58,419 nucleotides of DNA, taken from the NCBI GenBank assembly GCA_947384285.1, contig CANDGI010000017.1:1-58419 (forward strand), written 5' to 3'. Origin of the DNA: an uncultured Lachnospiraceae bacterium (lineage in GTDB: Bacteria; Bacillota; Clostridia; Lachnospirales; Lachnospiraceae). The number at the start of each line of letters is the position of its first letter. Within the stretch, counting starts at the first letter, position 1. The notes under the pieces were generated by a model. That model had not been told where the DNA came from. It saw only the letters and a program-made list of their open reading frames with translations, and searched no databases. Positions 1 to 58,419 of the stretch are shown here, in pieces. Made by a program: the position numbers and the translations under genes.

Positions 1-2252
1 TGGGGTGCCGCCGTTTTGGGGCGGAACTGCAGCTGCAGCACAGGCTGGAGGCAGCGTTGAAAGAAGGAGCGCAGGTTACCGTCCAGGGAAGAATCCAGAA
101 AAAGGAAGAGAAGCCAGAGCAGTATCTTTATTCTCTGGCAGATACCTATGTGCTTTTTGAAGGAACCGTCTATCCAGGCCGTGGGGTTCTTGTCTACAGT
201 TCTCATGGGCATATGCAGCCGGGAAATATCCTGAAAGCTTCCGGGACATATGCGCCATTCCAAATTTCCCGCAATGAAGGGAATTTCAATGAAAAACAAT
301 ATTACCAAAGTAAAAAAATAATGTTTCGCCTCTATGCACAGCAAGAGACATTGGTTTCCGGCAGGAAAAACGCTTATGCCTTTCTTTCCAAAGTGCGCCA
401 AAAATTCAGGGACGTATATCTCCAGTGTATGCCCAAAAAAGACGCCGGGTTACTGGCAAATATAACATTAGGGGATAAAACCCTTATGGATAAGGAGATA
501 AAGGAGTTATATCAGGCTGCCGGGATTTCCCACGTCCTGGCCATCTCCGGTTTGCATATTTCTCTGCTGGGAATGGGCGTTTACCGCTTGTTGAGAAGGC
601 TTTTCTTCCCAGAAAGAATCTGTGTGCTTTTCTCTTTGGGGGCAGCCGCAAGCTTTGGGCTGCTGTCCGGGCTGGAGGTTTCTACTCTGCGCGCCCTTTT
701 TATGTTTGGCATGGGAATGGCTGCCCGTACCCTTGGCTGCAATTACGATTCCGCCACAGCACTTGGGCTTAGTTTCCTGATTCAGGTATGGGAAAATCCC
801 TTTCTGCTGAGCCACGTGGGTTTTCTCTTCTCTTACAGTGCAGTTTTGGGTGTGGCAGCCATTGCAGCCATATTACGAAAATCCTTTGGGGCATGCAGGG
901 AAAATGAGAAGCAGGCAAAGAAAGGAAGGCAGCAGAAGGGAAGACGTTTTCTGCTTAGGAAATGGCTGGGAAAATATCTGGAAACTATGTTTGCCAGCGG
1001 CTGTATCCAGCTTGCAACATTGCCGCTGTCCTTGTATTTCTATTACGAAATCCCCTGCTACAGCATTTTCACCAACAGCTGGATTCTGCCTTTGATGGGG
1101 CCTTTGCTGTTTGTATCCGTGCTGGGGGCGGCCTTGGGATGTATGTTTCTTCCTGCTGGAAAATGGGTGCTTACCCTGGCAGGATGGATCCTTGCCGGAA
1201 ACGAGTGGGTCTGCCGCAGATCCTTGCAGCTGCCTGGGGCGGTATTTTTGGCTGGAAAGCCGGGAATGGCTCTTATCCTGCTGTATTATGCCATTCTGGT
1301 TACTGTATTGTATCTCCTTTGGCAAGGAGCCGGAAGGAAATGGCTGGCAGGGATTTTTCTTGCTCTTGGCATAGTATTATTTGTACGGGAAAAGCCTCGG
1401 TTTGAGATTGCTGTGCTTGATGTGGGGCAGGGGGATGGGATTTTGGTTCAGACGGAAGAAGGAGAGCATTTCTTTGTGGATGGAGGAAGCAGTGATGTGA
1501 AAGAAGCAGGGACTTACCGGATTCTGCCTTTTCTGAAATCAAAAAAGATTGCTTCTATCAAAGGATGGATAGTGTCTCATGCGGACCAGGATCATATCAG
1601 CGGCTTGGAGGAGCTGCTAGAAGCAGGATATCCCATAGAATATTTGGTTGTGGCAGAGGGCAGGATAAGGGATGAAGCATCCGAGCATCTGCTGCAGATG
1701 GCAGAGAAGGCAGGATGCAAGGTGGTTTCTGCCGCACCTGGCAGGAAGCTTGGGACGGAAAGCGTAACATTTACCGTCTGGCACCCGAAGGTTCCCAAAA
1801 CAACTACAGAAGAAAAAAGGGATAACGCAGCCGCAGGGCAGGCGGAAACAGCACAAAAGGCAGCGGATCAAAATGGGGCTTCCCTGGTAGTATCTTTGGA
1901 ATACCACGGCTTTACCGGGATTTTTACCGGGGATATCGGAGAAAAAGAAGAACAGGCCATCATAGAAGAACAGGGGATAAAAGCCTGGATGGGAAATAAC
2001 GGCATCCAAAGGATTGACTTTTACAAGGGGGCGCATCATGGCTCCAACGGCTCCAACAGCCGGGAATTCCTGGAAGCCTTGTCTCCCAGGCTGGCAGTCA
2101 TATCCTGCGGAAAGCATAACTCTTACGGGCATCCAGGTGCAGAAGCAATGGAGCGGCTAAGGCAGGCGGGAAGCCGGGTTTTTTGTACCATGGATCATGG
2201 GCAGATTACCGTCCAATACCCGGAAAGACAGATCCGCCTTATGATAAAATAA
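1..2252 (+). CDS. comEC: ComEC/Rec2 family DNA-uptake channel (5' end outside window)
   Basis: Membrane channel that passes single-stranded DNA across the cytoplasmic membrane during transformation. The reading frame is open to the left edge (first whole codon at base 3), so the N-terminus is missing; a TTG at 57 is not the start. An OB-like N-terminal segment (about 60-330) is followed by the Competence domain with the hallmark ISGLHISLLG near 540-580 and several hydrophobic helices, then from about 1405 a metallo-beta-lactamase domain. That domain shows DVGQGDG, the metal motif SHADQDH near 1575-1595 and the KGAHHGSNGS loop near 2020-2055, so the ComEC nuclease-like domain looks intact. A low-complexity Ala/Gln/Glu insert interrupts it near 1800-1870. 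In Bacillus the order is comEC-holA-rpsT-gpr-spoIIP-lepA-hemW, the same as here apart from inserted genes. Family call is firm; competence of this strain is inferred. Confidence 0.95.
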   Translation, partial: GCRRFGAELQLQHRLEAALKEGAQVTVQGRIQKKEEKPEQYLYSLADTYVLFEGTVYPGRGVLVYSSHGHMQPGNILKASGTYAPFQISRNEGNFNEKQYYQSKKIMFRLYAQQETLVSGRKNAYAFLSKVRQKFRDVYLQCMPKKDAGLLANITLGDKTLMDKEIKELYQAAGISHVLAISGLHISLLGMGVYRLLRRLFFPERICVLFSLGAAASFGLLSGLEVSTLRALFMFGMGMAARTLGCNYDSATALGLSFLIQVWENPFLLSHVGFLFSYSAVLGVAAIAAILRKSFGACRENEKQAKKGRQQKGRRFLLRKWLGKYLETMFASGCIQLATLPLSLYFYYEIPCYSIFTNSWILPLMGPLLFVSVLGAALGCMFLPAGKWVLTLAGWILAGNEWVCRRSLQLPGAVFLAGKPGMALILLYYAILVTVLYLLWQGAGRKWLAGIFLALGIVLFVREKPRFEIAVLDVGQGDGILVQTEEGEHFFVDGGSSDVKEAGTYRILPFLKSKKIASIKGWIVSHADQDHISGLEELLEAGYPIEYLVVAEGRIRDEASEHLLQMAEKAGCKVVSAAPGRKLGTESVTFTVWHPKVPKTTTEEKRDNAAAGQAETAQKAADQNGASLVVSLEYHGFTGIFTGDIGEKEEQAIIEEQGIKAWMGNNGIQRIDFYKGAHHGSNGSNSREFLEALSPRLAVISCGKHNSYGHPGAEAMERLRQAGSRVFCTMDHGQITVQYPERQIRLMIK

Positions 2253-2297
2253 GCAGGAAATGGTGTTTCAGGAAATGGTGTTTCCGATAACATGAAA

Positions 2298-2334
2298 ATA
2301 CAGGATATTGCTGGAAATCTGCAATATCCTGTAT
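2298..2334. terminator. Stem-loop between convergent comEC and Cys-repeat peptide gene
   Basis: Perfect 14-bp inverted repeat (2298-2311 with 2321-2334) around a 9-nt loop, in the gap between two converging genes. On the - strand it is followed by TTTTC, so it fits best as the terminator of the peptide gene. The + strand lacks a clear U tract, so use by comEC is less certain. Confidence 0.7.
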
Positions 2335-2356
2335 AACGCTTATCCTTGCGGAAAAA

Positions 2357-2560
2357 TTATTTGTCTCCGGTACAATTCATGTCAGTGATGCTGCAAGTGG
2401 TGTCGTCTTCTTCAGAAGCGCAGTTCATATTGGTAATGCTGCAGGTCTTGCTGTCATCTTCCTCATTGCCCAGGCAGTTCATGTCGTTCAAACCGCAGGT
2501 CGTGTCATCTTCATTGGTCATTCCGTTCATGTTTGTAATATCTAAACCTTTCTTGTCCAT
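2357..2560 (-). CDS. Small acidic Cys-repeat peptide (67 aa), possible RiPP-like precursor
   Basis: Unrecognised 67-aa peptide built from about four imperfect repeats of 16-18 residues, pattern [I/L][T/N][N/D]MN[C/G]...EDD..TC[S/G]. Three units contain a C-x6-C pair (x6 = GLNDMN, SITNMN, SITDMN), giving six cysteines; the first unit has MNG instead of MNC. No signal peptide or membrane segment, and it is rich in Asp/Glu. I start it at 2560 because AGGAGGAG sits 4 nt upstream; an in-frame ATG 18 nt earlier lacks such a site. It has its own promoter (2616-2644) and a strong stem-loop after the stop, so it is very likely a real gene. It diverges from the ahpC pair. Repeated Cys units resemble precursor peptides of modified natural products, but no radical-SAM maturase or transporter lies in the window. 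A metal- or thiol-buffering peptide is an equal alternative. Confidence 0.75.
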   Translation of the reverse strand: MDKKGLDITNMNGMTNEDDTTCGLNDMNCLGNEEDDSKTCSITNMNCASEEDDTTCSITDMNCTGDK

Positions 2561-2615
2561 AGTACTCCTCCTATCCATCCGGCTGTCATAGTTTCAGAAC
2601 TTATATAATGATTTT

Positions 2616-2644
2616 ATTATATCCTTATATTCTGGTAGTTGCAA
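2616..2644 (-). promoter_or_regulatory. Sigma-A type promoter of the Cys-repeat peptide gene
   Basis: On the - strand, -35 TTGCAA (2639-2644), exact 17-bp spacer, -10 TATAAT (2616-2621). Predicted start about 2609, leaving a leader of roughly 50 nt before the ATG at 2560. Confidence 0.75.
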
Positions 2645-2722
2645 GTGGAAAAAAATTGTTTTTGACACACAATTTAATGTGTACAAGAAAAGCAATTTCA
2701 TGCGTACAAGGAAAAATAAAAG

Positions 2723-2751
2723 TTGCATTTTTATGGGAAGAACTATATAAT
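2723..2751 (+). promoter_or_regulatory. Sigma-A type promoter of the peroxiredoxin gene pair
   Basis: -35 TTGCAT (2723-2728), 17-bp spacer, -10 TATAAT (2746-2751), about 30 nt before the ahpC start. Just upstream, ATGYGTACAAG occurs twice with a 23-bp period (2677-2687 and 2700-2710), and TTGACACA/TGTGTACAA (2662-2686) forms an imperfect inverted repeat. These could be operator sites for a redox regulator; I do not recognise a PerR box. Confidence 0.7.
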
Positions 2752-2784
2752 TTAAACAAAATCAAAATAAGGAGGAATATGGAC

Positions 2785-3351
2785 ATGGAACACATGATTA
2801 ATAGAAAAGTAGAAGACTTCCAGGTATCTGCATTTGCAAAAGGAGAATTTATCGAGGTAACCCAGGAGGATTTGATGGGGCATTGGTCCGTCCTGTTTTT
2901 CTATCCGGCAGATTTCACCTTTGTGTGCCCCACAGAGCTGGGAGATCTGGCAGACCACTATGAGGAATTCCAAAAAGAGGGATGTGAAATCTATTCTGTA
3001 TCTGAGGATACCCACTTTGTGCACAAGGCATGGGCAGACGCTTCTGATACCATCCGCAAGATTAAATACGTGATGCTGGCAGACCCGGCAGGGGAATTAG
3101 CTCGTCAGTTCGGCGTGCTGGTGGAAAAAGAAGGACAAGCGCTGCGGGGAACCTTTATCCTGAACCCTGAAGGGGTTGTGAAGGCTTATGAAATCCATGA
3201 TATGGGCATTGGACGGAATGCACAAGAGCTTTTAAGGAAAGTACAGGCAGCGAAATTTGTAGAGGAACACGGCGACCAGGTATGCCCGGCAAAATGGCAG
3301 CCAGGAGAGGAGACCTTAAGCCCCAGCCTGGATTTAGTTGGAATGCTGTAG
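2785..3351 (+). CDS. ahpC: 2-Cys peroxiredoxin (AhpC type)
   Basis: Cytoplasmic thiol peroxidase reducing H2O2 and organic hydroperoxides. 188 aa, the normal AhpC length. The peroxidatic cysteine is in FTFVCPTE (C48) and the resolving cysteine in VCPAKW (about C167) near the C-terminus, so it is a typical 2-Cys enzyme. Start chosen at 2785, with GGAGG at 2771-2775 nine nt upstream; an in-frame ATG at 2779 is only 3 nt from it and would add two residues. The frame stays open to 2608, but that stretch holds the promoter. The next gene, 9 nt downstream, encodes its probable electron donor. Inserted between comEC and holA, which are near neighbours in Bacillus. Confidence 0.95.
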   Translation: MEHMINRKVEDFQVSAFAKGEFIEVTQEDLMGHWSVLFFYPADFTFVCPTELGDLADHYEEFQKEGCEIYSVSEDTHFVHKAWADASDTIRKIKYVMLADPAGELARQFGVLVEKEGQALRGTFILNPEGVVKAYEIHDMGIGRNAQELLRKVQAAKFVEEHGDQVCPAKWQPGEETLSPSLDLVGML

Positions 3352-3360
3352 GAGGCCGCT

Positions 3361-4026
3361 ATGGGTATGGATAATATTTCTTTGAAAAGCAGCCTGATAA
3401 CCCCGGAGCTGGAAGAGCAGATAAAGGGCGTATTTGCCAAATTAGAACATGACCTTTCTCTTATCTGCATCATCAATCCAGAAGATTCTGCATCTGTAGA
3501 GATGGCTGAATTGGTGAACCATATCACAGGCCTCTCGGAAAAGCTTTCCTGCCAGCTCTATGACAGCGCAGAGGGGAAGGAAAAATTTCCGGAGCTGGAT
3601 ACCACCCTGCTTCCTGCCACAGCCTTGTACAGGCAGGAACATTATACCGGCATTTCCTTCCACGGCGTAACCGGAGGGAAAGAGATGAACTCCTTGATTT
3701 TTGCAATCTACAATGCCTCCGGCCCTGGACAGGAAATGGAAAAGCGGATCAAGAAAAAGCTGGATAAACTGACCCATAAAAATGAAATCAAAATATTTGT
3801 TTCCCTTTCCTGCCATCACTGCGCCCAGCAGGTGATTACCTGCCAGAAGATGGCGGCAGAATGCGAAGCCATAGAGGCGCGGATGATTGACGCCAGGCTG
3901 TATCCAGAGATGGTGGAGAAATATAAAATTGAGCGGATTCCTATGACCGTCATCAATGAAAAAGAGATTCTTCTCGGAAATAAAAATATGGATGAAATTT
4001 ATCAAATCCTCCGTACTTACAAGTAG
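3361..4026 (+). CDS. AhpF N-terminal-domain-like tandem thioredoxin-fold protein
   Basis: 221-aa protein matching only the N-terminal, double thioredoxin-fold part of AhpF. The first fold (about 1-115) lacks a CxxC; the second carries the redox motif CHHC at 151-154 followed by a cis-Pro segment RIPMTV, as in AhpF. The FAD/NADH part of AhpF is absent, so it must receive electrons from a separate thioredoxin reductase. Role inferred: disulfide relay that re-reduces AhpC, encoded 9 nt upstream with the Shine-Dalgarno overlapping the ahpC stop. Stand-alone proteins of this kind working with a separate reductase are known from clostridia. No reductase gene is in the window. Confidence 0.85.
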   Translation: MGMDNISLKSSLITPELEEQIKGVFAKLEHDLSLICIINPEDSASVEMAELVNHITGLSEKLSCQLYDSAEGKEKFPELDTTLLPATALYRQEHYTGISFHGVTGGKEMNSLIFAIYNASGPGQEMEKRIKKKLDKLTHKNEIKIFVSLSCHHCAQQVITCQKMAAECEAIEARMIDARLYPEMVEKYKIERIPMTVINEKEILLGNKNMDEIYQILRTYK

Positions 4027-4040
4027 AGAGACGAGCGTCT

Positions 4041-5021
4041 ATGAAAAGTATTGATGCGGACATAAAAAAAGGCAGTTTTCTTCCGGCATATCTTTTGTAT
4101 GGCGAAGAAACCTATTTAAAACGGCAGTATAAGCAAAAACTGCAGCACGCCCTGGCAGCGCCGGTGGATACGATGAATGCCGTCTGTTATGAGGGGAAGA
4201 ATATCAACCCTGGAGAAATCATTGATTTGGCAGAGACCCTTCCCTTTTTTGCAGACTACAGGCTGATTCTTGTGGAAAACAGCGGGGTTTTCAAAAGATC
4301 CTGCGAAGAACTAGCCGATTATATGAAGCATATTCTCCCAACCACGGTTTTTGTATTTGTGGAAGAGGAAGTGGATAAGCGCAGCAAAATGTACAAGGCT
4401 GTCAAATCGGTGGGAAGGGCAGTAGAATTCCCAAGGCAGAAGGACGCACTGCTGACCCAATGGATTCTTTCTCGCTTAAAGCGGGAAAATAAAAAAATCA
4501 CCCAGATGGTCATGCATCTTTTTCTGGAAAAAACCGGAAATGATATGGAAAATATTGACCGGGAGTTAGAAAAGCTGTTCTGCTATACGCTGGGAAAAGA
4601 AGTGATTGCAGCAGAGGACGTGGAAGCGGTCTGCACTGGACAGACCACTGGAAAAATCTTTGAGATGATAAACCACATTGCAGAGGGGAAGCGGAAACAG
4701 GCATTGGAGCTTTACTATGACCTGGCGGCATTGAAGGAGCCGCCCATGCGGATTCTTTTTCTCATTGCAAGGCAGTTCCAGATCCTTCTGCAGGTAAAAG
4801 AGCTTGGAAAACAAGGATACGACCAGAAGTTTATCGCCTCCAAAGCTGGCATTCCTGAATTTACGGTGCGGAGGAACCTGGCTCAGGCTGGAAGGTTCAC
4901 GCTGGAGCAATTGAAATCAGCTGTTGCTGACTGCGTCCAGGCAGAAGAGGACGTCAAGACAGGAAACATGAGTGACCAGATGGCAGTAGAGCTTTTGATT
5001 GTGAACCAATCGGGGCATTAG
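4041..5021 (+). CDS. holA: DNA polymerase III subunit delta
   Basis: Clamp-loader delta subunit, which opens the beta sliding clamp. 326 aa, normal length. The N-terminus has LLYGEETYL, typical of HolA, and the RecA-like domain I runs to about 140 with a degenerate nucleotide site, as expected. A helical collar domain (about 210-320) contains FLIARQFQILLQVKEL, characteristic of the family. Sits between the inserted ahpC pair and rpsT, matching the Bacillus yqeN position. Starts 14 nt after the Trx-like gene, so read-through transcription from the ahpC promoter is likely. Ends before a strong terminator shared with rpsT. Confidence 0.95.
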   Translation: MKSIDADIKKGSFLPAYLLYGEETYLKRQYKQKLQHALAAPVDTMNAVCYEGKNINPGEIIDLAETLPFFADYRLILVENSGVFKRSCEELADYMKHILPTTVFVFVEEEVDKRSKMYKAVKSVGRAVEFPRQKDALLTQWILSRLKRENKKITQMVMHLFLEKTGNDMENIDRELEKLFCYTLGKEVIAAEDVEAVCTGQTTGKIFEMINHIAEGKRKQALELYYDLAALKEPPMRILFLIARQFQILLQVKELGKQGYDQKFIASKAGIPEFTVRRNLAQAGRFTLEQLKSAVADCVQAEEDVKTGNMSDQMAVELLIVNQSGH

Positions 5022-5083
5022 AGGGACTTCTTGGCCGCTTTCACACCATAGTTCTGCTGCACAGGCTGTGCATAAAAGTGAAC

Positions 5084-5122
5084 AAAAAAAGAAGCCGACT
5101 GACGGTATCGGCTTCTTTTTTT
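5084..5122. terminator. Bidirectional intrinsic terminator between holA and rpsT
   Basis: 15-bp stem (5084-5098 with 5108-5122), core AAGAAGCCGA/TCGGCTTCTT, loop of 9 nt. Flanking A and T runs give a U tract on either strand, so it can end holA (+) and rpsT (-), which converge here. Confidence 0.9.
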
Positions 5123-5127
5123 CTTCA

Positions 5128-5391
5128 TTAAGCAAGTGTGTTCACAGCTTTGTTCAAACGTGAAACCTTCCTGGCTGCAGTGTTTTTGTGATATACACCC
5201 TTGGAAGCAGCTTTGCTGATGGCAGAGACAGCCTTTGGCAATGCTTCCTGTGCAGCAGCTTTATCATTTGCTGCAACAGCAGCGTCTACTTTCTTGATGG
5301 CAGTCTTCACTGCTGACCGGATAGACTTATTGCGGGCTGTTCTGGCCTCAGCTACTAAAATTCTTTTCTTTGCTGATTTGATGTTAGCCAA
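5128..5391 (-). CDS. rpsT: 30S ribosomal protein S20 (TTG start)
   Basis: Small basic protein that binds 16S rRNA early in 30S assembly. 87 aa, normal length: (M)ANIKSAKKRI at the start, Lys/Arg/Ala-rich helices, and RKVSRLNKAVN at the end. The start codon is TTG at 5391, with GGAGG eight nt upstream; the frame upstream has no conserved residues. A UUG start is also known for Escherichia coli rpsT, where it takes part in autogenous control. A good promoter at 5519-5547 gives a leader of about 120 nt. Opposite strand to its neighbours, as in Bacillus. Confidence 0.95.
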   Translation of the reverse strand: MANIKSAKKRILVAEARTARNKSIRSAVKTAIKKVDAAVAANDKAAAQEALPKAVSAISKAASKGVYHKNTAARKVSRLNKAVNTLA

Positions 5392-5518
5392 TCTGTACAC
5401 CTCCATTTTCTTTACTGGGACAATCCAATCGACTGTTTGCGGAAAAAGGATTGCACTGTATATTACAGTTGTTTCATTAAATCCGGACACGGACGTTCTA
5501 ATGTAAACATTCTTATAT

Positions 5519-5547
5519 ATTCTAGTACCAAATTTCCTGCATGTCAA
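5519..5547 (-). promoter_or_regulatory. Sigma-A type promoter of rpsT
   Basis: On the - strand, -35 TTGACA (5542-5547), 17-bp spacer, -10 TAGAAT (5519-5524). Predicted start about 5512, so the rpsT mRNA begins with about 120 untranslated nt. The leader contains a small ACTGT/ACAGT hairpin. The long leader fits translational feedback by S20, which is inference. Confidence 0.8.
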
Positions 5548-5630
5548 TACATATTCCTGCCTTTTTTGTAAAAAATATATTCACAGCCATAGAAAGCTGC
5601 ATGGAAGATATCGTCTTGGGAGGGATTATC

Positions 5631-6581
5631 ATGAATCAGTTTCAGGTTCGTACAGATTTGGCATTGGAGACACGTGAAAAATTCGAAGAGGACAACGTAG
5701 AAATCAAAGGCGTGTGGGTGGAAGAGGAATACCGGGAAAAATCAGAAATCAAAATAACAACCATGGTAATTGAAACAGAAAACGGGGCAAAGGCCATGGG
5801 AAAGCCCAAAGGAACATATATTACATTGGAGGCAGCCAATATGGACTGCCAGGATGAAGATTACCACAGGGAAATATCATTGGAGCTGGCAAAGATTATT
5901 AAGAAGCTTCTGCCAAGGAAGGAGGAGACCTTGTCCGTGCTTGTGGCGGGCCTTGGAAACCGGGAAGTGACGCCGGACGCCTTAGGGCCTAGGGTGGTAG
6001 ACAATATGCTGATTACCCGCCATGTGTTAAAAGAATTCGGCAAATATGCTTTTGGGGAGGATGAGGTGAATGCAGTCAGCGGAATCGTCCCAGGCGTCAT
6101 GGCACAGACAGGAATGGAAAGCCAGGAAATTATCCGGGGAGTGGTGGACGAGACAAAGCCTGATGTGATGATTGCAATTGATGCATTGGCAGCTAGAAGC
6201 ACCCGGAGGCTGAGCCGCACCATACAAATTACAGATACCGGAATCAATCCAGGCTCCGGGGTGGGAAACCACCGGCATGGGCTGTCTGAAAAAACCATGG
6301 GGATTCCTGTGATCGCAATCGGCGTTCCCACGGTTGTGGATGCAGCAACCATTGTAAATGATACCATGCATACTTTGATTCAGGCCATGGAAGAGAACAG
6401 CCATCTGAAAACCTTGAGCACAGGCCTAAACGCATTGAATGACATGGAAAAGTATGAATTGATACGGGAGCTTTTGTCTCCCCAGCTAAATACCATGTTT
6501 GTTACCCCAAAGGATATTGACGAGTCGGTCAAACGGCTGAGCTACACACTTTCCGAAGGATTGAACATCGCCTTTGCATAA
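5631..6581 (+). CDS. gpr: GPR endopeptidase (spore germination protease)
   Basis: Protease of the forespore that degrades small acid-soluble spore proteins at germination. 316 aa, within family range. The N-terminus MNQFQVRTDLALE carries the propeptide cleavage motif RTDLAxE, where the zymogen is self-processed. The core motif GLGNREVTPDALGPRV (about 107-122) supplies conserved acidic residues of this aspartate-type protease, and a Gly/Asn/His-rich loop GSGVGNHRHGLS follows. Start chosen at 5631 because GGGAGGG lies 6 nt upstream; the frame upstream to 5541 is not conserved. Followed by spoIIP as in Bacillus. Marks the host lineage as endospore-forming. Confidence 0.95.
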   Translation: MNQFQVRTDLALETREKFEEDNVEIKGVWVEEEYREKSEIKITTMVIETENGAKAMGKPKGTYITLEAANMDCQDEDYHREISLELAKIIKKLLPRKEETLSVLVAGLGNREVTPDALGPRVVDNMLITRHVLKEFGKYAFGEDEVNAVSGIVPGVMAQTGMESQEIIRGVVDETKPDVMIAIDALAARSTRRLSRTIQITDTGINPGSGVGNHRHGLSEKTMGIPVIAIGVPTVVDAATIVNDTMHTLIQAMEENSHLKTLSTGLNALNDMEKYELIRELLSPQLNTMFVTPKDIDESVKRLSYTLSEGLNIAFA

Positions 6582-6673
6582 ATGTTTTCGTACAGGCATA
6601 TATTTAACTATTGTGAAAGCATCAGAAACTATGGAAACGGTTTGCTGGGAAAATGGGAATGGGGAAAGGATTC

Positions 6674-7936
6674 ATGAGGCACAGCCACTTTTACGTAAAT
6701 GCGAAAGCAATGACCAGAAGAAAAAGAACAGGAACAACCATGCGTTTTTTTTTATGTGCAGTAAGCCTGCTGTTTGTATTCGTATGTTACCAGAATATGT
6801 CAAAGACAGGGGATGCTCCGGCTATGGAACAGATTGTGAGCTATCTGAAAGAAGAAATATCCGTCCATGCCTGGAAAAACTGCATGCCGGTCATGATAAC
6901 CGAGGAAAAGGAAGAAGCGATTTCGCCTGTCAATTACCTGTTGGGCAAATTGGAGGAATTTTATCCAATCTGTGGATTCAGCGAGACGCTGACCGAATAT
7001 GATACGCAGATTGAAAGCGATTTGGCCAATGGGCTTGTGGCAGAAAATAAAAAGAAGCAGGAAGAAAGCCAAGGGGTTCCAGAAGAGCGCAAAGCAGAAC
7101 AGAAAAAAGAAAAGAAGAAAAAAAGTGAAAAAGCACAAAAAGAAGAACAAACGAGTACGCAGACAGGAGGCAAAGCTGTGGAAATTTCCAGAGAGAAGCT
7201 GAAAGATTTTGATTATCTATTGCAGAATTTTTACCAGGTTGACCGCACCACCACCATAGACAGCAGCCAATTGAATGCGGACGCATTGCTTGGAAAGAGC
7301 ATGAAATTAGAAGGCGGGAATGAAAATGTGCAGATATTGATTTACCATACCCATTCCCAGGAAGGATATGCCGATTCCACCCCTGGGGATACCAGCACTG
7401 GCGTTGTGGGGGCAGCGGAACACCTGGCGGATCTTCTGCGGGAAAAATACGGGTTCAATGTATTGCACCATACTGGGGAATATGATGTGGAGGACAGAGA
7501 TAACGCTTATTCCTATGCCGGCCCGGCGCTGGAGCAGATACTGGCGGAAAATCCCAGCATTGAGGTGGTCATAGACCTGCACAGGGACGGTGTGGCAGAT
7601 ACCACCCGTCTGGTTTCGGAGGTGAACGGGAAACAGACGGCGCAGATTATGTTTTTCAATGGATTGAGCAGGACAACAGCCAATGGGGATATTCCCTATC
7701 TGGCAAATCCCTATCTGGCTGATAACCTGGCCTTCTCCTTCCAGATGAAACTGGCGGCAGAAGAATATTACCCAGGCTTTACACGTGCCAATTACCTGAA
7801 GGGCTACCGGTATAATCTCCATTACTGCCCCAAAAGCCTGCTGATTGAGGTTGGAGCGCAGACCAATACCCTGGAGGAGGCAATGAACGCTATGGAGCCC
7901 CTTGCGGATATTTTACATAAAGTATTAACCCAATAA
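6674..7936 (+). CDS. spoIIP: Stage II sporulation protein P
   Basis: Membrane-anchored cell-wall hydrolase (amidase and endopeptidase) of the DMP engulfment machine, working with SpoIID and SpoIIM. About 420 aa. One N-terminal membrane segment (MRFFLCAVSLLFVFVCY), a Lys/Glu-rich low-complexity linker (about 125-165), then the catalytic domain with LIYHTHSQEGY, VIDLHRDGV and IEVGAQTNTLEEAMN, which hold the zinc-ligand His and Glu. Start uncertain: the ATG at 6674 has GGGGAAAGGA close upstream; an in-frame ATG at 6653 adds 7 residues without a clear ribosome site. Follows gpr with a 92-nt gap. Confidence 0.93.
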   Translation: MRHSHFYVNAKAMTRRKRTGTTMRFFLCAVSLLFVFVCYQNMSKTGDAPAMEQIVSYLKEEISVHAWKNCMPVMITEEKEEAISPVNYLLGKLEEFYPICGFSETLTEYDTQIESDLANGLVAENKKKQEESQGVPEERKAEQKKEKKKKSEKAQKEEQTSTQTGGKAVEISREKLKDFDYLLQNFYQVDRTTTIDSSQLNADALLGKSMKLEGGNENVQILIYHTHSQEGYADSTPGDTSTGVVGAAEHLADLLREKYGFNVLHHTGEYDVEDRDNAYSYAGPALEQILAENPSIEVVIDLHRDGVADTTRLVSEVNGKQTAQIMFFNGLSRTTANGDIPYLANPYLADNLAFSFQMKLAAEEYYPGFTRANYLKGYRYNLHYCPKSLLIEVGAQTNTLEEAMNAMEPLADILHKVLTQ

Positions 7937-7952
7937 CTGAGGAGATTTGGAA

Positions 7953-8795
7953 ATGGAGCATATGCAGGTAACAGACTGGAATCATTTTATGCAGAAGAAA
8001 AGAAACAGCCGGGAGGAGTTTCTTCTTCAATCTATGCATAAATTAGATCCTGCTTATTGGTCCGGCATCCGAATGGCAGAGGACTGCCTCTATGGAGCTT
8101 TCAGCTTCCACGAGGAAGAACATAGGCAAACTAAAATCAGCAGGGCGGCATTCTTGCTGGGAGAGCAGGAATTTATCCTGGTTGTCCAGGGGGATGAGAG
8201 TGGAATCTTCCAACAGGAGGAGATGGAGGAGGTATTCGAACGCTTCCTGGAACGGGGCCAGCAGAAGGTGGAGAAGATGGAGCGGTATCTGATTGACATG
8301 GAACAGGAGATTGTAAGCGGAAAAACCAACCGGAACCGGAATCTCAATATTTTTGAATGCAAACGAACCCTCACCGTGTGGAAAAACGATTACGGGCAGT
8401 TTTTAAATATTGTGGAAGGGATCAATGGGCTGGAACAGAAAAAGAACGAAGGCCAGGGGCAGATTCTGACAGAGGAATCTGCCTGTTATTTTCGTGTCTA
8501 TGAAAATAAAATGAGACGCCTCACCGAAGAAATCCAGTTTTTATATGAGGAATTGGTGCATATCCGGGAGGCATTAGATGCGGCGCTGTCCTATGAACAG
8601 AATAGGATTATGAAGGTATTTACCACTGTAACTACTATTTTCATGCCCCTTTCCTTGATTGCAGGCTGGTATGGGATGAATTTTGCCTGGATGCCGGAGC
8701 TAAGCTGGAAATACGGGTATCTCTTTGCAGGGGCGCTCAGTGCAGCCGTCATCCTGGTATGCATCTGGTTTTTCAAAAAGAAAAAGCTGTTTTGA
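7953..8795 (+). CDS. CorA family divalent-cation transporter
   Basis: Homopentameric inner-membrane channel of the CorA/2-TM-GxN family, usually for Mg2+. 280 aa, a little short. The soluble N-terminal part (1-about 215) ends in long acidic/basic helices that form the funnel. Two membrane helices follow at about 222-275, joined by the signature YGMNF and the periplasmic loop AWMPELSW; a basic tail KKKKLF closes it. Start chosen at 7953, eight nt after GAGGAG; a TTG at 7947 is closer and less likely. Only 16 nt from spoIIP. Substrate (Mg2+ or another divalent ion) cannot be decided from sequence. Confidence 0.9.
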   Translation: MEHMQVTDWNHFMQKKRNSREEFLLQSMHKLDPAYWSGIRMAEDCLYGAFSFHEEEHRQTKISRAAFLLGEQEFILVVQGDESGIFQQEEMEEVFERFLERGQQKVEKMERYLIDMEQEIVSGKTNRNRNLNIFECKRTLTVWKNDYGQFLNIVEGINGLEQKKNEGQGQILTEESACYFRVYENKMRRLTEEIQFLYEELVHIREALDAALSYEQNRIMKVFTTVTTIFMPLSLIAGWYGMNFAWMPELSWKYGYLFAGALSAAVILVCIWFFKKKKLF

Positions 8796-8915
8796 CAGGA
8801 TATGCACGCGCCGGAGGCTTCCATCATATCCCATCATGCAAGCTTGCCGTTTGGCGGGCCGCATGGACATCCTTTATGGATAGTGGGCATGGTTCAATTT
8901 TAGAGTAAAAAAAGA

Positions 8916-8944
8916 TTGCGCACAGATATTTAAAAGTATATACT
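8916..8944 (+). promoter_or_regulatory. Probable promoter of lepA
   Basis: -35 TTGCGC (8916-8921), 17-bp spacer, -10 TATACT (8939-8944), about 50 nt before the lepA start, in a 198-bp gap with no other visible feature. Confidence 0.6.
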
Positions 8945-8993
8945 GTTAAGGAAATAGGAATTATTTGGAACACAGGAGGGCTTTTAGAATATT

Positions 8994-10808
8994 ATGGCAG
9001 CTATTGACCAGAGTAAAATCAGAAATTTTTGTATTATTGCACACATAGACCACGGAAAATCCACCTTAGCAGACCGGATTATTGAGAAGACAGGCCTTTT
9101 GACCAGCCGGGAGATGCAGGCTCAGGTGCTTGACAATATGGATTTGGAACGGGAACGGGGAATCACCATCAAAGCCCAGACCGTCCGCATTGTATATCAG
9201 GCAGAAAATGGAGAAGAGTATATCTTTAACCTGATTGATACCCCGGGCCACGTGGATTTTAATTATGAGGTATCCAGAAGCCTGGCAGCCTGCGACGGGG
9301 CGATTCTTGTGGTAGACGCTGCCCAGGGGATTGAGGCTCAGACCTTGGCAAACGTGTATCTTGCGCTGGATCATGACCTGGATGTGCTTCCGGTCATCAA
9401 TAAAATTGATCTGCCAAGCGCAGACCCAAAGCGCGTCATAGAAGAAATTGAGGATGTGATCGGGCTGGAAGCCCAGGATGCCCCTCAAATTTCAGCAAAG
9501 ACCGGCTTGAATATCGAAGATGTGTTAGAGCAGATTGTGGAGAAAATTCCTGCGCCTGCAGGAAGCCCGGACAACCCTTTGCAGGCATTGGTTTTTGACT
9601 CCCTGTACGACTCCTACAAAGGAGTGATTGTTTTCTGCCGGGTAAAGGAGGGCCGGGTGAAAGCAGGAACCACAGTCCGCATGATGGCAACCGGGGCAAC
9701 GGCAGATGTGGTGGAGGTAGGATATTTCGGCGCAGGGCAGTTTATCCCCTGTGAAGAATTGAGCGCAGGAATGGTAGGATATATCACTGCCAGCCTGAAA
9801 AATGTAAGGGACACCCAGGTAGGGGATACCGTGACAGACAATAACAAGCCCTGCAGCAAGCCGCTGCCGGGATACAAGAAGGTAAATTCCATGGTATTTT
9901 GCGGCATGTACCCTGCCGATGGGGCAAAATACCCGGATTTGCGGGATGCGCTGGAAAAACTACAGCTAAATGACGCTGCGCTGCAATTTGAGCCGGAAAC
10001 CTCTATTGCCTTAGGCTTTGGGTTCCGATGCGGATTTTTAGGGCTTTTGCACCTGGAAATTATTCAGGAGCGTCTGGAGAGGGAATACAGCCTGGATTTG
10101 GTAACCACCGCGCCGGGGGTTATCTATAAGGTGCATAAAACCAATGGGGAAGTGATTGAACTGACCAACCCTTCCAATCTGCCAGACCCCGCTGAAATAG
10201 AATATATGGAAGAGCCCATGGTAAGCGCGGAGATTATGGTGACCAGCGAATATATCGGCGCCATCATGGATTTATGCCAGGAGCGGCGGGGAATCTATGT
10301 CAGCATGGAATACATGGAGGAGACCCGGGCATTGCTTAAGTATGAGCTGCCCTTAAATGAAATTATCTACGATTTCTTCGACGCGCTGAAATCCCGTTCC
10401 AGGGGATACGCTTCCTTTGATTATGAGATGAAAGGGTACGCCCGGTCCGAGCTGGTAAAACTGGACATTCTTATCAATAAGGAAGAGGTGGACGCATTAT
10501 CCTTCATTGTCCACAGCGGGACAGCCTATGAACGGGGCAGGAAGATGTGTGAAAAGCTGAAAAATGAAATTCCGCGGCATCTATTTGAAATTCCCATCCA
10601 GGCAGCAATCGGAAGCAAGATAATTGCAAGGGAAACGGTAAAAGCAATGCGTAAAGACGTGCTTGCCAAATGCTATGGCGGCGATATCAGCAGAAAACGG
10701 AAGCTTTTGGAGAAGCAGAAGGAAGGAAAGAAAAGGATGCGCCAGATTGGAAATGTAGAGATTCCCCAGAAAGCATTTATGAGTGTGCTGAAATTGGATG
10801 ATAATTAA
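8994..10808 (+). CDS. lepA: Elongation factor 4 (LepA)
   Basis: Ribosome-bound translational GTPase that affects translation and 30S biogenesis under stress. 604 aa, full length. G domain: P-loop AHIDHGKST (about 16-24), DTPGHVDF, and NKID. EF-G-like domains II, III and V follow, and the LepA-specific C-terminal domain ends in [32 protein letters not shown] is the usual N-terminus of the family. The ribosome-binding site GGAGGG is unusually far away (about 13 nt). Position between the spoIIP region and hemW matches Bacillus. Confidence 0.97.
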
Positions 10809-10989
10809 TATAATTATGATATAATAATAAACATACAGCACTCTGCATCCGATAATCTGCGTGTATAGAAAATAAATATAATATAGATTTAAAAATTTAA
10901 TAAAAGAAGCATATGCAAGAAAAACTGGATAAAATAATTTTAAAATCAACAAAAATATATGGAGTTCAGCTGGAGATGGGAACAGGACA

Positions 10990-12258
10990 ATGGAACATAC
11001 CACTGATTTTTTGGAAAAAGATAGCAGGAAGAAGCTGGAGCTCTACCTCCATATTCCTTTCTGTGTGAAAAAATGCAGCTACTGTGATTTTTTGTCAATG
11101 CCTGCGGATGAAACAGTCCGCAGGCATTACATCCATATGCTGCTGAAGGAAATTCAGGAAAACGGAACATACTGCAAGGAATACCAGGTTTCCACAATTT
11201 TTTTCGGAGGGGGCACGCCTTCCTTGCTGCCAGGCGCACAGATTGCAGAGCTTATGGAAGCCTTGCAGGAAAATTTTACCTTAGATGCAGATCCGGAAAT
11301 TACCCTAGAATGCAATCCAGGAACATTGGACAGGCAAAAGCTTTCCTGCTATAAAAATTCCGGCATCAACCGATTAAGCCTGGGACTGCAGTCCGCAAAT
11401 GACAGGGAGCTTCAGCTGCTTGGGAGAATCCATAGCTTTGAAGAATTTTTGGAAAATTTTGCAGCAGCCCGGAGCATGGGGTTTCGAAATATAAATGTAG
11501 ATTTGATTTCTGCACTTCCAGGCCAGACAATAAAGAGTTGGAGCGATACGTTGAAAAAAGTTCTGGATCTGCAGCCAGAGCATATTTCCGCTTACAGCTT
11601 GATGATAGAAGAAGGCACGCCCTTTTATGAAACCTACCGGGAGGATGAGATGCGCCGGGAGCGGGGAGAACGCCCCAGATATCTGCCAGAAGAAGAAACG
11701 GAGCGTGAAATGTATGTGCAAACCAGAATTATACTGGAGCAAGAAGGCTTCCGCCGCTACGAAATTTCCAATTTTGCTAGGCCAGGCAGGGAATGCCGCC
11801 ACAACATCGGCTATTGGAGGGGGACGCCCTATTTGGGATTTGGCTTAGGCAGCTCTTCTTATATAGAAGGAATGCGGTATACAAACCCCTGCCGATTGGA
11901 GGAATATCTGAAGGGAAGCTGCAGAAACCTAAGCCGTATCCGAAAAAAGCGCTGGGACATAACATCCCAAGAGCGTCATATGCATGAGACTCCAGAATCA
12001 TCCGAAGATTCCATCTGGGTGTTGAGCAAACAAGAGCAAATGGAAGAATTTATGTTCCTGGGGCTTCGCATGACGGAAGGCATTTCCAGAAAAGAATTCT
12101 GGAACAGATTTCAGGCAGAATTAAGCCAGATCTACGGCGATGTGCTGCAAAAGCTTCAAAGCCAAGGGTTATTGGCGCAGAAGGAAGAACATATTTTTCT
12201 GACAGAGGCTGGAATCGCAGTGAGCAATTATGTGCTAAGTGAATTTTTGCTCTCATGA
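10990..12258 (+). CDS. hemW: HemW-like radical SAM protein (oxygen-independent coproporphyrinogen III oxidase family)
   Basis: Radical SAM protein of the HemN/HemW family; HemW members are thought to be heme chaperones rather than oxidases. 422 aa. The iron-sulfur ligands are in CVKKCSYC (C25, C29, C32), the SAM-binding motif is GGGTPSLL, and GLQSANDRELQLLGRIHS follows as expected. The N-terminus lacks the extra region of true HemN. A C-terminal wing domain includes EEFMFLGLRMTEGI. Located directly after lepA as in Bacillus. This is not a RiPP maturase: it lacks a SPASM extension. The 181-bp gap upstream is AT-rich with no clear element. Confidence 0.93.
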   Translation: MEHTTDFLEKDSRKKLELYLHIPFCVKKCSYCDFLSMPADETVRRHYIHMLLKEIQENGTYCKEYQVSTIFFGGGTPSLLPGAQIAELMEALQENFTLDADPEITLECNPGTLDRQKLSCYKNSGINRLSLGLQSANDRELQLLGRIHSFEEFLENFAAARSMGFRNINVDLISALPGQTIKSWSDTLKKVLDLQPEHISAYSLMIEEGTPFYETYREDEMRRERGERPRYLPEEETEREMYVQTRIILEQEGFRRYEISNFARPGRECRHNIGYWRGTPYLGFGLGSSSYIEGMRYTNPCRLEEYLKGSCRNLSRIRKKRWDITSQERHMHETPESSEDSIWVLSKQEQMEEFMFLGLRMTEGISRKEFWNRFQAELSQIYGDVLQKLQSQGLLAQKEEHIFLTEAGIAVSNYVLSEFLLS

Positions 12259-12353
12259 CAAGCTGGATAAAATGAATGCCAGGATTTGCATCCGCGGCAG
12301 ACAGTTAGGGATGAATGTTTTGGCACACGCAAATTAATATGGAGGAAACAAAC

Positions 12354-13076
12354 TTGAAAATTGCGGTATGTGATGATGAAAAAATAATACGGGATGCAAT
12401 TACAGACCGGATTCGATGCCTGTATCCCTTGTATCAGGTTTTGGATTACGAAAACGGCCAACAATTACTTCCAGACAGCGAGACCTTGGATATTATTTTT
12501 TTAGATATCCAGATGGAAGGGATGGACGGCATAGAGACGGCAAGGCAGATACGGAAAAGGAACCAGAAGGCTCTGTTGATTTTCCTTACTGCCTGGGAAG
12601 AATATGTATTCCAGGCCTTTGACGTGGAGGCTTTTCACTATCTGGTAAAACCGATAAAAAAGGAAAAATTCTATCAGGTATTGGAGCATGCAGTAGACCG
12701 GGCAAAAAGCAATAAATTGCTTAAGCATATCCCAGAACAGGAACGGGGGATTGTTGTGAAATCTGGAGCATCCTCCCGTAAGATTCTGCTGCAGGATATT
12801 GTCTATGCAGAAGTGAGAAACCGCAAGGTAACGCTGCATACCCTCACAGAAGCTATGGAATTCTACGCGAAGCTGTCAGATTTAGAAGAAGAGCTGGGGG
12901 AGGATTTCGTCCGTCCCCACCGAAGCTATCTGATCCACCTGCGGTATGTTTCTAAATACTGCGCCACAGATATTACCCTGGAAGACGGCACGGTTATTTT
13001 GATGGCAAAGCAAAAATACCGGGATTTTGTAAAACAGTATTTAAAGTATATGAAACGGGCGGGGGAACTCCTATGA
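12354..13076 (+). CDS. LytTR family response regulator (TTG start)
   Basis: AgrA/LytR-type transcription regulator. 240 aa: receiver domain 1-about 118 with the acidic pocket DD (7-8), phospho-acceptor D51 in IIFLDIQMEGMDG, the Thr of FLTAW and the Lys of LVKPIKK; then a LytTR DNA-binding domain from about 135 with VRPHRSYLIHLRYV. Start chosen at the TTG at 12354 because GGAGG lies 8 nt upstream and the protein then begins MKIAVCDDE, as usual; the longer frame to 12315 adds non-conserved residues. Overlaps the next gene by ATGA, so regulator and kinase are translationally coupled. Confidence 0.92.
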   Translation: MKIAVCDDEKIIRDAITDRIRCLYPLYQVLDYENGQQLLPDSETLDIIFLDIQMEGMDGIETARQIRKRNQKALLIFLTAWEEYVFQAFDVEAFHYLVKPIKKEKFYQVLEHAVDRAKSNKLLKHIPEQERGIVVKSGASSRKILLQDIVYAEVRNRKVTLHTLTEAMEFYAKLSDLEEELGEDFVRPHRSYLIHLRYVSKYCATDITLEDGTVILMAKQKYRDFVKQYLKYMKRAGELL

Positions 13077-14500
13077 GAGGGCTGCCGCCGGATGAAATTT
13101 ATGAAATCATTACTTTTATTGAGAAGAATCTGGGGCATCTGATTGCGGCCTTCTTTTTGGGGAAGCTGGCAGACCTTTTTCTTGGGAAAGACCCAAAAGG
13201 CAGGCGCCGCTGGTATATAGCCGCATCCTATTACATTACCATGGAAGCCCTGGAACAGATGCCGATTGTCCTGGATTCCTTTATCGCCTATCTGATAGGA
13301 GCGCTGGCAATTTTTCTTGTACTGCTCCTGGAAGGCCGGGAAGATTTACGGATAAAAATTTTTGTCTGCGTTACGCTTTTTTCCTTCCGGTTCCATACTT
13401 CAGCAATCAGCCAGATACATATTGCACTGTTTGATTTGGAGGCCTCGTTCTTTCATCAGATTACAAACTACCGTTATGTGGATGTGCAGCAGATTGCTCT
13501 TTTGCATATCCTGGCATATCAAATTGTGGATCTGCTGTTATACTATGCCGGGTGTTCGATCCTTGTATCCATCGCTGCCAGGAACGTGCCGTTTCAAAAC
13601 AGGAAGCCAGCAAAAAAGGAAGTACTGTTTCTGCTGATGCCGGGGATTATGGGTTCTCTTTGTTTCTTTATGGTTCATTGGATTATCTTAGAGGCCAAGC
13701 CGGGAGAAGCAACCTTCTGGTTTGCCCCTGCGCAGAATTTTCCCATTTGGTTTGCAAGCCTGATGATAAATTTGATCAGCCTGTTTTCTATGATTGTGGT
13801 ATGGAAGCTTTTCCGGGAATTAGAGCAGAACCAGGAGGAGAGGACGCGGCAGGAAGTATTGCAGAACCAAATGGGGAACATGCAGTCCCATATCCGGGAA
13901 ATCGAGCAGCTTTACACGGGAATCCGGGGCATGAAGCATGATATAAAAAACCACATTGCAGTGATGGAAGAGCTGATGGAGCAGAAAAATTACAGAGAGG
14001 CCCAGGGCTTTCTTGGCTCAATCGAGCGGACAATGAATCGTCTGGAATACATCTATCAAACAGGAAATCCTGTCACAGATGTGGTTATCAACGAAAAATA
14101 CAGCCAGGCAGAGGAAGCGCATATTTTATTTCAAACGGAATTTTTCTTTCCAAAGCATACCTGTCTGGATGTATTGGATATCAGTATTATCTTAGACAAT
14201 GCGCTGGAAAATGCTTTGGAAGCAGCAAAGCTGGAAGCAGATAAAAATCCTTTTATCACCGTATCCTCCCGCCTTAAAAAGCAGGTGTTTCTCATTGAAG
14301 TGGAAAATACTTTTACCGGAGCCTTGGAGTGGGAGAGCAGAAGCGGCCTTCCCCTGTCCTCCAAGGAGGACAGGCTGCAGCATGGCCTGGGGCTTAAAAA
14401 TATCCGAAGGGTAGCGGAGAAATATTATGGAGATCTTGACATTGAGATTAAAAACGGAGCATTCCTTCTAACCGTCATGCTGAATGTAAATAATTTGTGA
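13073..14500 (+). CDS. Membrane sensor histidine kinase, GHKL type (AgrC-like)
   Basis: 475-aa sensor kinase partnering the LytTR regulator directly upstream (4-nt overlap). Six or seven hydrophobic segments cover about 1-245, then a coiled-coil linker (LEQNQEERTRQEVL). The phospho-acceptor motif GMKHDIKNH has H289, as in AgrC/DcuS-like kinases. The ATPase domain has the N box ILDNALENALEAAK (about 374) and a GLGLKNIRRV G box (about 440). The architecture is that of peptide-pheromone receptors, but no agrB/agrD-like genes are visible nearby, so the ligand is unknown. Confidence 0.9.
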   Translation: MRGLPPDEIYEIITFIEKNLGHLIAAFFLGKLADLFLGKDPKGRRRWYIAASYYITMEALEQMPIVLDSFIAYLIGALAIFLVLLLEGREDLRIKIFVCVTLFSFRFHTSAISQIHIALFDLEASFFHQITNYRYVDVQQIALLHILAYQIVDLLLYYAGCSILVSIAARNVPFQNRKPAKKEVLFLLMPGIMGSLCFFMVHWIILEAKPGEATFWFAPAQNFPIWFASLMINLISLFSMIVVWKLFRELEQNQEERTRQEVLQNQMGNMQSHIREIEQLYTGIRGMKHDIKNHIAVMEELMEQKNYREAQGFLGSIERTMNRLEYIYQTGNPVTDVVINEKYSQAEEAHILFQTEFFFPKHTCLDVLDISIILDNALENALEAAKLEADKNPFITVSSRLKKQVFLIEVENTFTGALEWESRSGLPLSSKEDRLQHGLGLKNIRRVAEKYYGDLDIEIKNGAFLLTVMLNVNNL

Positions 14501-14580
14501 AATCAGCCGATACATCTTACAACGGAAAACAGGAGCAAGGGCATCGGCCGAATCCCGGCAGATGCAGAATGGAGTGCAGA

Positions 14581-15327
14581 ATGAAAGAAATTGGAATGAA
14601 GGAACTGATACGGGAAGACGGAACATTTGATTTCAAACGGTATCAAACATTGGCAGGCAATTACTGGGAGCATGGCAGGTTTCAATCCTGTGCTTCCTTA
14701 CTGGGAAAAAACCCCCAGCCGGAAAAAAAGCCACAGCAGATAAAGCTTGATTGCAAAGACAGTATCACAATTTCCCAGGAAAGCCTGAAACTGATGGAGG
14801 AAATGAAAGAAAACAGAATAAACCTTAAGGATATGGAATATATCAATGCATCCGAACACAAGTTCAGCATGACGGGAGTTGTCACCTATGTTGCAAAGCT
14901 GTCGGAAGTGGGAGAAGCTTTGATGAAGCAGGGAGGTGCAAAAGGTGCCAGTTTAATGGGAAGTGCCTATGATATCTTGAGAGATGAAATCATCTCCCGT
15001 TACTCGGATCCGGATTACCAGCCGGACATTGTGGTGGAAGAGGGCGGTGAGTCTGCCCATTTCATGACGATGGAGGAAGAGCTTGCCATACTGGATCAAG
15101 CTTATGAAAATATCGCAGAGTTTCATGCAGTCAGTGCAAAGCAGATGGCAAAATTCAAGGGAAATTATCAAATTGCAGAGGACATTTACCAGCGGACGAA
15201 GGAGGAATACCTGGCAGCAAGAGAGGCAAGAGATCTGGAAAAGCTAAGGCAAAAAGTAGAAAACAGCAAACATGTGCAAAAACAGCCGGCATCCTTACTG
15301 CAGAAACTTTATAAAAATAAGATTTAA
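14581..15327 (+). CDS. Uncharacterised 248-aa protein with C-terminal coiled coil
   Basis: Not recognised. No signal peptide or membrane segment. The middle (about 60-150) has SITISQESLKLMEEM and a Gly/Ala-rich helix; the C-terminal 90 residues are highly charged and helical (EDIYQRTKEEYLAAREARDLEKLRQ), suggesting a coiled coil, and it ends basic. Start chosen at 14581 with GGAG six to seven nt upstream; an alternative GTG at 14497 would overlap the kinase stop (GTGA) and add 28 residues without a visible ribosome site. The short spacing suggests cotranscription with the two-component pair, so it may be a target or accessory of that system; this is inference. Confidence 0.75.
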   Translation: MKEIGMKELIREDGTFDFKRYQTLAGNYWEHGRFQSCASLLGKNPQPEKKPQQIKLDCKDSITISQESLKLMEEMKENRINLKDMEYINASEHKFSMTGVVTYVAKLSEVGEALMKQGGAKGASLMGSAYDILRDEIISRYSDPDYQPDIVVEEGGESAHFMTMEEELAILDQAYENIAEFHAVSAKQMAKFKGNYQIAEDIYQRTKEEYLAAREARDLEKLRQKVENSKHVQKQPASLLQKLYKNKI

Positions 15328-15333
15328 TTGTTA

Positions 15334-15440
15334 CAATATGCCAGAAGAAGGATTATTTACAAATAATAATTTCGCAATATGTTAGGAGAAGGAATATTTA
15401 CAAATAATAATTTCACAATATGTTAGGAGAAGGAGTATGA
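15334..15440 (+). repeat. 41-bp tandem repeat (2.6 copies) leading into the dtd start
   Basis: Copies at 15334-15374, 15375-15415 and a partial one from 15416 that runs into the dtd ribosome-binding site AGGAGAAGGAG and start codon. Each copy contains an ATG; the three resulting mini-ORFs (15338-15385, 15379-15426, 15420-15440) overlap one another by 7 nt, and the last overlaps dtd by ATGA. The first two ATGs lack a clear ribosome-binding site, so their translation is uncertain. Confidence 0.85.
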
Positions 15441-15886
15441 AATTTGTCATTCAGCGTGTCAATCACGCAGAGGTTGCGGTAGATCAAGCTGTTATTGGGA
15501 AAATCCAAAAAGGTTTTCTTGTTTTCATTGGAATCAATCAGGAAGATGCCAAGGAAATTGCTGATAAAATGATATACAAATTAGTTAATATGCGCATTTT
15601 TGAAGATGAAAACGGAAAAACCAATCTGGCCCTTAAGGATGTTTCCGGGGAATTACTCTTGATTTCACAGTTTACCTTGTATGCAGACTGCAAAAAAGGA
15701 AACAGGCCATCCTTTACAAAAGCCGGAAATCCTGATCTTGCGGAAGAATTATATGAATATATCATTTCAGAATGCAAAAAACATGTCAATAGTGTCCAGA
15801 CAGGATCTTTCGGCGCACATATGAAAATTTCCCTGGAAAATGACGGACCCTTTACAATTATTTTGGATTCGGATGAAATCTGCTGA
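15437..15886 (+). CDS. dtd: D-aminoacyl-tRNA deacylase
   Basis: Removes D-amino acids (and glycine mischarged on tRNA-Ala) from tRNA. 149 aa, normal length. Family motifs are all present: [13 protein letters not shown] at the N-terminus, [17 protein letters not shown] (the SQFTL motif lines the active site) and [18 protein letters not shown], which corresponds to the cross-subunit Gly-cisPro region; here the residues around it read NDGPFT rather than the usual NDGPVT. Strong ribosome site AGGAGAAGGAG. The initiation region has been tandemly duplicated upstream (see repeat). Confidence 0.96.
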
Positions 15887-15954
15887 ACTTTTTTATATTT
15901 GGAGATATGCAGGCCGACAGGATGGCTCTTTGGCAGGCAAACAGGAAAACAATC

Positions 15955-15990
15955 TATCAGTTCGCGAAATGTTGATTTTACGAACTGATA
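15955..15990. repeat. 10-bp inverted repeat upstream of the recombinase promoter
   Basis: TATCAGTTCG (15955-15964) and CGAACTGATA (15981-15990), perfect arms with a 16-nt spacer, ending 9 bp before the -35 box at 16000. There is no T run after it, so it is not a typical terminator. It could be an operator, or a binding site of the recombinase itself. Confidence 0.6.
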
Positions 15991-15999
15991 TACAGGGAC

Positions 16000-16028
16000 T
16001 TTACACCTTATCTCAATCTTGTTATAAT
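16000..16028 (+). promoter_or_regulatory. Probable promoter of the tyrosine recombinase
   Basis: -35 TTTACA (16000-16005), 17-bp spacer, -10 TATAAT (16023-16028). A second TATAAT at 16032-16037 comes from a 9-bp direct repeat (TTGTTATAA twice). The predicted transcript starts about 16035 and has a leader of about 220 nt containing the 50-bp repeats. Confidence 0.65.
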
Positions 16029-16080
16029 TGTTATAATAGTATTTATTGAATACAGAAACCGGAAACATATAAATTTAACA

Positions 16081-16280
16081 AAATGAATCACACAGAAGCC
16101 ATCTATGGATTACATAGAAAAAACTAATAGAAATGAATCACACAGGAGCCATCTATGGATTACATAGAAAAAACTAATAGAAATGAATTACACAGGAGCC
16201 ATCTATGGATTACGTAGAAAAAACTAATAGAAATGAATCACACAGGAGCCATCTATGGATTACGTAGAAAAAATTAATTT
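16081..16280 (+). repeat. Four tandem 50-bp copies of the recombinase translation-initiation region
   Basis: Copies start at 16081, 16131, 16181 and 16231, nearly identical and directly adjoining. Each carries a ribosome site CACAGGAGCC and ATGGATTAC. The ATG of copy 4 (16255) is the start of the recombinase gene; the ATGs of copies 1-3 (16105, 16155, 16205) open 20-codon ORFs (MDY[I/V]EKTNRNE...) that stop inside the next copy, 13 nt past its ATG. Because 50 is not a multiple of 3, the frame shifts at every copy. Confidence 0.95.
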
Positions 16281-17319
16281 AGAAAATAAGCGGAAATTGC
16301 AGGAATTGTTAAAGGAGCTTCCAAAGTTCTGCGCAGAGTTTTTCCGGTATTTGGATACAAGGAACACTGCCTCCAGAACCAGATTATCTTACGGATATGA
16401 TATCCGCCTGTTTTTTGAGTTTATCCAGGCAAATAATCCAATCTATGGGAAGATGCAGATGCACGATATCCCGATTTCTGTCCTGGATGAAATGACGCCG
16501 GTGGATATTGAGGAATATTTGGCATATTTGTCTTATTATGAGCGAAAAGACGGGCAGGCAATTACCAATGGGGAAAAAGGCAAATCCCGGAAATTATCTG
16601 CCATCCGTACCATGTACAATTACTATTTCAAAAAAGAATTCATCAAGACAAATGCCCCCTCCATGATTGAAACGCCAAAAAAGCACAAGGATAACATCAT
16701 CCGTCTGGACAAAGACGAGGTTGCAGAGCTGATTTCCACCGTGGAAAACGGAAGCTCTTTGACTGCAAAACAGCTTGCGTCCCATCAAAAAACAAAATAT
16801 CGGGATACCGCTATCCTGACCTTGCTGCTAGGGACAGGAATCCGTGTTTCGGAATGTGTGGGATTAGACCTAAAGGATGTGAGCTTCAAGAACCAGGGAA
16901 TGCGTATTGTGCGGAAAGGCGGAAATGAATCCATGGTTTACTTTGGCGAGGAGGTAAGCTGCGCATTGCTGGATTATCTGGAAATGGAACGGCCTCTGCT
17001 GGCCGAAAAAGCACTTCCAGAACACGAAAATGCACTCTTCCTCTCCCTCAAATACAGCCGCCTTACCACCCGCTCTGTGGAAAAGCTGGTGAAAAAATAC
17101 ACAGGCGCAGCAAATATCAGCAAGAAAATCACGCCCCATAAGCTGCGCAGCACCTATGGAACCAATCTCTACAAGGAAACAGGCGACATTTACCTGGTTG
17201 CAGATGCATTGGGCCATAAAAGCGTAGAAACTACCCGCCAGCACTACGCTGCTATAGATGATGAGCGCAGGAAGCTGGCAGGCAGATTTTCTGGAAGCAT
17301 TTTTCACGAGGATGGGTGA
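16255..17319 (+). CDS. Tyrosine recombinase/integrase (XerC/D-like)
   Basis: Site-specific DNA recombinase, 354 aa. N-terminal SAM-like core-binding domain (about 20-130, with SRTRLSYGYDIRLFFEF) and C-terminal catalytic domain. Catalytic residues visible: R197 (GTGIRVSE), H295 and R298 (HKLRSTYG), H321 (LGHKS) and the nucleophile Y331 (QHYAAI), so it should be active. Longer than XerC/XerD (about 300 aa). No phage or integrative-element genes adjoin it, so a housekeeping or small-inversion role is possible. Its start region is present as four tandem copies. It converges on the kinase-like gene at 17321 with one base between stops. Confidence 0.93.
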   Translation: MDYVEKINLENKRKLQELLKELPKFCAEFFRYLDTRNTASRTRLSYGYDIRLFFEFIQANNPIYGKMQMHDIPISVLDEMTPVDIEEYLAYLSYYERKDGQAITNGEKGKSRKLSAIRTMYNYYFKKEFIKTNAPSMIETPKKHKDNIIRLDKDEVAELISTVENGSSLTAKQLASHQKTKYRDTAILTLLLGTGIRVSECVGLDLKDVSFKNQGMRIVRKGGNESMVYFGEEVSCALLDYLEMERPLLAEKALPEHENALFLSLKYSRLTTRSVEKLVKKYTGAANISKKITPHKLRSTYGTNLYKETGDIYLVADALGHKSVETTRQHYAAIDDERRKLAGRFSGSIFHEDG

Positions 17320-17320
17320 C

Positions 17321-17956
17321 CTACTTCTGCCTGTTCTTTTTTAAGATATCCATATAATCCAGAATCATCTCACTGCACCCCTGCAATCCAAGCTGGCTGC
17401 TGTCCAGCGTGAGATGATAGCTTCTGGAATCTCCCCATTTCTTGCTGGAATAATAATTATAATAGCTGGCCCGCTTTTTATCCGTTTTATGAATCATGTC
17501 TATTGCTTTGTCCTTGGATAAATCAAATGTTGTCATAATGTGGTTGATGCGGAAATCCATATCTGCATGGATGAATACATGGATGCAGTTGGGATGCTCC
17601 GCCAGCGCATAGTCTGCGCAGCGGCCGACAATAATGCAGGATTCCTTTTTTGCAAGATTTTTAATGGTTTCAAATTGTGCCAGAAATACTTTATGGTTTA
17701 ACGGCATATCTAAAAAAGGTGCTGAGGTGTAACCGCTGACGGAATATGTGTCCATAACCAGCGAATACAGGAAACTGCTGGTAGGCTTTTCATCGTGATT
17801 TTCAAAAATCTCCTGGCATAAACCACTTTCTTTGGCAGCCATAGAAAGCAATTCCTTGTCATAGCATTTCACGTTTAATTTTTCTGAAAGCATTCTGCCC
17901 ACATCCAAGCCGCCGCTTCCGTACTCACGCCCTATTGTGATTACAAATTGTTCCAT
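17321..17956 (-). CDS. Cytidylate kinase-like family protein
   Basis: 211-aa P-loop protein of the cytidylate-kinase-like (AAA_26) family common in Clostridia; real substrate unknown. The nucleotide-binding loop is GREYGSGGLDVG near the N-terminus, IIVGRCADYAL is the conserved mid-protein strand, and FDLSKDKAIDMIHKTDKKRASYY covers the lid. True Cmk motifs for CMP recognition are not evident, so I do not call it cmk. Good ribosome site (GGAAGGTGG). It has its own probable promoter and ends tail to tail with the recombinase. Confidence 0.85.
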   Translation of the reverse strand: MEQFVITIGREYGSGGLDVGRMLSEKLNVKCYDKELLSMAAKESGLCQEIFENHDEKPTSSFLYSLVMDTYSVSGYTSAPFLDMPLNHKVFLAQFETIKNLAKKESCIIVGRCADYALAEHPNCIHVFIHADMDFRINHIMTTFDLSKDKAIDMIHKTDKKRASYYNYYSSKKWGDSRSYHLTLDSSQLGLQGCSEMILDYMDILKKNRQK

Positions 17957-18059
17957 ACAAATACCACCTTCCCATTTTTCAACACTTTTCTATGATGTCT
18001 GCACCACTGTGAAAAGTAAGTGTTTCAAAAGTTTTGTGTTGATTCCAAATTATATTCCT

Positions 18060-18088
18060 ATTATAGCATGATTTTTCTGAAATGTATA
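18060..18088 (-). promoter_or_regulatory. Possible promoter of the cytidylate kinase-like gene
   Basis: On the - strand, -35 TATACA (18083-18088), 17-bp spacer, -10 TATAAT (18060-18065), about 100 nt before the start codon. The -35 box is weak. Confidence 0.45.
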
Positions 18089-18184
18089 TAAAATTTCTAA
18101 CAATTCACAGAGTAAGAGGGAAAAACCGTGAACCATCCCATTCCTGGTAATTTTCCCAAAGCAGGAAGTAAAAAAATCATTATC

Positions 18185-19108
18185 CTACAAGTTTTTTCTC
18201 AAAAGATCTTCAAAATATTCCGGCAAAGGCGCCGTAACCTCCAGGTATGCGCCAGTCACCGGGTGGATGAAGCCTATGGCTGCGGCATGAAGCGTCTGGC
18301 CTTGCAGCTTCCATAGATTTTTTCCGGTTCCATAAACCTCATCTCCAAGGAGGGGATGCCCGATGCTTGCCATGTGGACACGGATTTGATGGGTCCGGCC
18401 TGTCTCCAGCTGGAATTCCATGTAAGTATGCTTGGAAAACCGCTGCAAGGTTCTATAATGGGTTACCGCAGGTTTCCCCGCTGGCACATTGACTGCCATT
18501 TTTTTACGGTCAACTGGATGTCTTCCGATGGTTCCTTCAATGGTTCCACTGTCCTGTTTGACAATCCCTTTTACAATTCCAAGGTAGTGCCTGGTAACAG
18601 AATGGACTTTAATCTGTTCTGCTATTTTTATATGGGCATTGTCGTTTTTGCAGACAATCAACGTCCCTGTGGTGTCCATGTCGATCCGGTGGACGATGCC
18701 TGGGCGGATTACCCCGTTGATGCCGGAAAGGCTGTCCTTGCAATGGTACATCACTGCATTTACCAATGTGCCGGAATGATGTCCGGCGGAAGGATGCACT
18801 ACCATTCCCTTGGGCTTATTTACGATCAAAAGCTCAGAGTCCTCGTAAAGGATATCCAATGGTATATTTTCCGGAAGAATTTCCATGTCCTGGGCGGGGG
18901 GAATCTGCACCGTTATGCAATCATTTTCGTTTACCTTGTAATTTGCCTTCTGAGCCTTTTGGTTCACCAGCACCTGCCCTTCTTTTACCAGCTTTTGGAG
19001 AAAAGACCGGGAGTAATCTCCAAAAGCATCGGAAAGAAATTTATCCAGCCGCTCTCCTGCCAGCCCCGGCTGCACCAGGAATTCCTGCACATCCCTTTCT
19101 ACGCTCAT
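18185..19108 (-). CDS. RluD-family 23S rRNA pseudouridine synthase
   Basis: Pseudouridine synthase of the RluA/RluD family (Bacillus YlyB position). 307 aa. An N-terminal S4 RNA-binding domain (about 14-75, GERLDKFLSDAF) precedes the catalytic domain, whose active Asp is in HRIDMDTTG (usual form HRLDKDTSG). ETGRTHQIRVHMASIGHPLLGD is the other family signature. Start has AAGGAG upstream and overlaps the lspA end by 4 nt, so the two are coupled. Exact target uridines cannot be read from sequence. Confidence 0.93.
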   Translation of the reverse strand: MSVERDVQEFLVQPGLAGERLDKFLSDAFGDYSRSFLQKLVKEGQVLVNQKAQKANYKVNENDCITVQIPPAQDMEILPENIPLDILYEDSELLIVNKPKGMVVHPSAGHHSGTLVNAVMYHCKDSLSGINGVIRPGIVHRIDMDTTGTLIVCKNDNAHIKIAEQIKVHSVTRHYLGIVKGIVKQDSGTIEGTIGRHPVDRKKMAVNVPAGKPAVTHYRTLQRFSKHTYMEFQLETGRTHQIRVHMASIGHPLLGDEVYGTGKNLWKLQGQTLHAAAIGFIHPVTGAYLEVTAPLPEYFEDLLRKNL

Positions 19109-19644
19109 TCTTCCATCTCCTTCTTTTTCTGCTTCTTCCTCCCGAAAGGCCAGAGGACTTCCAATTCTTCATCTTTATAATAAAAAAGAATCAAAACCAT
19201 CAGCAAAGCCATGCCAACCGACACATAAATATCCGCCACATTAAAGATTGGAAAATTAATCCATTCAAAATAAAAAAAGTCCACTACATAGTCAAGGCGC
19301 AGGCGGTCAATGAGGTTTCCAATGGCGCCTGCCGTCAAAAGTGCCAGGACAACCTGCAGCCACCGGTATTTTTTCTCCAGAGGGATGCGTAGATAAACCA
19401 GAACCATCAGAGCCAGCATGATCACCGTAACAGCTACAAACCACAGCTTCTGTCCCTGCAGCAGGCCAAAAGCCGCCCCCTGGTTCTCAAGGTAATGCAG
19501 CCGGAAAATATCTTTGATAAGAATGATGTCTGTCCCATTTTTTAAGCGGGCAGAAGCCAGGTATTTTGTAAACTGATCCAAAACTAAGAGGAAACATACG
19601 CTGACAGCGTAGAGGATGCAGCTCTTTCTCTTTTTTCTATTCAT
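19105..19644 (-). CDS. lspA: Lipoprotein signal peptidase (signal peptidase II)
   Basis: Integral-membrane aspartyl protease that cleaves prolipoprotein signal peptides. 179 aa with four membrane helices. Catalytic Asp residues lie in GAIGNLIDRL and in FNVADIYV; YLENQGAAFG is the other conserved block. The C-terminus carries a Lys/Glu-rich tail (KKQKKKEMEE). Start chosen at 19644 (MNRKKRKSC), preceded by GAGAG; longer in-frame starts at 19662 and 19689 lack a ribosome site and would reach towards aroB. One client, a Dac lipoprotein, is encoded at 25331-26323. Confidence 0.95.
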   Translation of the reverse strand: MNRKKRKSCILYAVSVCFLLVLDQFTKYLASARLKNGTDIILIKDIFRLHYLENQGAAFGLLQGQKLWFVAVTVIMLALMVLVYLRIPLEKKYRWLQVVLALLTAGAIGNLIDRLRLDYVVDFFYFEWINFPIFNVADIYVSVGMALLMVLILFYYKDEELEVLWPFGRKKQKKKEMEE

Positions 19645-19679
19645 AATACCGCTCTCTTCCATTTTATTTGTTTTTATGT

Positions 19680-20792
19680 CTAACAGCATTTCGAATCGGC
19701 CTTCATAATATGGCAGATGCCTTCGAAAAGATCAGAATCTGTCAGTTCTTTTGTAAGATATGCTTCCCCAGGACTTTTCAGCAGAACAAACTTGATTTTC
19801 CCAGATTCCATTTTTTTATCCAGCTTGGTTGCTGCAAGGATATCCTGGGGAGAATGGGAAAAATCCTCCAAAGACGTTGGAAGGCCGAAGCCGGACAAAA
19901 TATCCTTTAACCCTTCCAGCTGTTCCAAGGTAATGTTTCCCTTTTGATAGGAAATGTATCCTGCGCTAACCATGCCCAGGGAAACGCATTCCCCATGGGA
20001 AAGGGTAAAATCTGATAATTTTTCAATGGCATGCCCAATCGTATGGCCGAAATTCAGCAGCGCACGTTCTCCCTTCTCTTTGGGGTCTTTTTCCACTACA
20101 TCTCGTTTCACCAGGCAGCTTCGGTATATCATTTCCTCCATTGCCTGGTAATCCTGGGACAGTATGGCATTCCTATGAGTTTGGATAAAATCTGTATACT
20201 CCTTGTCCTTGATAAAGCCATGCTTTATTAATTCTGCTGTCCCAGAGGAAAATTGGCGCCCTGGCAGCGTCTTTAGCGTAGAAATATTCATATAGACCAG
20301 CTTTGGCATGTAAAAGGCTCCTACCATATTTTTGTACTGTAAGAAATCCACCCCTGTCTTTCCCCCAATGCTGCTGTCGGTCTGTGCCAGTAAAGAGGTG
20401 GGAACCTGCACAAAATCAATTCCCCGCAGGTAGGTGGCTGCCGCAAATCCTGTCAAATCCCCTGTCACTCCGCCGCCCAAGGCAATCAGCACATCCTTGC
20501 GGTCAAAGGAATTCTGGATGAGATGGTCATACAAGCTTCCCACCGTATCCGTATTCTTACTGCTCTCTCCTTCCTCAAATATAAAGGAAGTGCATTGAGT
20601 AAACATAGGGGAAAGCAATGCTGTTACTTCTTCCAGATAAAACTTCCCTACAACAGTATCCGTAACAATGCATGCCCGGTTTGTTCCATATCCAAGCTCC
20701 TTTAGTTTTGCCGGGAGCAATTGAAAATCTTTCTGCAGTTCAATCTTGTAGCATGGTGTTCCATAATAAGACACGGTAATTGTTTTTCCCAT
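19680..20792 (-). CDS. aroB: 3-dehydroquinate synthase
   Basis: Second step of the shikimate pathway: DAHP to 3-dehydroquinate, NAD- and zinc-dependent. 370 aa, normal length. Motifs: GEGESSK-type region FEEGESSKN, the NAD-binding ALGGGVTGDLTGFAAATYLRGI, QVPTSLLAQTDSSIGGKTGVD, and the zinc ligands in LNFGHTIGHAIEK and SHGECVSLGM. It stands alone here, between ylmH and lspA, where Bacillus has divIVA and ileS. No other aro gene is nearby. The ribosome site is weak. Confidence 0.96.
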   Translation of the reverse strand: MGKTITVSYYGTPCYKIELQKDFQLLPAKLKELGYGTNRACIVTDTVVGKFYLEEVTALLSPMFTQCTSFIFEEGESSKNTDTVGSLYDHLIQNSFDRKDVLIALGGGVTGDLTGFAAATYLRGIDFVQVPTSLLAQTDSSIGGKTGVDFLQYKNMVGAFYMPKLVYMNISTLKTLPGRQFSSGTAELIKHGFIKDKEYTDFIQTHRNAILSQDYQAMEEMIYRSCLVKRDVVEKDPKEKGERALLNFGHTIGHAIEKLSDFTLSHGECVSLGMVSAGYISYQKGNITLEQLEGLKDILSGFGLPTSLEDFSHSPQDILAATKLDKKMESGKIKFVLLKSPGEAYLTKELTDSDLFEGICHIMKADSKCC

Positions 20793-20870
20793 AATTTTTC
20801 CCGATATGTGAAGCCATATCCATCCTTTCTATTATATAAATATTGTCCAAACGGTATATCGGCCGGCTCT

Positions 20871-21626
20871 TTATAAATATTTCTCAAATTGTATTTTCAG
20901 CCTTCCTTTTCGCGTTTCGCCGCTGTGCCCAAGAAAACGGAAACGTCCCAGGGAGCGGACAGAGATTATATCCATAGGTTTGCACTCGTAGGCTGCCTGA
21001 AGGGTTACCCTGTTATTGATAAATATGCGTCCGCTGTGAACCCACTGGCTTGCCTGGGAACGGGAAACCCTGCAGATGCAGGCAATCACGCCATCCAAAC
21101 GGTTAGAGCTTATGATGCCTTGTGCAGATTCCTTCTTTGGCTCTATCTTCAAATCCTTAGGCATAACCTGTTTTGCCAAAACAGCGGTATGCCGGATCCG
21201 CCCCAGATTTTCCATAAGATATCCAGCAATTTTCTCCTGGCAGAATGCATAAATTAATGTTTCGTCCACCAGGATATCACCCAGCATGGAACGCTCTATC
21301 CCCAAGCTCATCAGGCTTCCAAGCACATCCCGATGGCTTAAATTTTCGGCAAATCTTGCATTGCTTGGTGTGATCTCCAGACAGCAGATTGGGAAATTCC
21401 AGTCATAACAAAGAGCATCAGGCAAAAATGCAATCATCTGACGCTCACTCAATTCATAACCGCCATAAAGTTCAAAATCAGAGTATAACTCTGAACTTTG
21501 CTGGCGAAAGATATTTAATTCGTTCAAATTAAGAAAATCACTAAATAAAACAATATTTTTCTGCTGCGCCTGCCGGGACAAATCTACAAAACGTTTTGCC
21601 AGCAATGTCTCTTCCTTACTACCCAT
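20871..21626 (-). CDS. ylmH: YlmH-like S4-domain RNA-binding protein
   Basis: 251-aa homologue of Bacillus YlmH, which lies in the division/cell-wall cluster and whose family is linked to ribosome rescue or cell-division functions. An N-terminal alpha/beta region (about 1-170) precedes a C-terminal S4 RNA-binding domain (about 180-245: RLDGVIACICRVSRSQASQWVHSGRIFIN). Start chosen at 21626 with GGGGAG six nt upstream; the ATG at 21632 would touch the ribosome site. Follows sepF by 11 nt, so same operon. Fits the ylmE-sepF-ylmH order. Confidence 0.9.
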   Translation of the reverse strand: MGSKEETLLAKRFVDLSRQAQQKNIVLFSDFLNLNELNIFRQQSSELYSDFELYGGYELSERQMIAFLPDALCYDWNFPICCLEITPSNARFAENLSHRDVLGSLMSLGIERSMLGDILVDETLIYAFCQEKIAGYLMENLGRIRHTAVLAKQVMPKDLKIEPKKESAQGIISSNRLDGVIACICRVSRSQASQWVHSGRIFINNRVTLQAAYECKPMDIISVRSLGRFRFLGHSGETRKGRLKIQFEKYL

Positions 21627-21637
21627 AGCCATCTCCC

Positions 21638-22159
21638 CTAAAATTCCCGAAGGGGAGGAACATCAAAGGAATCCATAATATTTGTGGCAAAATCGCCGGA
21701 AATATCAACGCTGGGCGGTGTAATAATAAATATGTAATTGGAAATCTTTTGAAGGTTTCCGCTGATTGCAAAACAAGAGCCAGAGGTAAAATCAATAATC
21801 CGCTGTGCGATATCTACGTCCAGGCCTTCCACATTCAGCACCACCGTCCGGTCTAAAAGCAAAGTCTCCGTAATCTCCCTGGCATCATCTACTGTGGTTG
21901 GCTTAATGACGCAGACTTCCATGCCGGACGCATTCTGCCTTTTGGAAGGGCGCATAGGCGTAACTTTTTGCGATTTCACTGGACGGGGACGTTTCTCTTC
22001 ATAAGATTCTTCTTCTGCTTCAGAATTCTTCTCCTTTGTAAAGCTTTTTCGTTTGGGCTTTTCCTCTTCATAATCATCATCATAATAATCGTCATCGTAG
22101 AAGTCATCATCATCCGAATTCAATCTCATTACATCTAAAAATTTATCAAGCATTCCCAT
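21638..22159 (-). CDS. sepF: Cell division protein SepF
   Basis: FtsZ-binding membrane anchor that aligns FtsZ filaments at the septum. 173 aa. N-terminal amphipathic helix MGMLDKFLDVMRL for membrane binding, an acidic Asp/Tyr-rich linker (about 15-35, DDDDFYDDDYYDDDYE) and a basic stretch, then the SepF core domain (about 80-165) with VCVIKPTTVDDAREI and the GSCFAISG turn. Good ribosome site. Lies between yggS/ylmE and ylmH, the standard Firmicutes order. Confidence 0.96.
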   Translation of the reverse strand: MGMLDKFLDVMRLNSDDDDFYDDDYYDDDYEEEKPKRKSFTKEKNSEAEEESYEEKRPRPVKSQKVTPMRPSKRQNASGMEVCVIKPTTVDDAREITETLLLDRTVVLNVEGLDVDIAQRIIDFTSGSCFAISGNLQKISNYIFIITPPSVDISGDFATNIMDSFDVPPLREF

Positions 22160-22192
22160 AATAGTCTCCCTTATAACAAAGCTAATCTCATG

Positions 22193-22882
22193 CTAATTAT
22201 AGTTTCTTTCTCCAAAAATGCCTGTTCCCACACGAACCATGGTAGCGCCCTCTTCTACCGCTACCATATAATCACCGGTCATACCCATGGAAAGTACAGA
22301 CATACTTACATTATCAATGTTTTTCTCTATTATGTCAACAGATAATTCCTTGATTTGGCGAAAATATTTCCGGTTATCCTCTGGATTCTCTACAAATGGA
22401 GCAATTGTCATAAGCCCCTTGATATGAATATTGGGAAGCCCTGCAATCTCTTCCACCAATGAAAGGGTTTCCGCCCGGGAGATTCCAAATTTGCTTTCCT
22501 CCTGGGCAATATTGACTTCTATCAGAATATCTGCCTCCACCTGCTTCTTCCTGGCCTGGCTGCTGATTTCCTCTGCCAGGCGTAGGGAATCTACGGAATG
22601 GATGAGCGCAGCCTTGTCAATGATATATTTCACTTTGTTTCTTTGCAGATGCCCAATCATGTGCCAACGGATATCTGCCGGAAGCACAGGGTATTTATCC
22701 ATAATTTCCTGTACCTTATTCTCTCCAAAATCCCGGCTTCCCGCTTGATAGGCCTCTTCCAGCATAGGGACGGGCTTTGTTTTGCTGACTGCAATCAGTG
22801 TGACTTCTTCGGGGTTTCTTCCTGCTTTCTCACATGCTTTTTTTATATTGTTCTGTACCTGTATGAAATTTTCTTTTACCAT
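22193..22882 (-). CDS. yggS: YggS-family pyridoxal phosphate homeostasis protein (YlmE position)
   Basis: PLP-binding protein of the alanine-racemase fold, single domain, with a role in vitamin B6 and amino-acid homeostasis rather than catalysis. 229 aa. The PLP lysine is in VTLIAVSKTKPV (about K36); FGENKVQEI, WHMIGHLQRNK and LSMGMTGDYMVAVEEGATMVRVGTGIFG are family signatures, the last forming the phosphate site. Ribosome site AGGAGG. First of the soluble genes in the ylm block, 33 nt before sepF. Confidence 0.95.
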   Translation of the reverse strand: MVKENFIQVQNNIKKACEKAGRNPEEVTLIAVSKTKPVPMLEEAYQAGSRDFGENKVQEIMDKYPVLPADIRWHMIGHLQRNKVKYIIDKAALIHSVDSLRLAEEISSQARKKQVEADILIEVNIAQEESKFGISRAETLSLVEEIAGLPNIHIKGLMTIAPFVENPEDNRKYFRQIKELSVDIIEKNIDNVSMSVLSMGMTGDYMVAVEEGATMVRVGTGIFGERNYN

Positions 22883-22953
22883 TGTTTCATCCTCCTAGCG
22901 CGTGTTTGAAAATCGCTTTCTGCTATCTTTATCCTCTTTGGGTAATCTTGCGG

Positions 22954-24339
22954 CTAATGTATAATTTCATGTTCTGTGATGGAAGAAGCATCCAGCGCAA
23001 TATGGTCATACAGGGATATTCCGTAATTCGTGCCTACGTCTACAATGGAATATTCCTGGTTCTGGAAAAGGATCTCCACTTTCCGGAATACTGCATAGCC
23101 TTTATTGATATTATATACCCCTTGCAGTGATGCCGTTTCACCCAGCGTATACTGCTCATTGGAGTCTGCCTTGACAATTCTGTCGCCCTTCTCAAGCTTT
23201 TCCCCTGTAATATAATACATGTCCTCCGTCTCTTCCGCTATGGAAACAGAAGCAAATTCCATAATTGTCTTGCCCTTGTCATCTTCATACTGGCGCATAA
23301 CGCCGTTAGAATTGTTATCTCCGCCTTTGGTAAGGAATTCCTTTGGAATCAGAAAGAAATCTTTTTCTGTTAGCGCTGTATTGGGAATTTTCAGCCCGTT
23401 GGTATCTGACAGCAGCAATTTAACATCAAGATACCGGTCCGCAGCAAACCGGATCACAGAGTTCTGGAAGGACAGGATTAAATACCATTCATCCTCCTGG
23501 TTTAAAATGCGGGAATCTCCCCATGCAGTTGTGCCGTCCTTTTTAAATTCCACCTGGACTTTGGATTCCTTTCCCAGATCCTTTGCCAGGCTCTCCCCCA
23601 CAGGGACAATCAGATTCCACATCTCACTGGTGATCAGTTTGTAGGCTGGTTCTCCTGCCGCAGCCTGTTCCCGGGATATCAGGTTGTTTTTGGCATGGGC
23701 AGACGCATCAAAAATATCCTTTGTAAAATTTTCCGTTGTTATATTTTCCAGGCCGTCCGTATTGTATACAACAATTCCAGGTTCCTGTGCCGTGTACGCA
23801 TGGAATCCAGAAGCATTCCCAGAGTAACTTCCAAGGCTTGCCAGGGCATTGGAGCTGATGGCCTCCATAAGCTCCGCTTCCATATCGTATTGGAAGCCGT
23901 ATACCTGGTAAAAATCCTGATCCGAATATCCCAGGACATAATTTGCCGCCGTTTTTTCCAGTTCATCATAAGAACCCTTTTCCGCAAAAAGCTGGCCGTC
24001 GTTCTGTTTTGCGATTTCCTGGTAAAAATCTCCTGTCTCATCCACAGAATAGATGTAAGAATTGACGCTGACCTTGGCGGCATCCCGGTTATAATAATTA
24101 ATGTAGCCGGAGCTTTCCACATTGAACACCTTTTCTTCCCGCAGGATTACGCCTGTAAAGTTATTTTCCTGGGTGATGGTTCCCTGGGTCACCTCGTAAA
24201 TGGCAGTCTTCTTCTCTGTAAAATACTGAAACATATTGTAAATCATATAAATAAAGATGATAACAAAGACAATAATGCCTACATTCAGGTGGGACATCCT
24301 ATGAAATTTTACAACTTTTTTATTTTTCTTTTTTGCCAT
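22954..24339 (-). CDS. HlyD-like membrane-anchored protein of the division cluster
   Basis: 461 aa. Basic N-terminus (MAKKKNKKVVKF), one membrane helix (about 20-42), then a large extracytoplasmic part. ENNFTGVILREEKVFNVESSGYINYYNRDAAKVSVNS resembles the first half of a biotinyl-lipoyl domain in membrane-fusion (HlyD) proteins, and the C-terminal beta-rich part resembles a beta-barrel domain. No transporter genes adjoin it. Proteins of this kind precede yggS-sepF in Lachnospiraceae and related clostridia, so a division or envelope role is more likely than drug export; this is inference. It is the first gene of the leftward block and diverges from the DUF378 gene. Confidence 0.7.
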   Translation of the reverse strand: MAKKKNKKVVKFHRMSHLNVGIIVFVIIFIYMIYNMFQYFTEKKTAIYEVTQGTITQENNFTGVILREEKVFNVESSGYINYYNRDAAKVSVNSYIYSVDETGDFYQEIAKQNDGQLFAEKGSYDELEKTAANYVLGYSDQDFYQVYGFQYDMEAELMEAISSNALASLGSYSGNASGFHAYTAQEPGIVVYNTDGLENITTENFTKDIFDASAHAKNNLISREQAAAGEPAYKLITSEMWNLIVPVGESLAKDLGKESKVQVEFKKDGTTAWGDSRILNQEDEWYLILSFQNSVIRFAADRYLDVKLLLSDTNGLKIPNTALTEKDFFLIPKEFLTKGGDNNSNGVMRQYEDDKGKTIMEFASVSIAEETEDMYYITGEKLEKGDRIVKADSNEQYTLGETASLQGVYNINKGYAVFRKVEILFQNQEYSIVDVGTNYGISLYDHIALDASSITEHEIIH

Positions 24340-24407
24340 AAGTTTTAAGTCCTGTATATATTTTTTTCAATTGGAAATACTAAATTCATGTAAAAGGAGG
24401 AATGCAT

Positions 24408-24620
24408 ATGAATACCAAAGGTTTGGATTACACACTGTTAGCCCTTGTAATTATCGGCGCTGTTAATTGGGGATTGATTGGATTGTTCCGTTTTGACCTG
24501 GTATCATTTCTATTTGGCGATATGAGCTGGCTTACCCGGATTATCTATGGAATTGTAGGAATCGGCGGTCTATATCTCTGCAGTGTGTTTGGACGTATCC
24601 GCTCGATGAATGAAGCTTAA
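24408..24620 (+). CDS. DUF378 small membrane protein
   Basis: 70-aa protein with two membrane helices (about 8-28 and 40-62), matching DUF378 (YuzA type): LDYTLLALVIIGAVNWGLIG, with the typical NWGLIG turn, and YGIVGIGGLYLC. Function unknown. Start chosen at 24408, seven nt after AAAGGAGG; the ATG at 24402 is too close. Single gene on the + strand between two leftward blocks, followed by a stem-loop. Confidence 0.88.
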   Translation: MNTKGLDYTLLALVIIGAVNWGLIGLFRFDLVSFLFGDMSWLTRIIYGIVGIGGLYLCSVFGRIRSMNEA

Positions 24621-24654
24621 TAACTAAACTTAGGCAAAGCAGTTTCTAATGGAT

Positions 24655-24692
24655 AAGAATGGGGTTACCGGATTTTGCGATAACCCCTTCTT
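24655..24692. terminator. Stem-loop between DUF378 gene and the P-loop protein gene
   Basis: AAGAA-(T)-GGGGTTA pairs with TAACCCC-TTCTT, one bulged T, 13-nt loop with two further C-G pairs. Placed between convergent genes. The T-rich 3' side is part of the stem, so it is a weak terminator candidate. The rest of 24693-24775 shows nothing. Confidence 0.5.
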
Positions 24693-24775
24693 CCATAGCA
24701 TTATAAAAGTCTCCGGCTTCCAAAGTAAGGATGGCTCTACAGCCCGCCGAACGGGAGACCATGCATGAGGGGGAT

Positions 24776-25195
24776 TTAAAGTGAAACAATGATTTTCCCT
24801 TTCGTACAATCGGGTAAATCCTTCTCATTCTTGGAAATGCTTACAACAAAATTTACATGGAATTTATCACTGATAGATTCTAATTTTGCAATGGCGTGCT
24901 CGATATCACTATCATCCATCATTGCTATGGTAAGGAAACTGTCTAAATACATCTCTTCTAAATCGTGATCCTGGGAAATAATCCCGCAAAGAAATCCCAA
25001 AAATTCATCACTATTAGAAATCATATAATCCGAAACATTAATCAATCGAACTTTATTGCTTAACTCATACATATGCTTCTGGCTCTTATCCAGATAAACG
25101 ATATTGCCGGTAGCAGATTTAATTGATTCATTTACCTTATCTAACAGATGTTTTGTCTTACCTTTTCCTTTTTCTCCAGCTATAATTTGTACCAT
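24776..25195 (-). CDS. Small P-loop protein of unknown function
   Basis: 139 aa. Walker A motif GEKGKGKT at 7-14 in the N-terminal strand-loop-helix (MVQIIAGEKGKGKTKHLL); a hydrophobic strand followed by acidic residues, FLTIAMMDDSDIEHA (about 85-100), could be Walker B. Strands such as FVVSISKNEKDLP suggest a compact NTPase fold. Similar clostridial proteins are often labelled 'PilT-like' from the P-loop alone, without pilus genes, as here. It lies 135 bp downstream of the dac gene. Function not assigned. Confidence 0.75.
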   Translation of the reverse strand: MVQIIAGEKGKGKTKHLLDKVNESIKSATGNIVYLDKSQKHMYELSNKVRLINVSDYMISNSDEFLGFLCGIISQDHDLEEMYLDSFLTIAMMDDSDIEHAIAKLESISDKFHVNFVVSISKNEKDLPDCTKGKIIVSL

Positions 25196-25330
25196 GACAA
25201 TCTCCTCCTAGTCTCAACCGTATTTATACAAAATAGATAAGAAGTTTCTGCAAATTCCTGCGGATACCCTCTATTTTGCATGACAACAGTAATTTTCATA
25301 TGGTAATTATAGTATATATTCACGGGAAAT

Positions 25331-26323
25331 TCAACCGCTATTTGGAATTTCTTTTAGTAATTCTGTCATTTCCGTATACAGGCTGTCCGCATTATCCGCT
25401 TTAAAAACAATGGAAATATAAGGAGCTTCCCCTTTTTTGCTGTACAAAGCCAGGCAGGAGCCGGCGCTGCTGGTGGTTCCCGTCTTTCCGCCGATAATCT
25501 GTATCCCTTCCGGCTGCTCCTTTTCCCCGTTCAAAAACTTATTGGTAGTCTTCCATTCTTTTACAGATGCTTCCCCGGAAGAACTGGTGTATTGGCCATT
25601 GTGTTCCTGGGTGCCTATAATCTTTTGAAATTCTTCATTCTGCAGAGCCGCCTGGAAAATAAGATACAAATCGTATACAGTAGTATAATGCTTTTCATCC
25701 TGCAATCCATGGGGATTCACAAAATTTGAATTGGTAGCTCCAATGGATTTTGCTTCCTGATTCATCAATTCTACAAATTTTTCCGTACTTCCAGAGACTG
25801 TATCGGCAATTACATTTGCCGCATCATTGCCGCTGCACAAAATCAAGCCATACAATAACTCTTCTAAGGTTATGGTGTCTCCCACTGCAAGCCCGCAGGT
25901 GGAGGAGCCTGGCTCTAACTGAAGCTCTGCTTCGGTAACCGTTGCAGAATCTGTCAATTTTCCATGCTTCAATGCCACATATGCGGTAAGAATCTTGGTG
26001 GTGCTTGCCGGATATAGCCGTTCATGGACATTTTTCCCAAATATCATCGTGCTTTTATTCAAATCAAACAGCCCGGCCGCCTGAGAAAGAGCATCCGTTA
26101 CATTCTCGCTCAACAAATTCTCATTGCCGGCAACACAGAGATCCTTTGCAAAAAAAGAATGGGAAGTTCCACTGCTTTCAGATGTAAGCCCATAGGCCCT
26201 GGCGCTCTCAGTGATGTCATAGGCGTCTTTTATCTCCACAGGCTCCCCGCATCCCCAAAGCAATGAGAAGGAAAGGATAAGCCCCGCAATTTTTACCGCT
26301 TTTTTTCTATTTATACATTTCAC
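25331..26323 (-). CDS. D-alanyl-D-alanine carboxypeptidase (PBP5/DacF family) lipoprotein
   Basis: Trims the terminal D-Ala of peptidoglycan stem peptides at the outer face of the membrane. 330 aa. Lipoprotein signal: basic N-terminus, hydrophobic helix and lipobox LLWGC (C25). Catalytic motifs: STTK (in RLYPASTTKIL), SGN (CSGNDAAN) and KTG (GGKTGTTSSAG). The C-terminal beta domain of classical PBP5 is absent or very short. Its start overlaps the mgsA end by 17 nt, so it is the last gene of the mre/min operon. The lipid anchor replaces the C-terminal amphipathic helix of PBP5. Confidence 0.93.
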   Translation of the reverse strand: MKCINRKKAVKIAGLILSFSLLWGCGEPVEIKDAYDITESARAYGLTSESSGTSHSFFAKDLCVAGNENLLSENVTDALSQAAGLFDLNKSTMIFGKNVHERLYPASTTKILTAYVALKHGKLTDSATVTEAELQLEPGSSTCGLAVGDTITLEELLYGLILCSGNDAANVIADTVSGSTEKFVELMNQEAKSIGATNSNFVNPHGLQDEKHYTTVYDLYLIFQAALQNEEFQKIIGTQEHNGQYTSSSGEASVKEWKTTNKFLNGEKEQPEGIQIIGGKTGTTSSAGSCLALYSKKGEAPYISIVFKADNADSLYTEMTELLKEIPNSG

Positions 26324-26702
26324 GCCACTCTAAATCTCCTCTGTCTAATGATTTGATCAATAATTCTGCTGTGGCAAGATTTGTTGCCAATGGAATATTA
26401 TGGGTATCGCATAGATGAACCACATTATTCACATCTGGTTCATGGGACTTTGGAGTCAGCGGATCCCGCAAAAAAATAACCAAATCAATCTGGTTATGCT
26501 CAATCTGGGCGCCAAGCTGCTGGGCGCCGCCTAAATGCCCAGCCAGGTATTTGTGGATGGACAGATTGGTCACCTCCTCAATGAGCCGTCCCGTGGTTCC
26601 CGTTGCGAATAATTCATTTTTACATAAAATCCCCCGGTATGCAATACAAAAATTCTGCATTAATTTTTTCTTCGAATCGTGCGCGATCAAACCAATATTC
26701 AT
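26307..26702 (-). CDS. mgsA: Methylglyoxal synthase
   Basis: Converts dihydroxyacetone phosphate to methylglyoxal and phosphate, a bypass of lower glycolysis under phosphate limitation. 131 aa. Motifs: IGLIAHDSKK at the N-terminus, ATGTTGRL (phosphate binding), GGAQQLGA and FLRDPLTPKSHEPDV, with the catalytic Asp in the last. Ribosome site GGAGGG overlaps the rodA stop region. Membership of the shape/division operon next to rodA is usual in Clostridia. Confidence 0.95.
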   Translation of the reverse strand: MNIGLIAHDSKKKLMQNFCIAYRGILCKNELFATGTTGRLIEEVTNLSIHKYLAGHLGGAQQLGAQIEHNQIDLVIFLRDPLTPKSHEPDVNNVVHLCDTHNIPLATNLATAELLIKSLDRGDLEWREMYK

Positions 26703-26703
26703 T

Positions 26704-27828
26704 TTAAAAACCCTCCGTTCTATATTTTAGAGGCTGAAGCCCTACATTCAATACAAGTCCTATCCCAATAAAAAGGCTTACTAACGATGTCAACCCATAG
26801 CTTACAAAAGGCAGGGGCAAACCAGTATTCGGCATTAATCCGGTTACCACACAGATATTAACGAATGTTTGGAATCCTATCCAGACAGCGACGCCGCCGC
26901 AGATCAGCCGTCCAGACAAATCCTTTGCCTTTCTCCCTATCCAAATGCATTCAAACACAATCAGCATCAATAAAATTAAAATCACTGCGCCTCCAACAAA
27001 TCCCAGTTCTTCTCCCGCAACTGCAAAAATAAAATCTGTTTGAGGCTCCGGTATATAATTTCCATTTTTTACGGAAAACGCAGTCTCATTATTCAGCCCC
27101 TTTCCCCATAATTGCCCAGAGCCGATTGCCATAATGGAATTCTGCTGCTGATATGCGTCCGTCGCATATTTTTCCGGCTGCAGCCATGCCATAATACGGC
27201 GCCATTGGTAACCATCTAAAATTTTCTGGTTCGGCTGCAAAATCAAATAGATGAATAACGTTCCAGATGGAATTAACACTGCCAGCACACCTGCTATTAT
27301 TTTATAACTTAATCCGCTTAAAAACAAGAGTGCAATGAAAATAATTGCAACAACAATGCTTGTTGACAAGTCCGGCTGCTCCTCAATCATAAACCAGGGA
27401 ACAAAAATCAAGGCGCCGGAAATCAAAATCATAGGCAGCGTGTTGATTTTCTCATAATATTTTCCAAAAAACCAAGCAAAAAACAGAATCAGCAATACTT
27501 TCGATAACTCAGAAGGCTGGAAACGGAATCCAGCTACATCAATCCAGCGTCCGGCTCCTCCAGCATTATGCCCGAACACATGGAAGGTAATCAGTGACAG
27601 CAGGCCGATGTTAAAAAGATAAATCAGCCAGTTGAAGCGCAGGATAAAGGAATAATCAATCACGGAAACAACCACCATCACAAACAGTCCCAAAAGCAAT
27701 CCAAATACCTGTTTGCTTTGAACGGCTTTCTGTGCGCTTCCAATTACGCTGATTCCAATCATGGTAAGCGCAACTACATAGAAAATTAAACGAAAATTAT
27801 AATTTTTAATCTGATATTGTTTCAACAT
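26704..27828 (-). CDS. rodA: RodA/FtsW-family peptidoglycan glycosyltransferase (SEDS)
   Basis: Polytopic SEDS glycosyltransferase that polymerises lipid II with a class B PBP. 374 aa with about ten membrane helices. Family motifs: FRFQPSELSKVLLILFFA near helix 3, RIMAWLQPEKYATDAYQQQNSIMAIGSGQLWGKG in the large external loop (contains the conserved acidic/Gln region), and PNTGLPLPFVSYGLTSL near the end. RodA rather than FtsW is chosen because of the mreBCD-PBP2 neighbours. Confidence 0.92.
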   Translation of the reverse strand: MLKQYQIKNYNFRLIFYVVALTMIGISVIGSAQKAVQSKQVFGLLLGLFVMVVVSVIDYSFILRFNWLIYLFNIGLLSLITFHVFGHNAGGAGRWIDVAGFRFQPSELSKVLLILFFAWFFGKYYEKINTLPMILISGALIFVPWFMIEEQPDLSTSIVVAIIFIALLFLSGLSYKIIAGVLAVLIPSGTLFIYLILQPNQKILDGYQWRRIMAWLQPEKYATDAYQQQNSIMAIGSGQLWGKGLNNETAFSVKNGNYIPEPQTDFIFAVAGEELGFVGGAVILILLMLIVFECIWIGRKAKDLSGRLICGGVAVWIGFQTFVNICVVTGLMPNTGLPLPFVSYGLTSLVSLFIGIGLVLNVGLQPLKYRTEGF

Positions 27829-27852
27829 AATTTCAATCCCTTACATTAACTT

Positions 27853-28134
27853 CTACCTGGCAGAGCTTGGATGCTTCATATCCTTAATGGGAATATTCGC
27901 ATAGAGTGCGGGTACATTTCCATTATTTCCATCTGACTCGGTCTGGGTAATCTGGATGTCCAGGCCTTCTGCATCAATTTCCATGTATTTCGAAATCACC
28001 TGGATGATGTCATTTTTGATCATTTCCATTACATCCGGAGAACAGTTTGCGCGGTCGGAAACCAGTACTAATTTTAAACGGTCTTTGGCAATATCCCCGG
28101 AGGTTTTCTTTTTAAAAAAATCCATTAAACCCAT
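27853..28134 (-). CDS. minE: Cell division topological specificity factor MinE
   Basis: Stimulates the MinD ATPase and releases MinCD from the membrane. 93 aa, normal length. MGLMDFFKKKTS is the membrane-targeting N-terminus; AKDRLKLVLVSDRANCSPDVMEMIKNDIIQVISKY holds the MinD-binding helix and dimer strand. Starts 12 nt after minD ends. A complete minCDE set means oscillating or MinE-type midcell control rather than the DivIVA/MinJ type of Bacillus. Confidence 0.95.
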   Translation of the reverse strand: MGLMDFFKKKTSGDIAKDRLKLVLVSDRANCSPDVMEMIKNDIIQVISKYMEIDAEGLDIQITQTESDGNNGNVPALYANIPIKDMKHPSSAR

Positions 28135-28146
28135 AACGGTTTCCTC

Positions 28147-28938
28147 CTAATTTTTCTTAAAAATTTCTTTTAGTTTCCCCCATACGCTGGACTTAATTTC
28201 CAAATCCAGAAATGGCACTTCTTCTCCTAATATTCTATGGCAGATATTTGCAAAAGCTTTGCCAGCCAGACAGTCTGTACCTACTAAGGGCTCTCCCTGG
28301 TTGGTGGAAATGACAATCTGTTCATCATCCGGCACGGCTCCGATTAAATCAATGGCAAGAATATCTGTCACATCATTGATATTCATCATATCCCCACGCT
28401 TTACCATATCCATCCGCAGACGGTTCACGATCAATTCTGTCTGCTTCACTTCATTGGCGCAAAGAAGGCCGATGATGCGGTCGGCATCGCGGATGGCTGA
28501 AACCTCAGGCGTAGTTACCACAAGGGCACGGTCTGCGCCCGCAATGGCGTTTTTAAATCCCTGCTCAATGCCAGCGGGGCAGTCTAACAGGATATAATCA
28601 AAATCTTCTCTCAATTCCTCAATCAGCTTCACCATCTGTTCCGGTGATACGGCTGACTTGTCCCTGGTCTGTGCAGAAGGAAGAAGGGAAAGGTTGGGAT
28701 ACCGTTTGTCCTTAATCAACGCCTGCTTCATGCGGCAGTTTCCTTCAATCACATCTACCAGATTGTATACGATGCGGTTTTCAAGCCCCATGACCACATC
28801 CAGGTTGCGAAGTCCGATATCCGTATCGATTAACACGACTTTTTTGTCTAACTGGGCAAGCCCTGTGCCTACATTTGCTGTGGTTGTAGTTTTTCCTACC
28901 CCACCTTTTCCTGATGTTATAACAATTACTTCACTCAT
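28147..28938 (-). CDS. minD: Septum site-determining ATPase MinD
   Basis: Membrane-associated ParA-type ATPase that recruits MinC. 263 aa. Deviant Walker A SGKGGVGKTTT at 9-19, switch I LIDTDIGLRNLD, Walker B-like ILLDCPAGIEQG, and a C-terminal amphipathic helix (LEIKSSVWGKLKEIFKK) for membrane binding. Lies between minC and minE with short gaps. Confidence 0.97.
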   Translation of the reverse strand: MSEVIVITSGKGGVGKTTTTANVGTGLAQLDKKVVLIDTDIGLRNLDVVMGLENRIVYNLVDVIEGNCRMKQALIKDKRYPNLSLLPSAQTRDKSAVSPEQMVKLIEELREDFDYILLDCPAGIEQGFKNAIAGADRALVVTTPEVSAIRDADRIIGLLCANEVKQTELIVNRLRMDMVKRGDMMNINDVTDILAIDLIGAVPDDEQIVISTNQGEPLVGTDCLAGKAFANICHRILGEEVPFLDLEIKSSVWGKLKEIFKKN

Positions 28939-28959
28939 CCTACTACATCCTCCTGCTTT

Positions 28960-29643
28960 TTAAATATTATTCAAAAGACCCTTTGTAATTGGCTCAATAT
29001 AAATATTTCCGTCTTTCACGATTGCCACCTGGGGTTCCACGGTAACCTTCTCTTTTTTGAGACGCCTTTTCGGCGCCGGTGCTTTATCTGCGCTTCTTGC
29101 AATGATTTCCCCGATTTTTATTTGAATGGGATTCATCTCCAAGGCAGCTACAAAGGATTGTTCATTGCCATTCGCCCCCGCATAGGCAGTTCCTTTCAGC
29201 GCCCCAAGCACTACAATGCTTCCTTTGGAAATAATTTTTGCCCCTGGATTCACATCTCCAAGTATGATAATGCTGCTTTCACAATCCAGCACCTGGCCGG
29301 AACGGAGGGTTCCCCGGTAAAATTCCCCGGATCTGCCTGCCTGTTCCTCTTCGAAACGCTCCACCTTCTGGCGCACCAGCTCTTCCCTTAAGGCGTCGTT
29401 ATCCAGGATACAGATAATATTTACAGATGTATTGCTTGTAATGGTATCTACAATCCGAAATTCCTCTTCCTGGGTTAAACGCCGGCCCTCAAAGGAAATG
29501 GCCATCTTGGCATTCTTAAAAAAACCTTCCGATTCCTTGAAGCGTTCCAGAATACAGCCCAGCAATTCTTCAAAGTCCATGGAGCTGTCCAGAATCAGGT
29601 TGATTCCATATTTATTGCTTTTTAACATTACAGGTTTTGACAA
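28960..29643 (-). CDS. minC: Septum site-determining protein MinC (TTG start)
   Basis: FtsZ assembly inhibitor. 227 aa. N-terminal FtsZ-inhibiting domain (about 1-105) and C-terminal beta-helix domain with the repeat GTLRSGQVLDCESSIIILGD, NPGAKIISKGSIVVLGALKGTAYAG, which binds MinD and dimerises. The start is a TTG at 29643 with GGAGGG six nt upstream; there is no ATG until codon 6. Lies 17 nt downstream of the PBP2 gene, so cotranscribed. Confidence 0.93.
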   Translation of the reverse strand: MSKPVMLKSNKYGINLILDSSMDFEELLGCILERFKESEGFFKNAKMAISFEGRRLTQEEEFRIVDTITSNTSVNIICILDNDALREELVRQKVERFEEEQAGRSGEFYRGTLRSGQVLDCESSIIILGDVNPGAKIISKGSIVVLGALKGTAYAGANGNEQSFVAALEMNPIQIKIGEIIARSADKAPAPKRRLKKEKVTVEPQVAIVKDGNIYIEPITKGLLNNI

Positions 29644-29660
29644 ATTTATCCCTCCAAACT

Positions 29661-32549
29661 TTAATCTGTAAATCCGTTGGCAGAGCTTCCAATTTCCTCA
29701 GCCTGTCCATCTAATAAAGTATCTTTCTCTGCAAGTTTAAAATAATATTTTAAGATATTGCCGGATACTTCCGCAGCATTGGCAGAGGTGTATCCATAGG
29801 CAATTCTTGTGGTGATAGCAATCTCAGGATTGTCAAAGGGTGCATAACCGATAAACAACGCATGGTTAGCCCTGGTAGGAATCTGCTGTGCGGTACCGGT
29901 TTTTCCGGCAACCGCAATTGGAAAATCCTTAAAAGACTTATTGTTTTCCGCCACCATGCGCATCCCGTTGTGGATGGAATCCCAGGAAACATTAGATACC
30001 TCTGCAATTTTTCTTATCACCTCCGGCTTGAACTCCCGCACCAAAGTGCCATCCGAAGTGGTTTCTTTGTCCAGAAGCGTAAGCTTATAAATATTCCCGC
30101 TGCTTGCCACTGCCGCCAGATATCTGGCAAGCTGCGTGGTGGTGAAGTTGTGGTTACTCTGCCCAATGGATGCCGTAATGGGATATTCATCTGCAATATG
30201 AGGTTCATTTTCCGGTATCTCTATTCCCGTCTTCTCATCTAACCCAAACAAAGAAGCATATGTCTTTATCGTAGAAATTCCTTTGTTCTCATTGTAAATG
30301 CCGCCGGAGGAGCTCATACGGTACCCAAGCTCATAGAAGAAATAGTTACAGGAATCCCGGATGGCTTCTGAAACATTGATATTGCCATGGGTGCTTCCTG
30401 GATAAATCCAGCATTTGGGAGACGGGTTGATTTCTGTATATTCCCCCTTGGTGGCAATCTGTTCGCTGACGCTGATTGCTCCTTCCGTAAGAGCCGCCGC
30501 TGCCGTCACCGGCTTAAAGGTGGAGCCTGGCGCCGTCTGCTGCTGGGTAGCGTTATTGTACTGGGGAATGGACAAATCACTCTGCAGGCTTGTAAAATAT
30601 TCAGAGTCTACAGAATTTGCCAGCCGGTTTGTGTCATATCCTGGATAGGTAACGCAGGCCAATAATTCCCCTGTCTTAGGATTAATCATAACGCAGCTTG
30701 CGGTACAAGGATCCAGGGCAAGCTGTGCCGGGGTAATCTGGAGGTTCTTGATTTTATCCAGCATAAAATTGTATGCGCTGAGGCTGCCGCTTTGGAGTGC
30801 TGTCAAATCTCCTTCGTTTTCCTGCAGAATCCCCTGCTCAAACAGCATCAGGCAGATCTGGGTGCCGGAAATTAGTTCCTGGTTAATCATATATTTATAG
30901 ATTTTTTTGCTGAATTCCCGGTCTGTTTTCAATCCTCCTGTAATATAAGCGATAAGCGCGTCATATATTTCAGTAGAATCTGAGTACTTGGACTCCGTGT
31001 CAAACTTGGTAATATCAATCCAGTCCATAGAGATTGCCCGGCGCAGGTATTCGCATAAGCTTATGGTATCATTCTTCCACTCCTTATACACCTCGTCTTC
31101 CGTATCCACTTTTTCGGAAAGGAAGATTTCGTTCTTCTGCAGCATGGAAAGAATGTAACTCATGTACATCTGCTGTTCCTTATCCAGTTCTCCGTAAGGG
31201 ATAGGGGAAGCAGAAGAAAACTGCTGCTGCAGCTGGCTGATTACCGCATCCTGTTTTGCCAGAAATGCCTGGTATACCTGCTGCTCCACAGGCTTGGCAT
31301 CCTCCTGGCTCAAATGGTTGATGTCAATAATGTTGTTATTGAGCAGGGCAAAATAAACGTCGTCAATAGGTATCTTAATATCAGAAGCAGAACCAGAGCT
31401 GGTATCATATTCCTTGATATTCTCAATCTGGGCATATATAATCCCGGCAAGCTCCTGCTCTAACATTTGATAGACTGCTTTTTGCAAATCGGCGTCAATG
31501 GCAAGATAAATGTCATTGCCGGAAGAAGCATCCACCTGTTCAATCATCTCGGTAATTCTTCCCACGCTGTCTGCATAAAATTTCTCTGTCCCTTTTGTCC
31601 CCTGCAGTTCCTGGTCCATAACCTGCTCAATGCCGGATTTTCCGATGACGTCGTTCAGCGTATACTGGTCATTTTCCTTGGAAAGTTCATCATATTCCGT
31701 CTGGGAAATCTTGCCGGTGTAGCCAATGATATGGGCAAAATAAGTGCTGTCCACATATTTGCGGACACTGTCTTCCATGATGTCAACGCCCTGCAGTATC
31801 TCTGAATTCTCTTTGACTACGGCAACGGTCTCTTCGCTTACGTTCTGTGCTATGGTAGTTAAGACGTACCTTTGGTAGCTGTTCTGGGAAATCGCATAGC
31901 GCAGAATCATGATTTTGTAAGCTTCCTCTTCAGTATACCGCACCAAGTCCTTTTCTTTTTTGTCTTCGTACTTCTGGCCTTCCACGTAAATATCAAAATT
32001 ATCCTGCAGATATGCCATAACCTGCTCCGGCGTTGCAGCGCCTTCGTTGTATCCTAATTTTTTATTGTACTTTAACTCGTCAATCTTTGAACGGCCGTAG
32101 ACATCTGCAAGAAAACGTTTCAATGCCTTACCGGACACGTTGAAATCATAGATTCCCGCGTCATTTTTCTGAATTCCGAAGGTGTTGGTAATGGTATCCC
32201 CTTTTTCCTCAATCATGTGGATCACCGTGTTGAGCTCTTCGTTCATCATCTTATTTTTTTCCGAGGTACTGCTGTAAATACCGTTGTCTTCTATGGTAAC
32301 AGAATAGGAAAGCTCACTGTAGGCCAAAAGCTTGCCGTTGCGGTCATAAATGCTGCCTCTTGTTCCAGATGTTACGCGTTCCTTCTGGATACGGAGGGTA
32401 TAATTATCCATATACTCTTTTCCATTGATAATCTGCAGCACAAAAATACGTTGTATTAATATTCCAAAGAGAATGAGCATTGCAACGCTAAGCACAAACA
32501 ATCTGGAACCGATCAGTTTTTTTATGAAATTTTTGATGAACTCAAACAA
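29661..32549 (-). CDS. Class B penicillin-binding protein 2 (elongation transpeptidase), long form
   Basis: Transpeptidase partner of RodA in the elongasome. About 962 aa, much longer than the roughly 630 aa of Escherichia coli PBP2. One N-terminal membrane helix (LFVLSVAMLILFGILIQRIF), a dimerisation/pedestal domain, and a transpeptidase domain with STFK (APGSTFKPVT), SCN (DSCNYFFYEL) and KTG (GKTGTAQQIP). The extra length lies before the catalytic site (about 330-620) and is helical, Gln/Asp/Glu-rich and without Cys. Start uncertain: TTG 32549 gives MFEFIKNF but is 11 nt from AGGAG; GTG 32561 or TTG 32573 would add 4 or 8 residues. Overlaps mreD. Confidence 0.92.
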   Translation of the reverse strand: MFEFIKNFIKKLIGSRLFVLSVAMLILFGILIQRIFVLQIINGKEYMDNYTLRIQKERVTSGTRGSIYDRNGKLLAYSELSYSVTIEDNGIYSSTSEKNKMMNEELNTVIHMIEEKGDTITNTFGIQKNDAGIYDFNVSGKALKRFLADVYGRSKIDELKYNKKLGYNEGAATPEQVMAYLQDNFDIYVEGQKYEDKKEKDLVRYTEEEAYKIMILRYAISQNSYQRYVLTTIAQNVSEETVAVVKENSEILQGVDIMEDSVRKYVDSTYFAHIIGYTGKISQTEYDELSKENDQYTLNDVIGKSGIEQVMDQELQGTKGTEKFYADSVGRITEMIEQVDASSGNDIYLAIDADLQKAVYQMLEQELAGIIYAQIENIKEYDTSSGSASDIKIPIDDVYFALLNNNIIDINHLSQEDAKPVEQQVYQAFLAKQDAVISQLQQQFSSASPIPYGELDKEQQMYMSYILSMLQKNEIFLSEKVDTEDEVYKEWKNDTISLCEYLRRAISMDWIDITKFDTESKYSDSTEIYDALIAYITGGLKTDREFSKKIYKYMINQELISGTQICLMLFEQGILQENEGDLTALQSGSLSAYNFMLDKIKNLQITPAQLALDPCTASCVMINPKTGELLACVTYPGYDTNRLANSVDSEYFTSLQSDLSIPQYNNATQQQTAPGSTFKPVTAAAALTEGAISVSEQIATKGEYTEINPSPKCWIYPGSTHGNINVSEAIRDSCNYFFYELGYRMSSSGGIYNENKGISTIKTYASLFGLDEKTGIEIPENEPHIADEYPITASIGQSNHNFTTTQLARYLAAVASSGNIYKLTLLDKETTSDGTLVREFKPEVIRKIAEVSNVSWDSIHNGMRMVAENNKSFKDFPIAVAGKTGTAQQIPTRANHALFIGYAPFDNPEIAITTRIAYGYTSANAAEVSGNILKYYFKLAEKDTLLDGQAEEIGSSANGFTD

Positions 32550-33066
32550 ATTTACCAGCACTCCTTCGTTCAACTGCTTCCAGTTTCTGATTGATCCTCA
32601 AAATAATGAAATAGAGGATAATTGTCACAAGTATGGTATACACCAGTTCCGGCAGCATAATGTGCAGCAGATAATAATTGAACCGGAATTTTCCTCTTAA
32701 GAAAAACAGAAACAAATATACCATGATATTGCAGGAAAAATCACTCAATGCAATCAGTATCAGCGGAAGCTTGATATCATCTGGAAAAAACATTTTGCGG
32801 AAAAATCCATTGACATATCCGATATAGGCATAAATCAGGGCATAAAATCCGATGACGCTGCCGAAAAAAATATCCAAAAGCAAGCCGCAGAAAAACCCAA
32901 TCCACATTCCTTCCTTCCTCCCCCGCATAAAGCCGAAGGAAGAAGTGACTGCCACCAGAAGGTTGGGAGAGATGGAAGCAAAGGACAAGGCCTGGAACAA
33001 TGTGGTCTGCAGCAGGAAACATATAGCTATAATCAAAAATACACACAGCTTGCGCCTCAGCTTCAT
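32542..33066 (-). CDS. mreD: Rod shape-determining protein MreD
   Basis: Integral membrane component of the elongasome. 174 aa with five or six membrane helices; FIIAICFLLQTTLF and GMWIGFFCGLLLDIFFGSVIGFYALIYAYIGYVNG match the family, the GLLLDIFFGS segment being most typical. Overlaps mreC by 4 nt (ATGA) and the PBP2 gene by 8 nt, so the three are translationally coupled. Confidence 0.93.
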   Translation of the reverse strand: MKLRRKLCVFLIIAICFLLQTTLFQALSFASISPNLLVAVTSSFGFMRGRKEGMWIGFFCGLLLDIFFGSVIGFYALIYAYIGYVNGFFRKMFFPDDIKLPLILIALSDFSCNIMVYLFLFFLRGKFRFNYYLLHIMLPELVYTILVTIILYFIILRINQKLEAVERRSAGKFV

Positions 33067-33938
33067 TCCTGCTCCTCCTGCTCTTTCCCGATATTTTTCT
33101 TATCCAGTATCACCAGCACTTCCTGCAGATGCTGGAAATCCACTGCCGGCGTAATCGTGCCAGAATAAGTCAGATTATTGGAATCCCGTTCAATGGTACT
33201 GACATAACCGATTAAAATACCCTCCAGGTACTTATCGCTGATATGGGAAGTAACCATCTGTTCTCCTGCAGCCACTGCATCATCCTCGCATTTTAAGTCG
33301 GTAAATTCAATGACCTGATGCTCATTCATGGCAGCCAGGTTCCCGCTGATAATGCACCGGTCTGCCGTAGACAAGGACATGCCGCTGACATTGCTGGCAT
33401 CATCAATAATGGTGCGTACCTTGGCATAGTTGGGTCCTGTATCAATGACAATCCCTACCAGGCCGCTTCCAGCAATCACATTCATGTCCTTTTCAATTCC
33501 ATCCTTGGTTCCCTTATCAATCAGGAAGGTGTTAAACCAGTTTCCGCTGTCACTGGAAACCACTCTTGCTGCTACCTTTTCATAACTGGGATATTTCTGG
33601 TCAAGCTCCATCAGCTCCCGCAGGTTATCCAGTTCATACTGCTCCAGCTTAATATTGCTTAATTCCTGGGTCAGCCTGTCCACTTCCGCCTGGAGCTCCC
33701 TGTTTTCCGCCATCACATCCCGCAAAGATTTCAAGTCGTCCGCCCTGGACAAAAACCAGGTTCCAATCGTGTTGATTCCTTTCTGCATAGGCACAAACAC
33801 GTATCCGGCAACCGTATTCAATGGCCCGCCTGATAAATTCAGTGTAAAACTTACAAACATGACAATCATGCAGAAACCTGTCAATATCAGAAGAGTATAT
33901 TTGGTTGGTATGGAATGTTTTGTTGATTTACGTTTCAT
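33063..33938 (-). CDS. mreC: Rod shape-determining protein MreC
   Basis: Extracytoplasmic scaffold that activates PBP2-RodA. 291 aa. Basic N-terminus, membrane helix (about 14-36), coiled coil (about 70-105, ENRELQAEVDRLTQELSNIKLEQYELDNLREL), then paired beta-barrel domains with ARVVSSDSGNWFNTFLIDKG and GSGLVGIVIDTGPNYAKVRTIIDDASNVS, the MreC signatures. The last 15 residues are Glu/Gln/Lys-rich. Follows the mreB-like gene by 14 nt. Confidence 0.95.
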   Translation of the reverse strand: MKRKSTKHSIPTKYTLLILTGFCMIVMFVSFTLNLSGGPLNTVAGYVFVPMQKGINTIGTWFLSRADDLKSLRDVMAENRELQAEVDRLTQELSNIKLEQYELDNLRELMELDQKYPSYEKVAARVVSSDSGNWFNTFLIDKGTKDGIEKDMNVIAGSGLVGIVIDTGPNYAKVRTIIDDASNVSGMSLSTADRCIISGNLAAMNEHQVIEFTDLKCEDDAVAAGEQMVTSHISDKYLEGILIGYVSTIERDSNNLTYSGTITPAVDFQHLQEVLVILDKKNIGKEQEEQE

Positions 33939-33952
33939 AAATGATTACACCT

Positions 33953-34972
33953 TTATTTATAAATTCTGGTCTTCATGCTAAAAGCTAATTTCTTAAGTTT
34001 TTCATCGGAAACAATTTTGTTCAGCCCTCTCACGGCGCTTTCCTCCGGCAGTTCACAGGTATTGACCCGGATGTTGGTGATTTGGGTGAACAGTTCATCC
34101 AGCCGTTTGATTTTGGAAGAACCGCCTGTAATGTAGATACCGGAGTGGATAATATCTCTTGCCAGCTCCGGCGGCGTCTTTTCCAGAATCATCTTGATGG
34201 AATTGCAGATGGAATTCAGGTTGTCCTTAATTGCCTCATAGATGACGGAGGAAGAAACCTCCATCTCAATGGGAAGCCCGCTGACCACGTCGCGCCCCAC
34301 AATCACAGTAGTCTGTTCCTCTTCTTCCGGGAGGGCGCAGCCCAGGGTCTCTTTTAAGTACATGGCGGTCTTCTGGCCGATGACCAGCCCGAAATTGCGC
34401 TTCATATGGCTGATGATGGATTCATCAATCCGTTTCCCTCCAAAGTGGAGCAAATCGCTTAATACCAGTCCGCCCAGAGAGATCACGGAAATCTCCGTGG
34501 TATCCGCGCCGATATTGACAATCATAAATCCGGTAGGGGAGCCTACGTCCAAATCAAGCCCCACTGCATCCGAAATCGGCTTTTCACAGAGCAGTACGCT
34601 CTTTGCCTTGAACTTGCTCTTGTAAAACAAATCAAAGAAGGCTTTTTTCTCTACTTCTGTAATGTCCGTGGGTACGGCGACGATAAATTCCGCGCCTTTG
34701 ATATGGTTTTTCACATGCTTCTCTAACACTTCGCCAATCATATTCTGCATATTGTTATAATCGGCAATCACCCCGTTCACCACCGGAAATGATACTTTGA
34801 TGGAATCCGGCGCTTTTTCGTACATGGCGTACGCATCATTTCCAAATGCATACAACTCATTCTTATTGACAGTGGCAATGGCATTTTTCTCATTGATTAC
34901 TTTTCCGGTTGCCTTGCAGAATATTTTTAAATTACAGGTACCCAAATCAATTCCATAAACATTTGTTGACAT
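33953..34972 (-). CDS. MreB/Mbl-family actin homologue with an altered phosphate-2 loop
   Basis: Cytoplasmic actin-like filament protein that positions the elongasome; first gene of the mreBCD set. 339 aa, normal length. Phosphate-1 loop YGIDLGTCNLKIF (6-18), connect/adenosine region IYITGGSSKIKRLDELF (about 280-296). The phosphate-2 loop is VNIGADTTEISVISLGG where canonical MreB has DIGGGTTE: the leading Asp is Asn and GG is AD. That Asp binds the metal-nucleotide complex in known MreB, so ATP hydrolysis may differ. The N-terminus also lacks the usual amphipathic helix residues before the first strand. Position next to mreC makes the shape role likely. Confidence 0.9.
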   Translation of the reverse strand: MSTNVYGIDLGTCNLKIFCKATGKVINEKNAIATVNKNELYAFGNDAYAMYEKAPDSIKVSFPVVNGVIADYNNMQNMIGEVLEKHVKNHIKGAEFIVAVPTDITEVEKKAFFDLFYKSKFKAKSVLLCEKPISDAVGLDLDVGSPTGFMIVNIGADTTEISVISLGGLVLSDLLHFGGKRIDESIISHMKRNFGLVIGQKTAMYLKETLGCALPEEEEQTTVIVGRDVVSGLPIEMEVSSSVIYEAIKDNLNSICNSIKMILEKTPPELARDIIHSGIYITGGSSKIKRLDELFTQITNIRVNTCELPEESAVRGLNKIVSDEKLKKLAFSMKTRIYK

Positions 34973-34989
34973 AATTTACGTTCCTTTCC

Positions 34990-35682
34990 TCAACCTAAAA
35001 GGCCTTTTTCTCTAAAGCTTATATATCTGTTATCGCCAATGATAATATGGTCTGCCAGCGTAATTCCAAGAAGCGCGCCGCAATCCGCCACACGCTTCGT
35101 CACGCGGATGTCAGAGGAGCTTGGCTCTGGGTCGCCGCTTGGATGGTTATGGAGTATCACAATATGAACCGCTCCATATTCCAACGCTTTTAAGAAAATT
35201 TCCCTGGGTGACACCAATGAGTTTGTTGCTGTGCCTACGGAGATAAGTTCATCCCCCAAAAGGCTGCTTTTTGCATCAAACATGGATAATAACAGTTTTT
35301 CTTTCGTCTCATGCCGAAGGGTTTCCATGTAATAAGCGGCAATGCTGGCTGGCTCATTTAACCTTACATTTTTCAGCCTGCTGGTCTTTGCAATGCGTCC
35401 CGCCAGTTCTGCAATGCACTTGAGCTGAACGGCTTTCACCTGGCCGATGCCGGGAATTTTCTGCATTTCCTCTAACCGCATGGTATTTAGGTTCATGAGA
35501 TTTTTGTCCTTTTTCGACAAGAATAACTGGGCAAGCTGCAATGCTGTCATGTCCCTTGTGCCGTTTTTCAGGATTACTGCCAGTAACTCCGCATCCGACA
35601 GCGCTTTTGCGCCATAGCGGAAACACTTTTCCATCGGCTGTTCTGATTCCGGCATTTCTTTCATCGTAATATGTGTATTCAT
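34990..35682 (-). CDS. radC: RadC family JAB-domain protein
   Basis: JAB/MPN metalloprotein; the old DNA-repair label is not supported biochemically. 230 aa. N-terminal UPF0758 helix-hairpin-helix region (KIPGIGQVKAVQLKCIAELAGRI) and C-terminal JAB domain with zinc motif HIVILHNHPSGDPEPSSSD and the upstream Glu in DELISVGT. Start chosen at 35682 (MNTHITMKE), with GGAAGGAAG upstream; the frame to 35703 extends into that site. Followed 17 nt later by the mreB-like gene, as in many Clostridia and proteobacteria. Confidence 0.94.
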   Translation of the reverse strand: MNTHITMKEMPESEQPMEKCFRYGAKALSDAELLAVILKNGTRDMTALQLAQLFLSKKDKNLMNLNTMRLEEMQKIPGIGQVKAVQLKCIAELAGRIAKTSRLKNVRLNEPASIAAYYMETLRHETKEKLLLSMFDAKSSLLGDELISVGTATNSLVSPREIFLKALEYGAVHIVILHNHPSGDPEPSSSDIRVTKRVADCGALLGITLADHIIIGDNRYISFREKGLLG

Positions 35683-35728
35683 AACTTCCTTCCACTCTCT
35701 CAAAGCAAAGGAAAAAGTTTTACATTTT

Positions 35729-35757
35729 ATTCTAGCATATCTGAGCGGTTGTGTATA
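35729..35757 (-). promoter_or_regulatory. Possible promoter of the radC-mre-min operon
   Basis: On the - strand, -35 TATACA (35752-35757), 17-bp spacer, -10 TAGAAT (35729-35734), about 45 nt before the radC start. It would drive radC and the ten genes behind it (about 10 kb), since all internal gaps are below 30 nt. Confidence 0.5.
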
Positions 35758-35788
35758 CTAATTTATTGTTAAAAATTCATAAATATTA

Positions 35789-37063
35789 TTATAATTTTAC
35801 CAATCCGGCTTCGTAAAGCTTTTGCAATGACATCAAAATTCCCAGCTTTCCATGATGCCAGGTAAGCCCGCCCTGGAAATAAACTGCGAAGGGTTCCCGC
35901 AATGGCCCGTCCGCGCTTAATTCAATGGAAGAACCCTGTACAAAGGCTCCGGCAGCCATAATCACTTCATCATCATATCCAGGCATTGCCCAGGGCTCTG
36001 GGGACACATGGCTGTCAACGGGAGCCGCTGCCTGAATGCCCTTGCAGAAAGCAACCAGTGCTTCTTTCGAGTTCAAAGTCACTGCCTGGATAATGTCATG
36101 GCGGCTTTCAGAACCGTTTGGTATCACGGGGAATCCAAGGCTTTCATAAATGTTTGCCGCAAAAACTGCGCTTTTTAATGCAGACGCCGTTACGGTGGGA
36201 GCTAAAAATAATCCCTGGTAAAAGGACTGGATGACGCCCAGGGAAGCGCCCACCTCCTTGCCAAGCCCTGGGGAGGTTAACCGGTAAGCGGCATGCTCGA
36301 CGCATTCTTTCTTTCCTACAATGTAGCCGCCAATGGGGGCAAGGCCGCCGCCGGGATTTTTAATCAGCGAGCCTGCGATCATATCCGCTCCTGCTTCCAG
36401 GGGTTCTTTTTTTTCTACAAATTCACCGTAACAGTTGTCCACCATACAGATAACATCCTTTTTGATGTTTTTGATAAAGGAAATCAATTCTCCAATCTGC
36501 GCCACAGAAAAAGTAGGCCTGGTCTGATATCCTTTGGAGCGCTGGATGGCCACAAGCTTTGTCTTTTCATTAATTGCACGTTTTATGCTTTCATAATCAA
36601 ATGTCCCATCTTTTTGCAAATCCACCTGCCGGTAGGATATCCCGTATTCTGCCAGGGAGCCGTCGGAGGGGCGGATGCCTATCACTTCCTCCAAGGTGTC
36701 ATAGGGTTTGCCTGCCGGGGACAAAAGCTCATCTCCTGGACGCAGGTTGGACATCAATGCAAGGGCGAGGGCATGTGTGCCGCAGGTAATCTGGGGACGC
36801 ACCAGCGCAGCTTCCCCTTTAAAACACTCTGCATAGACTTCTTCCAAGGTATCCCTTCCCAAATCATTATACCCATATCCATTGCTTCCCATAAAACATT
36901 CTGCGCCTACCCGGCATTTCTGCATTGCCTTGATTACCTTTAATTGGTTGTATTCGGCTGTTTTGTCTATTTCCTCGAACCGTTCCTTCAATATCTCTTC
37001 AAATTTCTGGCCGCAGGCAAACACTTTTTCATCAATGCCTAACTCCTGATATATCTCTTTCAT
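35789..37063 (-). CDS. Methionine gamma-lyase family (aluminium-resistance-protein type) PLP enzyme
   Basis: 424-aa fold-type I PLP protein of the 'methionine gamma-lyase/aluminium resistance' family (Bacillus YnbB). The Schiff-base lysine is in AGSLIKNPGGGLAP and the PLP-Asp in CMVDNCYGEFVE; the N-terminal block MGSNGYGYNDLGRDTLEEVYA and GTHALALAL are typical. Substrate unproven; C-S lyase activity is inferred from fold. Starts 4 nt inside the miaA end (overlap), in the same order miaA-ynbB found in Bacillus. Confidence 0.92.
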   Translation of the reverse strand: MKEIYQELGIDEKVFACGQKFEEILKERFEEIDKTAEYNQLKVIKAMQKCRVGAECFMGSNGYGYNDLGRDTLEEVYAECFKGEAALVRPQITCGTHALALALMSNLRPGDELLSPAGKPYDTLEEVIGIRPSDGSLAEYGISYRQVDLQKDGTFDYESIKRAINEKTKLVAIQRSKGYQTRPTFSVAQIGELISFIKNIKKDVICMVDNCYGEFVEKKEPLEAGADMIAGSLIKNPGGGLAPIGGYIVGKKECVEHAAYRLTSPGLGKEVGASLGVIQSFYQGLFLAPTVTASALKSAVFAANIYESLGFPVIPNGSESRHDIIQAVTLNSKEALVAFCKGIQAAAPVDSHVSPEPWAMPGYDDEVIMAAGAFVQGSSIELSADGPLREPFAVYFQGGLTWHHGKLGILMSLQKLYEAGLVKL

Positions 37064-38007
37064 GGGTAAATTTTTTTCCTTTCCAATTCTTTTTTCATAT
37101 ATGCTGATATTTTTTCATTATTATAATCAAAATCCGGCTTTGAAATCCAGGTAACCTGCCGCTCCCGCCGAAACCAGGTAAGCTGGCGTTTGGCAAAATG
37201 CCTGGTATCCCGCTTGATGCGGTAAACGGCCTCCTCCAGCGTGCAGCTTCCCTCCAGATAATCTAAGATTTCTTTATAGCCAAGCCCCTGCATGGATACC
37301 ATGGTTTTTACGTATCCCATTTCCTTTAGTTTTTGGACCTCTTCTACCAGGCCTTCCCTAAGCATCTGCTCTACCCGCTGGTTAATCCTCTCATACAGGC
37401 GGTCCCTGTCATCATTTAACACAAAATAGGCGAAATTATAAGGGGATTCCCTCTTCCGTTCCTGTTCATTGTGCTCCGATATCTTCTGCCCGGACAGGTG
37501 ATGAAATTCCAGCGCCCGTATCACACGCTTTATATTGTTTTCATGGATAGCTTCTGCCGATTGCCTATCTACTTCGGCTAACATGCTATGGAGCATCTTC
37601 GGTCCTTCGTTCCGAGCGATTTCCTCCAGCTTGCTGCGGTAATCCCTATCCTCTTTCTGCTCTGTAAAATCAATGCCGTACAGAAGCGCCTGGATATAAA
37701 ATCCAGTGCCGCCCACAACAATGGGAATCTGCCCCTCTGTATAAATTCTTTCCATACATTCTTTGGCATATTCCTGAAACCGTACCACATGGAATTCCTC
37801 ATCCGGCTCCAGAATATCAATCAGATAGTGAGGGACTTTCTGCATTTCCTCTTTTTTTATTTTAGCGGAGCCGATATCCATATGCCGGTATACCTGCATG
37901 GAATCCGCTGAAACCACTGCCCCGTTTACCATCTGCGCCAATGCAATGGAAAGTTCTGTTTTTCCAACAGCGGTGGGGCCTGTCAAGATAATTAATGGCT
38001 TTTTCAT
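37060..38007 (-). CDS. miaA: tRNA dimethylallyltransferase
   Basis: Adds the dimethylallyl group to A37 of tRNAs reading UNN codons. 315 aa. Walker A GPTAVGKTELS at the N-terminus, DSMQVYRHMDIGSAK, the catalytic VVGGTGFYIQALLYG and LEFHHLSGQKIS; C-terminal YKRDTRHFAKRQLTWFRRERQVTWI with the tRNA-binding residues. Lies between mutL and the PLP-enzyme gene; hfq, often found here, is absent. Confidence 0.97.
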   Translation of the reverse strand: MKKPLIILTGPTAVGKTELSIALAQMVNGAVVSADSMQVYRHMDIGSAKIKKEEMQKVPHYLIDILEPDEEFHVVRFQEYAKECMERIYTEGQIPIVVGGTGFYIQALLYGIDFTEQKEDRDYRSKLEEIARNEGPKMLHSMLAEVDRQSAEAIHENNIKRVIRALEFHHLSGQKISEHNEQERKRESPYNFAYFVLNDDRDRLYERINQRVEQMLREGLVEEVQKLKEMGYVKTMVSMQGLGYKEILDYLEGSCTLEEAVYRIKRDTRHFAKRQLTWFRRERQVTWISKPDFDYNNEKISAYMKKELERKKIYP

Positions 38008-38021
38008 TCTGATACCTGCCC

Positions 38022-40142
38022 TTATAAAATCCGTTTAAATTTCTTTTCCAGCTCATGCTTTGACATAGAAATAATCGTAGGCCGCCCGTGAGGGCAGTGA
38101 TACGGGTTTTCCAATGCCAAAAGCTCTCCGATCAGCGCTTCTATCTCTGCCCTGGAAAGGGACTGGTTTCCTTTTACGGCCGCTTTGCAGGACATGGAGG
38201 CTATTTTTTCTGTAATCATCTGGGGTGTTTCCTTCCCATGAAAACCAGGCAGGCTGTCCAAAATTTCAATGACAAGCTCCTGCCCGTTCAGCCCGAACAG
38301 GTTGGAAGGGACAGAGGTGACCGCATATTCTTTTCCGCCGAACGGTTCGATTTCATAGCCAAGCTTCTGAAAATATTCCATATATTTTTTTAACAAAGAT
38401 TCTTCCTGCATGTTTAAAGTAAAAAGAATGGGCGGATAAATCACCTGAGAGGTGAATTCCTTTGTGTCCAGGGAAGCTAAGGTACGCTCATACAGAACTT
38501 TCTCATGGGCGGCATGCTGGTCGATAATATACAGCTTGCTGTCAAATTCCACCAGCCAGTATGTTTCAAACAGCTGCCCGATAATCCGATGGTCTTTCCT
38601 GGAAATCTCATCCAAAAGCTTGCGGGGCTGTCCTTCCTGTGTCTCAATCGCTCCGGTTTCCGTTTCTAAAACCGGGACTGTCGAAATTGCCTTCGTTTGA
38701 ATTTCCTCGTCTTCCGTCTCGGGAACGGTTTTCTCTTGAATTGCTCCATTTTCCGTTCCTGCCATATCGGAGAATTTCAATTGGGATGCAAATGTGATAT
38801 TTTCTTCCACGAATTCTGGCATTTCTTTGGAAATTCCGTCCGTTCCCTTGGCTGTTTCTTCATTTGCCAAGGACAGCGCATCTGGATTCCGGGAATTTGT
38901 TAATCTTTCATAATTCCTTCCAGAAAGACTTTCTTTTCCATTATTCTGGGATGGAAATTGCTGCAGCTCTTTGGATTTCTCATATTTTGGCTCATAAGGG
39001 CTGTCCTTTCGGATTGCCTGTTTTACTGCTTCCAGCCGTTTTGTTTCAAAGGGCTCCGGCGCCTGGCGGCTGGAGGTCAGGCGGGCCTTTTTCTCACGCG
39101 CCTGCCTTGCTTTTTCTTCCCGTTCTTTTTCCAGGCTCACCTGGTATACCAGCTCATTTTGGTTGATGGCATCCCGAAGCAAATCCGTTAAAAACCGGTA
39201 TATTTCCTCCCCATTGGAAAACCGCAGCTCCATTTTTGCGGGGTGGACATTCACATCCAGGTAACTTCCGTTAATGGAAATATGCAGGACTGTAAAGGGA
39301 TATTTATGCTGCATCACAAAGGATTTATAGGCTTCCTCAATGCTTTTGGCAATCAGGCTGCTTTTAATATACCTGCCATTGATAAAGTAATTTTCAAAAT
39401 TCCGGTTTCCCCTGGAAATCAAGGGCCTGCCGATAAAACCCCGGACGGAAAACCATTCATTTTCTCCCTGGACTTCAATCAGGTTTGCTGCAATGTCGCG
39501 CCCATAAATATGGTAAATGACCTCTTTTAAATTAGAATTCCCGGAAGTGTGAAGCTTGGGCTGGTTGTTTACGATCAGCTTAAAAGAGATTTCCGGGTGG
39601 GACAACGCCAGCCGTTCCATCAAATCCCCGATATATCCTGCTTCCGTCTGGGGGGTTTTAAGGAATTTCCTTCTGGCAGGCGTGTTGTAAAAAAGATTGC
39701 GCACCAGGAAGGTTGTGCCTTCTGGCGCCCCGATTTCCTCGCAGGATTTCTCCGCTCCGCCTTCTATCACATAGCGGATGCCGCTTAATGCTAAGGAGGT
39801 TTTGGTAATCAGCTCCACCTGGGCGACGGCTGCGATGCTGGATAAAGCCTCGCCCCGGAATCCCAGGGACGACACGGTAAGCAAGTCCTCCACATTCCTG
39901 ATTTTGCTGGTGGAATGGCGCAGGAAAGCCAGGCTTACCTGATCTGCATCAATTCCGCACCCGTTGTCGGTAATGCGGATAAAAGAAATGCCGCCCTCCT
40001 TGATTTCCACGGTGACGGCGCTTGCCCTGGCGTCTATGGCATTTTCCACAAGCTCCTTTACCACGGAGGATGGACGGTCAATCACTTCCCCTGCTGCAAT
40101 TTTGTCAATGGTCTGTTGGTCTAAAATTTCTATGTTTGGCAT
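38022..40142 (-). CDS. mutL: DNA mismatch repair protein MutL (endonuclease type)
   Basis: Mismatch-repair ATPase linking MutS to downstream steps. 706 aa. GHKL ATPase N-terminus: IAAGEVIDRPSSVVKELVENAIDA, DNGCGID, and TSKIRNVEDLLTVSSLGFRGEALSSI. A low-complexity linker (about 355-505) rich in Glu/Lys/Thr. C-terminal domain with DQHAAHEKVLYE, matching the endonuclease motif DQHA-x2-E-x4-E, and CPHGRPT near the end, so it should be a nicking MutL, as expected where MutH is missing. Preceded by a 183-bp gap after mutS with no clear signal, so it may have its own promoter. Confidence 0.97.
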   Translation of the reverse strand: MPNIEILDQQTIDKIAAGEVIDRPSSVVKELVENAIDARASAVTVEIKEGGISFIRITDNGCGIDADQVSLAFLRHSTSKIRNVEDLLTVSSLGFRGEALSSIAAVAQVELITKTSLALSGIRYVIEGGAEKSCEEIGAPEGTTFLVRNLFYNTPARRKFLKTPQTEAGYIGDLMERLALSHPEISFKLIVNNQPKLHTSGNSNLKEVIYHIYGRDIAANLIEVQGENEWFSVRGFIGRPLISRGNRNFENYFINGRYIKSSLIAKSIEEAYKSFVMQHKYPFTVLHISINGSYLDVNVHPAKMELRFSNGEEIYRFLTDLLRDAINQNELVYQVSLEKEREEKARQAREKKARLTSSRQAPEPFETKRLEAVKQAIRKDSPYEPKYEKSKELQQFPSQNNGKESLSGRNYERLTNSRNPDALSLANEETAKGTDGISKEMPEFVEENITFASQLKFSDMAGTENGAIQEKTVPETEDEEIQTKAISTVPVLETETGAIETQEGQPRKLLDEISRKDHRIIGQLFETYWLVEFDSKLYIIDQHAAHEKVLYERTLASLDTKEFTSQVIYPPILFTLNMQEESLLKKYMEYFQKLGYEIEPFGGKEYAVTSVPSNLFGLNGQELVIEILDSLPGFHGKETPQMITEKIASMSCKAAVKGNQSLSRAEIEALIGELLALENPYHCPHGRPTIISMSKHELEKKFKRIL

Positions 40143-40325
40143 TGGTGCTCCTTATCATGAAATATCATTTATATCTGTAACACGTTCTAATATTTCCTCA
40201 ACCCATAATGGACAATTTTGGATTTTGTCAACACAAATATTTTTCCTATTTGGGCAGCCCTTATGAAACTTTGTGAATTTCTTAATAATTCTATTATTTG
40301 TATTTTTTTGGTTTACATAAAATAA

Positions 40326-42980
40326 TTATGTAAACTTCCAACGGTTTTTCACTTTGCTTTGCAGCTGATATAATTTATTCAATGCGTCAATGGGGGTTAA
40401 ATTCCCCAAATCCAAGTCCCTTAATTCCTGGATAATATCGTCGTCTCTTACTGTATCAAAGAGGGACATCTGTGTCAAATCAACCTCATCCAGCTTCTCT
40501 TTCTTTTTGCGGGGCTTGCTGTTGTCCGCAATAAGGCTTCCAGTCAGCTCTGTAATGTCGTGGGCGCTTAATTCCTCGGAAATGATTTTCGCCCGTTCAA
40601 TTACGCTTTCCGGTACGCCAGCCAGCTTTGCCACCTGGATGCCATAGCTCTTATCTGCGCCGCCTGGTACGATTTTCCTTAGAAATACCACATCATCGCC
40701 CTTTTCCTTTACCGCAATACAGTAGTTGTTCACATTATTCAGCTTGCCCTCCAGCTCGGTCAGCTCATGGTAGTGGGTAGCAAACAGCGTTTTCGCGCCC
40801 AAAAGCTTGGGGTTGCTGATATGCTCCACCACCGCCCAGGCAATGCTCAATCCATCAAAGGTGCTGGTTCCCCTTCCGATTTCGTCCAGTACCAAAAGGC
40901 TGTTGCTGGTGGCGTTCCTTAAAATGTTTGCAACCTCTGTCATCTCCACCATAAAGGTGCTCTGGCCGCTTGCCAAATCGTCTGAGGCGCCCACCCGGGT
41001 AAAAATCCGGTCCACAATTCCGATTTTCGCATGCTCCGCAGGGACAAAGCTTCCAATTTGAGCCATCAATACAATCAATGCGGTCTGGCGCATGTAAGTG
41101 GACTTTCCTGCCATATTCGGCCCGGTAATAATGGAAATCCGCTTTTTATGGTTATCCAGATACGTGTCATTGGAAATAAACATATCATTATTTATCATCT
41201 GCTCCACCACCGGGTGGCGGCCATTCTTTATGTCGATTACACCATTTTCGTTGATGGAAGGACGGCAGTAATTATTCCGTTCCGCCACAAGGGCAAGGGA
41301 AGACAACACGTCTGTTTTAGCAATGGCCTTGGCGGTTTTCTGGATACGCAGCACCTGGCCAGCAATCTTATCCCGGATATCCCGGAAGGTTTCATATTCC
41401 AGGGATACCAGCTTATCCTCCGCACCTAAAATGATATCCTCCAGTTCCTTTAGTTCCGCAGTAATATAGCGTTCCGCGTTGGCAAGGGTCTGTTTTCTGG
41501 TATAGTAATCAGGAACAAGGTTCTGGTAGGAATTGGTCACCTCCAGATAATAGCCAAAGACCTTGTTGTATTTGATACGCAGGTTTTTAATGCCTGTCTT
41601 CTCCCGTTCCTTGGTCTCAAGCTCCACCAGCCAGGTTTTCCCTTCTGTTTTGGCATGGCGCAGCTTATCAATCTCTTCGTCGTAGCCTTCTTTTATCATG
41701 CCGCCGTCCCGGATGGATATGGGGGGATCTTCCTTAATAGAAGCATCAACCAATTGATAAATATCATCTAAAATATCCAGCTCTGATTGGATTTCTTTCA
41801 GCATAGGGGGTTCAAATTCCCCCAGCAGGCTGTAGATATGAGGAAGCATTTCCAGGGAGCTTTTGAACGCGGTCAGATCCCTGGGATTGGCGGTCTGGTA
41901 GGTAATCCGGCTGATTAACCGTTCCAGGTCATAGATAGGATTTAAGTATTCCCGGATCTCTTCCCGGAGCATGGCATTCTGGTTCAATGCCTCCACCGCA
42001 TCCAGCCGTTTTTCTATTTCCTTTTTATCAATCAGCGGCTGTTCCAGGAAGCTCCGAAGCATCCTTGCGCCCATTGCCGTCCTGGTTTTATCCAGCACCC
42101 AGAGCAGGGAACCCCTCTTTTGTTTTTCCCTTAGTGTTTCTGCCAGCTCCAGGTTGCGTCTGGTGGAGCTGTCGATAATCATATATTTTCCAGTAATATA
42201 AAGCTGCAGGGACGTCATATTTGCCAGGCTGTTTTTCTGGGTTTCATATAAATATTTCAGCAATGCACCCGCAGCAATTGTCCCCCATTCGTAATCCTTA
42301 ATGCCAAGCCCGTGGAGATCTGATATTTTAAAATGCTCCATCAGCGTATTTTTTGCCGTTCCATCATCAAAATACCAGGAGTCCAGGGAATAGACGGCAA
42401 TGCCGAGCCGCTGTTTTAAATCCTCAAAATCCATTCCCGTCATATAAAATGCTTCGTTGCAGATAATTTCAGAAGGGGAAAATTTATGTATTTCATCCTT
42501 TAGCTTTTCTTCCTGGTCCACCTCTGTCACATAGTAATCGCCGGTGGTAACGTCTGCAATGGAAATGCCATAGCGGTCTTCCATATATACAATGCACATA
42601 ATGTAATTATTTTTTGTCTCGTCCAAAGCCTGGGTATCAAGGTTTGTTCCTGGCGTAACAATCCGGACCACTTCGCGCCTTACCAAGCCCCTTGACATTT
42701 TTGGGTCTTCGACCTGTTCACAGATGGCAACCTTGTAACCCTTAGACACCAGCTTGTTCAGATAGGATTCCACAGAATGGTAGGGCACGCCGCACATAGG
42801 CGCTTTCTCATCCTGCCCGCAGCTTTTTCCAGTCAGTGTAATCTCCAGTTCTTTGGAAGCAATCTTGGCATCCTCAAAAAACATCTCGTAGAAATCCCCC
42901 AGGCGGTAAAATAAAATGCAATCCTTATAATCTTTTTTTGTATCAATATATTGCTGCATCATTGGTGTATATTCTGGCAC
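40326..42980 (-). CDS. mutS: DNA mismatch repair protein MutS
   Basis: Mismatch recognition ATPase. 884 aa. Mismatch-binding domain with GDFYEMF (Phe-x-Glu) near residue 30, connector, lever and clamp, then the ABC-type ATPase domain: Walker A ITGPNMAGKSTYMRQ, signature STFMVEMTEVANIL, Walker B LLVLDEIGRGTSTFDG and ATHYHEL. C-terminal linker is charged (PRKKKEKLDEVD) and ends in a short helix for tetramer/clamp contacts. First of the mutS-mutL-miaA set. Confidence 0.98.
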   Translation of the reverse strand: MPEYTPMMQQYIDTKKDYKDCILFYRLGDFYEMFFEDAKIASKELEITLTGKSCGQDEKAPMCGVPYHSVESYLNKLVSKGYKVAICEQVEDPKMSRGLVRREVVRIVTPGTNLDTQALDETKNNYIMCIVYMEDRYGISIADVTTGDYYVTEVDQEEKLKDEIHKFSPSEIICNEAFYMTGMDFEDLKQRLGIAVYSLDSWYFDDGTAKNTLMEHFKISDLHGLGIKDYEWGTIAAGALLKYLYETQKNSLANMTSLQLYITGKYMIIDSSTRRNLELAETLREKQKRGSLLWVLDKTRTAMGARMLRSFLEQPLIDKKEIEKRLDAVEALNQNAMLREEIREYLNPIYDLERLISRITYQTANPRDLTAFKSSLEMLPHIYSLLGEFEPPMLKEIQSELDILDDIYQLVDASIKEDPPISIRDGGMIKEGYDEEIDKLRHAKTEGKTWLVELETKEREKTGIKNLRIKYNKVFGYYLEVTNSYQNLVPDYYTRKQTLANAERYITAELKELEDIILGAEDKLVSLEYETFRDIRDKIAGQVLRIQKTAKAIAKTDVLSSLALVAERNNYCRPSINENGVIDIKNGRHPVVEQMINNDMFISNDTYLDNHKKRISIITGPNMAGKSTYMRQTALIVLMAQIGSFVPAEHAKIGIVDRIFTRVGASDDLASGQSTFMVEMTEVANILRNATSNSLLVLDEIGRGTSTFDGLSIAWAVVEHISNPKLLGAKTLFATHYHELTELEGKLNNVNNYCIAVKEKGDDVVFLRKIVPGGADKSYGIQVAKLAGVPESVIERAKIISEELSAHDITELTGSLIADNSKPRKKKEKLDEVDLTQMSLFDTVRDDDIIQELRDLDLGNLTPIDALNKLYQLQSKVKNRWKFT

Positions 42981-43096
42981 GGTAATACTTCCCTCCTTTT
43001 AATGAAACGCCCCTCCCCTTCGGTTCGGCGGCAAATCGCCGGAAGGCATTCCTAATACTTCGCATTGCCTTCCTCTTTCGTAATTTTCCTTTTAAT

Positions 43097-44701
43097 TTAT
43101 TCCCTTGGGGTGTGATATCTTTTTGCGATTGCTTCTGCAATTTTCATCCCATCCATAGCGGCTGACATAATCCCTCCTGCATATCCTGCGCCTTCCCCAC
43201 AGGGATATACCCCTTTTTTGCTGCTTTCAAATCCTTCATCCCTGGCAATCCTTATGGGAGAGGATGTCCGGCTTTCTACCCCGGATAAGATTGTGTCTGC
43301 CTGGTCAAAACCAGGAATCTGCCTGGAGAACTGATGCATTCCCTGGCAGAAGGAATCCCTGATTGCGTTTGGAAACAATGCATGCAATGCCCCAAACCCA
43401 TGATGCCCCTTGACGGCAGAGGAAAACCCGCCGTAAGAGGATGAAACCCTGCCAGCTTCAAAATCCCCCAAAAGCTGCTGTGGGATATTACCATTTCCCA
43501 GTTGATATGCTTTTTCCTCCAGCCTGCGCTGGAATTCCATGCCGCCCAGGGGATGAGGCGTCCCAAAATCCTCCGGGGTTACCGTTACAATAATGGCGCT
43601 GTTGGCATTTTGCCCCTTCCGGCCGCTGTAGCTCATGCCATTGACGGCAATCCGTCCCTGCTGGGAGGAGGCGTTTACCACATAGCCGCCGGGGCACATG
43701 CAAAAGGAGTACACGCCTCTGCCGTTTTTCAGGTTTGCGGTTAATTTGTAGGAAGCTGCCGGGAGTTTTTCAGCCATTTCTGCCCCATACTGGTTTTCAT
43801 TGATGAACCTCTGGGGATGCTCTGCCCGAAGCCCCACGGCAAAAGATTTTGCTTCCATATGAAATCCAGCATGGTACAGCATTTCAAAGGTATCCCTGGC
43901 ACTGTGCCCAATAGCAAGAATGGCCAAATCCGTCTGGATATACTGAGACAATCCATGTTTCATGCAATGCAAGCCTGCCAGCTTTCCCTGTGTAAATTCC
44001 ATCCCCGTCACACAAGTCTCAAACAGGAAGGTTCCACCCCAGTCTTCGATTTGCCGACGCATATCAGCAACCACCTTCCGAAGGATATCTGTCCCGATAT
44101 GGGGTTTGCTCTGGTATCCGATTTCCTCGGGAGCGCCATGGCGGATAAAAATATCCAACACCGCCTGGTTCCTCCCCTTCACATCCTTTACCAACGTATT
44201 TAGTTTTCCATCCGAGAATGCGCCTGCGCCGCCCTCCCCGAACTGTACATTGGATTCCGGCTGCAATTGGTTATCCTTCCAAAATTGCTCCACATCCCGG
44301 GTTCGCTCCTCTATCCTCCTGCCCCGTTCCAGGATAAGGGGACGGTAGCCGTGCCGGGCCAGCAGGTAAGCGCAAAACAAGCCTGCCGGCCCGCTGCCGA
44401 TAATCACAGGCGGACAGTTTAAGGCTTCTGTACCCTTGTCCGGAAACTGATAAAGGATATCCTTTGCCATGGAAATCTGAGGTTGCTTCCTCCTGCGGAG
44501 AATGGACGACTCATTTTCCACCTGGACATCCAGGGTATACACATAACTTATCTCATTTTTCTTCCGGGCATCTATCGACTGCTTCCGAATTTTATAATCT
44601 TGGATATTCTCGGTCTTTATGCCCAGAAGCTTTCCAATCTTTTTAAGGAGCTGCTCCTTCGTGTGGGAAACTGGAAGCTTTAACTGCTGTATTCTTATCA
44701 T
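43097..44701 (-). CDS. NAD(P)/FAD-dependent oxidoreductase (clostridial 'FAD-dependent dehydrogenase')
   Basis: 534-aa flavoprotein. N-terminal domain of about 90 residues (LPVSHTKEQLLKKIGKLLGI) of a type found before this dehydrogenase, then the Rossmann FAD motif VIIGSGPAGLFCAYLLARHGY (about 95-115), NVQFGEGGAGAFSDGKLNT and, near the C-terminus, YPCGEGAGYAGGIMSAAMDGMKIAEAI for the flavin. Start chosen at 44701 with AGAGG just upstream; an in-frame ATG at 44725 adds 8 residues, and further extension would enter the neighbouring gene. Substrate unknown. Separated by 67 bp from the next flavoprotein, to which it is not closely similar. Confidence 0.88.
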   Translation of the reverse strand: MIRIQQLKLPVSHTKEQLLKKIGKLLGIKTENIQDYKIRKQSIDARKKNEISYVYTLDVQVENESSILRRRKQPQISMAKDILYQFPDKGTEALNCPPVIIGSGPAGLFCAYLLARHGYRPLILERGRRIEERTRDVEQFWKDNQLQPESNVQFGEGGAGAFSDGKLNTLVKDVKGRNQAVLDIFIRHGAPEEIGYQSKPHIGTDILRKVVADMRRQIEDWGGTFLFETCVTGMEFTQGKLAGLHCMKHGLSQYIQTDLAILAIGHSARDTFEMLYHAGFHMEAKSFAVGLRAEHPQRFINENQYGAEMAEKLPAASYKLTANLKNGRGVYSFCMCPGGYVVNASSQQGRIAVNGMSYSGRKGQNANSAIIVTVTPEDFGTPHPLGGMEFQRRLEEKAYQLGNGNIPQQLLGDFEAGRVSSSYGGFSSAVKGHHGFGALHALFPNAIRDSFCQGMHQFSRQIPGFDQADTILSGVESRTSSPIRIARDEGFESSKKGVYPCGEGAGYAGGIMSAAMDGMKIAEAIAKRYHTPRE

Positions 44702-44768
44702 TTCTGCCTCTTTCTCTTCTTTCATAAACCTGTAACATTCAGGTAACCATTGAATAGTTACAATAACG

Positions 44769-46013
44769 CTAGAACATCGCATAAGCTGCAGCCGCCCTCC
44801 CAGCCACAGTGCCGCTCGTCCAAGCCCATTGCAGGTTGTAACCGCCGCACATGCCGTCAATATCCAACACCTCCCCGGAAAAAAAGAGGCCAGACACCAG
44901 CCCAGATTCCATAGTTTTGGGACAGACTTCATCTGTATCCACACCCCCAGCCGTTACCTGGGCGCCATCAAAACCCTTGGTTCCAACAATATCAACGCGA
45001 AGGCCCTGGATTTGAGCGGCCAGGCGGTTCCATTCCTTTTCCCTGCAAGCTTCCGCCATCTTATCTCTTATCATGCCGCTTTCCTTTAAAAGCAGATCAT
45101 TTAACTTGTCAGGCAAAAGCCCGATCAAGGCTTCCCTTGCTGTTTTTCCCTTTCCATAAATAAAAAACCGTTCCTTCAAAATCTCCCTCAACTGATACTT
45201 TGAAACATCCGGCATAAAATTCAGCGTCACAAACACCTGCTTTTTCTGTAAAAGCCCATAGGCGGCATAACGGCTGATTTGGAATACAGGAATTCCCGAT
45301 ACCCCAAAGGCTGTCAATTGGAGTTCCCCAAAATCCTCTGCAATTTTCTCATTTTCTATATAAAGTTCCACAACACCTTCTGCACGAATTCCTGCAACTT
45401 CTTTTAAAAATGACTGTTTTCCCTGCAATTGAACCAGTGCAGGCACAATATCTGTCAATTTATGTCCAAAACCTACAATATATGGAATTCCGCTTCCGTC
45501 GCTTCCTGTCTTTTTGGAAGCTTTTCCTCCCGTGGCAAGGATGCATGCCCTGCCTTGAAAGACGCCCTGCTTCGTATGAAAGAGAAAAATTCCCTGCTCT
45601 TTTTGGATGGAACGGATTCCGATTTCATACAAGATTTCTACGCCTATTCTCCGGCATTCCATCAACAGCGTCTCCCGGACAGAGGAAGCCTGTCCGCTTG
45701 CAGGATAATAATATCCGTCCCGCTTCACCTTGGCATAGATGCCAAGCTCCCGGAAAAACTGCAAGGTCTCTGCCAATCCAAACTGTTCCAAGGCAGGCAA
45801 GACAAAGGCAGGGTTCTTGCCTTTGTAATATGCAATGCCCTGCTTTTGATTGGTAAAATTACATTTTCCGTTTCCCGTCGCCAGGATTTTCTTCCCGGCC
45901 TTTTCCATATGCTCTAAAATCAGAACTTTCGCTCCTTGCCTTGCCGCCTGTATGCCAGCAGTAAGGCCAGATGCCCCGGCTCCTACAATAATCACGTCAA
46001 ATATCTGCTTCAT
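44769..46013 (-). CDS. BaiN/HI0933-family flavoprotein (aminoacetone oxidase family)
   Basis: 414-aa FAD-binding protein. FAD motif IIVGAGASGLTAGIQAARQG (8-27), GKKILATGNGKCNFTNQ (typical of HI0933/BaiN), CILATGGKASKKTGSDGSG and, at the C-terminus, LFFSGEVLDIDGMCGGYNLQWAWTSG. BaiN of Clostridium scindens acts in bile-acid 7-dehydroxylation, but the family is present in many bacteria and no other bai gene is near, so I give no symbol. Substrate not assigned. Confidence 0.9.
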   Translation of the reverse strand: MKQIFDVIIVGAGASGLTAGIQAARQGAKVLILEHMEKAGKKILATGNGKCNFTNQKQGIAYYKGKNPAFVLPALEQFGLAETLQFFRELGIYAKVKRDGYYYPASGQASSVRETLLMECRRIGVEILYEIGIRSIQKEQGIFLFHTKQGVFQGRACILATGGKASKKTGSDGSGIPYIVGFGHKLTDIVPALVQLQGKQSFLKEVAGIRAEGVVELYIENEKIAEDFGELQLTAFGVSGIPVFQISRYAAYGLLQKKQVFVTLNFMPDVSKYQLREILKERFFIYGKGKTAREALIGLLPDKLNDLLLKESGMIRDKMAEACREKEWNRLAAQIQGLRVDIVGTKGFDGAQVTAGGVDTDEVCPKTMESGLVSGLFFSGEVLDIDGMCGGYNLQWAWTSGTVAGRAAAAYAMF

Positions 46014-46117
46014 AATCTGTCCTGCAAAATAGATTGTCTTGTTCCTTCGATATTATATCATGCCAAAACCTAAGTTTCAAGTGTGCGAAAGCGAACAAAC
46101 TATATTTCGATACAGCC

Positions 46118-46525
46118 TTAACTTGTGTAATTTTCCAGAAAATTATAGAGCTGTTCTTCATTTTCAATTTGTTTTCCCTGGGAGATTTCCTCCTGCAAAT
46201 CTTCTGGAAGATTCCGAACCAGGATATCGGTGGCGGCAAACAAGGTTTCCCTGTCTGCATGGTAGACGGCAACATAACCATTTTCTTCCAGCAGGATATA
46301 CTCATAAGGATCTACCACTTTCAGGCTTTCTGCAAGTTTTTTTTCTGATTCTGCTGCTTCCTGCTGGGCAAGGAGATCTGCGTTCTGCTGCTGGAGCAGG
46401 ACAATGCGTTCCTCGTAGGTCCGCCAGTTCTTCTGGGTTCCTGCAAAAAAGCCGGTGCTAAGGCCAAATGCCGCGCTGACGATGGTTCCTAATAACAATA
46501 GACGAATACTACATTTCTTTTCCAT
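46118..46525 (-). CDS. Small membrane-anchored coiled-coil protein, BofC C-terminal-like
   Basis: 135 aa. Short cytoplasmic N-terminus, one membrane helix (about 8-28), coiled coil (about 35-68, ERIVLLQQQNADLLAQQEAAESEKKLAE), then a compact domain: YEYILLEENGYVAVYHAD, TDILVRNLPEDLQEEI and LYNFLENYTS. This last part resembles the BofC C-terminal domain (regulator of forespore signalling in Bacillus) and is common in clostridial proteins of this size. Similarity is judged by eye. Good ribosome site (AAGGAG). The 104-bp gap to the BaiN-like gene shows nothing clear. Confidence 0.7.
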   Translation of the reverse strand: MEKKCSIRLLLLGTIVSAAFGLSTGFFAGTQKNWRTYEERIVLLQQQNADLLAQQEAAESEKKLAESLKVVDPYEYILLEENGYVAVYHADRETLFAATDILVRNLPEDLQEEISQGKQIENEEQLYNFLENYTS

Positions 46526-46617
46526 GCCAAACTCCTTTTTGTGGTAGTATTTGCTATTTTTGTTATTTTATACAAGAAATACCCGGCATTTTTCTGTCTT
46601 TGAAGGCTCAACCATTT

Positions 46618-46763
46618 TTATATCCTCTGCCTAATCTTAAAAGCAATAAAAAATATGGCCTGCATTTTATTGGTTGTAGTGTAAAATCCAAAACCAAAAT
46701 CCAGAAATCGATTCTGGATTTTGGTTTTGGAACAGCCACATTACTTCCATGATACAATGTCAT
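46618..46763 (-). pseudogene. Frameshifted, truncated DUF3990-like gene
   Basis: Starts MTLYHGSNVAVPKPK (from 46763, with GGAGG six nt upstream), then in the +1 frame continues IQNRFLDFGFGFYTTTNKMQ and stops at 46618. The joined sequence matches the start of DUF3990 proteins (LYHGSNV...LDFG.GFYTTT), an ADP-ribosyltransferase-like family found in mobile and defence contexts. One missing A in a run near 46727 explains the shift, and the break lies in a palindrome. The full family is about 150 aa, so the rest is lost as well. Inactive unless frameshifting occurs. Confidence 0.75.
46687..46731. repeat. Perfect 20-bp inverted repeat inside the DUF3990 remnant
   Basis: Arms 46687-46706 and 46712-46731, core CCAAAACCAAAATCCAGAA, 5-nt centre ATCGA. 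It could fold as a strong hairpin in RNA and might also help end the upstream operon, but only a short T run follows on the - strand. Confidence 0.85.
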
Positions 46764-46791
46764 AAAGAACCTCCAGTATCTCTCAAAAATC

Positions 46792-48027
46792 TCACCCAAT
46801 CCCGCACATCTTATCCACAGAATCCAGAATCTCTTTAATCTCCTGGCTGCCTCCCGGACGGTTCTTTATGAGCTTTTCGATTTCCTTCCTTGCGCCCCTG
46901 ATATCTGTGACCTGGCTCTCCATTCCGCTGCGTAGCTTCTTCCGGCGCACTAAAAGGTCATGCTTCACTTCAACCATCTCCTTTTTGTCCAGCAAAGCCT
47001 TCGCCTGATGAATCCATATTCTGGCGTCATAGAACCGGTACCGCTGAAGCTGGCGGATGAGTTTGTCATTGAAATACTCCAGATCATCGTTGGTGCGCTC
47101 ATATTTTTCCCGTTCCTTTACCGCTTCCAGATACTGGTCCCAGATGTAGCTCAATTCATATCCATTTTTCACATGGTATTTCTCACAGGCATAATCTACG
47201 GCATTGGTGACATTGACATATTTAAACTTTACCTTATTCAGCAGCACAATGGCCCGGTTGATATTGGCCTGCGCTTTTTTTAAGCCCATCCTGTCATTCT
47301 GCAGCCGCAGAGCCATAATTCCGCCCACTGCCCCTGCAATTAAGGTAGCTGCCACAAAAGGCATCATAATGTCAAATTTCATCACCATGCCAAGTATCAC
47401 AATCACGCCTACTGCCAGGACATATATGCCGGCGAAGCCGAAAAATAATCTGCGCAGGATTGTTTCTTCCTGTTCCAGGGAATCCTGGTAATAACGCCAC
47501 TCTTCCCGTTCCCCTTCCAGATACTGCATATCCCGCTTTACGGTAGTCTGGTAAGATTCATTGCTTTGCAGGCGCTTAATAATCTCCGGCATTTCATCCT
47601 CCAATTGCTCCATCTGGGCAAATTGAGCATCCGAAATTGTCTTTGACTTATTCAGGTATGCGTCCCTGGCCTCATTTAAATTCAGTACATTCTGAGCGGT
47701 TTCCTGGATTTTCTGCATTTCCGCTTCCGGCAGGTTTTCCAAGGTCTGGATATCGGTGAGATAGTCCGTCACTATTTTATACTCCCGTTTTGTCTCTTCC
47801 AGATTCCTGGCAGCAGCCATAATCTGCTCACAGTATTCCGTTGCAAGGCTTTTCCCCTGGCCTTGCCCCTGATTTGGTTTAGCCTGCTGCCCATTGGCCG
47901 CTTGTTTAGCTTTTTGCACCTGCTTAGCCTTATTCTCACGCCGCTTGGATCTTCGGTCAATTTCTTCGCCAAATTCTAATATCTCTTCTACATATTCCGG
48001 TTTTTTCTTTTTCTTGAATAATCCCAT
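46792..48027 (-). CDS. Coiled-coil protein with two central membrane segments, unknown function
   Basis: 411 aa. Very basic N-terminus (MGLFKKKKKPEYVEEIL), a Gln/Asn/Gly/Lys-rich stretch (about 35-60), long helices, two membrane segments (about 195-215 and 222-242: FAGIYVLAVGVIVILGMV, MMPFVAATLIAGAVGGIMAL) and a second long coiled-coil half. Both ends should be cytoplasmic. Not recognised beyond this. Last intact gene of the DUF5717-DUF5716-TPR operon, 2 nt after the TPR gene; it is the obvious candidate to tie that assembly to the membrane. Confidence 0.8.
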   Translation of the reverse strand: MGLFKKKKKPEYVEEILEFGEEIDRRSKRRENKAKQVQKAKQAANGQQAKPNQGQGQGKSLATEYCEQIMAAARNLEETKREYKIVTDYLTDIQTLENLPEAEMQKIQETAQNVLNLNEARDAYLNKSKTISDAQFAQMEQLEDEMPEIIKRLQSNESYQTTVKRDMQYLEGEREEWRYYQDSLEQEETILRRLFFGFAGIYVLAVGVIVILGMVMKFDIMMPFVAATLIAGAVGGIMALRLQNDRMGLKKAQANINRAIVLLNKVKFKYVNVTNAVDYACEKYHVKNGYELSYIWDQYLEAVKEREKYERTNDDLEYFNDKLIRQLQRYRFYDARIWIHQAKALLDKKEMVEVKHDLLVRRKKLRSGMESQVTDIRGARKEIEKLIKNRPGGSQEIKEILDSVDKMCGIG

Positions 48028-48029
48028 TT

Positions 48030-48779
48030 TTACTCACTTTTCCTATATCCTGTCCTTAAATTTTGCAGCGTAGTTTCTATCAGCTTTTCATAACCGCTGC
48101 GATTGGCCTGTTTTAATTCTGCAAGCTCCCGCCGGGTTGCAATCAGCCCGTCCGGCGCTGTATGGAATCTCTGTCCATCCTTGCTGGCAAGAGCCAAAAG
48201 ATAAGAATTCTTGCTCTCTTCGTTCTGCCCGATATCATAAGCTTTTTCATAGCATTCCGCTGCCTGTTCAAACAGCATCTGCCTGGCATATGCTGTTCCC
48301 ATATTATGCCAGATATTTCCTATGGTTTTTTCATCCTCTGCCTCCTGCTTCGCCCCGGCAATGGCTTTTTTGTATTCCATCACAGCATCTTTGTACTTTT
48401 CTGCTTTCAGAAGACGGTCTCCCCGCAGCTTTTCCCGGTCCAGCGGCTCCTTATTTTCCATATGCTTTGCGGTCTTTAAAGCATCCTCCAGCTCTTTGGA
48501 ATTGTAAAAGCCCCCAGCCTGCAAAATCTGTTCCATGCACCAGCAGCCGCTTTTTTCCTGGTCAATGCCCCGTCTCAGCCTTGCGCAAAGCTCTATCTGG
48601 CCAATTTCCTGCTCCAGCCACAGGCATAATTTCTCATTGAAAAAGCTTTCCTCCAGCGTCCCGGTATTTTCATACAAATAATAGCACAATTCTTCAAAGG
48701 AATACAAATCTACGCCTGCTTCCTCCAAAAAGAACGGGTGCTCTGCTATCTTTTCTTCACATAACCATATTTTACCCAT
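48030..48779 (-). CDS. TPR-like helical-repeat protein
   Basis: 249 aa, soluble. Helical throughout. The middle holds TPR-type helix pairs: RGDRLLKAEKYKDAVMEYKKAI and GNIWHNMGTAYARQMLFEQAAECYEKAYDIG (about 150-190), the second a near-consensus TPR. N-terminal part begins MGKIWLCEEKIAEHPFFLEEAGVDLYSFEELCYYLYEN, common to this family in Lachnospiraceae operons. Probably a protein-protein adaptor. 31 bp after the DUF5716 gene and 2 bp before the coiled-coil gene, so same operon. Function unknown. Confidence 0.82.
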   Translation of the reverse strand: MGKIWLCEEKIAEHPFFLEEAGVDLYSFEELCYYLYENTGTLEESFFNEKLCLWLEQEIGQIELCARLRRGIDQEKSGCWCMEQILQAGGFYNSKELEDALKTAKHMENKEPLDREKLRGDRLLKAEKYKDAVMEYKKAIAGAKQEAEDEKTIGNIWHNMGTAYARQMLFEQAAECYEKAYDIGQNEESKNSYLLALASKDGQRFHTAPDGLIATRRELAELKQANRSGYEKLIETTLQNLRTGYRKSE

Positions 48780-48810
48780 GGCCTGCTTCCTCTCTTTTGA
48801 CTGTTTCTCT

Positions 48811-50049
48811 TTACCCTATTTCATATTCCCATTCCTTGCCGCTGCCTGGGGAAAGCTGCCCCCATCCAATATCCTGCATATTCAAAAGAATCTGTCCCTC
48901 TTCCCCGGTATAAAGGGAAAGAGCCAGCCGGCAGCGCCCTGTCTCCTCTATGGGAAGCTCGGTAAGCTCCAGGCTCTCAATCCTGGCTTCCCGGCTTCCC
49001 GGCCTCTGCACCCAAAGCTCCAGCGCCGGCTCGCCTTCCAGAAGGATTCTAAGCCTCTTTCCAATCTGATGCTGGTTGCTTCCCGCCTCCAGCAAAGGAT
49101 AAAAATATGTTTTATCTCCTTTGGATACTTTCAGCAGCATATGCTCCTGCACCTTATATTCACAAAAATATACGGTTTCTGCCTGTTCCTGATGTACTGC
49201 AAGCATTCCAGCGTAACAGGCGCCTTTGGTATAGAGGTTCTTCCCCTGGAAAGCCCTTCTTCCCCGGCAGATGACCTGCAGGGATTCTTTCATCCAGCCC
49301 CCCTCAAATCCGCTTCCAATCAGATAGATGGCAGACACAATCCTGCCGGACATGGCATCCATTACCATGCGTGAGAAGGAAATATCCCATTCCCTTACAT
49401 TTTCCGGCAATTTTCCCAGATATATCTCTTCCACTTCCGCAATCTTGGGCTTGGTTTTTTTATTACAGGAAAGACGCTTCAGCCAGATTTCTTCTCCGCT
49501 GCAGGAAAACAAAAGAACATCATACTGCCACAATTCCTGTTCCTGGCACACGGCATATGCATAAAAACTCTCCCTGTGGTCCTGGATCATAAGCTGCTCC
49601 TCCCGGATTCCCAATTTCACAGACATATCCCGCAGCAGCGCCACCAGAGCGCTTGTCACTCCCTTTATGGAAAACACACATTTGGTAACTACCTCTATCC
49701 CTTTGGCGGGGAGGGCAATCCTTAAGACCTTCTTCAAGAACACAAGCAGCAAATCTTCTGCGCGGTACTCCCTGTCCAGGAAAACTTTTTCTCGTTTTAA
49801 GGCCTTGTCCAACAGGTAATCCACATAGACGCCCTCACCGGATTCTGCCATTCTGCTGGCTTCTTCCCCAAAACACCATTTTCCCGTGGATTTCCGCTTA
49901 CAGATTGCCGTGGGAATCTGATACAGTTCCGTTCCTGTCACCGTACTTATCGTTTCCGGCTCCGCCAGGTTCTGATGGTAACAGCTTACCTGCGTCCATC
50001 TGTTCCCCAGTTCAATTCCAATATACCATTCACCTGCTGTGGGCCTCAT
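48811..50049 (-). CDS. DUF5716-family actin/Hsp70-fold protein
   Basis: 412 aa, cytoplasmic. Phosphate-1 loop YIGIELGNRWTQVSCYH near the N-terminus (compare DnaK IGIDLGTTNS), and adenosine-site-like LIGSGFEGGW followed by KGACYAGML, as in actin/Hsp70 folds (about 260-305). The phosphate-2 position reads LLFSCSGEEIWLKRL instead of DLGGGT, so catalysis may be reduced or absent. The C-terminal 110 residues are beta-rich and would take the place of a substrate-binding domain. Start chosen at ATG 50049; a GTG at 50058 is possible. Member of the DUF5717 operon. DUF assignment is from recall of the family pairing in Lachnospiraceae. Confidence 0.8.
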   Translation of the reverse strand: MRPTAGEWYIGIELGNRWTQVSCYHQNLAEPETISTVTGTELYQIPTAICKRKSTGKWCFGEEASRMAESGEGVYVDYLLDKALKREKVFLDREYRAEDLLLVFLKKVLRIALPAKGIEVVTKCVFSIKGVTSALVALLRDMSVKLGIREEQLMIQDHRESFYAYAVCQEQELWQYDVLLFSCSGEEIWLKRLSCNKKTKPKIAEVEEIYLGKLPENVREWDISFSRMVMDAMSGRIVSAIYLIGSGFEGGWMKESLQVICRGRRAFQGKNLYTKGACYAGMLAVHQEQAETVYFCEYKVQEHMLLKVSKGDKTYFYPLLEAGSNQHQIGKRLRILLEGEPALELWVQRPGSREARIESLELTELPIEETGRCRLALSLYTGEEGQILLNMQDIGWGQLSPGSGKEWEYEIG

Positions 50050-50077
50050 CTCATTCACCTGCCAATCGTTTTATCAT

Positions 50078-53000
50078 TTACAGAAGATTAAATTCTTCTT
50101 TTACCATCCCATCCAGAATCCCATACGTTTCCATCCGTTCCATGAGGGTTTTTTCATCCTCCATCTGCCAGCTTACCATCATATCATTAATCAAATCATA
50201 GCGGCTGCCCTCCGCATGGGTGCAAAGCTCCTGGTTTTGTATCTGCCCGCTTTCTGTGACTGCCCATTCCCCATCTCTTTCTTCTTTGATATAATAAGGG
50301 ATCTTTTCTCCATAGAAAACCAGGAATTCTTTTACATAAATCCCCTCGTACACTTCCTGCAAATCCATTTCCAGATAGTCTGGGCTCCCGATGGGCAGGA
50401 AAATGATAACCACCTTCTTCCCAGGCTCTGTGCGGTATTCCAGAAATGTTTTATCGTGGTACAGGTATTTCCCAGCAAAGCTTTCCGGCAGGGTTTTATA
50501 AAATGCAAAGTATTTCCCTCTGGATACATACTCTTCCAATATGGTTTCCGCCCAATCCTGTTCTTCCTCTGCCAGATCCTTCCTGGAAGCGCACCATTTT
50601 AAAAATCCCAGCCTGCAGGGCGGGTTCAATTCCTGTTTTTCCTTCAGCATCCTGAAAATTTTCTGGAATACATAGTCTGAAACCACAGCGTCTTTGGTAA
50701 GAAGCTGATGGGACATCCAGGTAAGATACGAAAGAACAACAACCTCCCTGCCCAGGTTTTCCCCGTAGCTTTCAAAGATTTTTTCAATGCACGGAGCATA
50801 GTCCCCGGTATACAAAAACTGCACCAGGCATCGCTCCTCCAAGGCATACGTATCCAGCTCAAAGTCACATGCCGCCTGCCACAGCTTGGCCATTTCCTCC
50901 ATTTTCCCATAGAAATGCCGGCACATATAACTTAAAATACGTTCATTGTATTTGCCGCGCAAAAATACGCCCCGGCACAGCCTCAGCAAGAATTCATCCG
51001 ATTCCTCGTCCGTATCCATTTCTTCCATCCGGTGGCAGATTACATAAACCAGTTTTGGAGCCGAAATGCTCTCGCTGCCATAGGACAGCAGCAATTCATA
51101 GGCGCGCTTATAATGCCGCCTTGCCACAAGAAGCTCCATAATCCGCTCCCTTGCACGCTTTTTCATCCCGTCAAAGGATACGGACAGCAGAAATTCATCC
51201 AGCGCGTCCCCGGTATAATTGTAATAATAATAAGAAATAATCTGCGGGCGCAGCTCCTCCCGGTATGTTTCGCTGATTGCTTCGGATTCCATCAGCATTT
51301 GGAGGTAAGGCAGATCTTTTGCTTCATAAGTCTGCCAGATTTTTTTCCGGTCAAAATATTTCAAAAGGTAGGGCATCTTCTCCTTGGCCAAGGCAAGGCC
51401 CTTTTCTAAGAATTTTTCGCTGTCTAACAGCGGAACCACAGACAGCTCCTCTCCTGGCAGAAAACGGTTTCCTCTGGAATCCTCCAATAAAATCTGATAG
51501 AAGCTGCCATAGAGGCTGACAAACCCAACGCCGTGGTTCAATGGAACCGTCTGCTCCTTTTTCAAAGGATGCTGGCGCACCACAAGCCGCAGCGCACCGG
51601 AGTCCTTACAGGTAACCTTGTGGACAAAAAGTATTTTTGCCAGGTGCCCCATCAATTCCTCTGCAATCAAATCCGGCGTTAAGATTTCCCGGTACACAAC
51701 GGCACAATCCTCGTCGATCCGTTCAGCCTTAAGCTGTTTTATGACAAATTCTTCCATATTTTTCTGATAATGCTTCACATTATTTTTCCAGGAAGATTTA
51801 TGCTCCACCATAGAGCAATAAAGCTTGGCCTGGGAAGGATAGGGAAGGTTATTGTTGTACTGAAAATAGAGGATGACTGATTTCGGTATCCGTTCTAACT
51901 GCTTCTTCCCGGCAGACATCATCCAGGCTTCATAAATTCCCGCAATGCGGATTTTTTCTCTTACGCCCTTATGATACCATTTCCAGTAAGGTTCCCCATA
52001 ACAATTCCATTTCATGCAGTAGCTGCAAACTGCCTGCAGCATTTCCTTCTCAGGAAACACTTCATAACACTCACAAAGAATCCGGTACCAAATGGGATGA
52101 TATTCTGGTATTTCCGGCGCAAGCTGGCAGACCTGCTCCGCAATTCCACGGGTAACCGCCTGATGCTTGGCTGCCCAATACAATATTTTCCGGCAGAATT
52201 CATCTGGCTGGTATAATAAAAACGGCTCTTTTGCCAGAATCCGGTAGGCTTCCAGGTAAAGCACAGAGCTTCCGCCGGATGACCCAATCTGGCGGATAAT
52301 GATTTCCAGCTTCCTGCCCTTGCTGTAATTCATTTCTTCATCCAAAAACAAAAGAATCCACAAAAGCAGATTATTTTCCTGGTTTTTATGGAAAATCCTG
52401 CGTATTTTCCCAGTCAGTTTATTGACATAAACAGGCTCAGGCTCCCGGAGGGCGCATAGATACAGGTAATAGGCATACAGGGGCGATTCCTTATCCACCT
52501 TATGCTTCGGAAAAGCATCCAATGCCCATTCCCCTTCCTGCTGCTGCTTATTTACCAGAAAAACCTGTGCCTTTGCCAAAAGATACCAGAGATTATCCGG
52601 ATCCAGCGTTATCAGTTCTTCCAGCTTGCGGATGGAAAACTTTGCCCAGGCGCCTGTAACCATCTTCCGAAGGCCAAAACGGACGTAGGCATTCATCAAT
52701 TCCACCTGCTTTTTGTGAATCAATAAATCGTCCCGTTCTCTTTGTATTCCCTGGTATACACAGATATCCACCTGATGCGCCTGGAAGGGCGTCCTTAACG
52801 TAATCCTGCCAAAATTCTTCCCTGCATGCAAAAACTCCGGCAGTATCAAATATTCCGCCAATACATGGCCTCCCACAAATTCGTTGGAGGTAAGGGTGTT
52901 TTTTGCCAGGCCGATCCACCGGGCGTCACTGGTAATTTCAATGGAAATGTATCCCCATTCTTCTTTTTTTAATGTGATATGCTGCCTGTTTATTTCCGTA

Positions 53001-53614
53001 ATCCCCGAAAACTCTCTCTGTGTTTCCTCAACCCGAAAGGTTACCCGCTTTTTCTTCCGGGCGGCAATCAAAAATTCTTCCACCTGCGCCATAGTGCATG
53101 GCTTGCGCCCCAGCATCTGGTAAAGAAGCTGCTCCTCCGCCTCCTGGGGCTTAAAGATATGCACAAATTCCGGCTGCCCGAATATTTTTACGGCTTCTTC
53201 ATAAGAATTCCTTGCCAGATTGGCGAAGTCAAAGATGCTTTTTATTTTTCCCTGGGAACTATCAGGATAATTGCTGGAAACGGACACGGAAAAAGGAAGA
53301 TCATATTCCCCTTGGCTGCTGACAATATGGAAACTTCCTTTTTGCACATCTCCCTCTGCCAGCCCTTCACTGTGAAAGATAAATGCTTGTGTAATTTTAC
53401 TTCCTTGGAATTTTGAATTGGGACATTCCATCCTGGGGCTGGAGGAATAGACAATGCCATTAATTGGCATATCGCTCGCACTCTCCATGTGGAATTCACC
53501 AGTATAATCTGTCCCCTCCACTACTTCAAATTCCAATTGCTTTATGGAAAATTGAAGGATAAAGGAATCATTGCTGCACACTCCTGCTGCCAGTTCTTCT
53601 AATTTCTTCTGCAA
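50078..53614 (-). CDS. DUF5717-family giant helical-repeat protein (TTG start)
   Basis: 1178 aa, no signal peptide or membrane segment. N-terminal about 290 residues are beta-rich (QFSIKQLEFEVVEGTDYTGEF, then a second beta module near 195-285 with VEETQREFSG and GYISIEITSDARWIGLAKN), like stacked sandwich domains. The rest is a long alpha-solenoid of TPR-like pairs (LEELITLDPDNLWYLLAKAQ, YKRAYELLLSYGSESISAP), with a second beta insert near 700-760 (GVGFVSLYGSFYQILLEDSRGNRF). Start is TTG at 53614 with AGGTGA four nt upstream. First gene of the operon; the next gene starts 28 nt after the stop. Probably a large scaffold; function unknown. Confidence 0.82.
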   Translation of the reverse strand: MQKKLEELAAGVCSNDSFILQFSIKQLEFEVVEGTDYTGEFHMESASDMPINGIVYSSSPRMECPNSKFQGSKITQAFIFHSEGLAEGDVQKGSFHIVSSQGEYDLPFSVSVSSNYPDSSQGKIKSIFDFANLARNSYEEAVKIFGQPEFVHIFKPQEAEEQLLYQMLGRKPCTMAQVEEFLIAARKKKRVTFRVEETQREFSGITEINRQHITLKKEEWGYISIEITSDARWIGLAKNTLTSNEFVGGHVLAEYLILPEFLHAGKNFGRITLRTPFQAHQVDICVYQGIQRERDDLLIHKKQVELMNAYVRFGLRKMVTGAWAKFSIRKLEELITLDPDNLWYLLAKAQVFLVNKQQQEGEWALDAFPKHKVDKESPLYAYYLYLCALREPEPVYVNKLTGKIRRIFHKNQENNLLLWILLFLDEEMNYSKGRKLEIIIRQIGSSGGSSVLYLEAYRILAKEPFLLYQPDEFCRKILYWAAKHQAVTRGIAEQVCQLAPEIPEYHPIWYRILCECYEVFPEKEMLQAVCSYCMKWNCYGEPYWKWYHKGVREKIRIAGIYEAWMMSAGKKQLERIPKSVILYFQYNNNLPYPSQAKLYCSMVEHKSSWKNNVKHYQKNMEEFVIKQLKAERIDEDCAVVYREILTPDLIAEELMGHLAKILFVHKVTCKDSGALRLVVRQHPLKKEQTVPLNHGVGFVSLYGSFYQILLEDSRGNRFLPGEELSVVPLLDSEKFLEKGLALAKEKMPYLLKYFDRKKIWQTYEAKDLPYLQMLMESEAISETYREELRPQIISYYYYNYTGDALDEFLLSVSFDGMKKRARERIMELLVARRHYKRAYELLLSYGSESISAPKLVYVICHRMEEMDTDEESDEFLLRLCRGVFLRGKYNERILSYMCRHFYGKMEEMAKLWQAACDFELDTYALEERCLVQFLYTGDYAPCIEKIFESYGENLGREVVVLSYLTWMSHQLLTKDAVVSDYVFQKIFRMLKEKQELNPPCRLGFLKWCASRKDLAEEEQDWAETILEEYVSRGKYFAFYKTLPESFAGKYLYHDKTFLEYRTEPGKKVVIIFLPIGSPDYLEMDLQEVYEGIYVKEFLVFYGEKIPYYIKEERDGEWAVTESGQIQNQELCTHAEGSRYDLINDMMVSWQMEDEKTLMERMETYGILDGMVKEEFNLL

Positions 53615-53633
53615 ATCGTCACCTGCTTTATGG

Positions 53634-53661
53634 TTGCTTTTTTATCATAATCCGTTATAAT
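53634..53661 (+). promoter_or_regulatory. Promoter of the aminotransferase-like gene
   Basis: -35 TTGCTT (53634-53639), 16-bp spacer, -10 TATAAT (53656-53661); predicted start about 53668. It points at the DUF5717 promoter on the other strand. Confidence 0.6.
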
Positions 53662-53677
53662 GTAGTCAGTCTTATTA

Positions 53678-53706
53678 ATTATAAACCATTCAAACATTTG
53701 TGTAAA
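53678..53706 (-). promoter_or_regulatory. Promoter of the DUF5717 operon
   Basis: On the - strand, -35 TTTACA (53701-53706), 17-bp spacer, -10 TATAAT (53678-53683); predicted start about 53671, giving a leader of about 57 nt. It overlaps the polymerase footprint of the + strand promoter. Confidence 0.65.
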
Positions 53707-53724
53707 TATTTTTGGAGGAAAATT

Positions 53725-54813
53725 ATGTTACAGCATAAAGACCATTTTCATGGAAGCGATTTGGAAAAAATTGAACAGATTTACGGAATCAAAAAAGAAG
53801 AGATTACAAGCTTCAGTGCCAATGTGAATCCTCTTGGCATCTCGCCGCTGCTTCGGGAAACATTGTCCAGTCATATTGACGCTATCTGCTCCTACCCGGA
53901 CAGGGAATATCTCTCCCTGCGCAGATGCATTGCAGATTATGTCCATACAGATTATGAAAATATCATTATGGGAAATGGCTCCACTGAATTGATTTCCCTT
54001 TTGATACAAATTGAACATCCAAGGAAAGCGTTGATTATCGGGCCTACCTATTCGGAATATGAACGGGAAATTGCATTGGGCGGCGGCGCGTGCCTTTATT
54101 ATCCCTTAAAAGAAGAACAAGATTTTGCACTGGATGCCGGGCGCTTTACGGCACAGCTGAATGAGAGCATTGACCTTCTTGTCATCTGCAACCCCAATAA
54201 CCCTACCTCCAGCGCCATCACAAGGAAAACCATGCGCGGCATCCTGGATGTGTGCAAACAAAACGATATTTTTGTCATGGTGGATGAAACTTATGTAGAA
54301 TTTGCCGACAATTATGAGGAAATCACCTCCGTCCCCCTAACTGCCTTTTATAATAACATCGTCATCCTCCGGGGAACCTCCAAGTTTTTTGCAGCCCCCG
54401 GGCTTCGGCTGGGGTATGCCATCACCGGAAACCGGGATTTTATCAAGTCCATCAATACCAGGAAAAATCCCTGGACCATCAATTCCCTGGCTGTCATTGC
54501 AGGAGAAATCATGTTCCGGGACACCGAATATATCCAAAAAACCCGGAAACTGATTTCAGAAGAGAGAGCCCGGATTTATAAGATTTTTTCAGAAGACAGC
54601 CGGTTTAAACCATATCCGCCCAGCGGAAATTTCATGCTGGTGCGTCTCTTGGCGGACGCTCTAACCTCGGATGAATTGTTTGACCGGGCAATCCGGGAAA
54701 AAATGATGATACGCGACTGCTCTACGTTTCCATTTTTAGATAACAAATATATCCGGTTCTGCTTCATGAGCCGGGAAATGAATGACCGTCTGATTTCATG
54801 CCTGATGCAATAA
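53725..54813 (+). CDS. Class II aminotransferase, threonine-phosphate decarboxylase/histidinol-phosphate aminotransferase-like
   Basis: 362-aa fold-type I PLP enzyme. N-terminus HGSDLEKIEQIYGI...FSANVNPLG resembles CobD (L-threonine-O-3-phosphate decarboxylase). PLP sites: NGSTELISLL, CNPNNPTSSAI, DETYVEFAD, and the Schiff-base lysine in RGTSKFFAAPGLRLGY; Arg for the carboxylate near the end (YIRFCFMSRE). No cobalamin or histidine genes adjoin it, so the substrate is open. Start at 53725 with GGAGG seven to eight nt upstream; the earlier in-frame start at 53698 has none. The stop codon lies in the loop of its terminator. Confidence 0.85.
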   Translation: MLQHKDHFHGSDLEKIEQIYGIKKEEITSFSANVNPLGISPLLRETLSSHIDAICSYPDREYLSLRRCIADYVHTDYENIIMGNGSTELISLLIQIEHPRKALIIGPTYSEYEREIALGGGACLYYPLKEEQDFALDAGRFTAQLNESIDLLVICNPNNPTSSAITRKTMRGILDVCKQNDIFVMVDETYVEFADNYEEITSVPLTAFYNNIVILRGTSKFFAAPGLRLGYAITGNRDFIKSINTRKNPWTINSLAVIAGEIMFRDTEYIQKTRKLISEERARIYKIFSEDSRFKPYPPSGNFMLVRLLADALTSDELFDRAIREKMMIRDCSTFPFLDNKYIRFCFMSREMNDRLISCLMQ

Positions 54814-54829
54814 GCCTTTGCATCGGGCA
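54799..54829. terminator. Terminator overlapping the stop codon of the aminotransferase-like gene
   Basis: 12-bp stem (54799-54810 with 54818-54829, one G-T pair) and 7-nt loop that contains the TAA stop. Followed by ATTCTTTAT on the + strand. It sits between convergent genes whose stops are about 20 bp apart, so it may serve both. Confidence 0.65.
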
Positions 54830-54834
54830 ATTCT

Positions 54835-56931
54835 TTATCCCGTATCTTGGTTCATCAACTGGAATAACCCATCCAGCAGATTTCCATAAACGCCGAAATC
54901 ACCCGGCAGCATCAGCTTCCCTTCCTTTTTCCCTTCCTGGAACACTGCTTCTACAAGATGCTGCATTTTTAATTTCGCTTTTCCAGCAGCCGCCTGGTAA
55001 CAGGCATTCAACGCAGCATTTTTAATCTGTGCCCCGGAAAGCTCAAACTGTGAAGCAAGATATGCAAAATCGATGCCATCCTTTGGCACATCCTCCAGCA
55101 TATATTCCCACAACTCTTTGCGCAGGGCTCTCCCTGGCATCTGAAATTGGATATGATAACGGAACCTTCGGAAAAAGGCATCGTCCATATGGGAAACAAG
55201 ATTTGTTGTCATCAGGACAATCCCTGTAAATTCTTCAATGCGCTGCAAAAGATAAGACACCTGGGCGTTCATGTGTCTCTCCTTGGCATCCCCTGTATCT
55301 GTCCGGTTGGAAAAGAGGGCATCCGCTTCATCAAACAGCAAAACCATATTGCTTTTTTCTGCCTGGTCAAATACCTCTTTCAATCTTTTTTCTGTTTCCC
55401 CGATATATTTGTCCATAATCTGTGATAAATCTACCTGGTAAATATCAAGCCCCAGGTGCGCTGCAACCACCTGCGCCGCCATTGTCTTCCCTGTTCCAGG
55501 CGGGCCGGAAAATAATGCGGAAACACATCTTCCATAAGAAATTTTTTTCCCTATCCCCCATTGGCTCAACACGGTTATCTGGTATTGCGCCTGATTGCAC
55601 AGCTCCAGCAGCAGCCTCTTAATATAGGGAGGAATCTTCAAATCTTCCCAGGTATATTTTCCTGGAACAAGCTTCATATTCTGGTAACGCCCATCATCCA
55701 AAATTTGGTAACAAGCACGGAAAATATCTTGTATGTTCCAGCTTTTCTCATATCCTTTCCCTGCAAGCTGCTCCACCACGCATTTTATCTGACCAGCTGT
55801 CAGGTTCATCCGGGCTGCCAGTGTTTCAACTGGAAAATGTGCAGAATCCTTAAGGTATTCTTTTGAAAAATAGTTCCAGAAAGCCTCCTGTTCTTCCAGT
55901 GTATCATTCGAAATGGAAACAGAACACCAACTGTCTTTTAATGTATCATCTGAAAGGGAAGCAGAACACCCGCCATCTTTTAGAAAAAAGGCAGGCTTTA
56001 CCTCTGGATATCCAGTCAGAAAGAGCGGCAGCTCCAAAAAGGCGTAGTCCTGATTGATTTTTTGAAATATGGTTTCCATGCATTGCACACCATCCTTGGA
56101 TAGGGTAATATCTGTGATGCAAAGGGAAAGCCTTCCCAGCAGGCATTGCCTGAGCACCCGCGCCCATACATCCTTTGTCATACACCCCTCTGCCACAAGC
56201 TTTTCATAGGGGACAAACAATAGGGAATATCCTGCGCTCCTGGCTGCCTGGCATACAAAAAATTTCCTGCCGCTGCCCCAAGCGCCGCTGACATATACGA
56301 CAGCCCTCTTTCCCCGTTTCTTAAGAAAAGCTGCTGCCTGTTCTTTTTCTTTTAGAAGGGTGATTGGTTTTCCAGGATCATTTTCGGCCTGCCATACGCT
56401 GCAATAACTTCTTAGTGTAAAATCCATATCATGTTCACCTAAAAGCCACGCTGCAAGATAAGGATCTGGACGAAAAGCAGCCTTTAGGAAGTTTTGTTCT
56501 TCCAAATCTGCAAGGAGCAGATTTTTTACAAGCACGAACGCTTCATAAGCGTCAGAAATGTAATCAATGCATTCTTCCTCTCTATGGGTGATAGCCCATG
56601 CTTCCTGGATCGTGGGGCCTTCCGCGGCAATCCCGAAGCATTGCTCCAGCAGCTGTAAGGTTCGGATATCCATGCATGTCAAAATATAAAGTTGAATTGC
56701 CGTCAGGCTCACAGGATTCCCCTTGAGCAAGCGATACAGCAAATCATAACGCTGTTCTGCAACGGGATTGTCCTGGAACAAATATTCCGGTGCTTCCTGG
56801 CATCCGACAAGATCTTGTTCCGTCATGCCGCTTATCAGAAGGCCTTGGTAATATTGAAATAATTTTTGATTTTCTTCAGCATCCATGTATACGGATAGTT
56901 TCATTGCCGCCAATGCCGCAAGTCTTTTCAT
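54835..56931 (-). CDS. Tandem AAA ATPase, first P-loop degenerate
   Basis: 698 aa, soluble. N-terminal helical region (1-about 200). First AAA module about 200-350: the P-loop position reads GAWGSGRKFF, with the essential Lys/Thr replaced, so it is probably inactive. A 42-bp in-frame tandem duplication lies at its end (CSASLSDDTL / CSVSISNDTL). Second module about 450-640 is canonical: Walker A GPPGTGKT, Walker B LLFDEADALF, sensor MTTN, Arg finger region DDAFFRRFRYH. Similar two-module ATPases occur alone and in contractile-injection-system clusters, but no such genes are near. AGGAG lies 11 nt before the start. Its relation to the DUF5717 operon is only by proximity. Confidence 0.85.
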   Translation of the reverse strand: MKRLAALAAMKLSVYMDAEENQKLFQYYQGLLISGMTEQDLVGCQEAPEYLFQDNPVAEQRYDLLYRLLKGNPVSLTAIQLYILTCMDIRTLQLLEQCFGIAAEGPTIQEAWAITHREEECIDYISDAYEAFVLVKNLLLADLEEQNFLKAAFRPDPYLAAWLLGEHDMDFTLRSYCSVWQAENDPGKPITLLKEKEQAAAFLKKRGKRAVVYVSGAWGSGRKFFVCQAARSAGYSLLFVPYEKLVAEGCMTKDVWARVLRQCLLGRLSLCITDITLSKDGVQCMETIFQKINQDYAFLELPLFLTGYPEVKPAFFLKDGGCSASLSDDTLKDSWCSVSISNDTLEEQEAFWNYFSKEYLKDSAHFPVETLAARMNLTAGQIKCVVEQLAGKGYEKSWNIQDIFRACYQILDDGRYQNMKLVPGKYTWEDLKIPPYIKRLLLELCNQAQYQITVLSQWGIGKKISYGRCVSALFSGPPGTGKTMAAQVVAAHLGLDIYQVDLSQIMDKYIGETEKRLKEVFDQAEKSNMVLLFDEADALFSNRTDTGDAKERHMNAQVSYLLQRIEEFTGIVLMTTNLVSHMDDAFFRRFRYHIQFQMPGRALRKELWEYMLEDVPKDGIDFAYLASQFELSGAQIKNAALNACYQAAAGKAKLKMQHLVEAVFQEGKKEGKLMLPGDFGVYGNLLDGLFQLMNQDTG

Positions 56932-57039
56932 TTGTAAATGCTCCTTTTTTGCATTTTACATGTATAACAGCATGAAAATTTATTGTGAAGAAATTATAAG
57001 CTTTGGGAGAATAGAAAGACAAGGAAACCTTGAATATCT

Positions 57040-57435
57040 TTAGCATATCTTTAGAAATAGGGATAAAGTTTCAACCTGTACCTTGAAATTTTTGTGCAGG
57101 ACATCCTCAATCCCCACTTTCTGGAATACAAAGTGCTTTGATGATTCCAGAATATCGCTGACCAGAGTGTAAAGCCTATTGAACTGCCAAAAGGCCAAAA
57201 GCTTTGCACTTTTTCTGAACTCTCGTAATAGAGATATTTACATGAAAGGTGAATATAGTTTTGGATAGTCTTAACGCTTGATGCTTTGCACCATGCTGTC
57301 TATCCGCTTTTGACCAAATATCCCAAAATCATATCCCAGATCCTCCAGTTATCTTTCTTGGCGCCGTCCCTGCCTGATAGGCCATCCAAAATGATTCCTT
57401 AAACGCCTTCATAACGTGGTGCCAGCACCATTTAT
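57040..57435 (-). pseudogene. Decayed protein-coding remnant, not recognised
   Basis: The - strand holds protein-like stretches in different frames, broken by stops: GIILDGLSGRDGAKKDNWRI-type sequence near 57300-57400 and a 60-residue segment ending at 57040 (FNRLYTLVSDILESSKHFVF). I cannot name the family; a mobile-element origin would fit the setting. The 545-bp region between the AAA gene and the gene ending at 57476 holds nothing else I can support. Confidence 0.35.
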
Positions 57436-57475
57436 ACCATCAACAAGAAAAAGCGTTTATTCAATAACAAGAACA

Positions 57476-57937
57476 TTAGTCCCACCAGCAATAGTAAACC
57501 GACTGCTCCTCATGGGATTGTTCTGTAATTGAAATCAACTCCCCATTATCCCCAACAAGAAAAGCTGGTTGTGAAAAATCTGTCTCTTCTCCAATATCAC
57601 TGGGAAATATATCTTTTGGTTCATTAAAAATCTGCTTTATTTCCGCAAGTGGTAATTTACTGAAAATAATTAAAGTATCTGCAGTTATAACTTTGTCTTT
57701 ATCTTCCAATCCATAGACCTGCACAAAGATTTTTGCCGTTTTATCTTTGTTGATTAAATTTTCAATCAGAGCAATATATTCACGCTTTCCCTCAAGGCAT
57801 TCGCAACAAAAATCCGTAAAATCATCTGTCGGATCTAGATAGTCTTTATATGAGAACAAATAATTATTTGTATAGCTGCCGTGCATTTTATCCGTTTTCA
57901 ACAATATTAAAATAGTATCTTTTTGTAGATTATTCAC
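57476..57937 (-). CDS. Uncharacterised 153-aa protein, possible immunity protein (GTG start)
   Basis: Soluble, acidic, no membrane segment or known motif. Notable features are FTDFCCECLEGKREYIALIE, a hydrophobic strand pattern ADTLIIFSKLPLAEIKQIF, and the C-terminus SVYYCWWD. GTG start at 57937 with AAGGAG seven nt upstream. It overlaps the end of a broken upstream reading frame by a few nucleotides, an arrangement common in toxin-immunity pairs. Size and composition fit an immunity protein of a polymorphic toxin, but this is inference from context. Confidence 0.6.
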   Translation of the reverse strand: MNNLQKDTILILLKTDKMHGSYTNNYLFSYKDYLDPTDDFTDFCCECLEGKREYIALIENLINKDKTAKIFVQVYGLEDKDKVITADTLIIFSKLPLAEIKQIFNEPKDIFPSDIGEETDFSQPAFLVGDNGELISITEQSHEEQSVYYCWWD

Positions 57938-58170
57938 ATTGCCACTCCTTAAAGATAATAATTGCTTGTCCTACCGCATAGCGCCCAAGAAGTTTTTACA
58001 TGCTTTTAGGACTATAACCATTCGTACTAGCCCAATGCAGACCGTTTTTCCATATTTTTGTTTTATCCGCATATTTTTCTGCAATCTCCTGCTATATATT
58101 TTCCCACTGGCATCCACCCACTTTACGAAAACGCTATTTCGATATGCCACATTGCGTGGCTGCTTCATGT
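57930..58170 (-). pseudogene. Broken toxin-like C-terminal fragment upstream of the 153-aa gene
   Basis: Protein-like sequence on the - strand in two frames: NSVFVKWVDASGKIYSR (from about 58135), then, after a shift, EIAEKYADKTKIWKNGLHWA and TNGYSPKSM, an in-frame TAA at 57996-57998, and KLLGRYAVGQAIIIFKEW up to a stop at 57930. The last stop lies 8 nt inside the following gene. At least one frameshift and one stop make it inactive. Family not recognised. Confidence 0.4.
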
Positions 58171-58210
58171 TCTAATCCACTTTATTGTCCTTATAAACCT
58201 TGCATCCGCT

Positions 58211-58419
58211 TTATATCCCGAACATCTTTCTTGTGCTCTCAACCTCCTGCACCTCACAGCCGGCTTCTTCTGCAACCTGCTCATTTGTAAGCGCAGGGTT
58301 CTTCCTTGCAATCTGAAAAATTTTTCCTGATAAAATCAAGCCCTTTTGCATCCCTTCTTGTATCCCTTCTCGTCTTCCCTGCTGCTCCGCTTCCTGCTGT
58401 TTCACCTGGATGTCTTCCT
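58211..58419 (-). CDS. C-terminal part of an Rpn-family recombination-promoting nuclease (5' end outside window)
   Basis: Open to the right edge of the window, so only the last 68 or so residues are seen. They form the usual charged tail of Rpn/PD-(D/E)XK putative transposases: REGIQEGMQKGLILSGKIFQ, then ALTNEQVAEEAGCEVQEVE, a small helix-turn-helix-like motif, and a stop after KMFGI. The nuclease domain itself is not visible. Confidence 0.65.
   Translation of the reverse strand, partial: EDIQVKQQEAEQQGRREGIQEGMQKGLILSGKIFQIARKNPALTNEQVAEEAGCEVQEVESTRKMFGI

Follow-up and report, generated by a model that had tools for sequence, protein, structure and literature searches.

The closest described counterparts of the operon considered here are Ssz1, the gene neighbourhoods of GAP1-N2 GTPases and the DnaK-DnaJ-GrpE system. 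Ssz1 has no lid, binds ATP without hydrolysing it and hands chains on to Ssb (PMC7083937). The GAP1-N2 neighbourhoods, in the part of the account that presents them (Kaur et al. 2020, PMC7159879), are centred on a GTPase and join Hsp70, GrpE, an Hsp70 without a peptide-binding domain and proteins of the FNIII-TPR or J type. The operon treated here lies in the window, by which we mean the whole stretch of 58,419 nt that was analysed, from an uncultured Lachnospiraceae bacterium. One of its products, DUF5716, shares with Ssz1 the Hsp70 fold and the missing lid, and probably the absence of hydrolysis, which is judged from lost residues. The two differ in that Ssz1 binds ATP and is tethered to the ribosome by a J-domain protein, whereas DUF5716 is without lobe IIB, which Ssz1 retains, has no J partner in its operon and would depend on a scaffold of another kind. 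Indeed, no J domain was found in the four window proteins or in the six proteins of a larger operon from another family (L103) that were scanned; a partner could be encoded elsewhere. With DnaK-DnaJ-GrpE, DUF5716 has Hsp70 ancestry in common, almost certainly, and related large operons hold GrpE and active Hsp70s; in contrast to DnaK, DUF5716 has neither the catalytic residues nor lobe IIB and ends before the lid, and DnaJ was not found in the locus. The large operon resembles the GAP1-N2 neighbourhoods, as far as that part of the account describes them, in combining Hsp70, GrpE, a lesser Hsp70 and a putative beta-sandwich/TPR protein. It departs from them in that no GTPase was found among the proteins scanned and in that the operon is near-universal in one family, where the locus, moreover, is without active Hsp70s and GrpE.

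An earlier note on this DNA had recognised four adjoining open reading frames, all on the minus strand, and had read them as parts of one membrane-bound assembly: a scaffold, a nucleotide-responsive subunit, an adaptor and an anchor. The four frames are confirmed where they had been placed (Table 1), as are the gaps of 31 and 2 nt; the first gap measures 19 nt, not 28, the latter figure fitting a start at an ATG three codons inside the DUF5716 gene. By score, two of the products are members of the Pfam families DUF5717 (PF18984/PF18983) and DUF5716_C (PF18980), whose descriptions give no function and make no link to Hsp70. None of the four proteins reaches an NCBIfam family cut-off. In a search of titles and abstract starts, no paper on this operon was found; for DUF5716 and DUF5717 the search gave one paper, on an unrelated theme.

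Table 1. Features of the operon and its surroundings (positions in the window)
Feature	Positions	Strand	Remarks and evidence
DUF5717 scaffold gene	50078-53614	-	1178 aa, TTG start; Pfam
First Ig-like domain of DUF5717	53276-53566	-	residues 17-113; model and Foldseek
Second Ig-like domain of DUF5717	52748-53050	-	residues 189-289; model and Foldseek
DUF5716 gene	48811-50058	-	415 aa, GTG start; Pfam, hhalign, model, tree
Approximate site of the missing lobe IIB in DUF5716	49399-49461	-	about residues 200-220; alignment gap
TPR adaptor gene	48030-48779	-	249 aa; conserved N-terminal region; sub-cut-off Pfam match
Two-membrane-helix protein gene	46792-48027	-	411 aa; hydropathy
Sigma-70-type promoter, TTTACA-17-TATAAT	53678-53706	-	kept in 6/6 aligned upstream regions
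Terminator-like hairpin 3' of the fourth gene	46694-46717	-	consensus match only
CobD/HisC-like aminotransferase, divergent	53698-54813	+	neighbour; not counted in the proposed complex

The four genes are under purifying selection and lie behind one conserved promoter. Against three near relatives, dN/dS was 0.03-0.16 in 11 of 12 ratios (one was not computable), synonymous sites being near saturation with dS of about 1-2.2. These low ratios, together with the upkeep of the promoter in every aligned upstream region, argue that the operon is more than a chance arrangement. Shuffled versions of the region give terminator-type consensus matches at least as often.

The Lachnospiraceae sample comprised one genome from each of 130 genera. 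DUF5717_N was found in 127 of them and DUF5716_C in 126, and neither in any of 14 control genomes; two genomes, G029 and G091, each more than 90% complete, are without both DUF5717 and DUF5716. Further out, DUF5717 occurs in 4/348 genomes of a phylum sample, all of them Lachnospiraceae. It has matches in 7/196 genomes of a class sample (six above the cut-off, those six Lachnospiraceae) and in 62/116 of an order sample (61 above the cut-off), 51 of these 62 coming from other families. Gene order was followed in 119 Lachnospiraceae loci, 40 taken one per genus and 79 named, among which L060 and L166, from contigs of equal length, share their layout and are probably one genome counted twice; of the available named-locus sequences, alignment A3 used 62 of 76 and A4 58 of 77. 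DUF5716 adjoins DUF5717 in all 119 loci, and the TPR gene comes next in each of the 116 with room for it, twice as a fusion with DUF5716, so that the genes do behave as the conserved unit that had been supposed. The membrane-protein gene follows in 89 of the 119. Tracking with sporulation, which had also been raised, is contradicted: Spo0A_C is present in 89 of the 130 genomes, and of the 41 that lack it, 39 have DUF5717.

In other families of the order, DUF5717 heads a larger operon, in the order DUF5717, Hsp70-1, a GrpE-coiled-coil protein, a dead Hsp70, Hsp70-2 and Hsp70-VWA, with TPR and membrane-protein genes in some genomes. Three of its Hsp70s have intact ATPase residues, one of them bearing the VWA domain; the HSP70, GrpE and VWA domains were confirmed by Pfam in L103. 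Of 20 other-family genomes examined, 16 have the whole series from DUF5717 to Hsp70-VWA. As for the other four, the contig breaks off in G480 and G481, the locus of G519 is without Hsp70-1 and GrpE, and in G563, whose DUF5717 is split between two contigs, neither half adjoins an Hsp70 gene. DUF5717 appears as two adjacent open reading frames in 13 of the 20. A TPR gene was seen in nine of these genomes and the membrane protein in four (G479, G502, G569 and G541), counts for which an additional stretch, lying farther downstream in most cases, was covered in 13 of the 20. DUF5717 has the same divergent aminotransferase as its neighbour in 37 of the 71 named loci that extend far enough, in 13 of 40 one-per-genus loci and in 8 of 20 other-family loci, and the recurrence of this neighbour supports the orthology of the locus across families. 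The pairing of the two genes is itself long-lasting, kept by some Lachnospiraceae and by some members of the other families.

No Hsp70-1, Hsp70-2 or GrpE was found in the stretches examined of 120 Lachnospiraceae loci, the window included, and a VWA profile gave one weak match there (22.9 bits, in a 331-aa frame). PF00012 has three matches in the window's genome (83% complete), DnaK and partial ones in frames of 362 and 291 aa; such partial matches, in frames of about 290-370 aa in the genomes searched, were taken for putative MreB-like proteins. Five of 14 Lachnospiraceae genomes searched with PF00012 hold extra Hsp70s (three in G022, the others in G351, G070, G046 and G043), which were considered as relocated operon Hsp70s. 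This was rejected, six of them grouping in the tree with DnaK and not with the operon Hsp70s; the one of G043 (651 aa, 655 bits) was outside the tree. The extra Hsp70s L212-L217, of about 560-590 aa and three of them in G022, make up one clade next to DnaK, and are perhaps HscC-like.

The window's DUF5716 scores 280.2 bits against DUF5716_C (gathering cut-off 34.7). Its predicted structure (pLDDT 93.7, pTM 0.91) is DnaK-like, residues 10-415 aligning with DnaK (Foldseek/VIA), and consists of an actin-like NBD without lobe IIB and an SBD-beta-like domain that ends where the lid would begin. Its profile matches that of the dead Hsp70 of the large operons with an E value of 2e-54 (hhalign), and the dead Hsp70 of L103 scores 93.5 bits against DUF5716_C and 63.6 bits against HSP70. 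It is through such intermediates, matching both families, that the link between DUF5716 and Hsp70 is made here. The actin/Hsp70 fold proposed earlier is thus borne out by the hhalign chain, the model and the Foldseek/VIA matches. In a tree with the active Hsp70s as outgroup, DUF5716 branches from among the large-operon dead Hsp70s, its sister being that of G479.

Every one of 63 DUF5716 sequences, the window's included, keeps between none and two of six key ATPase residues, which we take to be T11, K70, E171, D194, T199 and D201 in E. coli numbering; all six are kept in 13/13 active operon Hsp70s. Lobe IIB closes the cleft of Hsp70 and is one of the contacts of GrpE; over residues 181-260 of the genome's own DnaK, the coverage of the DUF5716 alignment is 0-0.3. 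Over residues 481-560, the lid, it is 0-0.1, save for one 20-residue block (0.55) in which C-terminal ends are aligned, the active operon Hsp70s being similar across the lid region. The V436 position of the DnaK peptide pocket is deleted in 63/63 DUF5716, which argues against ordinary Hsp70-type peptide holding. Of the nucleotide contacts, the equivalent of G341 is left in 63/63 and that of D194 in 29/63, and since some contacts remain, DUF5716 may bind ATP without hydrolysis. There is hardly any doubt that DUF5716 is a catalytically dead Hsp70 descended from the dead Hsp70 of the large operon, as regards both ancestry and loss of the ATPase. The idea of a nucleotide-responsive subunit fails, because both the ATPase residues and lobe IIB are gone.

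The 1178-aa protein matches DUF5717_N with 1024.6 bits and DUF5717 with 332.9 bits (cut-offs 25 and 25). Its AlphaFold2 model places, after the pair of Ig-like domains, an alpha-solenoid (residues 293-662), a beta domain (664-728), a second alpha-solenoid (732-1050), another beta domain (1055-1127) and a helical tail. The beta-plus-solenoid character expected of this protein is therefore found in the model (pLDDT 88.2), although the arrangement of the domains is unsure because pTM is only 0.59. The best structural matches of the Ig-like domains are of the MSP/ASH/PapD type (Foldseek/VIA); these domains and the solenoids are what DUF5717 sets against the beta-sandwich-TPR feature in the portion of the GAP1-N2 account that describes it (PMC7159879). 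No membrane helix was detected by hydropathy, and a search of the profile against PDB sequences gave nothing significant (best E value 0.59).

The third protein remains a putative TPR-like adaptor; its Pfam score (28.5 bits for TPR_12) falls just below the cut-off of 30.1. DUF5716-TPR fusions occur in 5/126 genomes and are the five longest DUF5716 frames (690-727 aa), and these points of gene structure point to contact between the two proteins. For the fourth protein, two membrane helices between long coiled coils had been described. A hydrophobic hairpin, at about residues 190-242, does lie between long arms, and a hydrophobic stretch long enough for two helices is found by hydropathy in 19/19 relatives, 18 of them having two separate peaks and L158 one merged stretch of 56 residues. 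The arms look coiled-coil to judge from matches to keratin coiled coils, the only PDB profile matches. The protein reaches no Pfam family cut-off, and for 19 of its members the families listed as matches are scattered, with weak scores, the best E value being 3e-5 in one member. As an anchor it has its membrane hairpin; it is not a fixed part of the set, being matched in 59/130 genomes, in 57 strongly and in two weakly (19.6 and 20.3 bits). As fewer than half of the genera have it, membrane attachment cannot be needed everywhere.

We consider it rather probable that the Lachnospiraceae operon is a reduced remnant of a multi-Hsp70 chaperone operon, in which DUF5716 serves as a non-cycling hub on the scaffold. 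This reading was adopted because the same scaffold is present in the large operon, DUF5716 is nested in the dead Hsp70s, and the active Hsp70s and GrpE are absent. DUF5717 would be a cytoplasmic scaffold that carries DUF5716 as a fixed, Hsp70-shaped hub; the hub would be joined to the TPR adaptor, be anchored in the membrane through the hairpin protein where this is present, and hold client or partner proteins without an ATPase cycle of its own. That DUF5717, DUF5716 and the TPR protein, with or without the hairpin protein, make up one physical complex is quite likely, while the chances that a non-cycling hub lies near the membrane are about even. Of the single membrane-bound assembly imagined in the earlier note, the scaffold and the adaptor stand, the anchor stands in part, and the nucleotide-responsive subunit does not. 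On this reading DUF5717 gains an origin, as the scaffold that DUF5716 inherited from an older multi-Hsp70 machine. Outside the Lachnospiraceae the picture is not uniform: G519 is without Hsp70-1 and GrpE, and G563 without an adjoining Hsp70.

A different outcome of the same losses, possible though doubtful, is a relay, in which DUF5716 would act like Ssz1, taking up clients or positioning them on the scaffold and handing them over to the ordinary DnaK, which would replace the lost Hsp70s in trans. Ssz1 is among the best structural matches of DUF5716, it works without a lid and without hydrolysis, DnaK is the only full-length PF00012 match in the 83% of the window's genome that is present, and TPR proteins are common partners of Hsp70. 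The missing J domain and the altered canonical peptide pocket of DUF5716 weigh against a relay. In its widest form, which we regard as doubtful as well and advance tentatively, nearly all Lachnospiraceae would run a core chaperone-relay or quality-control complex, membrane-linked in some of them, as a bacterial counterpart of RAC/Ssz1; its dead Hsp70, deprived of the lobe for the exchange factor, would be a passive receiver on the giant Ig/solenoid scaffold and would feed DnaK; three engines and GrpE would have been stripped from an older multi-Hsp70 machine which relatives still run.

Alternatively, the Hsp70 fold could be only a building block of a membrane-linked skeleton, with no chaperone role. 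Such a use would recall the solved ciliary central pair, of which Hsp70A is part, beside ASH-domain proteins. We think this unlikely: the likenesses are analogies between common folds, the anchor is often absent, and the relatives keep an ATP-driven Hsp70/GrpE set that would be superfluous in a passive skeleton. It is very improbable that the simple four-gene form is ancestral and that active Hsp70s and GrpE joined it only later in other families; the simple form is seen at every Lachnospiraceae locus examined, but DUF5716 lies within the large-operon dead Hsp70s in the tree, it is without a lobe still present in them, and G479, its sister there, has the full set and the membrane protein. A role in conflict or defence, like that of the Hsp70/GrpE systems associated with GAP1-N2 GTPases, suggested by the gene company in the part of the account cited above, can be set aside with similar assurance, since Pfam found no GTPase among nine window proteins and the L103 operon proteins scanned (other loci being compared by gene layout), PADLOC gave no match for the four window proteins, and the operon is near-universal in Lachnospiraceae and constrained, whereas conflict systems are patchy. 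Two Hsp70s of a relative gave weak matches to PDC-M61B of PADLOC (27 and 39 bits), which may simply reflect their being Hsp70s.

On the remnant reading, two unnamed Pfam families, present in almost all sampled genera of a dominant gut family, can be given an origin, DUF5716 being an Hsp70 minus its engine and its GrpE lobe, and an anonymous core operon becomes a testable question, that of the role of a dead Hsp70 where the live ones are gone. The large Hsp70/GrpE/VWA operon of the neighbouring families offers a comparison that still has its moving parts, and a step between both operon forms is represented by G479, which has the complete set together with the membrane protein and whose dead Hsp70 is the closest one in the tree. 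In G479 the Hsp70-VWA and TPR genes each appear as two open reading frames (L099 1340-3384 and 205-1231; L129), either an assembly error or decay caught in progress.

Two further candidates were rejected. Heat-shock control is opposed by the position of the 9 CIRCE sites found across all loci, the nearest lying over 2 kb upstream from a DUF5717 gene, and by the plain sigma-70-type promoter of the window. The other candidate, for a missing motor, was the AAA ATPase encoded at 54835-56931; matches to it were found in only 7 of 60 relatives' loci, all weak (13-19 bits). This 698-aa protein, on the minus strand, has a C-terminal AAA domain and scores 119 bits against the model of the anti-phage ATPase IteA, whose cut-off is 510.

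Some minor features of the minus strand near the operon may be recorded. Directly 3' of the fourth gene, a stretch of 51 codons (46611-46763) begins MTLYHGSNV..PK, a start that resembles those of DUF3990 proteins, and then enters an inverted repeat; it is perhaps a truncated gene remnant, and was not seen by eye in the 130 nt 3' of the fourth gene in five near relatives. Positions 46118-46525 encode a protein of 135 aa with a sub-threshold match to the BofC C-terminal domain (16.6 against 21 bits) and, by eye, an N-terminal hydrophobic stretch. Two frames for FAD proteins, 43097-44944 and 44769-46013, overlap by 176 nt (44769-44944), and the former therefore probably starts further in.
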